Counted from the stretch's first letter, positions 1-64,000 are shown. The stretch is DNA of 64,000 nucleotides from Pirellulaceae bacterium (GCA_016784735.1 JADHUC010000002.1:1-64000); one strand, 5' to 3'. A program made the numbers and translations. The notes: generated from the letters alone by a model not told the origin.

Positions 1-2169
1 CGCCGTGTCAACCGTGGTTGGCTCGAAACGCACTCGCGGATTCGGGTCAAACGGCGGGATCGAGTTGGTGGTCAGCTCATGCCGTTTCACCCCCGGACGT
101 CGCCGAGCGATCTCTGAACGCAGATCGTTCAATAGGTTGAACGGTTCGAGCGACGTAAAGCGATGCGTATGCTGCCATTCGCGCAGGAATTGCTCTTCCG
201 CATCCACGCGTGCCTGGAGGTCTTGTTCGTCGAAATCCGCATCGTCGCCCGTGTAAACGTCCAATCCCAACAGGCCGCAACGCCCGTAGAACTGATTGAG
301 CGGTTGTTCGGTCTGCTTCAATCGCTCGTAGAGCTTGCGGATGTCCTCGATCTGAAATCGCCCTCGGTGCAGACGAGCATTGGTGCGCGGCGACATCGTA
401 AGACGCACCATGAAATCCAAGGGCCAGGTCTGAGGTGCGACCTCCATCAGGAACCGGTACAGCGTGTCCAGCGTTCGGCTGTCGTCTCGTTGGGTGGCCG
501 AACCTCGATTGGCCAGTGTGGCAGGCACTGAGAAGGCGGGCGCGGCTATCAGAATGTAGTCTGCAACTCCGTTCGTCCATGCACGGAACTGCATTCCGGC
601 GGACCACTCTTTATCGCCGACCACTCGGGCTGCCGGAAGCCGCGGATAAGCGCGGGCGATCGACGGTCGGATCGTGCCACGGCCGATCTGGTAGTCGAGC
701 TTCGGGAAGTGTCGATAGAGGTTCCAGAAGATATCGTAGGCGATCTGTTGGTCTTGCCTCTTCAGCGGTTGCTGCATCACCATGTCTTCGTAGAAGAACG
801 ACACCAACATGTCGGCTTCGCGAGGATTGACGTCCCCCTGACGCAGCACGTCTTCCATAAGCCGACTTACTCGGACCAATCGCGATACGCGTTCTTTGTA
901 GAACGGCTCCAGGGCCTTCCGGATCTCGCGGTCGATGGCTTCGCGCGGGATCCGTTTGCGGAACAACTCACGCGGCAATTCCCGCACCAACATGGATTTC
1001 TCCAAGTGTAGCGATTGGTTCCAATGCCGATAGTCGGAGATCAACTCGATCTTCTGGTCGATATCGTCTGGAGCGACCAACAGCGCGGCTTCGCGCAAAG
1101 CAACGGCGTGGCGCCATTGACCTACGTGCGAGAAAACGCCGGCGCGGGCCACGAGCATCTCGCGCTGCCGGTTTCGCGAGAGTCGGGGCGAAGCGTCGCC
1201 CGTGGACAAGGCCAAAAGCCGTGACGGGACCACGTTCGTCAACAATTCAACAACGTCGTCTTCAGCGAGTCCGCTGCGTTCCGCTTTGGCATGGACTTTC
1301 CGGCCGTCGCCAGCCCGCATGGCGAGACGCACCGTTGGCGACTCGCCCGGCTCTGCCGCCGACATCTCGAATTCACCTTCGACGAAAAACGGCACACTTC
1401 GATTCTCCAACGCCACTCCCCTCAGCCGCAATTCATCACCAATCGCCCTCGCCTCGTCGATTTCGATAACGGCCACACCAGGAAACGCTCGCAACGAGTT
1501 CTCCAACAGCATTGCGTAGCCCGCCTGAAGGTGATCGTATTCGTACGTCAGGTTCTTCGAGAGAAAATGCGTAACGCCGATCATATGCTCCACCCCCGAT
1601 GCGAACCTTCGCCGCGTTTGGAGAATGGCGGAAACACATTCTGTTGCCATGACATCCAGGGCATCGGTCTCGAAGGGAATGTACTCGACGTGAAGCCGCG
1701 CGCCGAACACGCAATCGCTTATCACCAGCCGGAGTGAGCGCTCATTTGAGCCGCTGGCAGCCGCCGATCGATCACCCGCGGATCGAGGTCCTGGCGGAGG
1801 CTTTGCAGCACCAGAACCGACGACTGCGTCCGGTGCTTTCGTCGAGAGCAGGATCAGTACGTCGGCTTCGAGCAGTTGCCCTAGCTTCAATCGCTGCGGC
1901 GCGGCAGTTGAGTTGAAGTAGGCGGAAAGCTCCTGTTCTTTGATCGCGGAGGCAAGTTGCTCGCGTTCGACGAGTTCCACGCCTTCCACGGCCGACAGTT
2001 TTGCCGTCACGAGGTCACTGAGTCCCGTGGCCTGGATGTCGTCGCTCGCTACAACAGCCCATCGCCGGAATACGGGCCCGTCGTCAGCATCCACGGGCCT
2101 GGTAGTCGTAGCCAACAAAAGGCACCATGCGATCGTGGTCAGGAGGACGAGATAGGGGCGGGTATTCAT
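1..2169 (-). CDS. CsgG-like/propeller surface protein, tandem paralogue (3' end outside window)
   Basis: An open frame of 723 codons runs from an ATG at 2169 to the window edge without a stop, so the C-terminus is missing. The first 25 or so residues form an export signal. They are followed by a CsgG-like region with the typical phrase VELVEREQLASAIKEQELS, as in FlgT/CsgG/LpoB-type envelope proteins. The frame aligns along its whole length with the gene upstream at 2178-6107; its last visible residues (IPPFDPNPRVRFEP) match that gene's IPPHVPTSRITFLP. Only 8 bases separate the two genes, so they are co-transcribed tandem duplicates. Function is unknown; an envelope or surface role is inferred from the signal and the CsgG-like part. 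No strong ribosome binding site is seen; translational coupling to the upstream stop is likely. Confidence 0.8.
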   Translation of the reverse strand, partial: MNTRPYLVLLTTIAWCLLLATTTRPVDADDGPVFRRWAVVASDDIQATGLSDLVTAKLSAVEGVELVEREQLASAIKEQELSAYFNSTAAPQRLKLGQLLEADVLILLSTKAPDAVVGSGAAKPPPGPRSAGDRSAAASGSNERSLRLVISDCVFGARLHVEYIPFETDALDVMATECVSAILQTRRRFASGVEHMIGVTHFLSKNLTYEYDHLQAGYAMLLENSLRAFPGVAVIEIDEARAIGDELRLRGVALENRSVPFFVEGEFEMSAAEPGESPTVRLAMRAGDGRKVHAKAERSGLAEDDVVELLTNVVPSRLLALSTGDASPRLSRNRQREMLVARAGVFSHVGQWRHAVALREAALLVAPDDIDQKIELISDYRHWNQSLHLEKSMLVRELPRELFRKRIPREAIDREIRKALEPFYKERVSRLVRVSRLMEDVLRQGDVNPREADMLVSFFYEDMVMQQPLKRQDQQIAYDIFWNLYRHFPKLDYQIGRGTIRPSIARAYPRLPAARVVGDKEWSAGMQFRAWTNGVADYILIAAPAFSVPATLANRGSATQRDDSRTLDTLYRFLMEVAPQTWPLDFMVRLTMSPRTNARLHRGRFQIEDIRKLYERLKQTEQPLNQFYGRCGLLGLDVYTGDDADFDEQDLQARVDAEEQFLREWQHTHRFTSLEPFNLLNDLRSEIARRRPGVKRHELTTNSIPPFDPNPRVRFEPTTVDTA

Positions 2170-2177
2170 GGCGATGG

Positions 2178-5100
2178 TTACTTCGGTTTCTGGCATTCTG
2201 GATGGTGACATCGGTTCTTGCACGGCCTTCGCTGCCACGCGAGCCCAGGTTTCTCATTCTTCAATTCGCTTAGAGCGTCATCGGGAATGCCCGTATCGTA
2301 AAGCAATAGCGTCCGCAAATGCGTCATTTGGCCAAGATGAGTTGCAGCTTGCGTCGTGAAGCCAGGGCCGTACAGGGCCAGACGCGATAGTTTCATTTCC
2401 GCAATGGATCGCAACCCCGCGTCCGTGAATTCCCTGCCCGAGGTAGTTCCCTCCAACCGCAAGTAATGCAGTCGTTCTAGATTGCGTAGCTGGGCAAGAC
2501 CGGCATCGGTAACAGACGTTTCCACTAGTTGGAGTATTTGAAGGTCCGGCAATTCTCCGATCCACTTCAACCCTTCGTCGCTCACGTCGGCTTGTATCAG
2601 AAAAGCGACGCGAAGGTTGTGCAGATCATTCAAATGCACCAATTCTTGATCGCCGCCTCGCCACTGCTTGGGGAGATAGACAATGGTGAAGGGGTGCGGT
2701 GTTTCGTTGGACGTCACAATATCCCAATTGGGATTGGCCGGATCCCAGCCTGGAAGTCCCCACATCGCGTCTACACTGGCTCCCAATTGGCGAAGCGTCT
2801 GCACGGCACTGTGGTGCCGCTGGCGCCTTTCCTGAGGTACTTCCGGATACAACGCAGCCAAATCCAATTCGTCGCGTGGCTGGTCGTCGATAAGCACGCG
2901 GTGGTAGATTTCGTCACCCGTCCAAGCCACGATTCCGTAATGTGCCGAGACGCCGTAGTGCCTATAACGGTGCCGGTGAGGCAACGGGACGGTGTTTAGC
3001 TGCTCGACGCTTAAATCGGATTCGTCGATCCGTCGCCAATACGGACCGGGGTTGTACAAGGCGCCCTGGCAACGGAGCAACGAAGGCACCAAAGTGTCTT
3101 CGATGCCGGGCTTCTCCTCGTTTCGGTAGATCAGTACTTTCGACTTCCAACCACCTTGGTTGCTATCGTTAGGTGGCCGATGCAAGTACACTCCGTATGG
3201 ATAATCGGATACGAGGTTGTGGCCTACCGCATGCATATGCGCGCCGTGGCGGAATTGACCGTTGAAGATCGAAACCGTGTAGTCCTGCAAATCGATTGCC
3301 AGCGGTCGCCCGGTGGGTGGCATTTTTCCCAACAACAACTGTCGATGCTGCTTCAAGGACGGATCCGGGTATTCCGCCCACCAGGCCAAATCGAAAATCT
3401 TGTCGATTTCGTTGGGCGAAGTTTCCTCGGTCTTCGTGGCGGTGTGAATCACTTCTGCCCGAAACGTTGCCTTGCCGTCTCCGTCGTTCTTGCCCTTGAT
3501 GACCGCGATCCAGACCCGCCCATGTTGGCCGAATCGTCCTAGCGCCAGGCATTGGCCTGGTGCGAGCGGATGCAACAACAACGGATGCCTGAAGTTGAAG
3601 CGAACGAAGCCGCTTTTCTGTACCCCCTCCTCGTACGGCGGCAAGCCTTGCTCGTTCCCAACTTGGCCCACGGCTTTCCCGTCGGGAGTGATGACGAAGA
3701 TTCCCGACTTCAGGGTGCCGACCCAAACGTACCGGCCGTCCCACACCACGCGCACAATGCGGTCGTTCGCCGGCGTCTGGAAAACGGGCCGCACTTCTCC
3801 CGGTTGTGACATGGCGCATACCGCCTGCCGGGACCACATGATGTCCAACGAATCACCGCACGCGATAACGTGATCCCATTGCGGGTTCACATCGGGCACG
3901 GGAAGGAACGTTATTCGTGACGTCGGCACGTGTGGCGGAATGACGTTAGGCATTAGTCGATGGCGTTTTTTTGTGGCAGCGTTTTGCCGTGCGAGAAGAT
4001 CCTCGCGCAGCCCGCGCAACTTATCCACAAACAATCTGGCATAACTCGGATCGTCACGCCGGTCTTGCTCCTGCCGGATCCATTCCAACAACGTGTCAGC
4101 TTCTGCCAATGTGGACTGGTTGGCGTCTGCATCCGACGCGCGGAATCGCAGCATGAACAAGCCGCAACGAGCATAAAGCACATTCAACGGTACATTCGGT
4201 TCTTCCAGTCGCTTGCAGAAACGTTGGATGTCGTCCGGCGTCAATCGCTCCTCTTGCATCATGTCGAACAGCGAGTAGCGATGAAATATCGAACGGCCCA
4301 GCGTCAATCGCGCCATCGCCCACAACGGCTCATCAGGCGGCGCAACTTGCGTGAGAAAGCGGTACAACTCGTCCAGCGTGCGCCGGTCGTCCCAACCGTA
4401 GGAGCGGTTAGCACTGCGTGGTCTTTCCCAGGCATGGACCGTGTAGGGAGCGGTTCGTGTGAGAAATACGATCGCGTTCTCGGTCCATGTTTGAAACTGC
4501 GTCTCGGGCGAATACCTCATCCTTGCCGACTCGGGCGAGGTTCGCTTCCACGGATCGGATGCCAACACGACAAGCCTTGCATTCCCCTCGTGCGCGGTCG
4601 GGTCAAGTTTTGGGAACTGCGGGTAGACATCCCAGAAGAAACTATAGAGGGCCTCCCGAAACTCCGGGCGACCGGCTTCGCCCGATAGACCGAGTATGCG
4701 CGGGTCCCGATATGCGATGGCCGTCAACCAATCGGCTTCATAGGGGTTCACGGCGCGGTCGTGGATCAGCTTCGATGCATGCAGCGCCATCAACCGAAAT
4801 CGCGACAGACGTTCGTCGTAGATGGGATCCCACTTCGCCTTCAATTCGTCAGGCGAAATACCTTTGCCACGACTCTGAAACAACTGCATTTCCTGTTCCG
4901 CGTGTACGCGGTGCCGCGCGAAGTGCCAGTGATGATAGTCGGAAAAGACTGCCAGACGTTGCTGCGCGTCGTCAGGCTGGAGCAACAACGCTGCCTCGCG
5001 AAGGGCCGTCGACTGTTCCCAATGTCCGACGCGCGAAAAAGCATCGGCCCGCGCCATAAGTAATTCGCGTTGCCGCTGCCGCGACAGCGAGACGGTCTCG

Positions 5101-6107
5101 CCTCGGCCGGCCAGCTTGATCAGGTTCTTCGGTAGAATCTCGGTCAGAAGCCGAATAGCGTCGTCTTCGGACAACTCCGTTCGTTCGGCTTCACCTACTA
5201 CGGACTTCCCGTCACGCACGCGAATCGAGAGGTTCACCTTGGGCTTGCTGCCAGAAGCAGCCATGGAAACTTCGAACTGGCCCTCGACAAACAGCGGCAC
5301 GACGCGCTGCTTGAGTCTCCCGCCACTCAACCGCAGCTCGTTGCTTATCGCTCGCACCTCGTCGATTTCGAGTACCGCCACACCTGGGTAGACGGACAAC
5401 GCGTTCTCCACGAGCCCCGCGTAGCCGGCCTGTAGATGGTCATAATCATGCGTCAGGTTCTTCGATAAGAAATGCGTAACGCCAATCAGATGCTCGACTC
5501 CAGAAGAAAACTTCCGCCGCGTGTCCTCGATGCTGGAAATACATTTTGCTGCCAGGACGTCCACCGCGTCGGCGTCGAGAGGGATGTATTCGACGTGCAG
5601 TCGCGCCCCGTACAGGCAATCGCATATCACTAGGCGGAGCGAGCGATTTCTTGAGCCACCTGTACCCGCCTTGTTGATTGATCGAGCGCCCGCGGGGCGC
5701 GGTCCTGGCGGACGCTTTGCAGTACCAGAACCGACGACCGTGTCCGGTGCTTTCGTCGAGAGCAGGATCAACACGTCGGCTTCGAGCAGTTGCCCCAGCT
5801 TCAAACGCTGCGGCGCGGCGGTCGAGTTGAAGCAGGCGGAAAGCTCCTGCTCTTTGATCGCCGCGGCAAGTTGCTCGCGTTCGACGAGTTCCACGCCTGC
5901 GACGGCCGACAGTTTTGCCGTCACTAGGTCACTGAGTCCTGTGCCTTGGATGTCGCCGGTCGCCACAATCGCGAATCGCTGAAACGCGGGCCCGCCGTCG
6001 GCGCCCGAGGACCAGTCGTTCGCGACAAGAAACAAGCAACATGCAATCGTGGCCGCAAGGATTGAATGTCGACGGTCGAAAGCTGCGGCATCAAAAGCGA
6101 CGCGCAT
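2178..6107 (-). CDS. Large exported protein: CsgG-like domain, helical repeats, propeller-like part, C-terminal LRRs
   Basis: 1309 aa. Residues about 14-36 form a signal peptide or membrane anchor. A CsgG-like region follows (VELVEREQLAAAIKEQELS, about residues 75-95, then ADVLILLST). The middle contains a TPR-like stretch (ADAFSRVGHWEQSTALREAA) and a beta-propeller-like part with VVWDGRYVWVGTLKSGIFVI. About 1170-1290 holds planctomycete-type leucine-rich repeats, such as LQILQLVETSVTDAGLAQLR. The ATG at 6107 is preceded by AAGGAG at workable spacing. It lies downstream of a stand-alone CsgG-like gene and directly upstream of its own paralogue. Role unknown; a multidomain envelope scaffold or sensor is an inference. 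High nucleotide similarity to the neighbouring paralogue suggests a recent duplication. Confidence 0.8.
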   Translation of the reverse strand: MRVAFDAAAFDRRHSILAATIACCLFLVANDWSSGADGGPAFQRFAIVATGDIQGTGLSDLVTAKLSAVAGVELVEREQLAAAIKEQELSACFNSTAAPQRLKLGQLLEADVLILLSTKAPDTVVGSGTAKRPPGPRPAGARSINKAGTGGSRNRSLRLVICDCLYGARLHVEYIPLDADAVDVLAAKCISSIEDTRRKFSSGVEHLIGVTHFLSKNLTHDYDHLQAGYAGLVENALSVYPGVAVLEIDEVRAISNELRLSGGRLKQRVVPLFVEGQFEVSMAASGSKPKVNLSIRVRDGKSVVGEAERTELSEDDAIRLLTEILPKNLIKLAGRGETVSLSRQRQRELLMARADAFSRVGHWEQSTALREAALLLQPDDAQQRLAVFSDYHHWHFARHRVHAEQEMQLFQSRGKGISPDELKAKWDPIYDERLSRFRLMALHASKLIHDRAVNPYEADWLTAIAYRDPRILGLSGEAGRPEFREALYSFFWDVYPQFPKLDPTAHEGNARLVVLASDPWKRTSPESARMRYSPETQFQTWTENAIVFLTRTAPYTVHAWERPRSANRSYGWDDRRTLDELYRFLTQVAPPDEPLWAMARLTLGRSIFHRYSLFDMMQEERLTPDDIQRFCKRLEEPNVPLNVLYARCGLFMLRFRASDADANQSTLAEADTLLEWIRQEQDRRDDPSYARLFVDKLRGLREDLLARQNAATKKRHRLMPNVIPPHVPTSRITFLPVPDVNPQWDHVIACGDSLDIMWSRQAVCAMSQPGEVRPVFQTPANDRIVRVVWDGRYVWVGTLKSGIFVITPDGKAVGQVGNEQGLPPYEEGVQKSGFVRFNFRHPLLLHPLAPGQCLALGRFGQHGRVWIAVIKGKNDGDGKATFRAEVIHTATKTEETSPNEIDKIFDLAWWAEYPDPSLKQHRQLLLGKMPPTGRPLAIDLQDYTVSIFNGQFRHGAHMHAVGHNLVSDYPYGVYLHRPPNDSNQGGWKSKVLIYRNEEKPGIEDTLVPSLLRCQGALYNPGPYWRRIDESDLSVEQLNTVPLPHRHRYRHYGVSAHYGIVAWTGDEIYHRVLIDDQPRDELDLAALYPEVPQERRQRHHSAVQTLRQLGASVDAMWGLPGWDPANPNWDIVTSNETPHPFTIVYLPKQWRGGDQELVHLNDLHNLRVAFLIQADVSDEGLKWIGELPDLQILQLVETSVTDAGLAQLRNLERLHYLRLEGTTSGREFTDAGLRSIAEMKLSRLALYGPGFTTQAATHLGQMTHLRTLLLYDTGIPDDALSELKNEKPGLAWQRRPCKNRCHHPECQKPK

Positions 6108-6163
6108 CGATTCGGGCTCCTTCTCTCCCGCGTCCTCTCAGGGCGAGTTCGATTCGCTGCAAT

Positions 6164-6229
6164 GGTTTTGCCCGATAATCATTTTGCCCGGAGAAGATGA
6201 GGCAAAATCATGTGTGGGCAAAATCATGC
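6164..6229. repeat. Dispersed GGCAAAATCAT-type inverted repeat (copy 1)
   Basis: The intergenic gap holds nested copies of TTTTGCCC and GGCAAAATCATG in inverted orientation (left half about 6166-6189, right half 6201-6228). A related copy lies at 13150-13200. The function is unknown; it could be a small mobile palindrome or an RNA hairpin between two operon genes. Confidence 0.7.
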
Positions 6230-6250
6230 GGAAAAGCCAAACGACGTCGA

Positions 6251-7234
6251 TCATCGCCTTTTCCGTTTTTTCGGCGCAGCCTTCTTTGCCGCTTTGGGAC
6301 CGCCGATCTTGGGCAGCATCCGTTCGGCGATGTCGGCGGCGGCTTCTTGAAGGGCGGCCTTGCCGGCGATTTGCTCGCTCAGGTCGACCTCGACGGCAGT
6401 CTGCCGGTCGATGGCCAGGATTTTGCCGGTTGCTGCGTCGACGGCTTTCAACTCCAGACGCGCCTTTACGGAAACCAAGTTGCCGTGCCGGGCGGCGAAT
6501 TCGCTGAAGCCTTCGCCAATCAGTAGCACCTCGGCCTTGCGGCGGTCGCCTTCGTCGGGATCGACCACGTCGAAGCCGAGTTCGGTGCAGAACAAGGTAA
6601 TCTCCGTTTCCGCTGCCGGGTCGATAGTCGCTTGGGATATGTGTCGTTCAGTGACGTCGATTTTCAGCACAGGTCGCTTTGTGCCGGCCATCGCCTTTTT
6701 CAACGCGGCAAGACGATCTTCGCGCGTCTTTGGCTTGGCGACCAAGTCCTCGGCGCGGCCTGCGATTGTTTTCGCCACCTCGCCCGCCAGCTCTTCGACC
6801 AGACTGTCCAATTCGTCATTGATGCCACCTTTGACACTGGCACCAAATACGCGAGTTGTTTCCGTGCCGATGATTTTCGCGATCAGATACAGCTTGCTGT
6901 CCACCTGAAGCACGGAGCCGGTGATCAGGATCTTCGCCCCCGTCAACTGGCCGACACGGGTTGCCGAATCGGCGCTTACGAGTCCGGATAGATTAAGCTC
7001 GAGTTCCTTCAGAATCTTGTCCATGTCCTCGCGGTCGACCAGATACATCTGCGGCTCGGCCACCAGGTTTGCGAACATCAGATCGGTCACTTGAGCACCG
7101 AGGTCCTTTACGTCGGCACCTCGCTCGGCAAACGGCAGGATCGCCGCGGGATACACCGTATCCGCCGCCACGAGCGGTTTTGCCGCCAATAGCATGAACA
7201 AGGTCGTCCAGCACAACACCAGATTTCGTCGCAT
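6251..7234 (-). CDS. CsgG/LpoB-like exported protein
   Basis: 327 aa with a clear signal peptide (MRRNLVLCWTTLFMLLAAKPLVAA). The body has the CsgG-family layout: AAILPFAERGADVKDLG, then LVDREDMDKILKELELN, then GAKILITGSVLQVDSKLYLIAKI. Family members assemble in or at the outer membrane (CsgG curli pore, LpoB, FlgT), but no cysteine lipobox is seen after the signal, so a lipoprotein form is not supported. The last 15 residues are strongly basic and lysine-rich. GGAGG precedes the ATG at 7234. It sits in the operon led by the ECF sigma factor and just upstream of two larger proteins that carry the same domain at their N-termini. Confidence 0.8.
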   Translation of the reverse strand: MRRNLVLCWTTLFMLLAAKPLVAADTVYPAAILPFAERGADVKDLGAQVTDLMFANLVAEPQMYLVDREDMDKILKELELNLSGLVSADSATRVGQLTGAKILITGSVLQVDSKLYLIAKIIGTETTRVFGASVKGGINDELDSLVEELAGEVAKTIAGRAEDLVAKPKTREDRLAALKKAMAGTKRPVLKIDVTERHISQATIDPAAETEITLFCTELGFDVVDPDEGDRRKAEVLLIGEGFSEFAARHGNLVSVKARLELKAVDAATGKILAIDRQTAVEVDLSEQIAGKAALQEAAADIAERMLPKIGGPKAAKKAAPKKRKRR

Positions 7235-7262
7235 CGTCTAATCCTCCATCGAGAGTTTCAGT

Positions 7263-7458
7263 AGGTCCCGTCTGCCGGACGGGACCTGGAACTGTGTCGA
7301 GACGTTTCTTACGCATGTTGTGGCCCGGTCTCCCGACCGGGCCACGCCGCCGCCGCTTGAACTCGGAGACCTGCGGTCGCAGGGAGTGGCAGGGTCGGGA
7401 GACCCTTCCACAACCGAGTTTCTTACTGTTCCAAGGTCCCGTCCGGCAGACGGGACCT
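7263..7458. repeat. Inverted pair of AGGTCCCG-type palindromes with nested palindromes
   Basis: Two 25-base palindromes (AGGTCCCG...CGGGACCT) lie at 7263-7287 and 7434-7458 with their flanks in opposite orientation, as in a REPIN doublet. Between them is a second family: GGCCCGGTCTCC/GACCGGGCC near 7323-7345 and GGGTCGGGAGACCC near 7391-7406. The second AGGTCCCG copy forms the last codons (RSRLPDGT) of the 353-aa gene ending at 7423. Confidence 0.85.
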
Positions 7459-8484
7459 ACTTTCGGAAAGTTGTTCGAGAACGCTGGCCAGCAAATAGCG
7501 CGGTGTTGGACCGGCTTGCCAGCAACGGATAATGCCAAATCCACACACAATCATCCGGCCGCCATCGGGATACGTCACTTCGAACCAAGGCCAAAGCTGC
7601 GGAGATTCGGCGACCGAAAGGAGCACTCGCCCGCGAAAGCTGGTCATTTCCAGACCCGTAACCGTCAACTCGCCGTCCGGCGGCCAAGCTTCGGCATCCA
7701 GGCGCTTGTCAAGCTCGGTGATCACGTCTCCCCGGCGAAGTGAAACGCTTGCAGCGGTAGGCTGCTCGGCTTCACTGCCTGGAAATGCCAGCCGGCCGTC
7801 GGCCGGCGCCAGACAGAAAACGGGCACGCCGGAGGCCGCAACCTTCGTCATGACCTCCGGCAGGTTCGCATGATCGGCCAGCGACACACCCTCACCGATC
7901 ACCACAATCCCTTCACTGGTCTCCTCGAGGTTGGACAGACTCCGGGCTGTCTTGTATGGGACCTCAGCGTCGTCAAACACATCCGCCGTTTGTCCCGGGG
8001 GATCGTAGAGTACGATCTTCAACTCTTCGAGCCATTCATGACGATCGGAAAACGGGTCGCGAGGGAACAGCCGCACAACTCGCTGATGTTCGGCGACGAC
8101 TTCGCCGCGGGAATCGAGCAATTGCACGGTCAAATCCGTATCGAAGACGACTCCGTCGCGGACCTCGGGCAATTGCAGCGGTATCTCGACTTCCGTCGGC
8201 TTCGTTTCGTCGACCGTCACGGCCCGCTCGCCACGGGCTATGGGCCGGCGCTGGGCGGAATGGCTCCAGGCCAGCCTTCCCTTCATCGTGTCGGGCGTTT
8301 GCAGCCGGTAATGAAGTTTCACCTGATCGCCGCCGAAGAAAGTCGACCAACCCTCCACGGGCGCGATCTCCGCCGTCGGCTCGGCAGCATGGGAGTGCGC
8401 AGCGAATGTACCCAGAATCACAACCGTCGCGATCAGAACGCACCGACAAGTCACGGGCCGAAGCGGGGAAATGCACTTGCTCAC
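7423..8484 (-). CDS. Exported protein of unknown function
   Basis: 353 aa from a GTG at 8484. GAGGTG just upstream lies inside the last codons of the preceding gene, so translation is tightly coupled. Residues about 10-33 are a signal peptide. I recognise no enzyme motif. The N-terminal half reads like an immunoglobulin-like beta domain (VKLHYRLQTPDT, LQLPEVRDGVVFDTDLTVQLL). The C-terminal half resembles a Rossmann-like or glutamine-amidotransferase-like fold without visible catalytic residues (EGIVVIGEGVSLADHANLPEV, then GRMIVCGFGIIRCW). The last codons come from a dispersed palindromic repeat. Third gene of the sigma-factor operon. Confidence 0.75.
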   Translation of the reverse strand: MSKCISPLRPVTCRCVLIATVVILGTFAAHSHAAEPTAEIAPVEGWSTFFGGDQVKLHYRLQTPDTMKGRLAWSHSAQRRPIARGERAVTVDETKPTEVEIPLQLPEVRDGVVFDTDLTVQLLDSRGEVVAEHQRVVRLFPRDPFSDRHEWLEELKIVLYDPPGQTADVFDDAEVPYKTARSLSNLEETSEGIVVIGEGVSLADHANLPEVMTKVAASGVPVFCLAPADGRLAFPGSEAEQPTAASVSLRRGDVITELDKRLDAEAWPPDGELTVTGLEMTSFRGRVLLSVAESPQLWPWFEVTYPDGGRMIVCGFGIIRCWQAGPTPRYLLASVLEQLSESRSRLPDGTLEQ

Positions 8485-8487
8485 AGC

Positions 8488-9402
8488 TCACACCTCTTTC
8501 TTACGCCGCGGTCGGTTTGAAATGTCCGTTGGAGTACAGCCTTTAGGCTGGAAAAGACAGGCTGAAGCCTGGACTCCAACGGCCGGCAACGTCATATCCA
8601 GGATTGCCACGGTCTGGAAGACTTGATACTGAACGCCGCTCCGCTCGGTTGCATGAACGACGGTAGGGATGCCCGATTGCTGCAGGCCGCTGAAGGTCGA
8701 CTCGACCGGCAATCCACCAAGTGACAGCCTCGAGTCGACAGCGACCATCTGCTCGTCTGCAGCGTAGGCCCAGAGGAAGAACTTAGCCCCTTTGGGCAAG
8801 GCCGTTGATTCGGGCGTCAAGCGAATCACTTGCTCTTGACGGGCCACCAGATCGACTGCCCAGACCGGATTCCACTGCGATTGGTCAGAATTGCGCCGAA
8901 CCACGACGACCCGTACTGCCACGCCGACTGGCGCGTGGATGCGGCCCTCGTCCGGACCTTCCCGGCTTATTTCCAATAACACGCGACCGTCCGTCTCGGC
9001 GACCCAGTCCAAGCGGTCCTCGAACAGTCGCTCCATTTCCCGTAAGAGCCTGGCCTTTTCCGTCAACTCCCCGTACCCCCAACCCCCAATTTCGTCTGGC
9101 TTCAGACGCACCACGCTACGGCTGTTGTCGTCGCGAATCAAGGATACGCCAACGGCAAGAACTACGGCTGCCGTTACACCCAGGGCAAACCAGATAACGC
9201 GAGTTCGCATCCTGTAGCGCGGCCAAACGAACGGGACTCGCGGTGAAACGCACGCGTCGGGGTGCTGCGCCGTTTCTTCCTGCCAGGCCGACGTGATCTG
9301 TGCGTGCAATTGGTCCAAGTTTTTCGTCGCCTGACGGCGCTCGGCCCAGCCATCGAGAAGCTGATCGAGTTCCGGATCTTGTGGCTGTTCTTCTTCGTTC
9401 AT
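8488..9402 (-). CDS. Single-TM protein in the anti-sigma position
   Basis: The start was placed at 9402 because its ATG overlaps the sigma factor's TGA as ATGA, the classic coupled arrangement; an ATG at 9414 is the alternative. It encodes 304 aa with a cytoplasmic N-terminus of about 65 residues, one membrane helix (VIWFALGVTAAVVLAVGVSLI) and an outer domain. This layout, directly after an ECF sigma gene, is typical of transmembrane anti-sigma factors. No zinc-binding HxxxCxxC motif is visible, so the assignment rests on position and topology. The C-terminal segment (GVQASACLFQPKGCTP) is encoded by a dispersed inverted repeat at 8528-8580. Confidence 0.72.
   Translation of the reverse strand: MNEEEQPQDPELDQLLDGWAERRQATKNLDQLHAQITSAWQEETAQHPDACVSPRVPFVWPRYRMRTRVIWFALGVTAAVVLAVGVSLIRDDNSRSVVRLKPDEIGGWGYGELTEKARLLREMERLFEDRLDWVAETDGRVLLEISREGPDEGRIHAPVGVAVRVVVVRRNSDQSQWNPVWAVDLVARQEQVIRLTPESTALPKGAKFFLWAYAADEQMVAVDSRLSLGGLPVESTFSGLQQSGIPTVVHATERSGVQYQVFQTVAILDMTLPAVGVQASACLFQPKGCTPTDISNRPRRKKEV
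8528..8580. repeat. GTTGGAGT inverted repeat inside a coding end
   Basis: An imperfect inverted repeat with 23-base arms runs from GTTGGAGTACAGCC to GGACTCCAAC. It lies wholly inside the 3' end of the anti-sigma-like gene and supplies about 18 of its codons, so the repeat appears to have replaced or extended the original C-terminus. Confidence 0.75.
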
Positions 9403-9983
9403 GACGACAACCATTTCTCCAATCGACGGCGAAGCCTCTGGCGGGCTTGGTGGACCCGAGCGTAAATCGTTCCAGGCGGGCAGCCTTCGATCTCGCCCGC
9501 CTGCTTGGCGTCCAGCCCCTCGAAGGATGTCAACGCCATGGCGGCTCGCAAATCTGGCGGTAACTCAGCCATGGCCTCCTTGATTTCCTCATCAAGTTCC
9601 GCCTCCAAAACAGCTTCGTCCGGCCCCGATTGTGTTGACTCGCGTTCCGGGACATCCGAGCGGTACTGCACGGGCGAGTTCTTCTGTCGTTTCAAGTGGC
9701 TGTACGCAGTGTTCATGGCGACTCGGAATAGCCAAGTGGCGAAAGTGGATTTCCCACGAAAGCTGCCCAGACCACGCAACGCTCGCAAAAACGCTTCCTG
9801 CGTCAGATCATCCGCAACGGACTCATCCAAAACCATCTGAAAGATCAGCGCATTGACTCTCGGCAGGTGCCGCCGCACCAATTCGTCAACGAGACTCGGT
9901 TCCCCCGATTCCCGGTAGGCGGCTACGAGCCGCTCGTCAGTCAATGCCGGGGAATCTAAAGCCCCGTTACTGGTGGGTGGCAT
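9399..9983 (-). CDS. ECF-type RNA polymerase sigma factor
   Basis: 194 aa with region 2 and region 4. Region 2.2-2.4 is visible as ADDLTQEAFLRALRGLGSF, then STFATWLFRVAMNTAYSHLK (about residues 60-98). Region 4 is LPPDLRAAMALTSFEGLDAKQ through GTIYARVHQARQRLRRRL (about 142-190). It should direct RNA polymerase to a dedicated promoter set, probably including its own operon. It is the first of six co-directed genes and overlaps the next by ATGA. A purine-rich AAGGAAAG lies upstream of the ATG but somewhat far (about 13 bases), so the exact start is less certain than the family. Confidence 0.93.
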   Translation of the reverse strand: MPPTSNGALDSPALTDERLVAAYRESGEPSLVDELVRRHLPRVNALIFQMVLDESVADDLTQEAFLRALRGLGSFRGKSTFATWLFRVAMNTAYSHLKRQKNSPVQYRSDVPERESTQSGPDEAVLEAELDEEIKEAMAELPPDLRAAMALTSFEGLDAKQAGEIEGCPPGTIYARVHQARQRLRRRLEKWLSS

Positions 9984-10113
9984 TAGCCAAGGCGTCTTTC
10001 CTTCAGGTGCAGCGTTCTCGCCCTCACCGGTATATTAGACAACATTCAGCCGAGAATCTTGGGCGTTTTCCATGAAAAAGTGGTACTCTAGGCGGAGAGT
10101 CGACGCCAACACG

Positions 10114-10208
10114 GGGCTCAGACGTACAGAATTCAGAATTGGCCGTCAAGCCGCTCGACATCATCAGGAGTTTTGCCGGCCAATTCTGAATTCTGTACGT
10201 CTGAGCCC
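10114..10208. repeat. Perfect 31-bp inverted repeat with 33-bp loop
   Basis: Arms at 10114-10144 and 10178-10208 are exact reverse complements, starting GGGCTCAGACGTACAG and ending in GGCC. A fragment of the same arm (GGGCTCAGATGTACAG) recurs at 26409-26424, so it belongs to a dispersed family. It sits in the 278-base gap between the divergent sigma-factor operon and the Kelch-like gene, so it could affect either promoter. It may be a miniature mobile palindrome; no ORF is inside. Confidence 0.85.
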
Positions 10209-10261
10209 TTCCCGTCACGTCGCCTGAATTCGGTTCACCCGCCTGCTTGGGAGAGAGAGCC

Positions 10262-11383
10262 ATGAGAAGCACCTCCATCCTAATCTCGCTCTTGTCCATC
10301 ACCGCTTCGTTCGCTGCCGAGCAGCCACCGAAAAGCGATACACAGCGCGATCTCAACCCAGCGCTGGTTGCGATGCCTGCGGGCAGTTGGCTCAACCTGA
10401 AGCCCAAAGGCATGGCCTATGCTAGGATGTACTCGGGCTGCTGTGCGGGCGGTGGCTACCTCTGGTATTTCGGCGGTGCGCACCGTGCCTACAAAGGCAA
10501 CGACGTGCAGCTTTACGATCCGCGCGCCAACCAGTGGATCCAGGCAACCGAGCCGGAGTGGCCCGAGTTGGGCAGTCCCGACTGGAAGGCCATGATTTCA
10601 GGCGGCGGGACCACGACCCAACTCTCGCCCACGGGTCGTCCGTTTACCGAGCACAGCTACCAGCAAGTCTGCTGGCAGCCGGAGCGTAAACGGTTCTTCA
10701 TTGTGCTGGTCAGTTCGGGCACATGGGAGTTCGATCCGGTCAATCGGAAATGGATCCACTTGATCAATCGATTCGAAGACCGAAGTGAGCCTCGCGGACA
10801 TTGGGCACATAACCATGTCCACTACGAACCCGCCCTCGGGGCCCCCGTACTGGTCTGTGGCGCCGGGAGTACCGGCGTTTTTATGTTCGATCACGAACAG
10901 CGCAAGTGGAAGCGACTCGGCGAACGGCCGGTCGAGTTGGCGTGGAACGAGTTCTATTCGACGTACGTCCCGGAATGGAAATGCCACTTGATTTCCACAA
11001 TGAAGAAGGGTTTCTTTAAGTACGATGTGCCCGCCAACCGTCTCACGTCGCTGGAATCGCCGGAAGCTCTCGCTCGCTGCCAGTCATTGGCATACGACCA
11101 GGCAAACCGAGTCGTGATCGCGCTGGCACACAGTCAAATCGACAAACGAAGGAAGACCGTCGTTCCCTGGACACTTGACGTCGCGACGCTCGAATGGACC
11201 GAACTCGATCCTCCCAGGCCTTGGCCGGAGGGGCAGACCACTGGCAGTTGGACCAAACTCTGGTACGACGCAGACCACAACGTCCATCTGTTCGTCAACG
11301 ACGTGAAGCGGGACCGCCAGGAGCTGTTCGACGGCGGCGTGACCGAGACCTGGGCGTACCGGTACAAGCAAGCGAGCCAGTGA
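10262..11383 (+). CDS. Exported Kelch/galactose-oxidase-like beta-propeller protein
   Basis: 373 aa. The ATG at 10262 is preferred over an in-frame TTG at 10247 because GGGAGAGAG lies just before it. A signal peptide (MRSTSILISLLSITASFAAE) precedes Kelch-like blades: GYLWYFGGAHRAYKGNDVQLYDPRANQW, here split as GYLWYFGG and VQLYDPRANQW, then TWEFDPVNRKW and VFMFDHEQRKWKRLG. Such propellers bind partners or sugars and are often exported in planctomycetes. No copper ligands of galactose oxidase are apparent, so enzymatic activity is not claimed. It begins a run of exported proteins on the plus strand. Confidence 0.8.
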   Translation: MRSTSILISLLSITASFAAEQPPKSDTQRDLNPALVAMPAGSWLNLKPKGMAYARMYSGCCAGGGYLWYFGGAHRAYKGNDVQLYDPRANQWIQATEPEWPELGSPDWKAMISGGGTTTQLSPTGRPFTEHSYQQVCWQPERKRFFIVLVSSGTWEFDPVNRKWIHLINRFEDRSEPRGHWAHNHVHYEPALGAPVLVCGAGSTGVFMFDHEQRKWKRLGERPVELAWNEFYSTYVPEWKCHLISTMKKGFFKYDVPANRLTSLESPEALARCQSLAYDQANRVVIALAHSQIDKRRKTVVPWTLDVATLEWTELDPPRPWPEGQTTGSWTKLWYDADHNVHLFVNDVKRDRQELFDGGVTETWAYRYKQASQ

Positions 11384-11398
11384 ACCAGAAAGACAACC

Positions 11399-12283
11399 AT
11401 GAAATCGCGCTCCTATCGACCTGCAATTCGTTCGTGCGTTTCTCTCACCACGCTTCTTCTTCTCGCAGGCGCGGCGCAGACTCTCAGAGCCGCCGAAGTC
11501 AAGAAGAAACCTGCACTTGAAGAAATCGAAAGCGTGCGGTCGTCCATGTTTGATGCTGATATGGTGCGGCTGGAAGTCGACGAGCACGATGCGTTCATCC
11601 TCAAGCCTGCTACGCCGAAGGCCGACGGCGATAAGCCATGGGTCTGGTATGCACCAACTTTGCTGGCGGAGCGCGAGGAACACTGGATGTCGCCCGGGAC
11701 GCGGCACGCTTGGATCTTCAAGCGACTGTTGGCCGGCGGCGTCTACGTGACGGGCGTCGACGTCGGCGAGTCGTACGGCAGCCCTGCGGGCCGATCAATC
11801 TACGACCGGTTCCACGAATTGCTCGTCAAACGCTACGGCTTCTCGCCCAAGCCGGGCCTTCTGCCGATCAGTCGCGGCGGCTTGATGGCTTACAACTGGG
11901 CCGCAAATCGCCCGGACTGCGTAAGCTGCATCGGCAGCATCTACCCGCTGTGCAACCTCGCCGCCTATCCTCCGCTTCAGCGGATCGCGAAGCCGTACGG
12001 TTTAAGCGTTGCAGAGTTGCGCGCACAGATGGACCAACACAATCCCGTCGCCCGTCTCCGTCCGCTGGCAGCCGCTGGTGTACCGATCCTTCACGTTCAC
12101 GGGGATCAAGACAAAGCCGTTCCCTTGGAATCCCACTCGGCCGAACTTGCCCGCCGCTACAAGGCCCTTGGCGGCACGGCCGAAGTGATCGTCATTTCCG
12201 GCAAGGGCCACGAAGTCGCGCCCGAATACTGGCAAGAACCGCGGCTAGTCGAGTTCTTTCTCAAGCATGTGCTCGCGCCCTGA
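11399..12283 (+). CDS. Exported alpha/beta hydrolase
   Basis: 294 aa with a signal peptide ending near residue 32. The nucleophile elbow is LLPISRGG (Ser158), with a probable acid in HGDQDKAVP (Asp238) and His271 in GKGHE, giving a complete Ser-Asp-His triad. This fits the dienelactone-hydrolase/prolyl-oligopeptidase-like branch of the fold; substrate unknown, probably an ester. It starts 15 bases after the propeller gene and is likely co-transcribed with it. Confidence 0.82.
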   Translation: MKSRSYRPAIRSCVSLTTLLLLAGAAQTLRAAEVKKKPALEEIESVRSSMFDADMVRLEVDEHDAFILKPATPKADGDKPWVWYAPTLLAEREEHWMSPGTRHAWIFKRLLAGGVYVTGVDVGESYGSPAGRSIYDRFHELLVKRYGFSPKPGLLPISRGGLMAYNWAANRPDCVSCIGSIYPLCNLAAYPPLQRIAKPYGLSVAELRAQMDQHNPVARLRPLAAAGVPILHVHGDQDKAVPLESHSAELARRYKALGGTAEVIVISGKGHEVAPEYWQEPRLVEFFLKHVLAP

Positions 12284-12473
12284 TTTCGGTCGTCCGTCGG
12301 ACCGCCCTCGAACGTTTGACTTGCGGCGCGACTTTGGATGAGCGACAATCTGGACCGCGTTCGCCTGGTGCCGAAGCAATTCGTGCAACAACCGATCGGC
12401 AGCCGTTGCAGTTTCCCCACGCGCCGAGCAAACATCAGTTTGCGAGGAATCTGATTAGAAAGGCTACACGCAC

Positions 12474-13100
12474 ATGGCCAAGACTGGATGGGTAAAAGCG
12501 GACCGCGTCATGCGGTGGTTGCATTTGTATACGGGTCTGTTTTTGGTTCCTTGGATGCTTATCTACGGGACTAGCGCCTTCTGCTTGAATCACAACGAGT
12601 GGGTCCGCGAGACATTCGGCATCGAACCGCCGACTTGGAAAGTGGTCCGCAAGGTCGACTCGGTCCCGAATGACAGGTTCTCGGGCGAGACTGCGGATCA
12701 GGCGCTTGCGATATTGCAGTGGCTTGATTTGGACGGGGCTCACGGGGCTCACGAAAGACCGAAGGTGAACCAATTGGTCATCGTTCGCCGGTGCGGCAGT
12801 CGGGATTATCGAATTACGTGGCATCGAAGTCGCTCGGAAATCGTCGTGGAGACGCAAGAATCACATTCCGCCTACCGCCTACTGCACTACCTGCACTTCC
12901 GGGGCGGCTACCGCCAAGCATATTTCCCGCTGATCGCGTGGGCGGTGATTGTGGACGCTGTGGGGATCTCGATGTGGATTTGGGTCTTGTCCGGTGTCTA
13001 CCTTTGGGCGCGTAAACCCAGCAAACGTCGGTTGGGCGGAGTGTGCTTGAGTGCTGGAATTGTGCTGTTTATCGTACTAACAGTTCTCCTGTGTCGATAA
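12474..13100 (+). CDS. PepSY-associated TM-type membrane protein
   Basis: 208 aa. The N-terminal segment VMRWLHLYTGLFLVPWMLIYGTSAF and a matching C-terminal pair (LLHYLHFRGGY, then WAVIVDAVGISMWIWVLSGVYLW and a last helix) are typical of the PepSY-associated TM (DUF2271/PiuB-like) family, in which conserved histidines lie at helix ends. Relatives act in reductase or iron-uptake contexts, but nothing nearby indicates which role applies. The soluble loop between the helices is short. About 190 bases separate it from the hydrolase gene, so it may have its own promoter. Confidence 0.75.
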   Translation: MAKTGWVKADRVMRWLHLYTGLFLVPWMLIYGTSAFCLNHNEWVRETFGIEPPTWKVVRKVDSVPNDRFSGETADQALAILQWLDLDGAHGAHERPKVNQLVIVRRCGSRDYRITWHRSRSEIVVETQESHSAYRLLHYLHFRGGYRQAYFPLIAWAVIVDAVGISMWIWVLSGVYLWARKPSKRRLGGVCLSAGIVLFIVLTVLLCR

Positions 13101-13149
13101 CCATGGTCGTGTGCATCGAGCATCCAACGGAAAGTCACATTATTGTCTT

Positions 13150-13200
13150 ATGATTTTGCCAGGTCATCCTTCGGGCAAAATGATTGTTGGGCAAAATCAT
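13150..13200. repeat. Dispersed GGCAAAATCAT-type inverted repeat (copy 2)
   Basis: ATGATTTTGCC at 13150-13160 faces GGGCAAAATGATTGTTGGGCAAAATCAT-like sequence at 13173-13200. It is the same family as 6164-6229 and lies 20 bases before the next ATG, inside what should be that gene's leader. Confidence 0.7.
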
Positions 13201-13219
13201 TGAAGAAAGGAAAGATCAC

Positions 13220-14131
13220 ATGAGAAGCCTCCGAAACGCCGCACTGGTTTTGTCTTTAGTAATATTTGCTTTCCTGGCCAATGGCAGTGCTGAAATGGTA
13301 GCTGCTGCTGAATCGGGAGTCGCGACGGCGGACAAGGTATCTTTCAACGGAGAAGCCCGTCGACTTCGTGTTGCCACAGCACAGATCTCCGTGACTCGCG
13401 ACATCGCGTTGAACGTTAAGACTATCAACGGTGCTATCGACCAGGCGATCAAAGAAAAGGCGGATATCCTGTTGACCCCTGAGGGTTCGCTGAGCGGCTA
13501 TACACCACAGTTTGACCAAGCGCAGGTGGAAGCGGCGCTTAAGAAGATCGTGGCAAAGGCGAGTTCCTCTGGTTTGGCGCTTGCCCTGGGTACGTGCTTC
13601 GTCGAAGCGGATGATGGCAAGTGTTACAACCAGATTCGCTTTTATGACTGCGACGGGGCTTTCCGCGGATTTCATAACAAGATCCTGCGGTGCGGCACGA
13701 TGACCTATCCGTCGAAAGGCGAAATCAACCACTTCGCAGCCCGGCCACTGCGTACGTTTCAGTTGAAAGGGATTACGGTGGGCGGTCTGATCTGCAATGA
13801 CATGTGGGCCAATCCGCAATGCACGCCTATGCCGGATCCGCATCTGAGCCAGAAGCTGTCCGAGATGGGGGCAAAAATAATCTTCCAGGCGATCAACGGC
13901 GGGCGCAACGGCAGCGACTGGTCGCGAAATGTGTATTGGCCTTTTCACGAAACGAATCTGCGGATTCGCGCCCGCACCGGCAAGTTGTGGATTGTCACCT
14001 CCGACAACTGCCACCCGACGAACATCCCTTGCTCGGCACCTTCGGGCGTGTTGAAACCCGATGGTCAATGGGCGATTCAAGCGCCGAAACAAGGGGAGCA
14101 CATCGTAACGTACACCATCGAATTGGATTGA
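13220..14131 (+). CDS. Exported carbon-nitrogen hydrolase (nitrilase superfamily)
   Basis: 303 aa from the ATG at 13220 (AAGGAAAG just upstream). An upstream in-frame start at 13184 would put charged residues before the signal and was rejected. Signal peptide about residues 1-30. The nitrilase catalytic triad is complete: Glu88 in LLTPEGSLSG, Lys154 in HNKILRCG and Cys192 in GGLICNDMW. The family cleaves C-N bonds of amides, nitriles or carbamoyl compounds; the substrate here is unknown, and export is unusual for the superfamily but common in planctomycetes. The gene ends 31 bases before the esterase gene. Confidence 0.85.
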   Translation: MRSLRNAALVLSLVIFAFLANGSAEMVAAAESGVATADKVSFNGEARRLRVATAQISVTRDIALNVKTINGAIDQAIKEKADILLTPEGSLSGYTPQFDQAQVEAALKKIVAKASSSGLALALGTCFVEADDGKCYNQIRFYDCDGAFRGFHNKILRCGTMTYPSKGEINHFAARPLRTFQLKGITVGGLICNDMWANPQCTPMPDPHLSQKLSEMGAKIIFQAINGGRNGSDWSRNVYWPFHETNLRIRARTGKLWIVTSDNCHPTNIPCSAPSGVLKPDGQWAIQAPKQGEHIVTYTIELD

Positions 14132-14162
14132 AGTGCCCGACTCGACTTGGGAGCAAACGACA

Positions 14163-15314
14163 ATGATATCCGAACCCCTTACGCGACACTTGCTGCTTTT
14201 CGTGTGCGTCGCGACGGCGATTCTTTTTCTGAACACGCAGACTCGCGCGCAGGACAAGGACTTCAATGCCTATCCGGAACCCGTCGCCAAGTACCTGCAT
14301 CGCATCTACGCCGCGGAGCATCGGCAGTATGCCTTCCGCGAAGACTATCCGGGCGGAATCGAAGCGTGGCGATCGGACGCGCGACCGGTGCTTTGCGGGT
14401 TGCTTGGATTGGACAAGATCGCGGCTACGGTCGGCCAGCATAAGCCGCGCGTCGAACTCCACGAAACAGAAGACCTCGGCGATTGCACGCGGCAGCAAGG
14501 CACGATCGAAACGGAGCCCGACGTTCGCATCCCGTTCTGGTTACTGAAACCGAAGGGCGACGGGCCGTGGCCGCTGGGCGTGTTCCCGCACGGACATGAT
14601 TCGGTCGGACACGACACATCGGCCGGAGTCTACGCCAACGAGACGCTTCGCAAGAGGGGAATCGAAGAAGATCGCGACGTGGCAGTCCAGGCCGCCAAAC
14701 GCGGGTTCCTTGCCATAGCGCCTGCCGTGCGCGGGTTATCCACGGATGGGGTTCCAGACTTGCACGACCGGCATGGCCGGCGATCTTGCCGCAGCCAACT
14801 GATGCACTGCCTGCTCGCCGGGCGGACCGCGATTGGCGAGCGAGTCTGGGACATGCAACGAGTTCTTGATTGGGCGGTTGCCCTGCCGGAAGTGGATTCC
14901 AAACACGTACTGATGATGGGCAATTCCGGCGGCGGCATGGTGACGATCTACACAGCCGCATGTGAACCGCGGATCACCATCGCTGTGCCTAGTTGTTCGT
15001 TCGCACCTCTGACGAGCGAAGCCGGCTACATTTTCCATTGCGACTGCAACATGGTGCCCGGCTTGTTCCGGTTTGGCGACCTGTCCGACGTGGCTGGTCT
15101 GACGGTCCCACGGCATCTGTTGGCCGTCAGCGGTCATGGCGATGCACTGCACTCGGACGCTGCCATCGAACAGGCTGCCGGCCGAGTCCGAACGATCTAT
15201 CGCGCGGCTGGCTGCCCCGACCGCTTCGATCACCGTTGGGGCAACGACGGACATCGATTCTACAAGGACCTGATGTGGCCGTTTATCCTGGAAGCGATGG
15301 AAGGCTCGCGATGA
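14163..15314 (+). CDS. Exported AXE1-like alpha/beta hydrolase (acetyl esterase type)
   Basis: 383 aa from the ATG at 14163, after which comes a signal peptide (LLLFVCVATAILFLNTQTRAQ). The family features are visible: oxyanion-side sequence GVFPHGHDSVG, nucleophile Ser255 in MMGNSGGGMV and a late His in GNDGHRFY. Related planctomycete proteins are annotated as acetyl xylan esterases or dienelactone-hydrolase-like; deacetylation of polysaccharide is a reasonable inference given the glycosidase-like gene next door. An upstream in-frame GTG/ATG-type extension (from 14133) lacks support. Confidence 0.82.
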   Translation: MISEPLTRHLLLFVCVATAILFLNTQTRAQDKDFNAYPEPVAKYLHRIYAAEHRQYAFREDYPGGIEAWRSDARPVLCGLLGLDKIAATVGQHKPRVELHETEDLGDCTRQQGTIETEPDVRIPFWLLKPKGDGPWPLGVFPHGHDSVGHDTSAGVYANETLRKRGIEEDRDVAVQAAKRGFLAIAPAVRGLSTDGVPDLHDRHGRRSCRSQLMHCLLAGRTAIGERVWDMQRVLDWAVALPEVDSKHVLMMGNSGGGMVTIYTAACEPRITIAVPSCSFAPLTSEAGYIFHCDCNMVPGLFRFGDLSDVAGLTVPRHLLAVSGHGDALHSDAAIEQAAGRVRTIYRAAGCPDRFDHRWGNDGHRFYKDLMWPFILEAMEGSR

Positions 15315-15356
15315 GCGTCCCGGATTTTGGCCGCTTCGTTGACTAGAGAAACCAAC

Positions 15357-16817
15357 ATGAAACACACGTCACTTGTTCTACTGACCACGCTGTGCACGGG
15401 TATCTCGAACATGTCGGTTGCGGCAGAGACGTCCACTGTTTCTGTCGATAACGCCGACCGGATCAGACCGTACGTCAAGGATGTGCGGTACTGGCAATAC
15501 AAGGGCGAGCCCGTGTTGCTCTTGGGAGGCACGAAGGATGACAACCTCTTCCAGATACCGGACCTCAAGCAGCACCTCGACCTGCTGGCCAGCGTTGGCG
15601 GCAACTACGTGCGCAACACGATGAGCGCACGGTTAGATAAGGGCTTCGAGGTTCATGCATTCCGCCGCTTGCCGGACGGCAAGTACGATCTGGATGGATG
15701 GAACGACGAGTACTGGACCCGATTCGAGAACCTGCTTCGTTGGACCCACGAGCGAGATATCATCATTCAGATCGAGCTATGGGATCGGTTCGACTACACC
15801 GACGCGCGCGGGGCGAACCACTGGCAGGTAAGTCCGTATAGGCCGCAGAACAACATCAACTACACGGGCGAAGAAACCGGTCTGGCCGATCGGTATCTCG
15901 ACGATCCTTGGCGCGACAAGCACCCGTTCTTTCACACAATTCCTGGGATGAAGAGGTACGACAAGAAGTACGACATGCTACGACATTACCAGGAGCAGTT
16001 CGTCGCCAAGATGCTGTCGCACAGCCTGAGCTACGGCAACGTGCTGTACTGTATGGACAACGAGACCTCGACGTTACCCGAGTGGGGCCAGCATTGGATG
16101 GGGTTCATCCGCAAGGCCGCTGCCGAACAAGGCGTGGATGTTTACGTCACCGACATGTTCGACGACGGCTGGAAGCCCGAGCGATCCGAGAAGATCCGTC
16201 TGGAACTGGACCACCCGGAACTGTACTCCTTTGTCGAGATTTCCCAGGTCAATAGCCGTAACTTCGGCGAAGATCATTGGCGGCGGCTTCAGTGGGTGGT
16301 CGAGGAGGTCAAACGTCATCCTCGGCCGATCAACAACACGAAGATCTATGGCGCCGGCAAGACGTCGTGGGGTTCGGGGGAACCGGAAAACGGTGTCCAG
16401 CGCTTTTGGCGAGACATTATCGGCGGATGTGCCAGCGCCCGTTTCCATCGCGACGGAGGCGGTACGGGCCTGCAGCCGATCAGTCAGGCGAGCATCAAAG
16501 CCGCGCGAAAACTGGAATCCCTGGTCAAACTGTGGGACGTGGAACCTCGCAACGACCTGCTGGAAGATCGCTCAGAGAACGAGGCTTACTTGGCCGCCCG
16601 GCCGGGCGAAGCCTACGCTCTGTATTTTACCGATGGCGGCTCCGTGGGTCTCGACTTGACCGGCAGCGAAGGCGAATTCCAGTTGAGTTGGATCAACGTC
16701 GGGACGGGAGATTGGGCTGACAAACAAATGCTGCAATCCGGCAACGTAGTAACCATTGCTGCACCGGCCGCGGGCGGTTGGGTCGCCGCAATCACGAGAC
16801 ATGATTCACAGGACTGA
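15357..16817 (+). CDS. Exported TIM-barrel glycoside-hydrolase-like protein
   Basis: 486 aa from the ATG at 15357. Signal peptide about 1-22. The body resembles DUF4038/clan-A-like barrels: VLLLGGTKDDNLFQ, GGNYVRNTM, and the acid/base-type dipeptide Asn235-Glu236 in YCMDNETSTLPEW. Late sequence with aromatic residues (GWVAAITRH) looks like a beta-sandwich tail. I cannot name the GH family or pick the nucleophile with confidence. It closes the run of exported hydrolases from 10262 and supports a carbohydrate-degradation theme. Confidence 0.72.
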   Translation: MKHTSLVLLTTLCTGISNMSVAAETSTVSVDNADRIRPYVKDVRYWQYKGEPVLLLGGTKDDNLFQIPDLKQHLDLLASVGGNYVRNTMSARLDKGFEVHAFRRLPDGKYDLDGWNDEYWTRFENLLRWTHERDIIIQIELWDRFDYTDARGANHWQVSPYRPQNNINYTGEETGLADRYLDDPWRDKHPFFHTIPGMKRYDKKYDMLRHYQEQFVAKMLSHSLSYGNVLYCMDNETSTLPEWGQHWMGFIRKAAAEQGVDVYVTDMFDDGWKPERSEKIRLELDHPELYSFVEISQVNSRNFGEDHWRRLQWVVEEVKRHPRPINNTKIYGAGKTSWGSGEPENGVQRFWRDIIGGCASARFHRDGGGTGLQPISQASIKAARKLESLVKLWDVEPRNDLLEDRSENEAYLAARPGEAYALYFTDGGSVGLDLTGSEGEFQLSWINVGTGDWADKQMLQSGNVVTIAAPAAGGWVAAITRHDSQD

Positions 16818-16856
16818 ACAACTTCGCACAAGGGGCGCGCCCTGTTGTGCAGCGAT

Positions 16857-16965
16857 GCCTGTTGTGTCGCGGTCTCACGACCGCAAGGTCTCCAGGAATC
16901 GGGGCAGACCTGCGGTCGGGTTAGTGGGCCGATCAGGAGACCCGGCCCACAACAGGGGGACTTCC
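16857..16965. repeat. CCTGTTGTG-bounded inverted repeat
   Basis: CCTGTTGTG near 16859 is matched by CACAACAGG near 16950. Inside are GCGGTCTCACGACCGC and GGTCTCC/GGAGACC pairs related to the nested palindromes at 7323-7406. It lies between the glycosidase-like gene and blaI in a region without genes (16818-17272). Confidence 0.65.
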
Positions 16966-17022
16966 ATCGAGACGCCGCGCGGTTCGATCTCGCGCTGACG
17001 TCGAAACTTCGCGTTTCCGTCT

Positions 17023-17096
17023 AATCCGTGGCGGCCCTGAATCCGTGGGGAAAAAGGGACCGGGAACTCCCCACGGATTCAGGGCAGCCGCGGATT
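17023..17096. repeat. Imperfect 28-bp inverted repeat
   Basis: Arms 17023-17050 and 17069-17096 (AATCCGTGG...CCGTGGGG and its complement) match at 26 of 28 positions around an 18-base loop. It could terminate transcription from the upstream gene, but there is no T-run, so a repeat-family origin is as likely. Confidence 0.75.
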
Positions 17097-17175
17097 GATT
17101 TCGTACCAGATCGCAAGATTCCCAACTTTTCACACGGCAATGGAAATCTCGCTTGGTGCCAGTTGGCGCCTGTAT

Positions 17176-17201
17176 CTACAGCCTGTAGTATTACATTTGT
17201 A
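17176..17201. promoter_or_regulatory. Probable BlaI-type operator dyads
   Basis: CTACA-GCC-TGTAG at 17176-17188 is followed by TACATTTGTA at 17192-17201. The second matches the TACA-NN-TGTA core known for BlaI/MecI operators. The site is about 70 bases upstream of the blaI-like start, so autorepression is the natural reading. Contact by this particular protein is inferred. Confidence 0.65.
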
Positions 17202-17272
17202 GATTAGGGCAGAGGGCGGCGATGGGAGAGTCGTTCTAGTGTTCTTCGGAATCCGCGGAAGGAGCTGACAGG

Positions 17273-17665
17273 ATGGGCAATCGGCTTTACGGCCGACAAC
17301 TGGCGATCATGCGCGTGCTGTGGAAACAGGGCGATGCGACCGTGGCCGAAGTCCAGAGCGAATTGGAGGTGGAACGGCCTTTGGCCTACAGCACGGTCGC
17401 GACGGTGCTGGCGCGAATGGAGCGGAAAGGACTTGTTGCTCATCGGGCGGAGGGTCGCACATTTGTGTACCGCGCTGCCGTGTCCGAAGATGGTGTCGGT
17501 AGTTCGATGCTCGGCGAGTTGATCGAGACCGTTTTCGGCGGCAGCTCCACGCAACTGGTCAGTCATCTGCTGGAAAGCCGCGAGGTAGACTCGCGCGAGT
17601 TGGGTGAGATCAAGAAGCTGGTGGAACAGCACGAAAAGAAACGTCACAACCCGCGCAAGGGGTGA
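17273..17665 (+). CDS. BlaI/MecI/CopY-family transcriptional repressor
   Basis: 130 aa winged-helix repressor. The recognition part is visible as ATVAEVQSEL, then AYSTVATVLARMERKGLVAH and the wing RTFVYRAAVS, about residues 20-72; the C-terminal half is the dimerisation part. GGAG precedes the ATG. In the family, an M56 peptidase (BlaR1/MecR1) usually cleaves the repressor and sits next door; here no M56 gene is present on either side. The next gene, 60 bases downstream, is an unrelated coiled-coil protein. Autoregulation is supported by the operator-like dyads upstream. Confidence 0.92.
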   Translation: MGNRLYGRQLAIMRVLWKQGDATVAEVQSELEVERPLAYSTVATVLARMERKGLVAHRAEGRTFVYRAAVSEDGVGSSMLGELIETVFGGSSTQLVSHLLESREVDSRELGEIKKLVEQHEKKRHNPRKG

Positions 17666-17725
17666 CGTGATTCGCTTTCTGTGTTATTCGAGTCGTTCGA
17701 GTGTCTTTGAAAAAGGAGAGACAAC

Positions 17726-19174
17726 ATGAGTGTGTGGACAAGGTCGTGGTATGGTCTGCTGGCGTTCGCGATGCTGGCGGGAACGCTGGGCTTGCTCATT
17801 CGCAACGCCGGGTCCCAAGAAGAAGGACACGAGCATGCCAAGCCGATCGTCGTGAGTGAAGAGGCTTCCGATGAAAACCCGTTCAAGTCGCGGAAGGCCC
17901 CCGAGCGAAAGGAACGCGAGCGTCCCGAGGCGAAGGAACGTGAACGAGGCGAACGGCCAACGGAGCGAGACATTCTGAAGCAACAAGTTGAAGTTTTTAA
18001 GATCGCTTTGCACGCGTTGCAGGAGGCGAAGAAGGCGGACGCCGCCGACGTGCTCCAGCGGGCGATTCGCGCTCGAGAGGTCACACTCGAGGAGCGTCGG
18101 GATGACGAGGCGCACATGATCCGTGAACGTGCGCCAAACCGAGGCCAGTTGGCCGAGATCCTTTCGTTGGCCGCGGGGCTTTGGCGCGAGTTCAAGAATG
18201 AAGAAAAGGCCGCGGTTGTAGGTCGCGTTGCAGAAGAGTTCGCTCGCCAACCCGGAGAACGGGACGCTCAGCGCAAGCGAGCCGAGCAAGGGGCGCGGGA
18301 GCGCGCCGAGCGGCCAACCGAACGCGAAGTAGCGGGGCGACACCTCGAAGTGATGAGGCTGGCGTTGCCTGCACTCCGGGAAGGTGAACGCGGCGACGCG
18401 GCGGAGCTGTTGGAACGAGCGATCCGCGCCTTTGAGGTCATGCTCGAGGGACGCCGCGACGACGAGGCGCAGCAGATCCGCTCACGCATGCCAAACCGTG
18501 GGCAGTTAGCGGAGATTCTAACAATGGCCTCGAACCTGTGGCGCGAGTTCAACAACCAAGAAAAGGCAGAGGTCGTGGGTCGGCTGGCGAAAGAACTCGC
18601 CGGCAAAGGCGAACGCGAACAGGAGCGAGAACGGCCGGACAGGGAGCGGCGCGAGGTTGCCGAACGAGAACGCCCGCGAGCCGAAGGGCGTCCGCCCGAA
18701 CTCGCCAGACGACACCAGGAGTTGGAGGAGCAGGCGCGGGCCATTAAGCGCGAGCTTGAAGGGCTGCGTGACGATCAAGACGAAGAGGCTCGCAAACTGC
18801 AAGCCAAGTTACGTCAGATTACCGCGCACATGCAGGAAATGCAGCGAGTACGCCGCGGTCCTGAGGGCGAGCGCGATAATCTCCGCGGACGCCTGCACGA
18901 ACTGGAGCAGGCCTTCGTTCGAGCTCAAGAGGCGGGCAAGGAAGACGAAGCCGCACGCCTTAAGCGGCAGATGCAGGAACTTGTCCAGCATCTGGAGAAG
19001 CCACCCGTCCGACGTCCAGCCGCCCAACCTGCCCCGCGGACTCCGGAAGAAGTGGAGCGTCTGAAAGGCAGCGTTCGCGAGTTGAGCGGGCAGATGAACG
19101 AGCTGCGTCGCGAAATGGCCGAAATGCGACGGCTCCTCGAAGCGCTGGTCGAAAAGAAGCGCGAAGAGCGGTAG
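17726..19174 (+). CDS. Membrane-anchored charged coiled-coil protein with internal duplication
   Basis: 482 aa. One N-terminal helix (WYGLLAFAMLAGTLGLLI) acts as anchor or signal; the rest is rich in Glu, Arg and Lys. Two homologous units of about 105 residues occur at roughly 75-180 and 190-300. Each begins RPTER and contains RRDDEA plus PNRGQLAEIL, then an LWREF/KAxVVGR block. The C-terminal 160 residues are continuous coiled coil with a proline-rich break (KPPVRRPAAQPAPRTP). I recognise no family. It starts 60 bases after blaI, has GGAG upstream of its ATG, and is likely in the same transcript. Confidence 0.8.
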   Translation: MSVWTRSWYGLLAFAMLAGTLGLLIRNAGSQEEGHEHAKPIVVSEEASDENPFKSRKAPERKERERPEAKERERGERPTERDILKQQVEVFKIALHALQEAKKADAADVLQRAIRAREVTLEERRDDEAHMIRERAPNRGQLAEILSLAAGLWREFKNEEKAAVVGRVAEEFARQPGERDAQRKRAEQGARERAERPTEREVAGRHLEVMRLALPALREGERGDAAELLERAIRAFEVMLEGRRDDEAQQIRSRMPNRGQLAEILTMASNLWREFNNQEKAEVVGRLAKELAGKGEREQERERPDRERREVAERERPRAEGRPPELARRHQELEEQARAIKRELEGLRDDQDEEARKLQAKLRQITAHMQEMQRVRRGPEGERDNLRGRLHELEQAFVRAQEAGKEDEAARLKRQMQELVQHLEKPPVRRPAAQPAPRTPEEVERLKGSVRELSGQMNELRREMAEMRRLLEALVEKKREER

Positions 19175-19201
19175 ACCCAGTGCGTTGTCCGTACCGAGTA
19201 A

Positions 19202-19240
19202 CTCGGTCTGCGAGATGAGACACACGTCTCGCAGGCCGAG
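19202..19240. terminator. Stem-loop after the coiled-coil gene
   Basis: CTCGGTCTGCGAGA (19202-19215) pairs with TCTCGCAGGCCGAG (19227-19240), 13 of 14 positions, with an 11-base loop, 28 bases past the stop. It has no downstream T-run, so it is a candidate terminator only; a repeat-derived hairpin is the alternative. Confidence 0.4.
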
Positions 19241-19302
19241 ACGGGTATCGGTGCCAGGGCTTCTGCAATCATCGTTTGACCGCTGGAGTCTGCATGATTA
19301 GT

Positions 19303-19378
19303 AGGTCCCGCTTGCCGAGCGGGACCTGGAGCGCTACCAGACCTCCCCATGCCAGGTCCCGCTTGCCGAGCGGGACCT
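19303..19378. repeat. Doublet of AGGTCCCG-type palindromes
   Basis: Two 25-base palindromes (AGGTCCCGCTTGCCGAGCGGGACCT type, at 19303-19327 and 19354-19378) lie 26 bases apart with outer flanks GT/GG and CC/AC in inverted orientation, a REPIN-like arrangement. The same family appears at 7263, 7434 and 56444. The remaining gap to the next start (19379-19539) shows no gene. Confidence 0.85.
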
Positions 19379-19539
19379 ACACACCATCAATTGCGACTCT
19401 TTCTGCGGCCTCCTCCGGGTCGCGGTCAAACGAGCATTCTTTGCGCAACTTGTTCAACACAACGATACTCTTGCCAGACGCAGCTCAAGATCGACCGAGA
19501 TACAATAGCCAGGATACTGGCCGGAGAGACTCTAGGATA

Positions 19540-21048
19540 ATGACCAATAGACAAATGAAGCGTTGCTTTCTAGCCGCTGTTGTGGCTCTCGTCTTGCCTT
19601 GCGTTTCTCGGGCCGAGATGAGAACGTGGTCGGACATCACTGGCAGATTTCAGACCGAGGCGGAGTTTGTCGACCTTACAGACGGGGCCGTCAATCTGAA
19701 GAAAACCGACGGTGAGGTCATCTCCGTTCCTTTGGACAAGCTGAGCGCCGCCGATCAAGCATACGTCAGGCGACGGACCGGCGGCGAGTCGCCGGCCAGT
19801 TCGACGTCAGACGCGTTGGTCGAGTTTCTCAGCGGGGCGAAAGTCCACGGAAGAATCACTGCCAGAAACGACCAGGCCATTACGGTTGCACTGAAAGTCG
19901 GCGGACGCAACTTGACCAGGCAGTACTCTGTTGACGAGATTCGGTCTATCACGATCGACGGGCGCCGGGAGGTTCTCGGCGGAGCAACTGGCGAAGGTGC
20001 ATCTTCGGACGGGCATTCTGATACGGCGTTGTCCGACGGTGATACTCGACGCAGCCGCGCTGAAATCGAACAGGTTGTCGACCGATTAGGCCGGACTCCG
20101 CCGGACTGGTGGGATTCAACGCCGCTCGATTACCCGCAAACGCTTGATTTGTCCTGGCCCAGGAAGGCGCCACCCCCTTGGAACCCTCGAAAGAACGTCA
20201 GTCAGTACCTGTTCGACATGGTCCAGCCCAACTCGAGCAAATGGCGGGGAGGCGTCCGACTGATACACCATCTGCTGGAGATGCACGAGGACGATCAGGA
20301 AAAGCGTCAGCGGGCGATGATGACGCTGGGCAGGTTGTACTACCACCTGCTGCGTGACTATGCCCGCGCGGCGTTTTGGTGGCGTCAGGCGGGCGTCGAA
20401 CGGAGTGGCCAGACTCCGCAGGGCGTCCAGTTGGCCGACTGCTACTGGAAACTAGGCAATAAGCAGATGGCCTTGGATCTGCTGAACAAGAACTCGGTCT
20501 ACTACTCGACGATCAAGCTCCTGGCCGACATGGGCGAAACGGAACGCGCACTTCGGATAGCCGAAGCCGGGGCTCGCGGCAATCTGCCGGATCTGGCCTA
20601 CCTGCACGCCGGCGATGCCTGTCGGATCGACGGGCAGTCCCAGCGAGCCATCGAGTATTACGAAAAGGTCCTCGACGTTCGGCCAACCGGCAAACGGGCC
20701 AAAGGGATCCAGCGAAACCATCAACGCGCGAGGGAGAACATCGCGGCCATCAAAGTCTTCGACACGCTGGACCTTCGGCGAGTGCCCGACGGAGTCTATC
20801 GGGCCCGCACTCCTGCCTTTGCCGCAGAAATCCACGTCGAGGTGACTGTCCAGGGTGGGCGCATCGAAGACGTGACGGTGACAAAGCACCAGGAGAAACA
20901 GACGTACACGGCGCTGACTGAAACACCGAGGAAGATCATCGAAAAACAGGGAGTCAAGGGAGTAGACGCAACTTCCGGCGCCACGATCACGTCCGAGGCG
21001 ATCATCAACGCCACGGCCAAGGCACTGGCTTCTGCAATAGGCGGCTAA
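19540..21048 (+). CDS. SHD1 domain - TPR - FMN-binding domain exported protein
   Basis: 502 aa. The ATG at 19540 follows GGAGAG; a longer frame back to 19276 is repeat DNA and was rejected. Signal peptide about 5-26. Residues 27-80 form a planctomycete SHD1-type domain (RTWSDITGRFQTEAEFV, SVPLDKLSAADQAYV). A small beta domain follows (EFLSGAKVHGRITARND), then TPR-like helices (about 245-400). Residues about 418-502 are an FMN-binding domain as in NqrC/RnfG, ending with DATSGATITSEA. In that family the Thr of SGAT (here Thr482) receives FMN through a phosphoester bond made by ApbE. This predicts a flavinylated protein outside the cytoplasm. No redox partner gene is adjacent. Confidence 0.82.
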   Translation: MTNRQMKRCFLAAVVALVLPCVSRAEMRTWSDITGRFQTEAEFVDLTDGAVNLKKTDGEVISVPLDKLSAADQAYVRRRTGGESPASSTSDALVEFLSGAKVHGRITARNDQAITVALKVGGRNLTRQYSVDEIRSITIDGRREVLGGATGEGASSDGHSDTALSDGDTRRSRAEIEQVVDRLGRTPPDWWDSTPLDYPQTLDLSWPRKAPPPWNPRKNVSQYLFDMVQPNSSKWRGGVRLIHHLLEMHEDDQEKRQRAMMTLGRLYYHLLRDYARAAFWWRQAGVERSGQTPQGVQLADCYWKLGNKQMALDLLNKNSVYYSTIKLLADMGETERALRIAEAGARGNLPDLAYLHAGDACRIDGQSQRAIEYYEKVLDVRPTGKRAKGIQRNHQRARENIAAIKVFDTLDLRRVPDGVYRARTPAFAAEIHVEVTVQGGRIEDVTVTKHQEKQTYTALTETPRKIIEKQGVKGVDATSGATITSEAIINATAKALASAIGG

Positions 21049-21103
21049 TGCCGTTTTGCGGTTTGTGAGTTTCGCTTCCCAAGCAATCGAATCTCACGCG
21101 GCA

Positions 21104-23203
21104 CTACGCCTTGTCTGCCATCGCGCCCCAGGGTTCGATTTGGCGGAGCTTCTTCGGTTTGAGCGATTGGTAGCAGTCCGGTAGGTCGAAACGTGACAGG
21201 ACGTTCGGCAATATGGTTGACAGCGGCCAAGCGTAATCTTCCGATTCGGTGATGTCTCGGTACGAGGTGAGTGCGTTCTTTAGCGTTACCTGTCTCACTT
21301 GGTCGGAAAGTACTGCGGCAAAAGTGGCGGCCAAGGCGCCCCAGCCTTTGGCGACTAGATGAACATCGTTGTGGCCGATGGCTGCCAGCCAATCGAGTAC
21401 GCGCAATATGTCGTGTGTCTTTTGGCCCACGTACGGCCGGTCCAGCATCAGGCTGTGCATGGCGTAGAAAAAGTCCGATCCATACGGTTGCAGGAAGGAG
21501 TTGATTCCGCATGTGTCCGGCTGGGATTCGCCGATGCCGCGGACGTCGCAGGTGAATAATGGCGTCTCCGGTTCGGATTCGATTACTTCACGGACAAGCG
21601 GTTCATCGCGCAATTCGACATCGCTTGACATGTGCGCGACGTACAGCACGGCTCGCTTGCCGCCGCGAGGCGGACGCGAGTACCAGCGCTCGCTTGACAG
21701 CCGATACACCAACGCCTGAATCGCGGGTTCCGTTTCCACTGCGTACGCGATGGCGTGCGGCAATGGATACTGGCGCGAACGAAGGTAACGTAGGATGCGG
21801 TAGTCGGGAACACCTTCACGTGGTGGCAGTTTGAGTACATCGGTTATGGCCCGTCGCAACGCCTCGCCTTCGATCTTGCCGCGCGAAGCGGCCAGTTGCT
21901 TGGATTTGGCTTGTGTAAACGTGAATACCGTTTTTGCGCCCAGCTCGGCCACTTGGCCCTTTGGCGTACACCACAGCGTCTCGTCTTTCTCGATGACGAT
22001 TTCCGGCTCGGTCGTCGCATCGGAGATCTTCGTCGCGCCGTTGAACCAGCGGTACATGGCCTCGCGGTTCTCCTGCGAGTAGCCGTGGTACGTCGGACCG
22101 ATGAACAGGGAAACGTTCTCTTCGGCTCCGAGCAACCCGTACAACCGCTTGAGCCGTCGGAGAGTCTCCTCCGAGCCCCGCGCATCGAAGTAGTCGCGTT
22201 CTTTGGCAAGAATGATCACCGGCTTCGGCGCCATTGCGGCTAGGAAGTCGTCGTGGTCCAGCCCGAATGCCACGGCCTTCGGTGGGCACTGTTCGGTGTC
22301 TTGAGGCAGTTCGTTTTCCAGGTTGCGGCGGAAGGTGGACACGAAGCAAGAAGGCGCGGCCATCGTCCATCGCTGTTCCACGCCGCACAGCCACGTGGTC
22401 ATTGTGCCGCCGCCCGAGTTTCCGGTAACGCCGATGTGGGCCTTGTCGACTTCCGGACGAGTCAGCAGGTAGTCGAGCGCGCGGATGCCATCCCAGGCTC
22501 GCCACATCCCCAGGAATTCTCCGACCAGAAACTGTTGGTTGCCGGCGATCAGGTGTTCGGTTACTCCCGGCCGGAAGCGTGGCGACAAGTCGTCCTTCAC
22601 ATATTGCAGACGCTCGCCCTGGCCGATGGGATCGTAGATCAGGCACGCATATCCCAGTCGGGCTAAGCCTTGGGCGAACGACTGGTACGCTTCGGACGCC
22701 TTGCCGTTGTTCGAATGACCGCATGTGCCGACAACGCCCGGTACCGGGGACTTGCGGTCTTTCGGCAGGTAAAAGTTTGCAGTGACGGGAAATCCCGGAC
22801 GGGAGTTGAAAATGACCTTTTCGATTGTGTATACATCGCGATCGACGACCCCTGTGATGCGTGCGTCGAGCGGCGTTCGTTCCGGCTCGGGGCCAAAAGA
22901 GCGGCGGATCTTCGCCTGGATGGATTTGACGTAACGCTCGGCGTCCTTTTTGGTCTTGAGTCGCGCCTTTGCTTCCAGACCTCGTTGCTCGGCGGCCCGA
23001 AGCTGATCGACGAAGAATTCTTGAACCATGCGAGGAAAACGGTTCAGCGGCAGCAGGTCTTCAGCGGCATCGGCACTCCGGGTCATTAGCAACTGTACAA
23101 GCGGCAGACCCAACGCGTGGGCACCGGCCGCCCGCAGCAAATGGCGTCGGTTAACCTGGTATTGACGGCAATTGGCTGGCATTGCGTCGTGGTGGCAGGA
23201 CAT
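21104..23203 (-). CDS. Exported two-domain alpha/beta hydrolase (AXE1-like), second domain degenerate
   Basis: 699 aa. AAAGGAA precedes the ATG. The N-terminus has a Tat-like twin arginine (NRRHLLRAAGAHALGLPL). Domain 1 (about 110-400) is AXE1-like with GYACLIYDPIGQGER, the nucleophile Ser263 in VTGNSGGGTMTTW and a late His in TYHGYSQ. Domain 2 (about 450-680) repeats the fold (AVLYVAHMSSDVEL, LFTCDVRGIGESQPD) but its elbow reads VAKGWGALAA, where Gly occupies the usual Ser position, so it is probably inactive. It is divergent from the kinase gene; the 280-base gap between them holds no further gene. Confidence 0.82.
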   Translation of the reverse strand: MSCHHDAMPANCRQYQVNRRHLLRAAGAHALGLPLVQLLMTRSADAAEDLLPLNRFPRMVQEFFVDQLRAAEQRGLEAKARLKTKKDAERYVKSIQAKIRRSFGPEPERTPLDARITGVVDRDVYTIEKVIFNSRPGFPVTANFYLPKDRKSPVPGVVGTCGHSNNGKASEAYQSFAQGLARLGYACLIYDPIGQGERLQYVKDDLSPRFRPGVTEHLIAGNQQFLVGEFLGMWRAWDGIRALDYLLTRPEVDKAHIGVTGNSGGGTMTTWLCGVEQRWTMAAPSCFVSTFRRNLENELPQDTEQCPPKAVAFGLDHDDFLAAMAPKPVIILAKERDYFDARGSEETLRRLKRLYGLLGAEENVSLFIGPTYHGYSQENREAMYRWFNGATKISDATTEPEIVIEKDETLWCTPKGQVAELGAKTVFTFTQAKSKQLAASRGKIEGEALRRAITDVLKLPPREGVPDYRILRYLRSRQYPLPHAIAYAVETEPAIQALVYRLSSERWYSRPPRGGKRAVLYVAHMSSDVELRDEPLVREVIESEPETPLFTCDVRGIGESQPDTCGINSFLQPYGSDFFYAMHSLMLDRPYVGQKTHDILRVLDWLAAIGHNDVHLVAKGWGALAATFAAVLSDQVRQVTLKNALTSYRDITESEDYAWPLSTILPNVLSRFDLPDCYQSLKPKKLRQIEPWGAMADKA

Positions 23204-23483
23204 GATGGTGTTCCTTTCCGCGGCGAGAATCTCGAAAATCGGCCCCCGACAGGTAACGGTCCAAGCAGTATACCGGTCTCAGCCGGAAAACTGAGGGGGT
23301 CGGTTCCGCCCCTGCCGGCATTTTTTCGATGTAGCCGAACGTAGGATTCTAAGGACGTAACACTTGCGTTAAACTGAATTTGGGTAAGAATAGTGTACAT
23401 CTCCGGGATTCGACGGGCCGACCGATTGTGGTAGGGTAGTGTTCTTGTGAATCCCGTGCTCGTGGACGTAAGCTGAGCTTTTC

Positions 23484-26048
23484 ATGTCGTCCAAGGTTGC
23501 CATTGCGTTTCTTGACAGGTTGCACCGGAGCGGCCTTGTTTCCGAAAACAAGGTGCCCCAGCTCCGTGAAGACCTAGAGCAGCGGGGCGTCGACTTGGAT
23601 GCCCCTGGCGCGGTCGCCGATGCGTTGGTCGAGGACGAGACGCTTACCCGATGGCAGGCTGAGAAGCTGCTGCAGGGCAAGCATAAGGGCTTCTTTCTGG
23701 GTTCCTACCGATTGCTGCGGCCGCTTGGCAAAGGCGGCATGGGAGCTGTCTTCCTGGCGGAACACGAAATGATGCGCCGCCGCTGTGCCATCAAGGTGCT
23801 TCCGCACAGCAGTATCAAGGAAGGTTCATCCGTACTGCAGCGGTTCTACGTCGAAGCCCAAGCTGTCGCGGCGCTGGATCACCAGAACATCGTTCGAGCC
23901 TACGACGTCAGCAAGGAGATTAAGGACAAAAAGGAGATCCACTATCTGGTAATGGAATACGTGGATGGAGACGACATTCAGGGCATGGTGAACGAAAGCG
24001 GTGAGATTGACTGCATCAAGGCGGCCGATTTCGTTCGCCAGACGGCCAACGGATTGGCGCATGCCCACGAAAACGGGCTCGTGCACCGCGACATCAAACC
24101 CGCTAACTTACTGGTGGATACGAAGGGCGTCGTCAAGATCTTGGATCTTGGGTTGGCCAGGTTCTTCGACGATAGCGATGAGGCTTCGTTGACAAAGGAG
24201 CACAACGAGACGGTTCTGGGAACGGCAGACTACCTGTCGCCCGAGCAAGCGTTGAACAGCCACGATGTCGACCATCGAACCGACATATACAGCCTCGGAT
24301 GCACCGCCTACTTCATGCTGACCGGCCACCCGCCCTTCCCGGAAGGTACCGTGGCACAGCGACTGGTCGCTCATCAGGTCAAGACACCGACGCCGATCAC
24401 CGACGAGCGTGCCGATGCCCCTGCAGATCTGGTTGCCATCGTCGACAAGATGATGGATAAGAAGGCGGAAGAGCGTTTCCAGACCGCATCGGAAATCGCC
24501 ACCACATTGTCGGCATGGCTGATCGAGCACGGCGGCGAGGAGTGGAAGCGACGGCACTCCGAGATTGCCGGCGACAGCGGCCTCTTGAGGATGTTGTCGC
24601 AGCGCGAACCGACACGCGCTATGTCGTCGCCGACGGCTGAAACGGCGGAACTGGGATTGGCACCGTTGGCGGACGACGCGCCGAAGCCAGCCGATTCGTC
24701 CGTTGCTAAAGGAAGTGGCTCTTCGATCCACGACGACATTGCACTGGCACCGGATGAAGACGAAGTCGAAATCAATCCCGAGGCCGCTGGCGAAGTGGAA
24801 CTTCCGCCGTTGGAGGAGCCGGATGAAGTCGCGCCACTCGCGGCGGACGAGCCGTTAGCCGACCTGGCCGCGATGGGCGAACTGCCTTCGCTGGATGAAG
24901 CCGAAATGCTCGGGTCGCTCGATTCGCTGGGAGGCGACGACATGTTGTCGTCGCTCGACGCGGCGGACCTCGGGTCGCTCGATCAAGAGGACCTGGAGCC
25001 GGCGGGCAGCGAGGATCCGCTGGGAGCCATCCAGAGCGACTTGCAGTTGCCGGTGACCGCTTCGCCCCATTCGTCGACAAGACTTCGTCAGGACTCGGCC
25101 GTCACGTCCAAGCCAGCACAGGGCGGAATCAAGTCCATTGGACTTCCCATCCTGATCGGCATTGTTGGCGGCCTACTGCTCGTGGGCATCATTATCTTGT
25201 TCTTTATGTTTAGCACCTCGGACGACCCGGCTCCCGTGCGGCCATTCGTTCCGCCCGGCCCAGTGGCCGAGGATCCGAAAGAGCAGCCAGACGATCCGCC
25301 GAAGGAGCCGATCGAGGAAAAGCCAGATGTCGCGCCCAAGCAGCCTGGCACCGGCGACGAGAAAGCGGACACAAAGCCAAAGAAGACCGGACGCAAGGGG
25401 AAACAAAGTACGGAGCAACCGGCGGATCCACCGAAGAAGGACGGCGACGGACATGGCACCCAGGAAGTGGTCAAGCCACCGACAAAGCCGGACGACCCGC
25501 CAGCCGATCCGCTGGAGAAGACACCGAAGAAGGACGGCTCGATCGACCCGGACGACGCGTTGGCAAAAGTCGATCCAAAGCCGCCGGAAGTCGCACCACT
25601 TTCCGATGCCGAACGGAAGAAGATGTTTGCCGAGATCGAAGTGATTTCGGTGGATTGGAAAGCGGATATGGGTACCGAGAAGAAGAAGCAGCCGAAGCCC
25701 AATCCAGTCCTGAACCAAGTCGGCATGATTTGCCGGCAGAAGCTGGAGGACGCGACAGAGAAGCTGAAGTGGGGAATGGGGACCGGTGCCAGGAGCGTTT
25801 TGACGCTTACCATCGCGGCGAGGACCGACCGCGACATGGTCGCGCTGGGCCTGATGGGCGATCTGAAGGTTACCGACGCCAACTCGCAATCCCACAGCGT
25901 ATGGACCCATCAGGCCCCGATCGCCCAATTCAGTCTTCGCGCGAGTCCCACCACCGTCTACGGCATGGTGCGAAAGGAAGCGGGCAAGTTCTTCGACCAA
26001 CTGGAACGCGATCACCGAAAGGCCGTGGAAGAGGCCGGCGGGAATTAA
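23484..26048 (+). CDS. PknB-type membrane serine/threonine protein kinase
   Basis: 854 aa. A 70-residue N-terminal helical extension typical of planctomycete kinases precedes the kinase domain (about 74-345). Visible catalytic elements are GKGGMGAV (82-89), Lys104 in CAIKV, HRDIKPAN (201-208, Asp203), DLG (221-223) and GTADYLSPEQ. An acidic, Leu/Asp-rich linker follows (350-540). One membrane helix lies at about 553-575. The outer part is first a Pro/Lys/Glu-rich spacer, then a globular domain of about 140 residues I do not recognise. It should sense an external signal and phosphorylate cytoplasmic proteins. It is convergent with the vWA gene. Confidence 0.92.
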   Translation: MSSKVAIAFLDRLHRSGLVSENKVPQLREDLEQRGVDLDAPGAVADALVEDETLTRWQAEKLLQGKHKGFFLGSYRLLRPLGKGGMGAVFLAEHEMMRRRCAIKVLPHSSIKEGSSVLQRFYVEAQAVAALDHQNIVRAYDVSKEIKDKKEIHYLVMEYVDGDDIQGMVNESGEIDCIKAADFVRQTANGLAHAHENGLVHRDIKPANLLVDTKGVVKILDLGLARFFDDSDEASLTKEHNETVLGTADYLSPEQALNSHDVDHRTDIYSLGCTAYFMLTGHPPFPEGTVAQRLVAHQVKTPTPITDERADAPADLVAIVDKMMDKKAEERFQTASEIATTLSAWLIEHGGEEWKRRHSEIAGDSGLLRMLSQREPTRAMSSPTAETAELGLAPLADDAPKPADSSVAKGSGSSIHDDIALAPDEDEVEINPEAAGEVELPPLEEPDEVAPLAADEPLADLAAMGELPSLDEAEMLGSLDSLGGDDMLSSLDAADLGSLDQEDLEPAGSEDPLGAIQSDLQLPVTASPHSSTRLRQDSAVTSKPAQGGIKSIGLPILIGIVGGLLLVGIIILFFMFSTSDDPAPVRPFVPPGPVAEDPKEQPDDPPKEPIEEKPDVAPKQPGTGDEKADTKPKKTGRKGKQSTEQPADPPKKDGDGHGTQEVVKPPTKPDDPPADPLEKTPKKDGSIDPDDALAKVDPKPPEVAPLSDAERKKMFAEIEVISVDWKADMGTEKKKQPKPNPVLNQVGMICRQKLEDATEKLKWGMGTGARSVLTLTIAARTDRDMVALGLMGDLKVTDANSQSHSVWTHQAPIAQFSLRASPTTVYGMVRKEAGKFFDQLERDHRKAVEEAGGN

Positions 26049-26284
26049 CACGGCAGGGCCTCACTGGGGGGTGTCGGGTTTCGGGTGTCAGGTGTCAGGC
26101 AGAAAAGAGCTGTAGAAGCCGAGAACTGAATCCCGTCACGACGGCAGCGATACCAGACGGCGAGCGTGAAGCAACGGCTCGCTTCTCTCGCAAGTCACGC
26201 AGGCTCGAAACGTAAGCAAAGAACGGACGGCAGTTTCCACTCGCCTGCGATTCTTCATGTTCCGCATTTCAGGGAAAGTCACGA

Positions 26285-26322
26285 GAGATCATCGCGGACT
26301 TCTGGAAGTCCGCGATGATCTC
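26285..26322. terminator. Perfect 18-bp stem-loop, possible terminator
   Basis: GAGATCATCGCGGACTTC (26285-26302) and its exact complement (26305-26322) are separated by two bases and followed by TTTCTCCC. It is the strongest hairpin downstream of the kinase gene. The near-symmetry and short T-run leave open whether it is a terminator for one or both convergent genes or a mobile palindrome. Confidence 0.5.
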
Positions 26323-26476
26323 TTTCTCCCGACGGAAGCTTAGCTGCGAATGGCGCAACACAGAAACTGGCGATTCGCGATTGTGTCAACAGAGCCGACG
26401 CATGAATCGGGCTCAGATGTACAGTGAGCAGCACATAGGTACCTCACCACAAGTTTTCGGAGATTGGACCGGTGAC

Positions 26477-26509
26477 AGAAACCCGGTCTTTGCGAAAAAC
26501 CGGGTTTCT
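26477..26509. repeat. AGAAACCCGGT inverted repeat
   Basis: AGAAACCCGGT (26477-26487) and its complement (26499-26509) form a perfect 11-bp stem with an 11-base loop between two convergent genes. Motifs of this kind are dispersed in many environmental bacterial genomes; no other function is visible. Confidence 0.7.
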
Positions 26510-26568
26510 ATTCCGCGCGGAAACTTCTGCGCTGGTACTTACCGACACCTGACACCCGACACCAAACC

Positions 26569-28176
26569 CTACCGCCCCAAAAACGTCCCGCCCGTAATAC
26601 GGGCTACGCTACGGAGAAAAGTCGACAACTCTTCGTCGAAGTAGTTCCCCAGTCCGATGGCGTTGACCGGGATGTTCGCGTGCCGCTGGCAGAGTGTGTA
26701 GATCTGTTTGGCGGCTTCTGCATTGAAGCGGTTTTTGTCCGCGTAGGTAGGGGCGCCGTCGGAGAACAAGATGATGGTGTCAAGGTCCTCGTACGCGTAG
26801 GCCTTTTGCATCGCGGCCAGCGTATTGGTCCAGCCCGATGGCTTGACCGAACGGAGGTGTGTCATCAGCCGGATCCGGTTCGCGTCGCGGTCGGGCCCGT
26901 TGACGCGGATCATGGAACCGTCCTCGGGAAACGCGGTCGCGTCCGACGAGAAGACGATCAACACACACTCGTCCACCTCCAAATGATCCAGCCACGTCGA
27001 GGCGATTCGCTGGACTTCTTCCCACCGCCCGCCTTGGGTCATGCTGCCGGACGAGTCGAATAGAATGGCCACGCGTCGCAAGTCACCTCGCAGGCCGACT
27101 AGCTCCCGGTTGATGCTCTTTTCTCTCGAGCGGCTTTGACTGACTTGCTGCTGGGTCTCTTTCAGATCGTCCAACGCGTTGGCCAGTTGCACCTTCAGAG
27201 CGTCGACCTGCAATTGCAGCATCTGTTTGTTCTCGTTGATTCCCTTCACGTAATCCGCGGCACGCTGCAACCGGGACAGGTAGTCTTCCGCTCGTTCCGT
27301 CGCCTCCTTGGCCTTTGCGCCGGCCTCTTGGGCTCTGGTTCTGGTGTCTTGCAGGTCGTTCGCCGAAACGGCCTGGTCCGCCTTGTGGCGTTCCAGCGCT
27401 CGGGCGAGCAGGCTCTTCAAGCTCTCCATCTCCGTCTGGCTGGACTTCTTGATCTCCTCCAGAGATTCCTCGCTGTCGCCCAGTTGTTGCTCCAAACGCA
27501 CCACACGATCGTTCAGTGCTTTGGCTTTCTCGTCCAGCAAATCGCGCTCTTTCTTCAAGTCGTCCAAATGCTGGAGCCGCTCTTTCAATTTGGCCGTCAG
27601 ATCGGCGAGGTCTTCGTCCAGCTTGGATTTCGTTTCGGTCAGTTCCTTCTTTTCTTCTGTCAGCGTGTCACGAGCGGCCAGCAGAGTACTCTTCTCCATG
27701 TTCAATGCGTCAAGCGTTTTGCTCAGTTCCTGCACCTCGCCTCGCGTTTGCTCAAGCTTCTTGTCCAGTTCCTTTCGCGTGTTCTCCAGATCATCGCGTT
27801 CCTTCTTGGTCCCGGCTAAGTCCTTCTCAGTCTTCTCGAGTTGCGCGGCGGTCTCGTTCAGCGTCTGCGTCGTATCCTCCAAGCGTTCGGTTGTATTCTC
27901 CAACTCGCGACGCTTACGCTCCAACTCCTCGTTCCTCTGGTCCAATTCGCTCTTTTCTTTCTCAAGCTCCTCTTTCGTCTCCGACAGTTGGTCGGCAAGC
28001 GTTGCTTTGTCACCCTCCAACTGAACGTTTTTCTTGGAGCCTTTGATCACGTTGGCCTGCAAAAAGACCGCGACCACGACGACCAACACGACGGTAAACA
28101 GCGTCACGTCGTTGCTGGAAATCCAACCAGCCAAGCCTGCTTCGCCGGCAGGGTTTGTTGTCTTTTCCAGTTGCAT
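26569..28176 (-). CDS. Single-TM coiled-coil von Willebrand A protein, partner of the MotA/ExbB-like channel
   Basis: 535 aa; GGGAGG precedes the ATG. One N-terminal helix (about 24-44, VTLFTVVLVVVVAVFLQANV) has Asp23 at its entrance. The phrase SNDVTLFTVVLV resembles ExbD/MotB-type helices that carry the proton-binding aspartate. Residues about 50-365 are an uninterrupted coiled coil. Residues 367-535 are a vWA domain with an intact MIDAS: DSSGS (374-378), Thr450 in SGWTNTLAA and Asp473 in LFSDGAP. The outer domain is therefore vWA instead of the peptidoglycan-binding OmpA domain of MotB/ZorB. It is 148 bases downstream of the channel gene on the same strand. Joint function as an ion-driven stator is inferred. 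Confidence 0.85.
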   Translation of the reverse strand: MQLEKTTNPAGEAGLAGWISSNDVTLFTVVLVVVVAVFLQANVIKGSKKNVQLEGDKATLADQLSETKEELEKEKSELDQRNEELERKRRELENTTERLEDTTQTLNETAAQLEKTEKDLAGTKKERDDLENTRKELDKKLEQTRGEVQELSKTLDALNMEKSTLLAARDTLTEEKKELTETKSKLDEDLADLTAKLKERLQHLDDLKKERDLLDEKAKALNDRVVRLEQQLGDSEESLEEIKKSSQTEMESLKSLLARALERHKADQAVSANDLQDTRTRAQEAGAKAKEATERAEDYLSRLQRAADYVKGINENKQMLQLQVDALKVQLANALDDLKETQQQVSQSRSREKSINRELVGLRGDLRRVAILFDSSGSMTQGGRWEEVQRIASTWLDHLEVDECVLIVFSSDATAFPEDGSMIRVNGPDRDANRIRLMTHLRSVKPSGWTNTLAAMQKAYAYEDLDTIILFSDGAPTYADKNRFNAEAAKQIYTLCQRHANIPVNAIGLGNYFDEELSTFLRSVARITGGTFLGR

Positions 28177-28207
28177 GGTTTGCCTCCCGGGAAGAAACGG
28201 GGGGTTG

Positions 28208-28311
28208 GGTGTCAGGTGTCAGGTGTCGGGCGTCGGGCGTCGGGTGTCGGGTGTCGGGTGTCGGCTTCCCCCTCTTCTTCTTGCCTGACACCTGAAACCT
28301 GACACCCGAAA
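28208..28311. repeat. Heptanucleotide tandem array with facing array
   Basis: Eight consecutive 7-base units (GGTGTCA x2, GGTGTCG, GGCGTCG x2, GGTGTCG x3) fill 28208-28263. After a 20-base pyrimidine-rich spacer come four units in the opposite sense (CCTGACA, CCTGAAA, CCTGACA, CCCGAAA) at 28284-28311. The whole occupies the gap between the channel gene and the vWA gene, so its RNA would fold into a long hairpin between the two cistrons. Confidence 0.9.
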
Positions 28312-28324
28312 CCTATCTTCCCTC

Positions 28325-30226
28325 TCATCGCCCTCGGAGCCACGTCATCATGCTGCCTTTCGAGTTTGCCAATGCCTGTTGTCGTTGCGCTTCGGCGACG
28401 CCTTCCAGGACGGTGCGAATCTGTTCGGGCAACGCAGCGATCGACTCAGCCACAGTAGCCGCCTGCGATAGCGCCTGCGACAGATGGTTGATGTCTTGTC
28501 TAACGTTGGTGAAATCCTGAATTGCCTCGACCGTTCCCGCAAGATTCGCAAAGGTCTCGTCCATCTTAGTCAGCCGCTCGGTCACGGGGTCAAGCCCTTG
28601 TTCGACGAAAGCCGCCAACCGCTGGGCCGAACCCGAGAAGGAATCGGCGGCTGCGTGCATCGAACGTTGCGACGGCGCCACCTCGCTCGCCATAGACTGA
28701 CGCAGCGACGCTCCGGTCTCGGCAAGGTGTTCGATAGCTTGCCGCAGCGACCCGCCGGTAGCCTCCAGTTCGCGGCCCAATTCAGTGTGCAGCTTCAGCA
28801 GGCCTTCGACCGCGACGCCGCCTTGGGTAAGACCATCGGCCGACACCTGCAAACCGCTGACCGATTCTGCGAGTTTGTCCGTGTTTTCACTGTGCTTGTC
28901 CGCGGCGACTGCGAACTTGTTCTGAACCACGTCTGTGAAGGCTTCGGCCGAGCCGGCGAACTTGGTAATTGCCTCGGACGCTTCGGGGGCCAACGAGGTC
29001 ATCTTTTCAATCGACGCGATCACCTCCGTGTGCAGGCTGTCCAATCGCTCGAGCAACCCTTCGGCTTGGCCGCTGAACTTCGATATGGCCGCCAGGAAGC
29101 CTTCGTGCGCGGGCAAGACCTGCTTCTGCAGCGAACGGTTCAGCGTCTTGAATGCGTTCGTGTGGGCGTTGACCGTCTCCTGGAGATCGCCACTGCTGAC
29201 CTTCAATTGCAGCGTGCTCTCGTTGATCCGGCCGACCGACTCGGCTATGCCCTCGATCGTTCCTTGGTGCGTCTTCGCCGCTTCGACAAACTGTTTCTCG
29301 ACCGCATTGCTGAATGCCGATACCGAGACGTCCATTCCCAACACGGCTCGCTCGCCCACGGGAATCAACGATCCGATCGTTTCGACCGCGGCCTTGGTCG
29401 TATCGGTTAATTCGGCCAGCGTTTTGGGCAACTCGCCAAGTTCCTGGCCAAATGCCTCGTAGGTCTGCTGGAAAGTATCAGACGATTGATAGATTTTCGA
29501 GATGCTCTTGCGAAGCGCCCGCGCGTTCTGTTCTTGCTGCTGGGCCGACTTCAACACGGCATTGCCCATGCGCTGCATGGCTGCGATCGTTTTGACGGTC
29601 GCTGCCTGGACATCGAGCCCGAGATCTCGCCAAATCGCCGCATCGAACCACGTTCGCGCGGAATCTCGTACCGCCTCCACTCGGACACCCACCAAGTGCA
29701 ACAGCCACTGGTTGATGAACGCCAACGCGGCACCAATTCCCACGCCCGCCACCAGTGGCGTGACCATGTACAGGATGTCGCCCATCCCCATTTCTTCCGA
29801 CAACCCGGCGGTTGCAGGCAACAGGAAAATGAAACCAACGACGGTAATGATCACGCCCAACAAGGGCGCCATTACGCCCGCTCTCTGCAGAAGCAGATAG
29901 TTGCCATCGGCGCCGATCTGCGTATCTAGTTCCTTCAGGACGTCGTCCCGAGTGTAGTTGGCCGGTGCGGCGGAATCGCGCGGGAAGTTCTCGTCCACCC
30001 ATTTCAGCCACGGAATATCGCCAACAAACGCTTCGATGCCCCGGCCGTCACCCTCGTTATCCATGTCGCTGATTAGCTTCGCCAAATTCCGATTGTGCCG
30101 CTTCATGCGACGCCAGACTCGTGCGCAGTTGTAGAGCTGCAGCAACAAGAAAGCCGCGCCTATGGCTGCGACAATGAACTCCGCCGGTATCCCAAGTACT
30201 GCCGGTAATTGCGCAAGAACCGTCAC
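28325..30226 (-). CDS. MotA/TolQ/ExbB-type proton-channel protein with long cytoplasmic tail (ZorA-like layout)
   Basis: The GTG at 30226 is chosen because GGAGAGG lies just upstream; an ATG at 30241 has no such site (numbering here is from that ATG, 638 aa). Three membrane segments are seen: 21-41, 122-142 (AGVMAPLLGVIITVVGFIFLLP) and 157-186 (MVTPLVAGVGIGAALAFINQ). The two long helices have the small-residue, Pro-led pattern of the MotA/TolQ/ExbB channel. The remaining 440 residues are helical and repeat-like, resembling a methyl-accepting-type or ZorA-type tail. Family channels form pentamers that use ion flow to drive a dimeric single-TM partner; the next gene encodes such a partner. ZorC and ZorD genes are absent. 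Confidence 0.83.
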   Translation of the reverse strand: MTVLAQLPAVLGIPAEFIVAAIGAAFLLLQLYNCARVWRRMKRHNRNLAKLISDMDNEGDGRGIEAFVGDIPWLKWVDENFPRDSAAPANYTRDDVLKELDTQIGADGNYLLLQRAGVMAPLLGVIITVVGFIFLLPATAGLSEEMGMGDILYMVTPLVAGVGIGAALAFINQWLLHLVGVRVEAVRDSARTWFDAAIWRDLGLDVQAATVKTIAAMQRMGNAVLKSAQQQEQNARALRKSISKIYQSSDTFQQTYEAFGQELGELPKTLAELTDTTKAAVETIGSLIPVGERAVLGMDVSVSAFSNAVEKQFVEAAKTHQGTIEGIAESVGRINESTLQLKVSSGDLQETVNAHTNAFKTLNRSLQKQVLPAHEGFLAAISKFSGQAEGLLERLDSLHTEVIASIEKMTSLAPEASEAITKFAGSAEAFTDVVQNKFAVAADKHSENTDKLAESVSGLQVSADGLTQGGVAVEGLLKLHTELGRELEATGGSLRQAIEHLAETGASLRQSMASEVAPSQRSMHAAADSFSGSAQRLAAFVEQGLDPVTERLTKMDETFANLAGTVEAIQDFTNVRQDINHLSQALSQAATVAESIAALPEQIRTVLEGVAEAQRQQALANSKGSMMTWLRGR

Positions 30227-30435
30227 TTTGTGCCTCTCCATTACGAAGCGCAGTTGTACCCAAGCGGGAAGGATGTCCCTGTCTATGAAGATCGCTCAAA
30301 GACCGCCGCGCCTGCAACCATTGTAGTAAAAGATGCGTTTCACAGAAGATTGCGCGACTGGCAAAACCTTATCGAAGGATTCGACTGACAGACGTTTCAT
30401 TTCAGAGGCAGGCTCGGCCACAAGCAACTAGCCAA

Positions 30436-30525
30436 GTAGGGTGGGCCAAGTCTTCGCGGGCCCACCGCTCGGTACTCGGTACTCAGTACTCAGAAGACGG
30501 TGGGCCCGCGAAGACTTGGCCCTAC
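30436..30525. repeat. Long stem-loop carrying a heptamer array in its loop
   Basis: Arms 30436-30467 and 30498-30525 (GTAGGG...CCAAGTCTTCGCGGGCCCACCG and complement) differ only by a four-base insertion in the left arm. The loop is a 7-base array, CTCGGTA x2, CTCAGTA, CTCAG (30468-30493). It lies upstream of the channel gene and downstream of the HzsA-like gene. Confidence 0.85.
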
Positions 30526-30583
30526 GACGATGCTCGCATTGGGGCTTGATCATAACTCCGGCAAATGCTGGCAATGCTAGGAC

Positions 30584-30663
30584 GTGGGGCACGTTTCTAA
30601 CGTGCCGTAGCTCAAAGACTTACAGACATTGGCACGTTGGAAACGTGCCCCACATTGCCGACG
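30584..30663. repeat. GTGGGGCACGTTT inverted repeat
   Basis: 23-base arms at 30584-30606 and 30641-30663 match at 22 positions around a 34-base loop. Each arm is itself partly palindromic (GGCACGTT/AACGTGCC). The rest of the 30227-30700 gap contains no gene. It lies 38 bases beyond the stop of the minus-strand HzsA-like gene and might serve as its terminator. Confidence 0.8.
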
Positions 30664-30700
30664 CTACGATCAAGGCCCTCGCATTGCACAAACTGGGATT

Positions 30701-33700
30701 CTACGTGCCCCCAATCATACGCGGCGGGTCTTTCGAACTCGAAGCGACCTCTGCCGCAGACAGGGCCCTCTGGTAGATCTTCACACCCGACACGAGGCCC
30801 TTTACCTGGTAATCTTGGGCAGCGCGCGAGTACTGGCCAACACATAACGGGCCGGTCCATGGCCCACGATTGGGTACACACGGGACATCGGCCACGAGTC
30901 GGCCGCTCTGATACAGCCGAGCGCGGCGGCCATCGAAGGTGCCCACGAGATGCATCCAGTCACCCACGACCGATTTGCCGCCGTCACAGCTCACGCCTCC
31001 GATGTGCCACCGCCAACGTCCTCCGTAATTCTGCAGGAACCAGCCGGTTCGATTGAATTCGCCGCAAGCCATCACCACAGGCATCTTCGCGGGTTCGTCG
31101 ATGCGGACCCAGCACTCGATGGTCAATGCGTGGCGGATGTCGAATTCTGGTTGATGGCCGAACGTGACGTAGCCGCCTTCGCCAAGCGTCAACACTCCCT
31201 CGGCCACTCGCGCTTTGCCCCGGAGTTGCCCTCTCACTTTCCGACCGTCGAGCAATTGGCCGGCGGCGTCTTTGGTCATTGACGCAGTGAACACCGGATC
31301 GCGAACAAGCGGCAGCGGCACGGCGGTCGCGGCTGGCGATGCATCACTGACCTGTCCGCGTCGGTCTACCGAGCGAACCGTGTACGCATATTCCTTGCCT
31401 GATTCAACCGACAGATCGAAGAAAGTCGCGCTGGCAATGGGTGCTTCAGTCAGTTGCTGGATGCCTTGATCGCCTGCCTGTCTGCGAAATACGTGATATC
31501 GTACGTTCGGATAGAGCGCGGCACTCCACGTCAATGCGACTTCACCCGGCGCCGGTTTGGCAGCAAGACCGACAGGCGTTTCGGGAGGCTGCGGCTGTGG
31601 CACATCGACCGCGACGTAGGAGGGCACGCCTTTTTGCGTGTCCTTGGTGATGACCACCGCGTAGACTTGCTTGCCTGGCGATGCCGCTGTGTCAACATAT
31701 CGTCCGGCCGTTGTCAGGCCTAGATACGTGGACCCGTCAGGCGCGAACTGAGGAGAATCGCCGCGGTGCAACTCGTACTGAAAACCGATAGTCTCGGTTG
31801 TCCGTGGCCACGACAACTGGACGGTCCCATCCGCCGCCGCTGCGGCCGAGGGCTGCGGAGAGACGAGCGGCAGGGGTGGCAGAATCTGCATCCGGCACTC
31901 GCCGCCAACGATTTCCGCTCCGGGCATGTCCACACGAGGTTGAGCCAAGACCTCGGCCCGTATCCGACGAATGATCTCAAGCATCTCGCGGTAGTGCGGA
32001 TCACCGTTCGGAAGCAAGGACACGTTTACTTCACCGCTGTCGTCCCATTCCGGTTGCCGGCTTGGAACGACCATGTCCGGCGGTTGGACACGCTGGGTCA
32101 CCAACGGATACCCGGCGCGCGCCTGTCGGTTGCGACACATGGCCAACCCCAAGCCGCCATCCGACTTGGCCATCGGAGCCCGGAGAATGCGGCTCCACTC
32201 GGGCCGTTCGAGATTCACCCAGTCGTTGCCGATGTGCCCAGACGCGTGACACCGTGTGCAGCCGGCTTGTTGCATGACTGCCGTAAGTGGTCCCGCAACA
32301 CTCAGCAGTGCATTGGCAGTCGCGTGGGGCGTGTAGTCCCAACTCCCGTAGTAGTTGCTGTTGGTATCCATCCAAGCGAGTACCAAATCGATCTCCGCGC
32401 GGCTCATTTCCTTGATCCGGCCCTCATGTCCCGCGAGCAGCAGGTCGGCCAACGGCGCGCCGCCCGAGCCGATCGACCGTGGCGGCAGCAACTCGGACGT
32501 ATGCACGCTGGAGTTGTGGCAATTCAGAAAGCCACTCAGGCAATTCTTGAGCAACGTTTCGTAGCTGATATTGAAGGCCCACGTCCAGCCGCCCGATAGA
32601 TCGATCCCCTTGGCGATATCCTGCTCGCCCCCATGACAGCCGACACAGTGACGATCAAAGATTGGCTGAACCATGGTTGCGTAGTCGACAAATCCGCTTC
32701 CCCACGATTCCGCTTCTGGCACCGCCGGCTCGGACGTCATCGCCAGCGGCAGGTCGTCGGGGCGAATCGGCGCCGAGTATTTGTGTTCGTGACAGCCGAT
32801 GCACGAACGCGTTACGCCCGGAGTGGCTTTCACGAAGGAACGCATGCGCTGGATTTCGCGATTCTGTTCGTCCAAGGCTTCGAAGTACAACGCCCGGCCT
32901 GCCGGCGCTTCGAAGTAAGCGGAACCATCGTCGTGGACCGGCACGGTGCCGAGAATGTTCTTGACCACGTACGCGCCTTGCCACGAGACGAGAAATGCCT
33001 GGTTCCACCATCGGCCGCCAGGCGGCAGGCCGCTGGTTCGAGCGGTCTCTTCGACGATGCGCAGGCGTTTGACCGTGCCGCGCTCGATGCCTGGCATTCC
33101 CCGGTAAATGTCCGTCACTAGAAACCGACCGGTCTGCTCCGGATCGCACGATGGCGGTACGACGGGCGGATTTGGCCGCGGCTTGATCAGTGTGGGCGAG
33201 TAGCACGAGAACTCGGGATCGGCGTAGACCAGGTCGCGGCGCCCGTCGCTATGGATGATCTGAATTTTTGCGCGATCCTCGGCGTTGTTGCTGATCAGCA
33301 TTACCTCTTCGGACAGAGGCCACGGATCGCATGGGCCGCGTTTTAGCCCCTGATCCATTTCGGTCGGATACTCCGGCGTGAAATTGGTGATGGCGTCCAG
33401 GTCGTTCTTGCCCTTGTGGGGATCGATCGTCACGATCGCTCCCACAGCTTGGCCGTTGTGCGGCGTCAGGCAGGCGGCGATCAGATGCGATCCGGGCACG
33501 GAGCGCGCGTCCAGTATCGCCGTCGGCTTGGCCAGATTGTTGGCGAACAGAGCTTCTTCCATACGCCCATCGGGCGCGATGGTCCAAAGACTCTGCATGT
33601 ACAGGGCCGTCTTGTCGACATACTCCCAGCGGCCAAACAAGATCCGGCCGTCGTGCAGCACAGCCGGGTCAAATTCGTTGACGTTGTTCACCGAGATGCT

Positions 33701-34366
33701 GTGGATGTTTCCGCCGTCCCCGTCCATCACGTGCAGCGTGTCGACGCCCGAGTTGAAACAAGGTACCAGTGCTCGAGGTCGCGTCGAAGTGAAGACGATC
33801 CGTCCGTCCGGCAAGTAGGCCGGCGTGATGTCGTGATGCCCTCTGCCGGTGCGGTCTTCCTGAGGCGGGCAGGCACAGTCCTCGTCGGGGTTTGTCAGTC
33901 GGCGCAGTCCTTGTCCGTCGATCCCGATTTCATAGATACAGGTGTGTCCGTCCTGAGTGCCCTTGAACGCGAACAAGACCCTCTTTGCGCCCCACGACAG
34001 CTCGGCATCACGATACACACCTTCGCCAAGCGTCTCGTTGGTCGTCGGATCGATAACGGTGCGAATCCGGTGTTTCTCCGGCGACTCCCAGGGATTCTCC
34101 AGAATGTAGATACCACCCCCGGGATGCCAAGTGATGTAGTCGTCGTAAATATGTCCGGCAAAATACGCATGCCGTTTGACAAACAGCATTGGGGCATTCA
34201 GGAGCGATTTCAGGCTATCCGGTTTGCCGGTCTCACCGGTCGCAGGAGTTGTGGCTTGGGGGGGCTCGCCGCCGAGCGTCCGTGTTGCCGACAACAGAAC
34301 GGCGATCAGAAGCATGAGGAAAAGGAAAACAGGACGACGAACGTTGAATCTGGCTTGAACAAGCAT
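30701..34366 (-). CDS. HzsA-like exported multihaem protein with propeller, FN3 and LamG-like domains
   Basis: 1221 aa; AGGAGG precedes the ATG. Signal anchor about 11-27. Residues about 60-420 resemble the beta-propeller/middle region shared with the hydrazine synthase alpha subunit family (HGGHDI-type TGRGHHDITPAYLPDGRIVFTS shortened to GRGHHDITPAYLPDGRIVF, and DPAVLHDGRILFGRWEYVD). Three CxxCH haem sites follow: CIGCH 522-526, CVGCH 574-578 and CTRCH 703-707. Two fibronectin-III-like parts lie at about 840-1040 and a concanavalin/LamG-like domain at about 1060-1210. Such relatives are widespread in planctomycetes that do not perform anammox. Hydrazine synthesis is not implied; no HzsBC genes are nearby. 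Confidence 0.82.
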   Translation of the reverse strand: MLVQARFNVRRPVFLFLMLLIAVLLSATRTLGGEPPQATTPATGETGKPDSLKSLLNAPMLFVKRHAYFAGHIYDDYITWHPGGGIYILENPWESPEKHRIRTVIDPTTNETLGEGVYRDAELSWGAKRVLFAFKGTQDGHTCIYEIGIDGQGLRRLTNPDEDCACPPQEDRTGRGHHDITPAYLPDGRIVFTSTRPRALVPCFNSGVDTLHVMDGDGGNIHSISVNNVNEFDPAVLHDGRILFGRWEYVDKTALYMQSLWTIAPDGRMEEALFANNLAKPTAILDARSVPGSHLIAACLTPHNGQAVGAIVTIDPHKGKNDLDAITNFTPEYPTEMDQGLKRGPCDPWPLSEEVMLISNNAEDRAKIQIIHSDGRRDLVYADPEFSCYSPTLIKPRPNPPVVPPSCDPEQTGRFLVTDIYRGMPGIERGTVKRLRIVEETARTSGLPPGGRWWNQAFLVSWQGAYVVKNILGTVPVHDDGSAYFEAPAGRALYFEALDEQNREIQRMRSFVKATPGVTRSCIGCHEHKYSAPIRPDDLPLAMTSEPAVPEAESWGSGFVDYATMVQPIFDRHCVGCHGGEQDIAKGIDLSGGWTWAFNISYETLLKNCLSGFLNCHNSSVHTSELLPPRSIGSGGAPLADLLLAGHEGRIKEMSRAEIDLVLAWMDTNSNYYGSWDYTPHATANALLSVAGPLTAVMQQAGCTRCHASGHIGNDWVNLERPEWSRILRAPMAKSDGGLGLAMCRNRQARAGYPLVTQRVQPPDMVVPSRQPEWDDSGEVNVSLLPNGDPHYREMLEIIRRIRAEVLAQPRVDMPGAEIVGGECRMQILPPLPLVSPQPSAAAAADGTVQLSWPRTTETIGFQYELHRGDSPQFAPDGSTYLGLTTAGRYVDTAASPGKQVYAVVITKDTQKGVPSYVAVDVPQPQPPETPVGLAAKPAPGEVALTWSAALYPNVRYHVFRRQAGDQGIQQLTEAPIASATFFDLSVESGKEYAYTVRSVDRRGQVSDASPAATAVPLPLVRDPVFTASMTKDAAGQLLDGRKVRGQLRGKARVAEGVLTLGEGGYVTFGHQPEFDIRHALTIECWVRIDEPAKMPVVMACGEFNRTGWFLQNYGGRWRWHIGGVSCDGGKSVVGDWMHLVGTFDGRRARLYQSGRLVADVPCVPNRGPWTGPLCVGQYSRAAQDYQVKGLVSGVKIYQRALSAAEVASSSKDPPRMIGGT

Positions 34367-34468
34367 CGATTCCTCCTGTCAGCCGGTAGGCTAGGGGCTT
34401 ACTCGGACGATTCAGCGAGCTTGGATTCCGACCGATTTTCGCATAGCACGATCCTGGGCTTCAATAAA

Positions 34469-34527
34469 AGTAACCCGAAGCGTCAGCGAGGGAATCGAAA
34501 GAGCCCTCGCTGACGCTTCGGGTTACT
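34469..34527. repeat. Perfect 24-bp inverted repeat (AGTAACCCGAAGCG family)
   Basis: Arms 34469-34492 and 34504-34527 are exact complements (AGTAACCCGAAGCGTCAGCG and four more bases) with an 11-base loop. It sits between two minus-strand genes, 42 bases past the RidA-like stop, so it may act as that gene's terminator; I recall this sequence type from other planctomycete genomes. Confidence 0.88.
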
Positions 34528-34568
34528 ATGAATCGCATCAGAAAGCACCGAATCCACCGATAACGGAT

Positions 34569-35846
34569 CTACTTGGGCGGTTCGGCCGCCACCGGTTTGC
34601 CGTTGGAAGACTCTTTGGGAAGAATGGCGATCGCTTCCAATTCACAGAGCAACTCCGGACGGCAGACACCCGTTTCGACAAGCGTATTGGGCACGTGGCG
34701 AATGCCCCAATCCTTCAGGATCTGCTCGTACATTTCCAGGTACTCGGCGTCTTTCAAGAATGTTGCGATCTGGGTCACGTCCTCGAAACTCGATCCTTGA
34801 GCGGCGAGCAATTCTTTGACGTTCAGCAACATTCGTTCGATCTGTTTGTACGGATCGTCCAAATGAACCGTGGCGCCTTTTTCGTCCACGCTTGCCGTAC
34901 CCGAGATATGCAGCACCACTTTTTCAGGGAAATCCAGCTTCATGCCGCGCGAGAATGCCGAGCCGTACTCGTCCGCCTCGTTCAGCGTTGGCGTATACAT
35001 GCGTTCGATGTTCACGCCATCGGTATCCAACAGTGCGTACAGGTCCAATCCAACCAGCGCCCTGAGTGGCCACAGTATGGACTGGATACCCGTGCTGGCC
35101 GGCAGAAGCGTGACACCCTCCTTGGCAAAGAAAACATTTCGCGAAAGATTGAATTCCGCATAGTCGCGGTCGATGTCGACCAAGTAACACCAAGTGCGAT
35201 AGACGTCCGTGAATTTCGCACCGAACTTGGCCAGCAACCTCTCGCAATTAACGAACATGCGATCGCTCTGCTCGCGAAACGTCCCTGGGTTGTCAGGATC
35301 GTCTGATATCCCGTTGATGTCCGTGATGTACAGATGGCGACGCCCGTCGATCGTCACCAGTTTGGCAGTTGTATCGGTCGCTTCGTCGTAAGACGTCTCG
35401 ACGGAGTAGGATTCGGGGTCCTTTGGCACGATCGCATGAATCTGGTGCTCGATCTTTTGGGCCGCACGAGCTGGCGGTTGCTGGAGGTAGGTGGTTGCCG
35501 GGAGTTGCTCAGCAGCCACACCAGCAGCTCCGTAAACCTCTTTCTGGACTCGCCGAAACGAGTCCATGTCCTCCGCGAAGTTCTCGAAGAACGCTCGTTC
35601 CCAAACCACGTGCGACATGTCCGCACCGCCTTGCTCCAAGAGCCCTGGAAGACAGCCGTAGAACCGGCGGGCTTGGCCCTCGAAGTCCAACTCGGGTGTC
35701 GGTCCCAAGACCGGTGCACATCGAACATATACCTCTCTCGTAAACTCGCTGTCGAGCGACACGACTTCGCCGCTGCACGTGTCCTTTTCGCAGGGGCAGT
35801 GAATCCGTAGCGGCGTGCGTTCGATTTCGGTCGTTGCCTGGGTCAT
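34569..35846 (-). CDS. Tandem RidA/YjgF-fold protein (chorismatase-like layout)
   Basis: 425 aa; AAAGGAG precedes the ATG. The C-terminal half (about 290-415) is a recognisable RidA/YjgF-type domain: KVVLHISGTASVDEKG, QIERMLLNVKELLAAQGSSFEDVTQ (shown in parts) and ETGVCRPELLCELEAIAILP. The N-terminal half has the same fold features in weaker form (RRFYGCLPGLLEQGGADMSHV, HLYITDINGISDDP). Two fused YjgF-like domains are the layout of chorismatases (FkbO/Hyg5) as well as of uncharacterised RidA fusions. The Arg of RidA that binds imine substrates appears conserved in GVCRPELLCE. No pathway genes are adjacent, so the substrate is open. Confidence 0.72.
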   Translation of the reverse strand: MTQATTEIERTPLRIHCPCEKDTCSGEVVSLDSEFTREVYVRCAPVLGPTPELDFEGQARRFYGCLPGLLEQGGADMSHVVWERAFFENFAEDMDSFRRVQKEVYGAAGVAAEQLPATTYLQQPPARAAQKIEHQIHAIVPKDPESYSVETSYDEATDTTAKLVTIDGRRHLYITDINGISDDPDNPGTFREQSDRMFVNCERLLAKFGAKFTDVYRTWCYLVDIDRDYAEFNLSRNVFFAKEGVTLLPASTGIQSILWPLRALVGLDLYALLDTDGVNIERMYTPTLNEADEYGSAFSRGMKLDFPEKVVLHISGTASVDEKGATVHLDDPYKQIERMLLNVKELLAAQGSSFEDVTQIATFLKDAEYLEMYEQILKDWGIRHVPNTLVETGVCRPELLCELEAIAILPKESSNGKPVAAEPPK

Positions 35847-36332
35847 TCAGTATGCTCCTTTGGATCTTCAGTTCCTTCCGCGAACCGGCCGTCGTCGCTT
35901 CGACATCCGGCCAGGCGTCACGGGAGATTTTGTCAGGTGGGTCCGGATCGGAGTTAACGTAAAGCTCGTCCGGTATCGCTTCGTGGCATGGTACGGCAGA
36001 TTGGCCAACGGGGTTCCCAATCTGCGACTGGCGGGTTGCTAGAGGAAACACAGATCAGTAAAGACGACGAAGGCTTCCAGTTTATCCGGAATCGTCGCGG
36101 TTCGCAAGATTCCAACCTAGACGAAACGCAACCCGCCGCCCTGAAGCGTGGGTTTCGGGGCTAGTCCTTTCGCAAGCCACTCATGCGGTGGGATCGCCCA
36201 AGTTGTATTGACTGCGATCGTTGCAGGTTTGGGCAAGAGAAATCGTTTGCACCGGTCGCAGCTTGTGGATATCTTGGATGCCACAAGCGGTTTTGTGACC
36301 TCGACTTACACCGCGACGGAAGGAGAAACGCA
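35847..36332. other. Intergenic region between divergent genes, with one palindrome
   Basis: No gene can be supported here. GCAGATTGG (35996-36004) and its complement CCAATCTGC (36017-36025) form a perfect 9-bp stem around CCAACGGGGTTC. Promoters for both the RidA-like gene and the DUF1080 gene must lie in this stretch, but I cannot mark -35/-10 elements with confidence. Confidence 0.6.
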
Positions 36333-37052
36333 ATGTTCCATCTATTTGGGAAATACTTGACCGCAATCTTGCTGGGTTTGACTGTGATTGGGGCGGCGAT
36401 TGCCGCGGACCCAACAACGGAAACCCTGATCGGCAAAGACCTTAGTACCTGGCGCGAGCCTCACGGCAATTGGCAGGTGGTCGGCAACGTCAATTCCGGC
36501 GGCGGCGACGGAGGCCAGCTTTTGGTCGCCTCACCCGGCGAGGGCGTCTTGGTCAACGGTACAAAGGGGCGGACGAGCAACATTCTTTCGAAGGTCGAAC
36601 ACGCAGACGTGGAAGCCCACATCGAGTTCATGGTACCCAAGGGATCAAACTCGGGAGTCTATTTCCAGTCGCGCTACGAAGTGCAAATTCTCGATAGTTG
36701 GGGGATCGACAAGCCCAAATACGGCGATTGCGGCGGCATCTACCAGCGATGGAAAGACGGCAAAGGCTTCGACGGACATCCACCCCGCGTCAATGCCAGC
36801 CGGCCGCCGGGCCACTGGCAAACGTTCGACGTGATCTTCCGCGCAGCGCGATTCGACCAATCCGGCAACAAGACCGAGAACGCTCGCTTCGTCAAAGTTG
36901 TGCACAACGGCGTTGTCGTCCACGAGAACGTCGAACTCACGGGACCAACACGCGCGGCCACTTTTGGTGACGAAAAGCCCACCGGCCCGCTGATGCTCCA
37001 AGGCGATCACGGACCGGTCGCATACAGGAACATCCGCATCAAGCCGCTTTAG
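36333..37052 (+). CDS. Exported DUF1080 (3-keto-disaccharide hydrolase-like) protein
   Basis: 239 aa from the ATG at 36333 with AAGGAG upstream; an in-frame extension to 36183 is rejected. Signal peptide about 8-25. The DUF1080 jelly-roll is visible: DLSTWREPHGNWQVVG, AHIEFMVPKGSNSGVYFQSR, YEVQILDSWG, CGGIYQ and GPLMLQGDHGPVAYRNIRIKP. Family members act on 3-keto-glycosides or bind sugars outside the cell, and they are greatly expanded in planctomycetes. It stands alone, convergent with the nitrilase gene. Confidence 0.9.
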   Translation: MFHLFGKYLTAILLGLTVIGAAIAADPTTETLIGKDLSTWREPHGNWQVVGNVNSGGGDGGQLLVASPGEGVLVNGTKGRTSNILSKVEHADVEAHIEFMVPKGSNSGVYFQSRYEVQILDSWGIDKPKYGDCGGIYQRWKDGKGFDGHPPRVNASRPPGHWQTFDVIFRAARFDQSGNKTENARFVKVVHNGVVVHENVELTGPTRAATFGDEKPTGPLMLQGDHGPVAYRNIRIKPL

Positions 37053-37113
37053 CTAGATTGACCGACGCTCACCAAGAACATCTCGGCCGTCCACGGATTA
37101 GGCACGTGGCAGT

Positions 37114-38529
37114 TCATGGGTCCCACCAGCGGTTGATTTCCTGCTTGATCTCGTCCTGCAAATAGTACAACTGCTCGCGCCGGTTGCGTTTGCCGCCGGG
37201 AGCGGACATCATCGTTCCTCCGTTGTACGCGGGCGAAGGCGAACAGTTGAGATCTAACGAAGCCATCAGGATCTTGACATGGCTATCGGGCACCTCGGCG
37301 TGGACGATGTCCTTGAAGGTGTTCATGTTGGGCGAAGTCGCCGTTCGGTAAGCATCGGGCTTCAGGATGTTTCGGCCCAGCGTGTCGTGGATCGAATACG
37401 GTAGGTTCCACGCGCTGCTGACGATCCGCACGCAGTTGTCCATCGACCGGGCATACAACACCTCGGGCTGATGCCCGGCATTTGGAAAGAGGACGATCTC
37501 CGCGCCTTTCAACGCCAACAACTGGCAGACATCCGGAAACCAACTGTCGTAGCAAATCACGATGCCCACCTTGCCGAAGTCCGTCTCGAAGACCGGCACT
37601 TTCGTGCCGGGCGTCACGCCTTGCTCGTTGTTCTCCGGACTGTAGGGGTGAATTTTGTCGTACATGCCGACCAGTTTGCCTTGGCGGTCGTAAAGTAGCG
37701 CCGTATTGAAGACTCGATCAGGCTCGTCCACTTTGCGCACGATCCCGCCGGCCACATACATGCCGTGCTTGCGCGCCATGGCGCTCATCAACTTGGACGA
37801 TGGACCGGGGACAGGCTCCGGCAAGAAGCCGCCTCGCATGTACTCGGTCAGCAAGACGATGTCGGCACCCGCCTTGCCGACGATATCCAGCACCTTCGCA
37901 CAACTATCGAGGTCGGTCTTCCCCTGTGTGCAGGCCACCTTGACCCACCGTGGCTCGACGGGCGATGTCTGGGACAGGGAGACTTCCCGGATCCAAGCCT
38001 TCCCATTGGCGCTAAAGCGAAAGAACACTTGGATCTCGGCCTTCGTTTGGCCTTCGCCCGGAAAGTGGATTTTCTCCGTACCTTCAACCCAACCGGCGTC
38101 CAGCTTGCGGAAATGGAAGACCCCGTTCTTCACTCCTGGACGAACGCACCGAAAGAGCAGATTCCGGTTCGGGTCCAGATCCTCTGACATCCGAAACACA
38201 ACGCGGTAGAGATACGTTCCGCCAAGTTTCACTGGGACCGCCTGAGACAGATACCCGGTACACTCGCCGTTGCCGCCACCCGTAGCCATCAGCAGCTTCC
38301 GGCCATCATTCTCTTCGAGCCGAAACACGGGCATCAGCGCAGGGCGAGCGGCCGCATTTTGCCACTGTTCGGGCAGTCCGCCGATCTCGCCCTTCTGGAA
38401 ATCGCCGTTCGCAACCACGTTTGCTCGATCATTCGGCGCCGACGTGGTTTCGCTTGTCGCCGAATCTGCCACAACCAGGGCGGCAACTGCACCGCATAGA
38501 AATCGACGAGTTAGTGAGGAAAATGACAC
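37114..38529 (-). CDS. Exported C-N hydrolase with N-terminal carbohydrate-binding-like domain
   Basis: 471 aa from the GTG at 38529, because AAAGGAGGT sits five bases before it; a longer frame to 38736 runs through a palindromic repeat and is rejected. Signal peptide about 8-27. Residues 36-190 look like a jelly-roll sugar-binding module (NVVANGDFQKGEIGGLPEQW, AWIREVSLS). Residues about 195-460 are a nitrilase-fold enzyme with Glu229 (LLTEYMRGG), Lys292 (YDKIHPYSP) and Cys326 (VICYDSWFP). It is downstream of a sulfatase in the same direction. A role in hydrolysing an N-acyl or carbamoyl group from a sugar derivative is a guess from that pairing. Confidence 0.85.
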   Translation of the reverse strand: MSFSSLTRRFLCGAVAALVVADSATSETTSAPNDRANVVANGDFQKGEIGGLPEQWQNAAARPALMPVFRLEENDGRKLLMATGGGNGECTGYLSQAVPVKLGGTYLYRVVFRMSEDLDPNRNLLFRCVRPGVKNGVFHFRKLDAGWVEGTEKIHFPGEGQTKAEIQVFFRFSANGKAWIREVSLSQTSPVEPRWVKVACTQGKTDLDSCAKVLDIVGKAGADIVLLTEYMRGGFLPEPVPGPSSKLMSAMARKHGMYVAGGIVRKVDEPDRVFNTALLYDRQGKLVGMYDKIHPYSPENNEQGVTPGTKVPVFETDFGKVGIVICYDSWFPDVCQLLALKGAEIVLFPNAGHQPEVLYARSMDNCVRIVSSAWNLPYSIHDTLGRNILKPDAYRTATSPNMNTFKDIVHAEVPDSHVKILMASLDLNCSPSPAYNGGTMMSAPGGKRNRREQLYYLQDEIKQEINRWWDP

Positions 38530-38579
38530 GAAAGACCTCCTTTGGTTCAGCCATCTCTTAGACGCTTTCCAGACGGAAT

Positions 38580-38646
38580 GGCAGGGGAATGGGGGCAGGG
38601 GAATAAGGTAATAGAACTCACATTCCCCTGCCCCCATTCCCCTGCC
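38580..38646. repeat. Perfect 25-bp inverted repeat between sulfatase and nitrilase genes
   Basis: GGCAGGGGAATGGGGGCAGG plus five bases (38580-38604) faces its exact complement (38622-38646). The arms also contain an internal direct repeat of GGCAGGGGAAT. The palindrome begins two bases from the sulfatase stop and could attenuate read-through into the nitrilase gene. Confidence 0.88.
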
Positions 38647-38647
38647 G

Positions 38648-40084
38648 TCATGGGCGACGCGGGCCATCGTCGAAGAACCGGGCGCCATTGCCAACGCGAT
38701 TATAGTCACCAATGTCGGCGCGTGTGGCTTCGGCAATTCTCAGAAGCCGCTCGACGATCTGCGGATGTTGGTTGGCTACATCCGCGGTCTCGCCGATGTC
38801 TGCTTCGAGGTCAAACAACATCGGGTCAGCCATGCCGATATCGTCACTGGGATGGATGTGACGGTTTGGCGCGAATGGCCGCAGCCACGGCGGACGTTCG
38901 GGCCGAGGCAGGTGCAACTTCCATTTGCCCTGACGAACGGCCTGCAGATGTGTCAGGAAATAGTAGCAGAATACCTTGTCTTCGTTCGCCTCGTCGAATT
39001 GCTCGTCAAGCAAATGTCGAATGTCCTCGCCGTCGATGATCCGATCGTCGGGCAACTTCGCGCCGGCCAGCACGCCGAACGTGGGCAGGACGTCCAGCGT
39101 CGAGGCGAGTTTGTCGCAAACGGTGCCCGCCGAGATGCGGCCCGGTGCCCAGAAGACGCACGGCACGCGAACGCCACCTTCCCATGTCGAGACCTTGCCG
39201 CTGCGAAGCGGCACTGCCGATCCGCCCTGGTCTTCCGGGCCGGCGCCCTGACGGAGGTTCTGATTCTTGATCAACCACGGACCGTTGTCGGAAGTAAACA
39301 GCACGTAGGTGCGCTCCGCCAAATCTTCATTTCGCAACGTTTCCAGAATGCGGCCGACGTGAAAGTCCATTTCCTCGACCACGTCGCCGTAGAGTCCCCG
39401 TTTGGACTTACCGCGAAAGCGATCCGATACATGCAGTGCCGTGTGCGGCATATTCGGGCAGAGATACACGAAGAACGGATGGTCCTTGCTCCGCCTGATG
39501 AATTCGATCGTCTCGTCCGTGTAGCGTTCGGTGGTGGTCACGTCTTGGCGGATGGGATCCTCGATGACCTTGCCGTCGCGCAGCAAAACGGTACGGGCCC
39601 AATTATCATTGCTGGACGGACTCCCAAAATGCATGTCGAATCCCTGGCCCTGAGGCAGCAGATCGACGTGGAAGCCTCGGTTGGTGTGCTTGGCCAGATC
39701 CCACTTGCCGATCATGGCCGTGGCGTAGTCCAACGGCCGCAGCAATTCGGCGATTGTGATTTCACGCTCGTGCAGGATCGGGTGGGTGTTCTTCACATTC
39801 CCGCGTTCGGCAACTCGCATGGGTTGGCAGCCGGTCATGATCGCCGCTCGGCTGGGGCCGCAGACCGGTTGGGCATAGAAGCTGGTGAACTTCATGCCCT
39901 CGGCGGCCATACGATCCAAGTTCGGCGTTCGGATCGCCTTCGAGCCAAAGCAGCCCAGATCGCCGTACCCCAGATCGTCGGCGAAAATGATGATAAAGTT
40001 GGGCGGTACGCGTTCAGCGGCCATGAGGGAACCGCCAATCGAAGTCGCAACACAGATCGCCGCGGCCGCAAGTGCCCGGAGCAT
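38648..40084 (-). CDS. Exported type I sulfatase
   Basis: 478 aa from the ATG at 40084 (AAGGACTTGAAGAC upstream). Signal peptide about 1-22. The metal site begins FADDLGYGDLGCFG (about 35-47). The formylglycine motif CGPSR starts at Cys75 and is the Cys type needing a radical-SAM or FGE maturase; none is in this window. Further hallmarks are MIGKWDLAK, PFFVYLCPNMPH, TSDNGPW and the C-terminal KWKLHLPRP. It should remove sulfate from sulfated polysaccharides in the periplasm or outside. It is the first gene of a pair with the nitrilase-like gene. Confidence 0.93.
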   Translation of the reverse strand: MLRALAAAAICVATSIGGSLMAAERVPPNFIIIFADDLGYGDLGCFGSKAIRTPNLDRMAAEGMKFTSFYAQPVCGPSRAAIMTGCQPMRVAERGNVKNTHPILHEREITIAELLRPLDYATAMIGKWDLAKHTNRGFHVDLLPQGQGFDMHFGSPSSNDNWARTVLLRDGKVIEDPIRQDVTTTERYTDETIEFIRRSKDHPFFVYLCPNMPHTALHVSDRFRGKSKRGLYGDVVEEMDFHVGRILETLRNEDLAERTYVLFTSDNGPWLIKNQNLRQGAGPEDQGGSAVPLRSGKVSTWEGGVRVPCVFWAPGRISAGTVCDKLASTLDVLPTFGVLAGAKLPDDRIIDGEDIRHLLDEQFDEANEDKVFCYYFLTHLQAVRQGKWKLHLPRPERPPWLRPFAPNRHIHPSDDIGMADPMLFDLEADIGETADVANQHPQIVERLLRIAEATRADIGDYNRVGNGARFFDDGPRRP

Positions 40085-40143
40085 GTCTTCAAGTCCTTTC
40101 AATTCTGAGTTTCCTGCCAGTCTCGCACGGGTCGGAGGTGGCA

Positions 40144-40263
40144 TTGTCCGTTCGAGTCATCCAAAATGGTGAACGATATAAGACCGTTGTCAAGATCCGA
40201 GGGCACGGGCTGAGGAAACGGTTACCGTTAGCCTACAGTGAATTAGTGGAGCAATTGAAGTGA
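40144..40263 (+). CDS. Possible 39-aa leader or small protein coupled to next gene
   Basis: A TTG at 40144 follows GGAGG at five-base spacing and opens a 39-codon frame ending LAYSELVEQLK. Its TGA overlaps the next gene's GTG as GTGA. The peptide is basic (SVRVIQNGERYKTVVKIRGHG) and resembles no family I know. The overlap and the ribosome site are the evidence; its shortness is the weakness. Confidence 0.4.
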   Translation: MSVRVIQNGERYKTVVKIRGHGLRKRLPLAYSELVEQLK

Positions 40264-40661
40264 AGACAACTCGTGCCGCCGTGATTGGACTTGCAGCCGC
40301 CGTAGCCGGCGGCGCGGCGGTCTTCTTAGTCGTGGTAATTGGGAGCCTCATTGGCGGCATTGTCGAGGCGTCGATTGGATCTCCCGTTGTCAGTTGGGAG
40401 ATGGCGCCGTTTGTCGTATGGTTCTTCGCCACGCCCGGAGGAGTGCTGGTTGCCGTGATCGGTGCGCTAACCGGCAGGTGGTGGAGCGGCCTGGCGATCG
40501 GCCTATTGATCCACGGAATGGGCTTCGGCTTTCTCCTCCTGTCGAATCCGAGCAATCCCTTCGCTGTCACTTGCTGGGCTTTCACTGTGGGCACCATCGC
40601 CGGCGGCGCAGCCGGAGCGATGGGCGGAGCCGTTCGTCAATTGCAGTCAGGAAACAACTGA
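40260..40661 (+). CDS. Small multi-TM membrane protein of unknown function
   Basis: 133 aa from a GTG at 40260 that overlaps the preceding small frame. Three or four hydrophobic helices are visible: AAVAGGAAVFLVVVIGSLIGG, MAPFVVWFFATPGGVLVAVIGAL, GLAIGLLIHGMGFGFLLL and TVGTIAGGAAGAMGGAV. Glycine-rich helices resemble small glycine-zipper membrane proteins. No family is recognised, and neighbours give no clue. Confidence 0.55.
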   Translation: MKTTRAAVIGLAAAVAGGAAVFLVVVIGSLIGGIVEASIGSPVVSWEMAPFVVWFFATPGGVLVAVIGALTGRWWSGLAIGLLIHGMGFGFLLLSNPSNPFAVTCWAFTVGTIAGGAAGAMGGAVRQLQSGNN

Positions 40662-40944
40662 CCGCTATCGGTTTTGAACAGGAGGTAACAAAGGTAACGG
40701 AGCCAATGCCCAGATTCTCTCTGTTTCCTCTGTTTTCTCCTGTGCAAGTTTGCGCAGACGCACTTGTGCTACGGTTACCGTCGTCATCAACGTGTCAAGA
40801 TCGACAGTCTGTTGCCGGTCTTGCCGGTCAACGGCATAATAGTGTGGCATTGGTTGGCCGAGGTGACTGGTTGGCCCGGTGACCTCGAGTGTATCCGAGA
40901 CCGAGTTAGTGTTTGAAATGTTGACAGGAGAGAAGGAGAACACC

Positions 40945-41421
40945 ATGAAGCGAGTTTCCATGACTTTTGCCGCGTTCCTTTTGGCTGCGCCCACCTTGTC
41001 GGCGGCAGCCGATGAGGTGACCTACCGCAAGCAGATCCGCCCCCTGTTCGAAGAGCGGTGTGCCTCCTGCCACGGTGCTGACGCACCTTACCTCGGGGAT
41101 TTCAAGGAGAAAAAGGAGGAGTACGTCGAGAATGACATCGGGCCACGCATGGACACCTACGCGGACTTGATCTTCTTCATCGGCTGGCCGGATACGGGCG
41201 CCATCATGCGCCGCCTGGATGATGGAAAGTCCACCAAGGACGGCAAGCCGGGGAATATGAACGAGTACCTCGGAGACGACGATCAGGAACGGCAGAAGAA
41301 CTTGAACGTCTTCAAGGCTTGGGTGGGCGAGGACGCCTGGAAGCTCAAACGGTGGAAGGCGCGAGGCGATGTCCCTGGCGCGACCAAGGAGGAAATCTCC
41401 AAGATGAAGCTGAAGTACTGA
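40945..41421 (+). CDS. Small exported c-type cytochrome
   Basis: 158 aa from the ATG at 40945; AGAAGGAG lies upstream and the in-frame extension to 40879 is rejected. Signal peptide about 1-23. One haem site, CASCH (residues 38-42), follows YRKQIRPLFEERC, the usual lead-in of planctomycete monohaem domains. The sixth ligand may be the Met in GKPGNMNEYLG. It should act in periplasmic electron transfer; no partner oxidoreductase is adjacent. The lysine-rich C-terminus is unremarkable. Confidence 0.87.
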   Translation: MKRVSMTFAAFLLAAPTLSAAADEVTYRKQIRPLFEERCASCHGADAPYLGDFKEKKEEYVENDIGPRMDTYADLIFFIGWPDTGAIMRRLDDGKSTKDGKPGNMNEYLGDDDQERQKNLNVFKAWVGEDAWKLKRWKARGDVPGATKEEISKMKLKY

Positions 41422-41460
41422 GCTAGCCGTGCGGACGGGGCCACGGTTCTGAGAGAACGG

Positions 41461-42234
41461 CTAATGCATCCGCTGATATAACGCCGCCGCGTCCATCGTC
41501 CAGGCCACGGCGGCGTGCAAGATGGCGCCGGGCCAAATCGACCCCGTTTTCAAGCTCATGAAGCCCAGTGCCAGTCCCGCCACGATTGATCCCAGCGTCT
41601 CCGGCAGCGGCTTGCCGAAGTGGATCAGGCAGTAGGGCACGGTCATCACGAGAATCGCGTACGCCCCGAAACGCCGCTTTGTCCCGTGCAGTAGAAACCC
41701 GCGGTAGAAGAACTCCAAAGCCAAGAACTGAACGCCGTACAGCATCTCCCAGACAATCAGTCTCGGCCAAAACGGTTCACCCTCCTCGAGCCGATAGAAC
41801 GGGTACGTCCGCTGGAAGCTGGCATCGGCCGACAAGTACAGTACGCATGGCAACATGACCAGGTACATCAACACATAGACCCACCACAGCGGCAAGGCAC
41901 GGCGAAATCCGATCCCGTAGTCGCGAAGGCTGCGTCCCCGGAGCAATCGGATTACCAGAAAAGGAATCACCGCGTAGGCGACGATGTGCAGGATTGCCCA
42001 ATGGGCCCGTCGCGCGAATTCGGCGCCGACACGTGCCGGATCCAACAGCCACTCGATGCTGCTCCCGCCAGCGATCGCATAATGCCCCGTTGTCAACGTC
42101 ACCGCTGCGGTCAACAGCACGGCGATCACTTCCCAATCCACGCGGCGTGCATCTTCGGACAATAAGAACGCACGCTGCTGGTTTTCCGCGTCGCGCAGCG
42201 GGGTTACGATAGAGTCGAGTAGTCTCCGGTACAT
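41461..42234 (-). CDS. CPBP-family intramembrane metalloprotease
   Basis: About 257 aa from the ATG at 42234; an in-frame ATG at 42348 is possible but adds residues unlike the family. Several membrane helices are visible. CPBP motifs occur in order: motif 1 as ALEFFYRGFLLH (Glu then Arg; the first Glu of the usual EExxxR is Leu, as in many EFFFRG-type members), motif 2 as CLIHFGKP, and motif 3 as HAAVAWTMD. Relatives (Rce1/CAAX protease-like, ABI) cleave membrane or prenylated proteins; bacterial substrates are mostly unknown. Convergent with the cytochrome gene. Confidence 0.8.
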   Translation of the reverse strand: MYRRLLDSIVTPLRDAENQQRAFLLSEDARRVDWEVIAVLLTAAVTLTTGHYAIAGGSSIEWLLDPARVGAEFARRAHWAILHIVAYAVIPFLVIRLLRGRSLRDYGIGFRRALPLWWVYVLMYLVMLPCVLYLSADASFQRTYPFYRLEEGEPFWPRLIVWEMLYGVQFLALEFFYRGFLLHGTKRRFGAYAILVMTVPYCLIHFGKPLPETLGSIVAGLALGFMSLKTGSIWPGAILHAAVAWTMDAAALYQRMH

Positions 42235-42558
42235 CTCAGGACCCTGGGCATTCAGCAATGACGAACTGCGAATCAGCCACACCGTCAGATGATGCGCCAT
42301 GGCGTGGGGTTTGGTCAATTGCCCGTACAGTCTTATGGACCTGTGCAATCAGCTCGGCGGTCGCTGTTTCGTTGCTGACATTTCACCGCGAAATCCCTTT
42401 GACGAATTTTCCTGCCCTAGAATATTCCTGCCTGGTTCTTTGGAGAGAGGGAGAAGGCAGGAATATTTCTGTGCAGGAATATGAAGACCTTCGCAAAACG
42501 ACCTTCACGAAACTCCGTACATCAATCGGCATTGTGCATTTCTGGAGAGCCATTAACT
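42235..42558. other. Intergenic region with AATATTCCTGCC repeat
   Basis: Between divergent genes. AATATTCCTGCC (42421-42432) faces GGCAGGAATATT (42456-42467), and a third copy of GCAGGAATAT lies at 42473-42482. This repeat type is also familiar from other planctomycetes. A 102-codon plus-strand frame (42258-42566) runs through it but is not supported. Confidence 0.65.
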
Positions 42559-44520
42559 ATGCATGATCACAGTTCAACATGGCGCAAGGCGTGTGTACGC
42601 GTTCTTGTGTCTTGCCTCGTGGTTTTTGTCGTCCCAATCGCACAGTCCGCGGAACTTCGCGGCTTGGTACCCAACTACTACGAAGATGCAGCCGTGGCGA
42701 GAGGGGAGGAACTGGGCATTGGCACGGCCACGCTGGACGGGCCGGAGGCGGTCGAGGTGCTGTCGCATCAGACATGGAAGCTCGTTTACACGGCCGGCAA
42801 GGCGGGCATGAAGCCGGGTGGCGGCATCCGCGTCGGTTTGCGGCATCTTTCGCAATGGTCTGTTCCGCAAACGAAGGACCCGAAAGCCATCGGGTATTTC
42901 ACGGCCAGAGCCGCCGGCCATCAGCCGGCGAAAATCGCCGTCGACTTTCGCAGCCGATTTTTCGGTCAGTATTTCGCCTGGCAACACATGGTCGAGGTAT
43001 TGTTGCCCGAACGGGGGCTTCGGCCCGGTGAAAAACTGGAATTGGTCTACGGCGACACTAGCGGCGGTTCGCCGGGAATGCGGGTACAGCCGGTCGACGA
43101 AACGTGCTTTATCTTCAAGACATACGTCGATTCTCTGGGCGACGGCGATTTCCTGCTGCTTCGAAAGAGTCCGTCCATCGAAGTCGTCGCGGCCGAACCA
43201 TACCGTGTAATCGTGGTCATGCCCAGCAATGCGGTCGCGGGCGAACCCACTTGGTGCCTTGTTCGTGCAGAAGATCGGTACGGCAACCCGGCCGCGCGCT
43301 ATCGCGGCACGGTCCGTTTCACGTCGACCGACACGTCGGCGAAATTGCCGGCGGCCTACACCTTCACGGAATCGGATCGCGGCGTGCATCGCTTCGAAAA
43401 CGCCGTGTTCGGCGCATTGGGTGACCACTCCATCACGGCGACCGACGGCGAGTTCCAGGCTACTGGGAACCCGGTGCGCGTTGACAACAAGCGTCCGAAG
43501 CAACTCCTTCTGTGGGGCGACTTGCACGGTCATACGTTGTTCTCCGATGGCCGCGGCACCGTCGAGGAGTTCTACGACTTTGCCGAAAACGTGGTCGGTT
43601 TGGATTTCTGTGCGGTCACCGACCATGCCTTCGAGATACCGGACGAGATGTGGGAGCATTCCAAGAAGGTGACCAATCGCGCGTACCGGCCTGGACGATT
43701 CGTGACGTTCCAAGCCTACGAATGGAGCGGCATCACGCCGCTGGGCGGCGATCATAACTGCTTCTTCCTGGACGACGATCCACCGATTTACCGGTCCACG
43801 TCCTACTACACGCCCGAAAACCTGCAGATGTACCACGGGCCGACGCCGAAACAGGAGCACGTGACGGACGTCTTCGCCGAATTGAAGAAGCACTTGCAGG
43901 ACAGAAACGTTCTCTGCATTCCGCATTTCGGAGGCCGTCGCGGCAACCCCCAATGGCACGACATGGAAGTGCAGCGGATGATCGAGATCTTCAGCGAGCA
44001 TCGCCGCAGCGAAGACTGGGCAACCACGTTCCTGACCAAAGGCCACCGGCTGGGTATCATCGCCAGCACCGACAACCACTACGGAAACCCGGGCTACGGG
44101 TACCTGCGGCCAAAGAACGATTGGGACCACCAGGAGATCGGCATGGCGGCCGTTGCAGTCTACGCTCCGGAACGGACTCGTGAATCGATCTTCCGCGCAC
44201 TGTACAATCGCCAGGTGTACGCTACCAGCGGCGACAGGATCATCTTAAACTTCTGCGTCGACGGCCATCCCATGGGCACGGAATACCGCACCGCATCGCC
44301 GCCGGAACTTGTGGTTGAGGCAGTTGGCACTTCCCCGGTCGCGCTGGTCGAGTTAAAGAAGGATAGCAAGGTGGTGGCCACGTTCACCCCCAAGCAAACG
44401 TCCATCAAACTCCACTGGCGCGACGCCGAATTCAAAGCCGACGATTCGTGCTACTACTATGTACGGATTCTCCAAGACGACAACGAAGAAGCAATATCAA
44501 GTCCCGTGTGGGTGAACTGA
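42559..44520 (+). CDS. Exported DUF3604/PHP-domain protein
   Basis: 653 aa from the ATG at 42559 with GGAGAG upstream. Signal peptide about 8-30. The N-terminal 300 residues are beta-rich (VVMPSNAVAGEPTWCLVRAEDRYGNPA shown in part as AGEPTWCLVRAEDRYGNPA, a filamin/invasin-like module). The PHP-type metal site begins LLWGDLHGHTLFSDGRGTVE (His-x-His and Asp), with CAVTDHAFEIP and CIPHFGG later and IIASTDNHYG near 500. This matches DUF3604. PHP proteins are phosphoesterases or related hydrolases; the substrate is unknown. It lies 130 bases upstream of an MFS sugar transporter. Confidence 0.87.
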   Translation: MHDHSSTWRKACVRVLVSCLVVFVVPIAQSAELRGLVPNYYEDAAVARGEELGIGTATLDGPEAVEVLSHQTWKLVYTAGKAGMKPGGGIRVGLRHLSQWSVPQTKDPKAIGYFTARAAGHQPAKIAVDFRSRFFGQYFAWQHMVEVLLPERGLRPGEKLELVYGDTSGGSPGMRVQPVDETCFIFKTYVDSLGDGDFLLLRKSPSIEVVAAEPYRVIVVMPSNAVAGEPTWCLVRAEDRYGNPAARYRGTVRFTSTDTSAKLPAAYTFTESDRGVHRFENAVFGALGDHSITATDGEFQATGNPVRVDNKRPKQLLLWGDLHGHTLFSDGRGTVEEFYDFAENVVGLDFCAVTDHAFEIPDEMWEHSKKVTNRAYRPGRFVTFQAYEWSGITPLGGDHNCFFLDDDPPIYRSTSYYTPENLQMYHGPTPKQEHVTDVFAELKKHLQDRNVLCIPHFGGRRGNPQWHDMEVQRMIEIFSEHRRSEDWATTFLTKGHRLGIIASTDNHYGNPGYGYLRPKNDWDHQEIGMAAVAVYAPERTRESIFRALYNRQVYATSGDRIILNFCVDGHPMGTEYRTASPPELVVEAVGTSPVALVELKKDSKVVATFTPKQTSIKLHWRDAEFKADDSCYYYVRILQDDNEEAISSPVWVN

Positions 44521-44551
44521 AGACCTTCAAATTGGATCCCGTCTCGGGTGG

Positions 44552-44591
44552 CTGACCGCTGATAGCTGATAGCTGATAGCTGACAGCTCAG
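44552..44591. repeat. Heptanucleotide array CTGATAG
   Basis: Three perfect CTGATAG units (44559-44579) are followed by CTGACAG and CTCAG and preceded by a degenerate CTGACCG. The 7-base period is the same as in the arrays at 26070, 26542, 28208 and 30468. It lies between the DUF3604 and MFS genes. Confidence 0.85.
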
Positions 44592-44652
44592 ACGATTCAG
44601 TCGCGACCGACAAGAAGGCTTCGTTCTCAGGACTAGTGAGGGACATCCAAAT

Positions 44653-46065
44653 ATGACAACGGCTCAGCCAGAATCACGGAACTATCATATGGCGTTCCTC
44701 TGGCTCATCTGTATCGTCGTCGCGATGGGAGGTTTGCTGTTCGGCTACGACTGGGTGGTGGTCGGGGGGGCCAAGCCGTTCTACGAGCCGTTTTTCGGCA
44801 TCACCGACGATACGCCGCTATGGCGCGGCTGGGCACAGAGCAGCGCCCTCGTCGGCTGTCTGATCGGCTCGTTGATCTCGGGCATGCTAACCGATCGGCA
44901 CGGCCGCAGGCGGCTGTTGATCCTGGCCGGCGCGCTGTTCACCGTGTCAGCGGTCGGCACCGGGCTGGCCTGGGACTTCGTTTCGTTCAATGTCTTCCGT
45001 ATCATTGGCGGGCTCGGGATCGGCCTGGCGTCCAACCTGTCGCCCATGTACATCGCCGAGATTTCGCCTGCCGCAATGCGCGGCCGCTTCGTGTCGATCA
45101 ATCAGTTGACGATCGTGATCGGCATTCTCGCGGCGCAGATTGTCAACTGGCTGATTGCGCGGCCGGTGCCGGAGGATGCTACTTTGGCGTTCATCCGCGA
45201 ATCGTGGAATGGCCAAAATGGCTGGCGTTGGATGTTCGCCGCCGAGACCATCCCCGCATCACTATTCTTCCTGCTGATGTTTTTCGTCCCGGAAAGCCCA
45301 CGTTGGCTGGTCAAATATGGAAAGGAAGAGCAAGCCGAAGGCATCCTGAAGCGCGTCGGGGGTGATGACTACGCGAAATCCGAGGTCCAAGACATCAAAG
45401 AAACATTGGCCAGCGAGGAGATAGCTCAGGTCCACTTCCGGGATCTGCTCGAACCACGACTGTTGAAAATCGTCGGGCTGGGCGTGTTCTTGGCCGTCTT
45501 CCAGCAGTGGTGCGGAATCAACGTGATCTTCAACTATGCTCAGGAAGTGTTCAAGGCCGCCGGCTACGGCGTGAGCGACATCATGCTCAGCATCGTCATC
45601 ACGGGCGTCGTCAACCTGGTGTTCACGTTTGTGGCGATTAACACCGTGGATCGAATCGGCCGAAGGCCACTGATGCTCATCGGCGCCGCGGGTTTGGCCG
45701 CCATTTACGCGATTCTAGGCACCGGCTACTTCTTCGAAAGCAAAGGCCCGCACATGCTGATCCTGGTGGTCGCCGCCATCGGCTGTTACGGCATGTCCCT
45801 GGCACCGATCGTGTGGGTGGTCATCTCCGAGATTTTCCCCAACCGAATCCGCGGAGCGGCCATGTCGATCGCCGTCTTCTCCCTCTGGGTCGGCTGCACA
45901 GCGCTGACCCTGACATTCCCCTACCTCAAAAGCAGCCTGGGCGCCCACGGCGTCTTCTGGCTATACGGGACAATCTGCGTAATCGGCTTCGTCGTCGTCT
46001 ACTTCAAGTTGCCCGAAACCAAAGGGAAATCGCTGGAAGACATCGAGCGAGAGCTTGTGGATTGA
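44653..46065 (+). CDS. Sugar porter of the major facilitator superfamily
   Basis: 470 aa with twelve predicted helices. Sugar-porter signatures are visible: GGLLFGYDWVVVGGA at helix 1, TDRHGRRRLL between helices 2 and 3, ISPAAMRGRFVSINQL, PESPRWLVK before the central loop, FQQWCGINVIFNYAQ in helix 7, DRIGRRPLMLIG and the final PETKGKSLEDIE. This is the XylE/GLUT family of proton-coupled or facilitative hexose/pentose transporters. It is the only sugar uptake gene in the window and fits the exported hydrolases around it. GAGGGA lies upstream of the ATG. Confidence 0.93.
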   Translation: MTTAQPESRNYHMAFLWLICIVVAMGGLLFGYDWVVVGGAKPFYEPFFGITDDTPLWRGWAQSSALVGCLIGSLISGMLTDRHGRRRLLILAGALFTVSAVGTGLAWDFVSFNVFRIIGGLGIGLASNLSPMYIAEISPAAMRGRFVSINQLTIVIGILAAQIVNWLIARPVPEDATLAFIRESWNGQNGWRWMFAAETIPASLFFLLMFFVPESPRWLVKYGKEEQAEGILKRVGGDDYAKSEVQDIKETLASEEIAQVHFRDLLEPRLLKIVGLGVFLAVFQQWCGINVIFNYAQEVFKAAGYGVSDIMLSIVITGVVNLVFTFVAINTVDRIGRRPLMLIGAAGLAAIYAILGTGYFFESKGPHMLILVVAAIGCYGMSLAPIVWVVISEIFPNRIRGAAMSIAVFSLWVGCTALTLTFPYLKSSLGAHGVFWLYGTICVIGFVVVYFKLPETKGKSLEDIERELVD

Positions 46066-46165
46066 TCAGTGGCAAGCTGGCCCAACGTCGGAGAATCCGG
46101 GTTACGTGCGGTATGGGACACGTTACTTCCTATCTGTCGCCCGTCCCGGGAAGACCAAGAAAAAA

Positions 46166-46348
46166 ATGAGGAATTCTCAGGCCGTCGCAGCGAGCGTCGC
46201 AGCAGTTGAACCGAAATCGCTGCACAATGCCCACGGTCTGCAGGCCGTTATCGACGCTTGGCGGGCACTACCGGAGACAGTCAAGGCCAGCATCATGAAG
46301 GTAGTGCGCGGGCTACGACAGAGTGCGATAGGTCGCAACGCGCGATAG
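46166..46348 (+). pseudogene. Short ORF fragment with a WxxLPxxVKxxI tail motif
   Basis: A 60-codon frame contains GLQAVIDAWRALPETVKAS followed by IMKVVRGL. This looks like the tail found after planctomycete tyrosine recombinases (from memory, not checked). A related fragment occurs at 48760-48885, on the other side of the three-gene patch. No recombinase body is present, so both are treated as remnants. The start codon is uncertain. The rest of 46066-46391 holds nothing else. Confidence 0.4.
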
Positions 46349-46391
46349 CCTACAGGGGTTTTCACCCTCCCTGCTACAAGGACATCGTTTT

Positions 46392-47186
46392 CTAGTTCTC
46401 GACTGCGCGTTCCGAGAGGATTGGTTTGTTTTCTCTCCCTGTTGCAGCGCAAAGGACTTTGAAATCATGGTCAATGTGCACCAGACAGACCGTCTTCGGC
46501 TGTTCAAGTGAGATCACCGCGTCTCCAATCCTCGCACACTCGGTACATGTGATCCACTTCGTCGCTTCGTACAGCTTCGCTAATTGCTTTCCAGATTTGG
46601 TCTTGTGGATGTGCTCGATCTCCAACAGCCTCGGCGCTCTCCCGTGCTTTGAGAATCCGAGAAACTCGTTTATCGGACAGTCGCTAACCACGTCGACCGA
46701 ACCCACGAACCGCCTCAAGTCATCGAAGAAATGATTGTAGTCGACTCTCATCTCCTTTCCGCCGACCCTGCACCCACACGAGTTGCTGATACGCGATCGA
46801 AAGAGTCGATCGAATCTCTTTAGTTCACCAACCGCCAACCGCCCCAGCTCCTTTGCCATATTCCGACAGTTGCTGATTGCACCTTTCTGCTGTAACAGTA
46901 CAGCGATAGCATGGTTTTCGGTTTTCACAGCCCGAACACTGAAAGCTTGGTTCAAGTGGAACAGTGCTTGGGAAAGATCTGAAAAATGATCAACTGTGAA
47001 GGCCATTCCGATGTAGTCGCGAATCCATCGCTGGACGAATTCCTTGCGGATATAGACCGATGTGGATAGCATCCCGTCCGCTGTCTGTTGCGTGAAGTGG
47101 TCACAGTGTGCGGGCGTGGACTGGCCGAGGGCAACTGGCACGGCCGAGGTCTCAACTAGGTACTTCCTCTTCTTCCGTTTCGACAT
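46392..47186 (-). CDS. Hypothetical protein, weak PIN-domain-like ends
   Basis: 264 aa. The first strand (KRKYLVETSAVPVALG) and the last (CLVHIDHDFKVLCAATGRE) resemble the ends of PIN-type RNases, which start with an acidic residue plus T/S and finish with a D-x-D/F phrase; the first acid here is Glu rather than Asp. The middle (RRFVGSVDVVSDCPI, ITCTECARIGDAVISL) supplies possible further acids. It overlaps the upstream gene by 35 bases and is the last of three genes on the minus strand. Codon use is less GC-rich than in neighbours, in keeping with transfer. A toxin-like RNase is a hypothesis only. Confidence 0.62.
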   Translation of the reverse strand: MSKRKKRKYLVETSAVPVALGQSTPAHCDHFTQQTADGMLSTSVYIRKEFVQRWIRDYIGMAFTVDHFSDLSQALFHLNQAFSVRAVKTENHAIAVLLQQKGAISNCRNMAKELGRLAVGELKRFDRLFRSRISNSCGCRVGGKEMRVDYNHFFDDLRRFVGSVDVVSDCPINEFLGFSKHGRAPRLLEIEHIHKTKSGKQLAKLYEATKWITCTECARIGDAVISLEQPKTVCLVHIDHDFKVLCAATGRENKPILSERAVEN

Positions 47187-47799
47187 TTCGCAAAGTCAAT
47201 CCAACACTCGGATTCAGGTTCATGTCCAGAAGCATGTCCATCGATTCATCAGCGTCATCGGCCGTGACCTCCTCCTGGTCGGCGAGCCTATTCAAAATGC
47301 GTCCAGCGGTGTTTCGAATCGCCGGGTCGCGATACCGTTCCCACCCGGTATTCAGAAACGTATCACGCAACTGCCGCAGAATCTCGCAGCTGTTTCCCTC
47401 GTGTTCTGGTTGAACATGCTCCTCGGCATCCGCTATTTCTTGTATTAACCGTCGAAGCTGGTCAAGGGGCTCTTGGGTCCATACGGCGAAATCTGAAGCG
47501 TCGGCATGGGTTTCCAGGTCGCGAATAAGCCGTGCAATCTTCGTTGCTCGTCGGCGCCGTTTCGAAGCCAAGTATGTTGGAGACTTCAATACACGTGCAG
47601 AACTCGTGATCAGGTGAGAGCGAAAAACGACTTCGGATGGTGGGCTAGTTCTGTCAATCAAGAGACTCCTCTCGACAGTGACATCTGCGACTTCAGTACC
47701 AATGTCGTGAAATACCTCGACAAGTTCCGGTGCGGTCGATTCGCCCAGTGCGGCAGATGGCGGCGCGCTTGACTCGTTTTGGCGTATGACCTCGGGCAT
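47152..47799 (-). CDS. Hypothetical protein, middle gene of three-gene patch
   Basis: 215 aa from the ATG at 47799, four bases after the upstream stop; a longer frame to 47889 would overlap the upstream gene heavily and is rejected. No family is recognised. Visible are a short N-terminal disordered part (ESSAPPSAALGESTAPE), a basic segment (LASKRRRRATKIARLIRDLE), a helical middle (LDQLRRLIQEIADAEEHV) and an acidic C-terminus (VETEEEEVPS). It has the look of an antitoxin-like or adaptor protein, but that rests on position alone. Confidence 0.62.
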   Translation of the reverse strand: MPEVIRQNESSAPPSAALGESTAPELVEVFHDIGTEVADVTVERSLLIDRTSPPSEVVFRSHLITSSARVLKSPTYLASKRRRRATKIARLIRDLETHADASDFAVWTQEPLDQLRRLIQEIADAEEHVQPEHEGNSCEILRQLRDTFLNTGWERYRDPAIRNTAGRILNRLADQEEVTADDADESMDMLLDMNLNPSVGLTLRNVETEEEEVPS

Positions 47800-47803
47800 T
47801 GCT

Positions 47804-48559
47804 CTACTTCGCTTCAATTGGCAGAGATTTGAGATTTCGAACGCAGGCTTCGGCGATCTGTTCAGCCTTCTCCATCGAAGACTGAACAAAGTCTTTCACG
47901 TTGGAGGCGTCCATGTCTCGTCGAAACAGATCGATGTCGTAGTGGAAACAATCCTCTTGCCGAATACGCTCAAGGAATTCTCTGACCCCTTTATCTAAGT
48001 ACTTGTCCTCGAGGAACAGATCGAGATTGGGCGTGGTTCGCAAGTCCTTCGTTACTTGCTCGGGGGTCAGCGAGCTGACGACGAGGATGTACTGCATGTC
48101 GCCGTTTTCGCCTTCGATATGAACAAGCGGATCGACCGGGTTGCCGCAGACCTTCTCCAGCCGTTCTTTGGGAACAACGAAGCTTCCGAACATCAAGTCG
48201 CACATTTCGGCGTGCGACATCGACAGCGGGATTTCGGCGGTTACTTTGAAGCCGATCCGTTTCAGTTTGTGAATGCCAAGACGGTCAAGGCTGAACCGGA
48301 TCATGGTCTCATGATCCGAGAGTTTCTTCTTCCAGGCAGCGAGGCCAAGTGTCTGCAGTGCCATACGCCACGGATTCATCACCAGCAACACACGCTTGCT
48401 CGGCCAGCTGAAAAGGTAGTTATGGGGACCCAGTTGTACTTTGTCAGGCTCGTATTTCCTGCGAATCTCGTTAGCCAAGTCAGCAAATTGACTGCCAACC
48501 TGCGCGTCAAAGTCCGCGGCAAAATACGTCCGACAGCGGTTCCCGTGTTTTTCGAGCAT
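47804..48559 (-). CDS. Hypothetical protein, TIGR04255-like impression
   Basis: 251 aa. No catalytic motif is seen. The overall character recalls the TIGR04255 group found in accessory regions: an N-terminal alpha/beta part (MIRFSLDRLGIHKLKRIGF), a core with MQYILVVSSLTPEQV and a C-terminal FHYDIDLFRRDMDASNVKDF followed by a helix. That similarity is from memory and weak. It is the first gene of the compact three-gene unit; the following gene begins four bases after its stop. Confidence 0.62.
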   Translation of the reverse strand: MLEKHGNRCRTYFAADFDAQVGSQFADLANEIRRKYEPDKVQLGPHNYLFSWPSKRVLLVMNPWRMALQTLGLAAWKKKLSDHETMIRFSLDRLGIHKLKRIGFKVTAEIPLSMSHAEMCDLMFGSFVVPKERLEKVCGNPVDPLVHIEGENGDMQYILVVSSLTPEQVTKDLRTTPNLDLFLEDKYLDKGVREFLERIRQEDCFHYDIDLFRRDMDASNVKDFVQSSMEKAEQIAEACVRNLKSLPIEAK

Positions 48560-48759
48560 CGTGTCACTCGGTCAGCCAGAGTCTCGGTTTCCATTTCCAG
48601 TCTACACTCCAATTATCGTCAGATAAACCGGGAACTGCAATTCCCGCCGATAAAGTGTCAAATCACCGTGACCATGCGCTGATCCTCGAATGCAGTCTGA
48701 ACCACCTCGATGTGGGCAAGCTGGAAAAGCTGCCGACGGTGGAAGAGGCAAGGGTGTAG

Positions 48760-48885
48760 AATGGGGCCGGACGCGAAAAAGTCGACGCTTGGCCGGCTCT
48801 GCCTGACGAAGTCAAGCCGATAATATTGGCGACGAACACGCAGGTCACCGCCTTAGCACACGCCAGACGCTCGGAGGACGCCTGA
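48760..48885 (+). pseudogene. Second WxxLPxxVKxxI ORF remnant
   Basis: In frame after a stop at 48757 it reads REKVDAWPALPDEVKPIILA, then TNTQVTALAHARRSEDA and a stop. The core matches the plus-strand fragment at 46166-46348 (DAWRALPETVKAS). No start codon with a ribosome site is visible, and the upstream part of any parent gene is missing. Confidence 0.4.
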
Positions 48886-49110
48886 GGGCACCGCGGTGGG
48901 GGACGAAACCATGCTGTTGCGAACCGAACATAATGACGCTACCGGGACGATCCACCACGACAGCCGCCCCGCCAGCGCACGGCACCGGAACGTCCACCAG
49001 TGCGAGCTTGACTGTTGGCGACAAGCCAGCGCCGGAGACGTTCGCCGATCCCCGTCGCTTCCGGCACCTTCCTGGAGTACTTCCGGTCAGCCTAACATGC
49101 CCAAGACGAC

Positions 49111-49145
49111 CACGATAGACTGACCGATCGTGGTCAGTCTATCCT
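49111..49145. repeat. Two overlapping, mutually exclusive hairpins
   Basis: ACCACGAT (49111-49118) pairs with ATCGTGGT (49129-49136); GATAGACTGACC (49116-49127) pairs with GGTCAGTCTATC (49134-49145). The two perfect stems share bases and cannot form together. A related GTGGTCAGTGACTC lies near 49242. There is no gene on either side within 200 bases, so a riboregulatory role is only a possibility. Confidence 0.7.
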
Positions 49146-49371
49146 GGTAGAATACAGGGGAGAGATTCTCCCCAAAGTCGTTGACAGGCAACGTTTTCTG
49201 GAAAGAATGGAAGGCGTTCGGAAAGCGAGATAGGCCGACCGGTGTGGTCAGTGACTCGTGCTTGGATGGTACAATGCGTCAAAGAGTCACGCAAAGCGGG
49301 CTGCATGAACACAAGCTGCGTATAGAGACTCCCGGTTGATGCGAATGGCCCTTTGACTTGCGAGGAATGGC

Positions 49372-49656
49372 ATGATTCGAGTTGTCGAAGTGACTGCCGT
49401 GTCCGAGTCTAAGCTTCGCTTGCGGTACTCGGACGGCGTCGAGGGCGTGGTGGATCTCTCGCACCTTGCGGGGAAGGGCGTTTTCCGGGTTTGGGACCAC
49501 CCCGGCGTGTTCGAAGGTGTTTCCATCGGTTCCGGTGGTGAGATCCGATGGGGCGATGACGTAGATATCTGCGCCGATGCCCTGTACATGGAACTCACAG
49601 GCAAGTCCCCGGATGAAGTCTTCCCGAACCTGAAAAGGGCTGGAGTGAATGCCTGA
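49372..49656 (+). CDS. DUF2442 family protein
   Basis: 94 aa. It matches the DUF2442 pattern: short strand VVEVTAVSESKLRLRYSDG, VVDLSHLAGKGVF, then IRWGDDVDICADALYMELTG. The family often forms a toxin-antitoxin-like pair with a DUF4160 gene just upstream; no DUF4160 frame is seen here, so it is an orphan. GAGG precedes the ATG. It is convergent with the deformylase gene, only two bases between stops. Confidence 0.85.
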   Translation: MIRVVEVTAVSESKLRLRYSDGVEGVVDLSHLAGKGVFRVWDHPGVFEGVSIGSGGEIRWGDDVDICADALYMELTGKSPDEVFPNLKRAGVNA

Positions 49657-49658
49657 GA

Positions 49659-50252
49659 TCAACAGTACCGCTTTTCCCACTCGGCCAGCCGTGCGGCGAT
49701 TTTTTCGTCGCCGGGGATTTCGCCTGTGCGGTGGCGGTTGTTGAAGGCTAGTTCGAATTCTTCTAGCAGGGGTTGCACCTGCGCCGTGGCCGTGGCGCTC
49801 ATGCGGTCGGGGAACAGGACTCCGTCCAGGTGGTCCGTTTCGTGCTGGACCACGCGGGCAAGCATGCCGGTAATCTCGGCTATGATCTCCTCGCCCTTCA
49901 AATTGAAGGCGTTCACCGTGACCTGCTTGGGACGCTTGACCGGTCCCCACAACTCGGGGAAGCTCAAGCAGCCTTCTTCGGACTCTTCGTTTCCTTTCGG
50001 ACGCGTGATGACCGGATTGATGAAAACTAACTCCTCGCCTTCGTCCGGCTTGGCTGCCAGATTCACGACAAACAGGCGCAACGGCAGATTCACTTGGTTG
50101 GCCGCCAGCCCGATGCCGCCCGAGGCGTACATCAACCGACACATCTCCTGGATGGTCCGCGCCAACTCGCCATCGACCCGTTTGACCGGTTTCGATTTGT
50201 GACGAAGCGTGGGATGAGGATAGTGGACGATGTGGAGAGGTGTATCTTGCAT
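49659..50252 (-). CDS. def: Peptide deformylase
   Basis: 197 aa. All three deformylase motifs are present: GIGLAANQV (46-54), EGCLSFPE (93-100, Cys95 metal ligand) and QHETDHLDG (136-144, His137, Glu138, His141). The enzyme removes the N-formyl group from new proteins using Fe2+ or another metal. The C-terminal extension of about 30 residues after the catalytic core is helical and common. It is one base downstream of pyrE in the same direction, so the two are co-transcribed. Confidence 0.95.
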   Translation of the reverse strand: MQDTPLHIVHYPHPTLRHKSKPVKRVDGELARTIQEMCRLMYASGGIGLAANQVNLPLRLFVVNLAAKPDEGEELVFINPVITRPKGNEESEEGCLSFPELWGPVKRPKQVTVNAFNLKGEEIIAEITGMLARVVQHETDHLDGVLFPDRMSATATAQVQPLLEEFELAFNNRHRTGEIPGDEKIAARLAEWEKRYC

Positions 50253-50253
50253 A

Positions 50254-50814
50254 TCAAGCTCGGGCGCTCGGCGGTTCGATGCCGAAATCGCGAATGGTCA
50301 ATAGCGTCTGCAGGTTGTGGCCTCGTTCGGCAAACGCTTCCGCCCCGCCCTCCATGCGATCGATGATGGCGATCACGCCTTGAACTCGAAGACCGGCAGC
50401 TTCCACTTTCTCGATCGCCTTGAGCGAACTACCGCCCGTGGTGACTACGTCTTCGACGATCATGACCGCATCGCCGCTTTCGATCGGGCCTTCCACGTCG
50501 CGCCCCTTGCCGTGAGCCTTTGATTCTTTGCGGACGATGAAGCCCTTCAGCGGCTTGTCCCTTTGCCCGGCCACTGTGATTACTGCGGCCGTAATCGGGT
50601 CGGCGCCGATCGCCATTCCGCCGACGGCGTCGGGCAACGAATCGCCCAGAAGATCCAGGATCCCTTCGGCAACCAGATTGGCGCCGGCCGAGTCCAGGGT
50701 GACCTTGCGACAGTCCAGATAGTAGGACGCTTTCTTGCCGGAGGCGAGCGTGAAATCGCCGAATTCGAGCGCCTTCTCACGAATCAGCGCAATCAGAGCT
50801 TGTTTGTCGTACAA
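50254..50814 (-). CDS. pyrE: Orotate phosphoribosyltransferase
   Basis: 186 aa from a TTG at 50814. GAAGGAG lies seven bases upstream, and a much longer frame to 51153 runs back through repeat DNA and the adjacent gene, so it was rejected. Visible features are FGDFTLASGKKASYYLDCR, the substrate-side GGMAIGADPITAAV and the PRPP-binding signature VMIVEDVVTTGGSSLKAIE. It makes orotidine 5'-phosphate in pyrimidine synthesis. It is followed directly by def. Confidence 0.93.
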   Translation of the reverse strand: MYDKQALIALIREKALEFGDFTLASGKKASYYLDCRKVTLDSAGANLVAEGILDLLGDSLPDAVGGMAIGADPITAAVITVAGQRDKPLKGFIVRKESKAHGKGRDVEGPIESGDAVMIVEDVVTTGGSSLKAIEKVEAAGLRVQGVIAIIDRMEGGAEAFAERGHNLQTLLTIRDFGIEPPSARA

Positions 50815-50860
50815 CTTCGTGCTCCTTCGGAAGAACAACCTACAAGTCTGCCGGTACGAT

Positions 50861-50903
50861 GGTCTTCCAAGGCCGTCGAGATTCCGGTCGGCCTTGGAAG
50901 GCC
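50861..50903. repeat. GGTCTTCCAAGGCCG inverted repeat
   Basis: 15-base arms at 50861-50875 and 50889-50903 match at 14 positions. Copies of CAACCTAC flank both sides in direct orientation. It fills part of the 188-base gap between the transpeptidase stop and the pyrE start and overlaps the likely pyrE leader region. Confidence 0.75.
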
Positions 50904-51002
50904 AACCTACGGAAGAAGGCCCACAGTCGACCAGCCCCAAAAGGGAGGACTTGGCGAACGCTTCCGTTCTACCACGAGGTGCAGAGGCACGAAAGGGGCA
51001 GT

Positions 51003-52259
51003 CTAGCGGATCACGACTTTCGATCCGACCGAGAGGATGTGGTAGACATCGGCGGCGTCCGCAGAACTCAATCGGACGCATCCGAAACTGCCATGGTTCG
51101 CGATGGATTTGGCATCCCCGTGAATACAGACATCTCCGCCCAGGCCGATCCACCAGTCGCCATACGGATTCTCTGGTGCTTTGGCGGGAATCTCCATCCT
51201 GTCGCGAGTGAAATACTCGCGACCGGGTTGCTTGGTTTCCACCGTGTATTCGGCCGACTCCGGATCAGGATCATTGCCAATGCTGATGGGAAAGCGACCC
51301 GCGTAGTAACGACCCAGGAACAGCACTAATTCGCTTCGCTTTCGGTCGACTTCCGCCCGGAACGGGCCGCGCAAGACCTTCAACTGCGTACCCGGCTGTA
51401 GCGAGGTGGGATCCGGGATTCCGTTGATGTTCTGCAGAAGGATCATCGGAACCTGATACCGAGCGGCTATGCCCTGGAGCGTGTCGCCCTGCTGTACTTC
51501 GTGGGGCGATACAAGCGCATACTCGCTGGAATAGATCACTTTACCCGCCAGTGGGTCGAGCAAATCGAGTAGACGATCACGCTCCTCGCCTCTCACGTCG
51601 GGATCATTGTAGGTCAGCGACAGCGTATAGAGCGCTTCGGCCCATTGACCTTTCTCCAGTTGCCCCGCGGCGGAACTCCATGCGTTCTCAAACGCACGAT
51701 TCGTCTGCGGTTCGGCAGCCTTGCTTGGTTCGTCGTCCAAGTGAAGCGGCTGGACCGGGTCCGCCGGCGGATCGTTGTAGGCTATACTCATCCGTGCGGT
51801 ACCATCAGCGGATTGAGTAGTGATGGAACCCTCTCCCGGCTGTTGATAGGTGGGGCCTTTTGCGGATTCTGGCGAGTCGGTCGTCTCCGGAACGCTGTAT
51901 TCTTCTGTAATCGGAGTCAGGGGGGGGGCCGATGTCGGTTCGTCTGTGGAACCGAAGGGTGGGTCAGCAGGAGTCGGCCGTTGGTCGGTTACTCGTGCAT
52001 CCGGTTCTGGGAAGCTTGAGTCGACTGGCATCGGCTCCGGGCCGGTCACACTTGGTACCCCAAAGCCTTGCTGCTCGTCGGGTGAGGGAGCTGCGGGATC
52101 GACGGGCGTGCCCGTATCAACTTCCAGCTCTGGTGCCGTATCCTGTTCCCAAGCCACATCCGTGGACGACCCCAATTGGGGCTTGTTCAGCACAACGTAC
52201 ACGCCGAACAGGACAGCAAGCAGCAAGAGAACTACGACGGCCGTTTTGATCGTTTCCAC
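51003..52259 (-). CDS. LysM-containing L,D-transpeptidase (YkuD family)
   Basis: 418 aa from a GTG at 52259, with AAGGAGG eight bases upstream. A membrane anchor (about 6-25, AVVVLLLLAVLFGVYVVL) is followed by a long Pro/Ser/Thr/Asp-rich region (30-170). A LysM lies at about 253-296 (HEVQQGDTLQGIAARYQVP, LQPGTQLKVL). The YkuD domain follows, with catalytic His380 in CIHGDAKS and Ser391-x-Gly-Cys394 in HGSFGCVRLS. Such enzymes form 3-3 crosslinks or attach proteins to peptidoglycan, which fits a planctomycete that keeps a thin wall. Confidence 0.92.
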   Translation of the reverse strand: METIKTAVVVLLLLAVLFGVYVVLNKPQLGSSTDVAWEQDTAPELEVDTGTPVDPAAPSPDEQQGFGVPSVTGPEPMPVDSSFPEPDARVTDQRPTPADPPFGSTDEPTSAPPLTPITEEYSVPETTDSPESAKGPTYQQPGEGSITTQSADGTARMSIAYNDPPADPVQPLHLDDEPSKAAEPQTNRAFENAWSSAAGQLEKGQWAEALYTLSLTYNDPDVRGEERDRLLDLLDPLAGKVIYSSEYALVSPHEVQQGDTLQGIAARYQVPMILLQNINGIPDPTSLQPGTQLKVLRGPFRAEVDRKRSELVLFLGRYYAGRFPISIGNDPDPESAEYTVETKQPGREYFTRDRMEIPAKAPENPYGDWWIGLGGDVCIHGDAKSIANHGSFGCVRLSSADAADVYHILSVGSKVVIR

Positions 52260-52372
52260 TTTCGTCCTCCTTGACGAAAACGAAATGATACCGGGATTCG
52301 ATAAGAATTTCGCGCCCGGAATAGTAAACGAATGCCGAAAGCCGTGCTAGATCAAGATTGAAGATTTTCGTG

Positions 52373-55300
52373 CTAGCACGTGGTCTGGGCCACGCCATCC
52401 AAATGCTGCCTCAGGAATCCCTCTAGGTCACCTTTCTCCAAATCCGCCACCTTGCGGAATTTAATCCGGATCAGGTCCCGGTCGGGTCGAGTGGAATCGA
52501 ATTCCCGATCCCAGCCAAGTGCCGTGACTCGGCCGAATCCCATCAGATTCTTCGGACCGGCGAGCGTCAGATCCACCGACTCGGTCCGCTTCGTGTGCAA
52601 GCTGGCCCAGGGCTCGCGGTGGCCTTCTGGAATGAAGTGGACCAGTTGCTGGTTGTTCCACAGGAACTGGCCTCCGGGCGCGATACCGGCCAGCAGTTCG
52701 CACAACTCTTCCAAGACCTCAGTGCTCCACAGGATCCGCTTGCCCAGCGGGAACCCTTTGCGCATGAAATGCCACTTCTGCCCCAGAATCTTCCACGGCA
52801 TCATGTCTTCCGGATTGATGGCGGTCGTCAGTTTCTGAAAGCTCCGTACCGCTTCCTCCAAAAACGACCAGAATTCGGGCTTGTCGATCTCGTCCAGTGA
52901 AAACGCGCGTACTTCCACTTCCTGCCAGGGTCCGCGAAGGTTCTTGCACCGGACACGCGGCTGGTTGCCGTAGATCGGCAGTTCTTCCATCTGGTTCAGC
53001 GTTTTCAAGTCCAGACGTTCGACCAGGTCCTGCCGACGAAAGGCGCCGCGCGATATGCGGAACTTCATTTTCAGCAGCCACGCCTCGCCAGTGATAGCGT
53101 GCATGAACCAGCCGTCGCTCTTCTTTGTCGCGGCGATCTCGATCACACTGCGGGCATTCCAATTCGTGTCGCTGAACTTGCCCAGCTCGTGAATGCGATC
53201 GACAACTTGCCCCAGGATCCGGCCGTCCCAACGGCAAGGCTCGCCCCTCCGGCCCACGCGATCCTTGGTGTGCCAACCCCGCCCGTCCGTTTCCCACGGC
53301 ATTTTGGCCTCCCGGCCAACGTCAACGATGTCCATATCGCCATCGCGTCGCTGCTCCGCGGCCACCGGATCGTACACCGACCGTTCTTCGAGCGGACCGG
53401 CCTTCAGTACCGGCGCCAACGCCACAGCCGTGTGCGATACCGGCTTGCTGCCCGCATTCCCTTTCGACGTCTTGTAGGATGGACTTCCAAGTCCGTCCCC
53501 TGCGGCCGCGTAATCAACGATCGCCTCCGGCGGTCCCTCGACGACCACTGTCCCGCCTTGCTCGCCCGCCTCGGGTCCCAAGTCGATGATCCAATCAGCC
53601 TGCTTGATCACATCCAAGTTGTGCTCGATCAACACAACCGTATTGCCCAGATCGACCAGTCGGTGCAGGACGTCGAGCAACTTGGTCAGGTCGTCGAAGT
53701 GCAAACCGGTCGTGGGCTCGTCCAGCAAATACAGCGTCCGGCCGGTATCCGGTCGCGCCAACTCCGCCGCCAACTTAACTCGTTGCGCCTCACCGCCCGA
53801 GAGGGTCGGCGCCGGCTGGCCCAGCGTCAGGTAGTCCAGGCCCACGTCGCACAACGTCTGCAGGATTCGGCGGATCTTGGGGATATTCTCGAACAGCCGA
53901 ATCGCTTCACCGCACGTCATGTCCAGCACGTCGCTGATCGAACGACCGTGGTACGCGACCGCCAGCGTTTCTGGGTTGTACCGCTTGCCTTTACACGTTT
54001 CGCACTCGACCCACACGTCCGGCAGGAAGTGCATTTCGATGCACCGCTGGCCGTTGCCCTCACAATCGTCGCAACGCCCGCCGGCCACGTTAAAGCTGAA
54101 ACGCCGTGCCGTGTACCCGCGGAGCTTGGCTTCGGGCAATTGCGAAAACAAGGTGCGGATCAACTCGAACACGCCCGTGTACGTGGCGGGATTCGACGTG
54201 GGCGAATTGCCCAACGGCTGTTGATCCACGCGGATCACCTTGTTGATGTGTTCCACGCCGCGGATGTCGTCGTGGGCGCCGGGGATCGTCTTCGCGCGGT
54301 GTAGCCGCTTGGCCAGTGCGCCGTAAAGTATGTCGTCGATCAACGAACTCTTCCCGCCGCCGCTGACGCCGGTTACGACCGTGAGCGTACCAAGCGGTAT
54401 GCGTACGTCGATATTCTTCAGGTTATTGTGGCGAGCGCCACCGATTTCCAGCCAGTCGATCGTCGCGGAAGGTGCGGACGCAGAAACCGAGTCGCCGGAC
54501 GCGCGGCTGTTGGCTCGATACCAGCCGTCACCGTCCGGCAGTCGTTCGAGCCGGCGGTTGGCCGGTACGGCAATCGCCTTCTTGCCGCCCAGATACGGAC
54601 CGGTTACCGAGGCGCGTCGCCGAGCGATCTGTGCAGATGTCCCTTGAGCGACGATCTGCCCGCCGTTCTTGCCGGCGCCGGGGCCGAAGTCACACACGTA
54701 GTCGCCGCCGGCGATCACGTCTCGATCGTGTTCGACCACGACTAGCGTGTTGCCCAGGTCGCGCAGTTTGTGCAATGCGGCCAACAGCCGACGGTTGTCA
54801 CGTGGGTGGAGCCCGATGGTCGGTTCGTCCAGGACGTACAGCACTCCGCAAAGTCCGCTGCCCAATTGGCTGGCCAGACGTATTCGCTGCGCCTCGCCGT
54901 TGGAGAGCGTTGCGGCGCCACGCCCCAGCGTCAGGTAGTCCAGCCCCACGTCGAGGAGGAACTGAACGCGGCCGCGGATCTCGCGTATGAGTTCGCCGGC
55001 GGTCTTTCGTTCGCGCGTCGTCAGCTTCCACCCACTGACGGTTTTCCGAAATTGCCTCAAGGGCAACCGGCTCAATTCGTCAATCGTTTTGCCATGAAAA
55101 CGCACAGCCCCTGCGTCGTCGCGCAAGCGGCTGCCACTGCACACGGAACACTCTACTTCGTCGACGAACTGCTCCAGACGGGCACGGAACGACGGCGACA
55201 GGCGTGACGCCTCCTCCAACGCCGGATACAGCCCCTTGAACTGAAACCGGAAAAGGGGACGTGCCGCGCGGCGTTTGCCCTTGCGGCGTGGCGTCACGTC

Positions 55301-58300
55301 AAACCACTGATCGCCCGTGCCGTGCATCACCAGACGGCGTTCGCGCGCGTCGAGTTGTTCGAACGGCTTGTCGATCGGTATGCCCGTACCTTGCGACAGG
55401 GCATCCAGCATCAGTTGCGACACCTGGTGGCCTAGATTCGGCCACAGGGCGACCGCGCCTTCGGCCAAAGTCAGCTTCGGATCGCGCAACAGGGCTGCCG
55501 GATTTGTGCCGATTTGGACGCCGAGGCCTTCGCAGGATTCACACCAGCCGAGCGGGCTATTGAAGGAGAAACTGTGAGGCGTCAATGGTTCGAAGCTGCG
55601 TCCGCAACGATCGCATGCCAGGTGTTGGCTGTGGACGCGGACTTTCCATCGCGATTCGGCAACGTTGTCTCGCACGCGAGCGACGCGGATCACCCCTTTG
55701 CCCACCGCCAGTGCATCTTCCACACTCTCGGCGATTCTGGAACGTGCCCGCTCCCCAACTGCTACGCGGTCGACCACAATCTCGACCGAATGGCGACGCC
55801 GGCGGTCGATTTCCGGCGGTTGGTCAATCGAATGCGTGGTTCGGTCAACGCGGATTCGTACGTAGCCCGCAGCACGAATCTCCTCCCACAACGTCTCGTA
55901 CTGCTGGCCCACTTCGATGTCCACCGGTGCCATTAGGTACAGCCTTGTGCCCTCCGGCACGGCCATGACCTTATCCGCGATTTCGTCAACCGACTGCGTT
56001 CCGATCGGCACGTTGCAGTCGGGACAGTTAGGCTGGCCGGCGCGGGCCAGTAGAATCCGGAGATAATCGTAGATCTCTGTGACCGTCCCGACGGTGGACC
56101 GGGGGGTGTTGCCCAGGTTCTTTTGCTCGATGGCCACCGCCGGCGACAGGCCGTCGATGTGGTCCAGCTTGGGCTTCTGCATCTGGCCGACGAACTGGCG
56201 AGCGTAGGCGCTCAGGCTTTCCACATACCGCCGCTGGCCTTCGGCGTAGATCGTATCCATGGCCAGCGAACTTTTGCCGGACCCGCTGGGGCCACAGAAC
56301 ACGGTCATTTTGTCGCGACGAATCTTGGCGTCGACGCCTTTCAGGTTGTGCTGGCGAGCACCTTGGACGATGATTTCTTTGGCTAGGCGGCCTTTGCCAT
56401 TTGATTGGGGAGATTTCTTGGGGGCGGCGTTGGTGGGCGATTCAGGTCCCGCCCGGCAGGCGGGACCTACTGCGTTGTGCGGCAGGATGGGGGCTAGGGC
56501 TTGTCCTGTGTATGAGTCGGGATGCGCGGCCAGTTCCTCCGGCGTTCCCGTCGCTACGATCCGACCGCCGTCTTCGCCGCCTTCCGGTCCCAAGTCGATG
56601 ATCCAGTCGGCCGTTTTGATTACGTCCAGGTTGTGCTCGACCACCAAGACCGTGTTGCCGGCAGTCACGAAGTCGTGCAGGACCTTCAGCAACATCTTGA
56701 TGTCCGCGAAGTGCAGACCCGTGGTCGGCTCGTCCAGCAGATAGAGCGTCTGGCCGGTGCTTATCTTGACCAACTCGCGGGCAAGCTTGATCCGCTGCGC
56801 CTCGCCGCCGGACAGCGTTGGCGACGACTGGCCCAATTTCAAATAATCCAGCCCGACATCGTGCAGCGTCTGAAGCTTGTGTCGCACCTTCGGGATGTTC
56901 TCGAACAACTCCAACGCTTGCTGGACATCCATTTCCAGCACTTCCGCGATCGACTTGCCCTTGAATCGGACCTGCAGCGTTTCGCGGTTGTACCGGTGGC
57001 CTTCGCAGATTGGGCAGGTGACCCAGACGTCCGCCAGGAAATCCATTTCCAGCCGGTTGGAACCGTTGCCGTCACAGGCTCCGCATCTGCCGCCGTCCAC
57101 GTTGAAGCTGAAACGCCCTGGTTTGTATCCGCGGCGCTTCGACTCGGGAAGCTGGGTGTACAGATGGCGGATGTCGTCAAAGACCTTGATATAGGTGCCC
57201 GGATTCGAACGCGGCGTGCGGCCGATCGGCGACTGGTCGATGGCGATCAGTTTGTCCAAATGCTGAAGACCTTTGATCGCCGTGTGTGCACCCGGAGTCC
57301 CTTCGCCGCGGTTCAAATCCCGCCGCAACGCTTCGACCAGGATGTCATTCACCAGCGAACTCTTGCCGGAGCCCGAAACGCCGGTCACGCACACGAACAT
57401 TCCCAGCGGGATATCGACATCGACCTTCTTCAGGTTGTTGTGCGAGGCGCCCATCACGCGCAGGCACTGGTCGCCAATCGACCGGCGCTCTTCGGGCACT
57501 TCGATCTCCAACTCGCCAGCCAAATATTTTCCCGTGATGCTGCGTTTCTCGCCGAGCACCTTTCGCAGGGGGCCCGCCACAACCAACTCACCACCGCGCA
57601 CGCCGGGGCCGGGGCCGAAGTCGATGATATGGTCCGCGGCCCGCATGGTGTCTTCGTCGTGTTCGACCACAACGACCGTGTTGCCCATGTCGCGAAGCCG
57701 CTGGAGGGTCGATAGCAACCGATGGTTGTCGCGCGAGTGCAGGCCGATGGACGGTTCGTCCAAGATGTACAGCACGCCGACCAGACCGGAACCGATTTGA
57801 CCGGCCAACCGGATGCGTTGAGACTCGCCTCCGGCAAGGGTGGGCGCAGTGCGGTCCAACGTCAGGTAATCCAAGCCGACGTTCAACAAGAAGCTCAGGC
57901 GAGCGCGGATTTCTTTCAGCACCTCCTCGGCAATCAGCGAACGCGTCTTGTCCAACTCCAATTGGCTGAAAAAGTCCGCCGCCTCGGCGATCGACAAATC
58001 GCAGACTTCGGGCAGCGACAGCGTCGGATGGTCCTTGAATCGCGCATGAGTCGTGGTCACCTTCACCGATTGGGCTTGCGGATTCAGCCGTTGCCCTTTG
58101 CACGAAGTGCAGGGCGCGGTGCTCATGTATTTTTCAAGCTGTCGCAGGTACAGGCGGTTCTTGGCGTTGCGGTACCTCGACAACAAAGTAGGAATGATCC
58201 CTTCGAAGCGTCCGCCATACTTCATGGGCGACTTGCCGCCGCGCCAGGTTAAGGTGATGTGTTCGTCGCCCGTGCCCCAAAGCAAGAGTTCTTGGATGGC

Positions 58301-59410
58301 ATGATCGAGGTCCTGCCAGGCTGTTTCAAGCATCACGCCGGACGGTAGCCCGAGCTTCCGCTCCATAGTGTCCGCCACGCCCTGGTAAATATGCCGCCGC
58401 CAGCGTCCCAGTTCTTTCCATTTGCCCAACAACTCGAAGCAGCCCTGCTTGAACGAGCGTTTGCGATTCTCCTCAGGCACAAGCAGATCGGGGTCAAACG
58501 TGTAGAACTGCCCCAGTCCATCGCATTCCAGACACATGCCCTGGGGACTGTTGAAGCTGAACATTTGCGGGCTCGGCGGTTCGAAGCTCAGGCCACAGTC
58601 CGTACACGCGTAGTCGACCGAAAAGACAACGTCGTTCGGGTTCCTTCTCCGGCGTTTTCTGGGAGAGGGCTGGGGTGAGCGCTTCTCCGCCACTTCCATC
58701 GCCACAATCAGATTCCCGCGGCCGACTTTCAATGCCAGATCGACCGCCTCGGCCAACCGTGAGCGCACGGCCGGTTTGGCGACCAGTCGATCCACCATCA
58801 CCTCGATGTCATGCCGCATCTGGCGGTCCAACTGCAGTTGGTCGCTCAGCGATACGACCTGGCCGTCGACACGCGCACGCACAAACCCCTGTTTCAACAG
58901 GTCCTCGAACAGATCGCGGTACTCGCCCTTCTGGCCACGGATGATCGGCGCCAGCACGGCGAATCGAACGCCCTGTTCGAGTTGGAGGATGCGAGCGAGG
59001 ATCTGTTCGCGCGTCTGTGCGGTGATCGGCTTATCGCACTTGGGGCAGTAGCCTTGCCCGACACGCGCAAACAACACGCGCAGGTAATCGTAGACCTCGG
59101 TAATGGTGCCGACCGTCGACCGAGGATTGTTGCCGGTGGACTTCTGCGAAATAGAAACCGAAGGGCTCAGGCCGGCAATATAGTCGACATCCGGCTTGGG
59201 CATCTGCCCGAGAAACTGCCGAGCGAAACTGGACAGGCTCTCGACGTACCGCCGCTGGCCTTCTGCATACAACGTATCGAACGCCAGCGAACTCTTGCCC
59301 GAACCGCTGACACCGGTCAAGCAGATCAACTTGTTCCGCGGCAGAACCAGATCGACGTCCCGAAGATTATGTTCTCGAGCGCCTTTGACAATAATGTCCG
59401 AGGCAGGCAT
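52373..59410 (-). CDS. uvrA: Double-length UvrA (two UvrA units) with extra C-terminal region
   Basis: 2345 aa against about 940 for a usual UvrA. Unit 1 (1 to about 975) has Walker A GVSGSGKSSL twice, zinc-finger cysteines (YCPKCDKP, CTDCGLSFEPPSPQMFSFNS and CGACDGNG), and ABC signatures LAGGESQRIRL and LSGGEAQRIKLA. Unit 2 (about 1005-1960) repeats this with GPSGSGKSSL, then GVSGGGKSSL, NCPDCNVP, CDDCEGNG, LSNGEAQRIRLA and LSGGEAQRVKLA. One signature Gly is Asn and one Walker residue Ser is Gly. The linker (about 980-994, AVGPACRAGPES) is encoded by a dispersed palindrome. About 345 more residues follow (2000-2345) with no known domain. UvrA recognises damaged DNA for excision repair; tandem UvrA is known in Chlamydiae. 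Confidence 0.93.
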   Translation of the reverse strand: MPASDIIVKGAREHNLRDVDLVLPRNKLICLTGVSGSGKSSLAFDTLYAEGQRRYVESLSSFARQFLGQMPKPDVDYIAGLSPSVSISQKSTGNNPRSTVGTITEVYDYLRVLFARVGQGYCPKCDKPITAQTREQILARILQLEQGVRFAVLAPIIRGQKGEYRDLFEDLLKQGFVRARVDGQVVSLSDQLQLDRQMRHDIEVMVDRLVAKPAVRSRLAEAVDLALKVGRGNLIVAMEVAEKRSPQPSPRKRRRRNPNDVVFSVDYACTDCGLSFEPPSPQMFSFNSPQGMCLECDGLGQFYTFDPDLLVPEENRKRSFKQGCFELLGKWKELGRWRRHIYQGVADTMERKLGLPSGVMLETAWQDLDHAIQELLLWGTGDEHITLTWRGGKSPMKYGGRFEGIIPTLLSRYRNAKNRLYLRQLEKYMSTAPCTSCKGQRLNPQAQSVKVTTTHARFKDHPTLSLPEVCDLSIAEAADFFSQLELDKTRSLIAEEVLKEIRARLSFLLNVGLDYLTLDRTAPTLAGGESQRIRLAGQIGSGLVGVLYILDEPSIGLHSRDNHRLLSTLQRLRDMGNTVVVVEHDEDTMRAADHIIDFGPGPGVRGGELVVAGPLRKVLGEKRSITGKYLAGELEIEVPEERRSIGDQCLRVMGASHNNLKKVDVDIPLGMFVCVTGVSGSGKSSLVNDILVEALRRDLNRGEGTPGAHTAIKGLQHLDKLIAIDQSPIGRTPRSNPGTYIKVFDDIRHLYTQLPESKRRGYKPGRFSFNVDGGRCGACDGNGSNRLEMDFLADVWVTCPICEGHRYNRETLQVRFKGKSIAEVLEMDVQQALELFENIPKVRHKLQTLHDVGLDYLKLGQSSPTLSGGEAQRIKLARELVKISTGQTLYLLDEPTTGLHFADIKMLLKVLHDFVTAGNTVLVVEHNLDVIKTADWIIDLGPEGGEDGGRIVATGTPEELAAHPDSYTGQALAPILPHNAVGPACRAGPESPTNAAPKKSPQSNGKGRLAKEIIVQGARQHNLKGVDAKIRRDKMTVFCGPSGSGKSSLAMDTIYAEGQRRYVESLSAYARQFVGQMQKPKLDHIDGLSPAVAIEQKNLGNTPRSTVGTVTEIYDYLRILLARAGQPNCPDCNVPIGTQSVDEIADKVMAVPEGTRLYLMAPVDIEVGQQYETLWEEIRAAGYVRIRVDRTTHSIDQPPEIDRRRRHSVEIVVDRVAVGERARSRIAESVEDALAVGKGVIRVARVRDNVAESRWKVRVHSQHLACDRCGRSFEPLTPHSFSFNSPLGWCESCEGLGVQIGTNPAALLRDPKLTLAEGAVALWPNLGHQVSQLMLDALSQGTGIPIDKPFEQLDARERRLVMHGTGDQWFDVTPRRKGKRRAARPLFRFQFKGLYPALEEASRLSPSFRARLEQFVDEVECSVCSGSRLRDDAGAVRFHGKTIDELSRLPLRQFRKTVSGWKLTTRERKTAGELIREIRGRVQFLLDVGLDYLTLGRGAATLSNGEAQRIRLASQLGSGLCGVLYVLDEPTIGLHPRDNRRLLAALHKLRDLGNTLVVVEHDRDVIAGGDYVCDFGPGAGKNGGQIVAQGTSAQIARRRASVTGPYLGGKKAIAVPANRRLERLPDGDGWYRANSRASGDSVSASAPSATIDWLEIGGARHNNLKNIDVRIPLGTLTVVTGVSGGGKSSLIDDILYGALAKRLHRAKTIPGAHDDIRGVEHINKVIRVDQQPLGNSPTSNPATYTGVFELIRTLFSQLPEAKLRGYTARRFSFNVAGGRCDDCEGNGQRCIEMHFLPDVWVECETCKGKRYNPETLAVAYHGRSISDVLDMTCGEAIRLFENIPKIRRILQTLCDVGLDYLTLGQPAPTLSGGEAQRVKLAAELARPDTGRTLYLLDEPTTGLHFDDLTKLLDVLHRLVDLGNTVVLIEHNLDVIKQADWIIDLGPEAGEQGGTVVVEGPPEAIVDYAAAGDGLGSPSYKTSKGNAGSKPVSHTAVALAPVLKAGPLEERSVYDPVAAEQRRDGDMDIVDVGREAKMPWETDGRGWHTKDRVGRRGEPCRWDGRILGQVVDRIHELGKFSDTNWNARSVIEIAATKKSDGWFMHAITGEAWLLKMKFRISRGAFRRQDLVERLDLKTLNQMEELPIYGNQPRVRCKNLRGPWQEVEVRAFSLDEIDKPEFWSFLEEAVRSFQKLTTAINPEDMMPWKILGQKWHFMRKGFPLGKRILWSTEVLEELCELLAGIAPGGQFLWNNQQLVHFIPEGHREPWASLHTKRTESVDLTLAGPKNLMGFGRVTALGWDREFDSTRPDRDLIRIKFRKVADLEKGDLEGFLRQHLDGVAQTTC
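53474..53497. repeat. GTAGGATGGACTTCC repeat inside uvrA
   Basis: GTAGGAT followed by the palindrome GGACTTCCAAGTCC (53481-53494) lies in the coding region just after the second UvrA unit, encoding LGSPSYKT in that protein. It resembles intergenic planctomycete repeats and marks the junction between the UvrA part and the extra C-terminal region. Confidence 0.6.
56444..56468. repeat. AGGTCCCG-type palindrome inside uvrA
   Basis: AGGTCCCGCC (56444-56453) and GGCGGGACCT (56459-56468) form the same palindrome seen at 7263, 7434, 19303 and 19354. Here it lies inside the linker codons between the two UvrA units and keeps the reading frame. Confidence 0.85.
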
Positions 59411-59943
59411 TTTTTCGTATTTCTACTCCGGCCGGCAGCAGCGCAAGTTGGGCAGGCACGTCCGACAAAAAAGCGACAAACGGGGGTATCCGCCCAGCCG
59501 ACATGCGGCTCCGCCGAGCCGATAGAAGAGGGATTCATCCGTGCAAAACACTGTATTCTAGGAAGCCAATGCAAAGGTACAAGGAGCAACGGCTTCGTGG
59601 TGTCCCGCGTCTGAATTGAACCCAAATATTCATCGTGCCCCCTATAAGTTCTGCCGAAAAGCCGGCCACGTTGACCCGTGAAGACATTTTATGTTTCGCT
59701 GAGTGGCAATTATCTCTACTGGCGCATATCGTCTCGGCCGCATCCTTGTCTGGCACCAGTCGGTGCCTCTTGCCGTGGATGGTGACACACCACTCGCCGC
59801 GGGCCTTCCAACATCATATCTTGTTAGGTCTGGCCATTGTCTGGTATCCTTGATGACCGGAGATGGTTTCGGACTTTCGTTTAGTATCAATGAATAGTAT
59901 CAACAACCCACCGAAACTCAAAAAGACAGCAAAAACCCTGGGC
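59411..59943. other. Intergenic region upstream of tRNA-Thr
   Basis: No gene is supported. It must contain the promoters for uvrA (minus) and for the tRNA (plus). GGCACCAGTCGGTGCC at 59753-59768 is a short perfect-arm hairpin. Small plus-strand frames (such as 59703-59897) have neither ribosome site nor recognisable product. Confidence 0.6.
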
Positions 59944-60017
59944 GCCAGCGTAGCTTCAATTGGCAGAGCACCGCATTCGTAATGCGGGGGTTGCGGGTTC
60001 GACTCCCGCCGCTGGCT
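59944..60017 (+). tRNA. trnT: tRNA-Thr (anticodon CGU)
   Basis: A complete cloverleaf is visible. The acceptor stem is GCCAGCG with CGCTGGC and a T discriminator at 60017. The D arm contains AGCTTCAATTGGCAGAGC, the anticodon stem-loop is CCGCA-TTCGTAA-TGCGG with CGT at the centre, and the T arm is GCGGGTTCGACTCCCGC. CCA is not encoded. The anticodon reads ACG (Thr). It is followed 44 bases later by a protein gene on the same strand, so shared transcription is likely. Confidence 0.95.
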
Positions 60018-60061
60018 CTTTCTCGTTTCTTGCAGGCCCGACTTTACTGGAGAGACTCCCT

Positions 60062-61393
60062 ATGGCGACTGGTTTGGAAGCGGCACTCCCCGTCAGAGAG
60101 ATTGCCTTGTCAAACATTTCCTTCGGCCCTCAAGAGATCCGTGCCATCACCAACGCGATCGCCGAGGATTTCTCGCAACATTCTGTGCTTCGAAACGCCG
60201 TCGCCGAATTGGCGTCCCGCGAGGGGCAGACACCGGCCAGTGCGGTTCGATTGGGTGTGTGCCAATATCTCCTGGGAAGGTATGAACAGGCTGCGGAGAC
60301 GTTAGCCAATGCTGACGGAGGTGCTGTAGCCCATTTCTACCTTGGTCGATCCAAGTTCGAGTTGGGCCATTATGAGGGGGCGATCTCGGGCTACGAATCG
60401 GCAAGAACGGCCGGCTACGATCCCGACTACTGCGCGTTGGCCATCGCTGAAGCACATCGGTATAACCGTGATGCAGGGCGGGCGATGGAACTGTTGGATC
60501 AGATGTTTGGGCCCATCGAACAGACATCGGAGTACCTCTATCAACGCGGCGCGACGGTCGCCGCCATTGGCAGCAATCCGGATGAAGTTGTGCGTCTTTA
60601 TGAACGGGCCGTGGAGGCCGACGGCCGCCATCCCGGCGCCCTGTTCGGATTGGCATTAGAGAACGATCGTCGCGGAAACGACGAACGGGCGTTGCGACTG
60701 TACCAACAAGCCGCCGATTGCTTTCCGACGCACGTGGGGGTCTTGCTGAACTTGGGCGTCCTGTACGAGGACCTTCAGCAGTACGAGCGGTCACGGGTCT
60801 GCTATCAGCGGATACTGGATTGCTACCCCGGCCACGCTCGAGCCCAACTGTACTTCAAGGATGCCGATGCTTCGGGCGACATGTTCTACGATGAAGAAGC
60901 CCAGAAGCGTCATGATCGTTTGACCCAAATTTTGAACGTCCCAGTGACCGACTTCGAATTGTCGGTACGCAGCCGCAATTGCCTGCAGAAGATGGGTATA
61001 CTTACGCTGGGCGATCTAACGCGTACGACGGAGGCGGAATTGCTGGCCAGCAAGAACTTCGGCGAGACGTCACTGGTCGAGATTCGCGACATGTTGACGT
61101 CCAAGGGTTTGGATCTCGGCCAGTTTGCCCACGAGCGAGTTGATGTCGAGCCGTCGTACGACTTGTCGAACCTGTCGCCCGACGAACAAGCGCTACTTAG
61201 TCGCCCCATTTCCGATTTGAATTTGTCGGTCCGCGCTCGCAAGTGCATGGTCCGCTTGGGACTTAGTACCATTGGCGAACTGGTCCGCAAGACGGGCGAC
61301 GACCTGCTGGAGTGCAAGAACTTCGGCGTTACCAGCCTGAACGAAGTCCGCGACAAGTTGACCCAATACAGCATCAAGTTGCGCGGTGACTGA
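60062..61393 (+). CDS. TPR protein with two RNA-polymerase alpha C-terminal domains
   Basis: 443 aa from the ATG at 60062 (GGAGAG seven bases upstream); an extension back through the tRNA is rejected. Residues about 60-265 are TPR-like repeats, e.g. AVAHFYLGRSKFELGHYEGA and GVLLNLGVLYEDLQQYERSR. Residues 290-350 and 380-440 are two copies of the alpha-CTD fold. The first has ELSVRSRNCLQKMGI and KNFGETSLVEI, keeping Arg303, Asn306, Gly and Ser of the DNA-contact set but not the usual Lys. The second has LSVRARKCMVRLGL and KNFGVTSLNEV, with Lys in place of that Asn. The rpoA gene itself is not in the window. A role in transcription or in binding UP-element-like DNA is inferred. It is 28 bases upstream of tgt. 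Confidence 0.88.
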   Translation: MATGLEAALPVREIALSNISFGPQEIRAITNAIAEDFSQHSVLRNAVAELASREGQTPASAVRLGVCQYLLGRYEQAAETLANADGGAVAHFYLGRSKFELGHYEGAISGYESARTAGYDPDYCALAIAEAHRYNRDAGRAMELLDQMFGPIEQTSEYLYQRGATVAAIGSNPDEVVRLYERAVEADGRHPGALFGLALENDRRGNDERALRLYQQAADCFPTHVGVLLNLGVLYEDLQQYERSRVCYQRILDCYPGHARAQLYFKDADASGDMFYDEEAQKRHDRLTQILNVPVTDFELSVRSRNCLQKMGILTLGDLTRTTEAELLASKNFGETSLVEIRDMLTSKGLDLGQFAHERVDVEPSYDLSNLSPDEQALLSRPISDLNLSVRARKCMVRLGLSTIGELVRKTGDDLLECKNFGVTSLNEVRDKLTQYSIKLRGD

Positions 61394-61421
61394 CCAACCT
61401 TGCGTTCCGAATGTCTGAGCA

Positions 61422-62561
61422 TTGTTCGAGTTTCAACTTCGACACGTCGATTCCCGCTCTCCGGCACGACGTGGCGTTTTCCACACGCCTCACGGCCAAG
61501 TCGATACGCCGGCCTTCATGCCCGTCGGCACGCAGGGTACGGTCAAAGGACTGACCGCCGCAATGGTGCGGGCTACCGGCGCCCAAATGATCCTGGCCAA
61601 CGCCTACCACCTGGCGTTGCGGCCGGGGGAAGATGTCATTCGGGACCTGGGGGGGCTGCACGCCTTGACCGGCTGGAACGGGCCGATTCTGACCGACAGC
61701 GGTGGATTTCAGTTGTTCAGCCTGGCGAGAATCTCCAGCGTTACCGATGAAGCGGCCGTCTTTCGTTCGCACATCGATGGGCGGTTGCTGGAACTGACAC
61801 CCGAACGCTCTGTCACCATCCAGGAGGACCTGGGCAGCGACATCGCCATGGTTCTGGATCACGTGGTGCCACTTCCCAGCAACGAAGATGTCGTGCGAGA
61901 CGCCTGCCAGCGTACGGTCCGCTGGGCCGAACGCTGCCGCGATGCGGCTCGTCGGGACGATCAGGCTCAATTCGCGATCGTCCAGGGCGGTTTGGATCCG
62001 GAGCTTCGCCTCTGGTGTGCCGAGCAGTTGGAGGGGCTGGATTTTCCTGGCTATGCAATAGGCGGCCTGAGTGTGGGCGAGGCTCCGGCTGACATGTACG
62101 GCACGTTGGACGTCACCTGTCCGGCGTTGCCGGAGGGCCGCCCACGGTATTTGATGGGAGTCGGTACGCCGATCGATGTCCTGGAAGCCGTACGCCGCGG
62201 GGTGGATCTCTTCGACTGCGTCATCCCCACGCGAAACGGACGGAACGCGTTGGCGTTCACGGACGACGGACCACTCAGAATGCGTAATCTCGCGCATCAA
62301 CGAGATTCCCGCCCCATCGACGAGCACTGCCCCTGCCTTGCCTGCTGCCACAGTCGCGGGTATATTCGCCACCTGTTCGTGGCAGGTGAAATGCTCGGGC
62401 CGATCCTGCTGTCGGCCCACAACATCACCTACTACCAGCGACTGCTCTCGGACGCCCGAGGGGCGATCGAACATGGCGAATACCTGCAGTTTCTGCAAGA
62501 AAAGAGCCGTGGCTGGCGAGATGGGATGAACTCGTCGTCCGTCACGGGTGGAGCGGACTGA
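61422..62561 (+). CDS. tgt: Queuine/preQ1 tRNA-guanine transglycosylase
   Basis: 379 aa from a TTG at 61422; the ribosome site is weak, so coupling with the upstream gene is probable. Hallmarks are [26 protein letters not shown], the catalytic [24 protein letters not shown], the second aspartate in [14 protein letters not shown] and the zinc site [17 protein letters not shown] with the later SAHN His. The enzyme exchanges guanine-34 for preQ1 in tRNAs with GUN anticodons. The order tgt-yajC-secD is common in bacteria and is kept here. Confidence 0.95.
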
Positions 62562-62620
62562 TGCCCTTGCCCGGTGTACAGCAACACCTTATGATAGCTG
62601 CCCTACCACGACGTGAAGTC

Positions 62621-62653
62621 GGCCCGGCTGTCACATTCTGTCGGGCCCTTTTT
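62621..62653 (+). terminator. Rho-independent terminator after tgt
   Basis: GGCCCG (62621-62626) pairs with CGGGCC (62642-62647) and is followed by CTTTTTG; the loop is 15 bases. It lies about 60 bases past the tgt stop and would separate the tRNA-TPR-tgt transcript from yajC. The remaining bases to 62793 hold no gene. Confidence 0.6.
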
Positions 62654-62793
62654 GCGTTCGCGGATTGATGTCCGTAGCGAGAAGGCTTCGCGCAAAGAGG
62701 CCGCACGGAACGCGGCAATGGCTAAGAGCCCCTACACAGCAGTGGGCGGCACCCTCCACACTCAGAACTCCCGTTTGAAGAATGGTGACTCCC

Positions 62794-63153
62794 ATGTCCA
62801 CATGGCTTGACACGACCACTTGGCTTCTTCTTGCAGCGGACGCTCCTGAGTTCAACCTGTTTAACATGATGCTGCCATTCTTGGCTATCGGCCTGCTGTT
62901 CTATTTCCTCATGGTCCGGCCGGAAAGACGAAAGCGGGCCGGCATCGCAAGGATGCAGGATGATCTGAAGAAGAACGATCGTATCGTCACGATTGGTGGC
63001 ATCATGGGCGTTGTAGTCAACACCCAGAAAGAGTCGAACGAAGTCACCATCCGTGTGGACGACAACAACAATACTCGCATCCATATCCTCCGAAGTTCGA
63101 TTTCGCGTGTCCTGACTGACGACAAGTCGGACGCAAAGAAAGAGGACGGGTAA
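62794..63153 (+). CDS. yajC: Preprotein translocase subunit YajC
   Basis: 119 aa from the ATG at 62794 (GGTGA upstream); an in-frame ATG at 62782 adds four residues and cannot be excluded. One membrane helix (MLPFLAIGLLFYFLMVRPERRKR) is followed by the conserved cytoplasmic part: MQDDLKKNDRIVTIGGIMGVV, then VTIRVDDNNNTRIHILRSSI. It belongs to the SecDF-YajC complex that assists Sec-dependent export. The secD-like gene begins 54 bases downstream. Confidence 0.94.
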   Translation: MSTWLDTTTWLLLAADAPEFNLFNMMLPFLAIGLLFYFLMVRPERRKRAGIARMQDDLKKNDRIVTIGGIMGVVVNTQKESNEVTIRVDDNNNTRIHILRSSISRVLTDDKSDAKKEDG

Positions 63154-63207
63154 GTTAGCCTTCCGGGCAAGTTCAACGTATCCCCTCCGGATCAGGAAGT
63201 TTCCGTC

Positions 63208-64000
63208 ATGTCCTTCGATTTCAAATGGCCGGCCCTGCTGGCGCTATTTGTCGTTGCACCGTGTGTTGTCGCTTCTGAGCAGAAGGACATTGTCATCGCC
63301 GACTTCGAAGGCAAAGACTATGGCGATTGGAAGGTCGAAGGCGAGGCCTTCGGTACGGGCCCGGCGCCGTCGACACTGCCGGACCAGACGGAGGAGGTCA
63401 AGAAACTTCTAGGCAAAGGGCTGGTCAACAGCGGTGATGAAACCACCGGGACGCTCACCTCGCCGAAGTTCACCATCGATCGCGACTTCGTGAACCTGCT
63501 CGTCGGCGGTGGCGGGTACAAGGACAAAACGTACGTCAGCCTTTTGGTCAACGGCCAGCGTGTGAAAACGGCCATGGGGCCGAATACGGAGACCGGCGGG
63601 AGCGAAGCACTTTCGTGGGTCACCTGGGATGTGACTGACCTTGCTGGCAAGGAGGCGGTCATCCAGATCGTCGACGATCACACCGGGGACGGGGGACACA
63701 TCAATGTGGATCAAATCGTCCTGTCCGACACCCAGATGGCCGATCAGCCGTGGTTGTCGGCGCTGTGGAGTGCGTTCCTCGCCTTTCCATGGTGGACGCT
63801 GTTGCGTCTGTTTATCGCTCTGCCGCTGCCATGGTACTTGGGACACAGATTGGCAGTGTACCTGCGCATGAAGGATTACAGTTGGAAGCTTGGGGTAATC
63901 TTCTGCGCGTTGGCCAGCGCGGGGGTCATCGTCCAGGCCGGAACGCTACCCCTGGGCGTCGATCTCGAAGGCGGCGACATCCTGGTCTACGAAGTCGACC
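63208..64000 (+). CDS. SecD-like protein with N-terminal levanase-type beta-sandwich (3' end outside window)
   Basis: A frame of 264 codons runs open to the window edge. Signal peptide about 6-24 (PALLALFVVAPCVVA). Residues 28-175 look like the C-terminal beta-sandwich of GH32 (levanase/fructosidase) proteins: IVIADFEGKDYGDWKVEGEA, GLVNSGDETTGTLTSPKFTI, DRDFVNLLVGGGG, and DDHTGDGGHINVDQIVLSD. Membrane segments follow (WWTLLRLFIALPLPWYLG, LGVIFCALASAGVIV). The last codons (LPLGVDLEGGDILVYEVD) match the start of SecD's first periplasmic domain (usually LGLDLxGGxxLxxEV). SecD uses the proton gradient to pull exported proteins. Position after yajC supports the call; the sandwich is not part of normal SecD. 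Confidence 0.78.
   Translation, partial: MSFDFKWPALLALFVVAPCVVASEQKDIVIADFEGKDYGDWKVEGEAFGTGPAPSTLPDQTEEVKKLLGKGLVNSGDETTGTLTSPKFTIDRDFVNLLVGGGGYKDKTYVSLLVNGQRVKTAMGPNTETGGSEALSWVTWDVTDLAGKEAVIQIVDDHTGDGGHINVDQIVLSDTQMADQPWLSALWSAFLAFPWWTLLRLFIALPLPWYLGHRLAVYLRMKDYSWKLGVIFCALASAGVIVQAGTLPLGVDLEGGDILVYEVD

Follow-up and report, generated by a model that had tools for sequence, protein, structure and literature searches.

Two neighbouring genes of a Pirellulaceae bacterium probably encode a membrane motor, driven by ions, whose moving part is an arm of 40-50 nm tipped with a metal-dependent gripping domain. The genes lie in a 64,000-nucleotide stretch of DNA (the window; GCA_016784735.1 JADHUC010000002.1:1-64000). 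One encodes a channel protein (the A subunit) with a predicted MotA/TolQ/ExbB fold, and the other a partner (the B subunit) that combines a single transmembrane helix (TM) with a long coiled coil and a vWA domain.

The gene pair

Both genes are on the minus strand, the channel gene first (28325..30241, 638 aa) and the partner gene 148 bp downstream (26569..28176, 535 aa); the two reading frames, recognized in a preliminary description of this DNA, are real and conserved in relatives. The longest channel reading frame begins at ATG 30241, and an in-frame GTG lies five codons downstream at 30226; the choice between these starts is not critical. The gap between the genes (28177..28324, minus strand) holds GACACC(C/T) heptamers, a repeat found genome-wide. 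Upstream of the channel gene by 460 bp, on the same strand, is a gene with hydrazine-synthase-alpha-middle and laminin-G domains, and downstream of the pair is a convergent Ser/Thr kinase gene, for which the PADLOC assignment PD-T4-6 was rejected, the matches being those of a generic kinase. Pfam revealed no ExbD gene next to the pair in the window, and no flagellar genes were seen nearby.

The channel protein has a predicted MotA/TolQ/ExbB fold

The channel protein has hydrophobic segments at about residues 15-33, 123-141 and 156-181, laid out as TM1, a cytoplasmic loop and a TM2-TM3 hairpin, followed by a tail of ~430 aa that is predicted to be cytoplasmic. Residues 1-260, modelled with AF2 (pLDDT 75), form helices at 20-61, 113-144, 153-204 and 210-259, with no strands. 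When this model was searched against the PDB with Foldseek, the first 46 matches were all TolQ, ExbB, ZorA or MotA/PomA-type stators, with probabilities of 0.82-1.00 and TM-scores of 0.25-0.51; the best was TolQ (9kpz, E 1.3e-3), and ZorA appeared from E 1.8e-2. The three-TM channel proposed in the preliminary description is thereby borne out, and at the level of the predicted structure we regard its MotA/TolQ/ExbB fold as established.

By sequence, membership of this superfamily is remote. The Pfam profile MotA_ExbB (PF01618) matched neither the channel nor any of six relatives checked (0/6), and in the source genome it finds nine other channels and misses the 638-aa one. Aligned by hhalign with the genome's own ExbB/TolQ-type proteins, MAPLLGVIITVVGF pairs with APMLGLTGTVLGM (E 5.7e-4, with a probability of only 30%), and the same alignment places Thr133 on the Thr of the ExbB/TolQ ‘GTV’. 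Other candidates were rejected: when the channel profile was used to search PDB sequences, the matches were chance ones to poly(A)-binding protein, and ATG17, EzrA, SMC, JetC and the like (Pfam, PADLOC, NCBIfam) were coiled-coil noise.

In an alignment of relatives, P126, T133, P162, G166 and G170 of TM2 and TM3 (about aa 125-180; 29702..29867, minus strand) are invariant; ExbB/MotA have a second Thr/Ser ring that the family does not conserve, and it is in that stretch that the invariant Gly166 lies. The segment RVWRRMKRHNR follows TM1, which indicates that the channel is oriented N-out, as in ExbB. The C-terminal tail (aa about 208-638; 28325..29620, minus strand), previously put at 440 helical residues, comprises about 430 and is mostly amphipathic-helical, with a period of 3.56 that lay beyond all 500 shuffles. 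Across relatives the channel is 364-878 aa long, and in the 364-aa protein of Blastopirellula the tail has shrunk, so that great tail length is no strict requirement.

The partner joins a membrane aspartate to a vWA domain

An N-terminal GWISxxD motif in the partner leads into one TM (residues 26-44), a coiled coil of ~320 aa and a vWA domain. Asp23 (codon 28108-28110) sits in a transpore-type helix (aa 17-44, GWISSNDVTLF...; 28045..28128, minus strand), where the preliminary description had placed it by analogy with ExbD and MotB. It is kept in 12 relatives, and is Glu in one variant partner (G008). The essential Asp of ZorB is residue 24 in type I and 21 in type II systems (PMC11890865).

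The coiled coil (aa 47-367; 27076..28038, minus strand) has a heptad period of 3.51 over residues 47-360, proline being absent between residues 10 and 416, and would measure ~48 nm if straight. In the ten close-family genomes measured, 261-338 residues separate the TM from the vWA domain, equivalent to 39-50 nm for a straight coil; the distance is shorter in G018 and G493. The vWA domain (aa 368-535; 26572..27075, minus strand) was identified by Pfam (PF13519, E 5.9e-6; also PF00092) and by a Foldseek match of the partner model (pLDDT 71) to the CLCA1 vWA domain (E 4.8e-9); Pfam and Foldseek show it in place of an OmpA-like peptidoglycan-binding domain, which is absent. The MIDAS is intact (D374-x-S376-x-S378, T450, D473), again as first described. 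W18, I19, S20, D23, D374, S376, S378 and T450 are invariant across 12 partner relatives, and D473 is present in every relative that reaches that position.

The two genes co-occur and co-diverge

We searched 241 genomes of the window's planctomycete family for the channel (E < 1e-79) and the full-length partner (E < 1e-100). Strong channel matches occurred in 13/241 genomes and the full-length partner in 12/241; all 12 genomes with the partner, from nine genera, also held the channel, and each locus, in the window as in relatives, has a single vWA gene. The genes are adjacent in 10 of the 12, separated by 1-264 bp where measured. In G019 they are unlinked, a single closed contig carrying one at 2.03 Mb and the other at 7.67 Mb; G431 has them on two contigs, each well inside its contig. 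The thirteenth channel (G008), which has no vWA partner, lies near a TM-coiled-coil protein with a GWISxxE motif and a different C-terminal domain. Pairwise distances in a mirror-tree comparison, drawn from one family and thus non-independent, correlated at r 0.94 between channel and partner, against 0.76 for channel and recA and 0.88 for partner and recA (partial r 0.88). Such co-divergence beyond the recA control supports the pairing rather than proves it.

These data largely refute the reading that the two genes are chance neighbours with separate functions. The two genomes in which they are unlinked would fit it, but both retain both genes, the full-length partner was never found without the channel in the 241 genomes, and the distances co-vary closely; we consider chance exceedingly improbable. 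Whether the genes co-occur had been posed as a check in the preliminary description, and they do so even when unlinked.

Distribution and related loci

In a scan of prokaryote contigs, which rests on two conserved peptides from the alignment (a single-sequence scan gave no matches), the strict family appeared at nine loci, only in planctomycete-type MAGs: Blastopirellula, Pirellulaceae, Ca. Anammoximicrobium, Planctomycetota and two records labelled only ‘bacterium’. Searches of viral contigs and of plasmids found no relatives. The scanned neighbours of the strict family include argC/argJ, an aminotransferase, lpxA-type and sucrose-phosphate enzymes, among which no effector such as a nuclease or helicase was seen, and gene order is conserved within a genus. 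Given these ordinary neighbours and this order, the distribution looks like vertical inheritance with loss, and not like that of a defence island.

Distant channel relatives have TM-coiled-coil partners with a different, uncharacterised domain at their end, alongside HSP70 genes: two HSP70-like genes at locus L029, and HSP70, an HSP70-vWA fusion and GrpE at L057. At L030 a GTPase-like gene and several unknown ones come after the pair of channel and vWA genes. Two further loci, L083 with a tandem vWA and L088 with a single one, each lie beside a PF01618-positive channel of 270-272 aa and resemble published TPH-vWA motors (PMC12204202).

A proposed ion-driven machine

The best explanation, and in our judgement a probable one, is a proton-driven machine of the 5:2 MotA/TolQ/ExbB type whose dimeric shaft ends in MIDAS vWA domains. 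The products of the two genes would form one inner-membrane machine, with five copies of the three-TM channel as a ring and two copies of the partner threading their GWISxxD helices through it, Asp23 facing the Thr133 ring. Ions passing Asp23 would turn or ratchet the ring against the shaft. The ion is probably H+, a guess based on the single invariant polar position of the channel; a second polar residue has been linked to Na+ (PMC11890865). The parallel coiled coil of ~320 residues would act as a stiff shaft spanning the periplasm, and the paired vWA domains at its far end would use the MIDAS metal to bind a ligand in the envelope or at the surface. Ion flow would in this way pull or twist a metal-dependent grip, which would take the place of the peptidoglycan anchor of MotB and ZorB, or of TonB/TolA. 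On the cytoplasmic side would hang the long tails of the channel, comparable to that of ZorA, with a possible role in gating the motor or in reporting load.

The torque-transmitting complex with a metal-dependent adhesion end that was suggested in the preliminary description gains support in its fold, domains, conserved residues (the TM carboxylate and the MIDAS), co-occurrence and co-divergence; its stoichiometry, ion, topology, force and ligand are inferred. The missing PF01618 match, the profile-profile probability of 30%, the unconserved second polar ring and the moderate pLDDT of the channel and partner models (75 and 71) limit the motor reading, and an arm of 48 nm exceeds the usual width of the periplasm, which counts against it. 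A more specific proposal, which we consider possible if doubtful, is that the pair is a drive shaft across the envelope, specific to this lineage, whose cytoplasmic side has a tail like that of ZorA and whose other side has a coiled-coil arm of 40-50 nm that rotates or pulls and bears paired MIDAS grips, within a wider modular GWISxx[D/E] platform that carries vWA or other heads and is wired to HSP70/GrpE or GTPase-like modules.

The weakest step of the proposed machine is the orientation of the partner, N-in with coil and vWA domain outward, which we infer from homology and from the agreement in depth between Asp23 and Thr133. Neither flank charges nor cysteine counts decide it: Lys/Arg follow the partner TM in 7/11 members, contrary to what the positive-inside rule predicts if the protein is N-in, and the partner's cysteines, 0-3 per protein, show no consistent pairing. 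Were the partner inverted, its coil and vWA domain would be cytoplasmic and the pair would form a membrane-tethered cytoplasmic scaffold. The Lys/Arg-rich segment and the inconsistently paired cysteines would suit this arrangement, as would the HSP70 genes that adjoin distant relatives, and MIDAS vWA domains are common as cytoplasmic co-chaperones. However, flank charge is not conserved, the C-flank being negative in G001, G019, G429 and G430; all B subunits known to us are N-in; and the orientation of the channel is clear from RVWRRMKRHNR, which puts T133 and the Asp23 of an N-in partner at matching depth. We judge inversion improbable. Still less probable is a passive tether, in which the channel fold would be a non-conducting membrane platform and the vWA arm would merely adhere. 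The lost second polar ring and the channel signature undetectable by Pfam would be expected of such a platform, but Asp23 and T133 are invariant despite lying in hydrophobic helices, and the variant partner retains a carboxylate, as Glu.

A defence sensor working like Zorya is also unlikely. Such a sensor would detect phage envelope damage, its vWA domain replacing the peptidoglycan-binding domain and its tail signalling to effectors. The position of the Asp and the long channel tail are as in ZorAB, ZorA is among the structural matches of the channel, and the genes adjacent to more distant relatives are GTPase-like (L030) or HSP70/GrpE (L029, L057), components that are also known from conflict systems (PMC7159879). 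Against this, the scanned neighbours of the strict family are housekeeping genes with no effector seen, gene order is kept within a genus, viral contigs and plasmids yielded no relatives, and the PADLOC match of the channel to ZorA covers the tail coiled coil only (E 0.0085).

Significance and comparison with known systems

To our knowledge, a function has been assigned to only a few 5:2 ion motors and to no vWA-headed one. The pair described here offers a two-gene system with a candidate carboxylate (Asp23) and a candidate metal site (Asp374), in a lineage where co-occurrence of the genes does not depend on their linkage. Because its channel has a predicted stator fold and evades the standard Pfam profile, motors of this type may be under-counted.

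Comparison with Zorya ZorAB shows likeness in the channel core fold, in the partner Asp at 21-24 and in an A subunit whose cytoplasmic tail is long and helical. In contrast to Zorya, the pair lacks an OmpA domain, ZorC/D/E and a defence context, and its tail is very variable in length; among ten neighbours scanned with PADLOC there was no ZorB, ZorC, ZorD or ZorE, only kinase and L-PSP matches. The cytoplasmic domain of ZorA holds a beta-sheet (PMC12505986), and the model of channel residues 1-260 has no strand. On these absences (OmpA domain, ZorC/D/E and beta-sheet) we rejected Zorya membership, in agreement with the preliminary description; the label is excluded for the family, and working in the manner of Zorya or of the Tol motor is compatible with the data.

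TolQR and ExbBD provide the best structural matches and share the conserved TM2 Thr and the three-TM, N-out topology, but have an ExbD/TolR periplasmic domain and TolA/TonB, which are lacking here, where the tail and the B subunit are much longer. MotAB and PomAB share the 5:2 principle (predicted for our pair) and an Asp in the B-subunit helix; they differ in having four TM rather than three, an OmpA domain, which the pair lacks, and flagellar genes, which were not seen near it.

Closest are the TPH-vWA/TolQ-like motors, the second vWA family of a study published in June 2025 (Mol Biol Evol, Fig. 4c,d; PMC12204202), in which vWA proteins with a TM Asp lie beside TolQ without TolR/ExbD. For these motors AF3 puts the TM in the pore and rotation in the pentamer has been proposed; their function is unknown (PMC12204202). 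The genes are predominantly, not universally, heterologous vWA pairs and come mainly from Proteobacteria and Verrucomicrobia (PMC12204202). Our family likewise has a vWA gene that adjoins a TolQ-like gene (10/12 genomes), with no ExbD gene seen next to the pair in the window, and a conserved TM Asp. It is set apart from the published description by its single vWA partner, its 39-50 nm coil, a long tail in most members, the lack of a PF01618 match and its detection only in the window's planctomycete family. The vWA-headed motor partner of the preliminary description is supported in its features; that a vWA protein may serve as an ExbD/MotB-like subunit has already been proposed in print (PMC12204202). 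What is new here is the single long-armed vWA partner, the usually long ZorA-like tail, the restriction to one family, the Pfam-invisible channel, and the relatives linked to HSP70/GrpE or GTPase-like genes.

Sequence around the vWA gene

The gaps flanking the gene for the vWA partner are occupied on both sides by a heptamer repeat, GACACC(C/T), which forms arrays and inverted pairs (window 26068-26100, 26542-26563 and 28199-28313). Within the window this repeat is found only in gaps between genes. Because a 13-mer of it has 458 copies in the genome, against 0 for the reversed control, we conclude that it is a genome-wide repeat. The gap between the vWA gene and the convergent kinase gene also holds a 19-bp perfect inverted repeat with a 2-bp loop (26284-26323), possibly a bidirectional terminator. 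Elsewhere in the window, a 1221-aa protein (30701-34366) combines, uncommonly, a hydrazine-synthase-alpha middle domain with cytochrome-type motifs, and carries a laminin-G domain at its C-terminus.

Related putative motor loci

Distant relatives of the channel are grouped with two HSP70-like genes at two loci, L057 (664-8937) and L029 (2046-12321), with a TM-coiled-coil partner that ends in an uncharacterised C-terminal domain; the L057 set includes GrpE and an HSP70-vWA fusion. These gene sets would represent an apparently undescribed HSP70-linked motor system. Another locus, L030 (709-10856), has a channel-vWA pair and, after it, a GTPase-like gene plus three large ones for which neither Pfam nor PADLOC gives a match; the locus may be a multi-gene conflict or signalling system.

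Two further planctomycete loci, one with a PF01618 channel and two vWA proteins adjoining FHA-domain genes (L083:7714-10416), the other with a PF01618 channel and one vWA protein (L088:7158-9037), are similar to the published TPH-vWA motors, in which vWA proteins lie beside a TolQ-like gene (PMC12204202).
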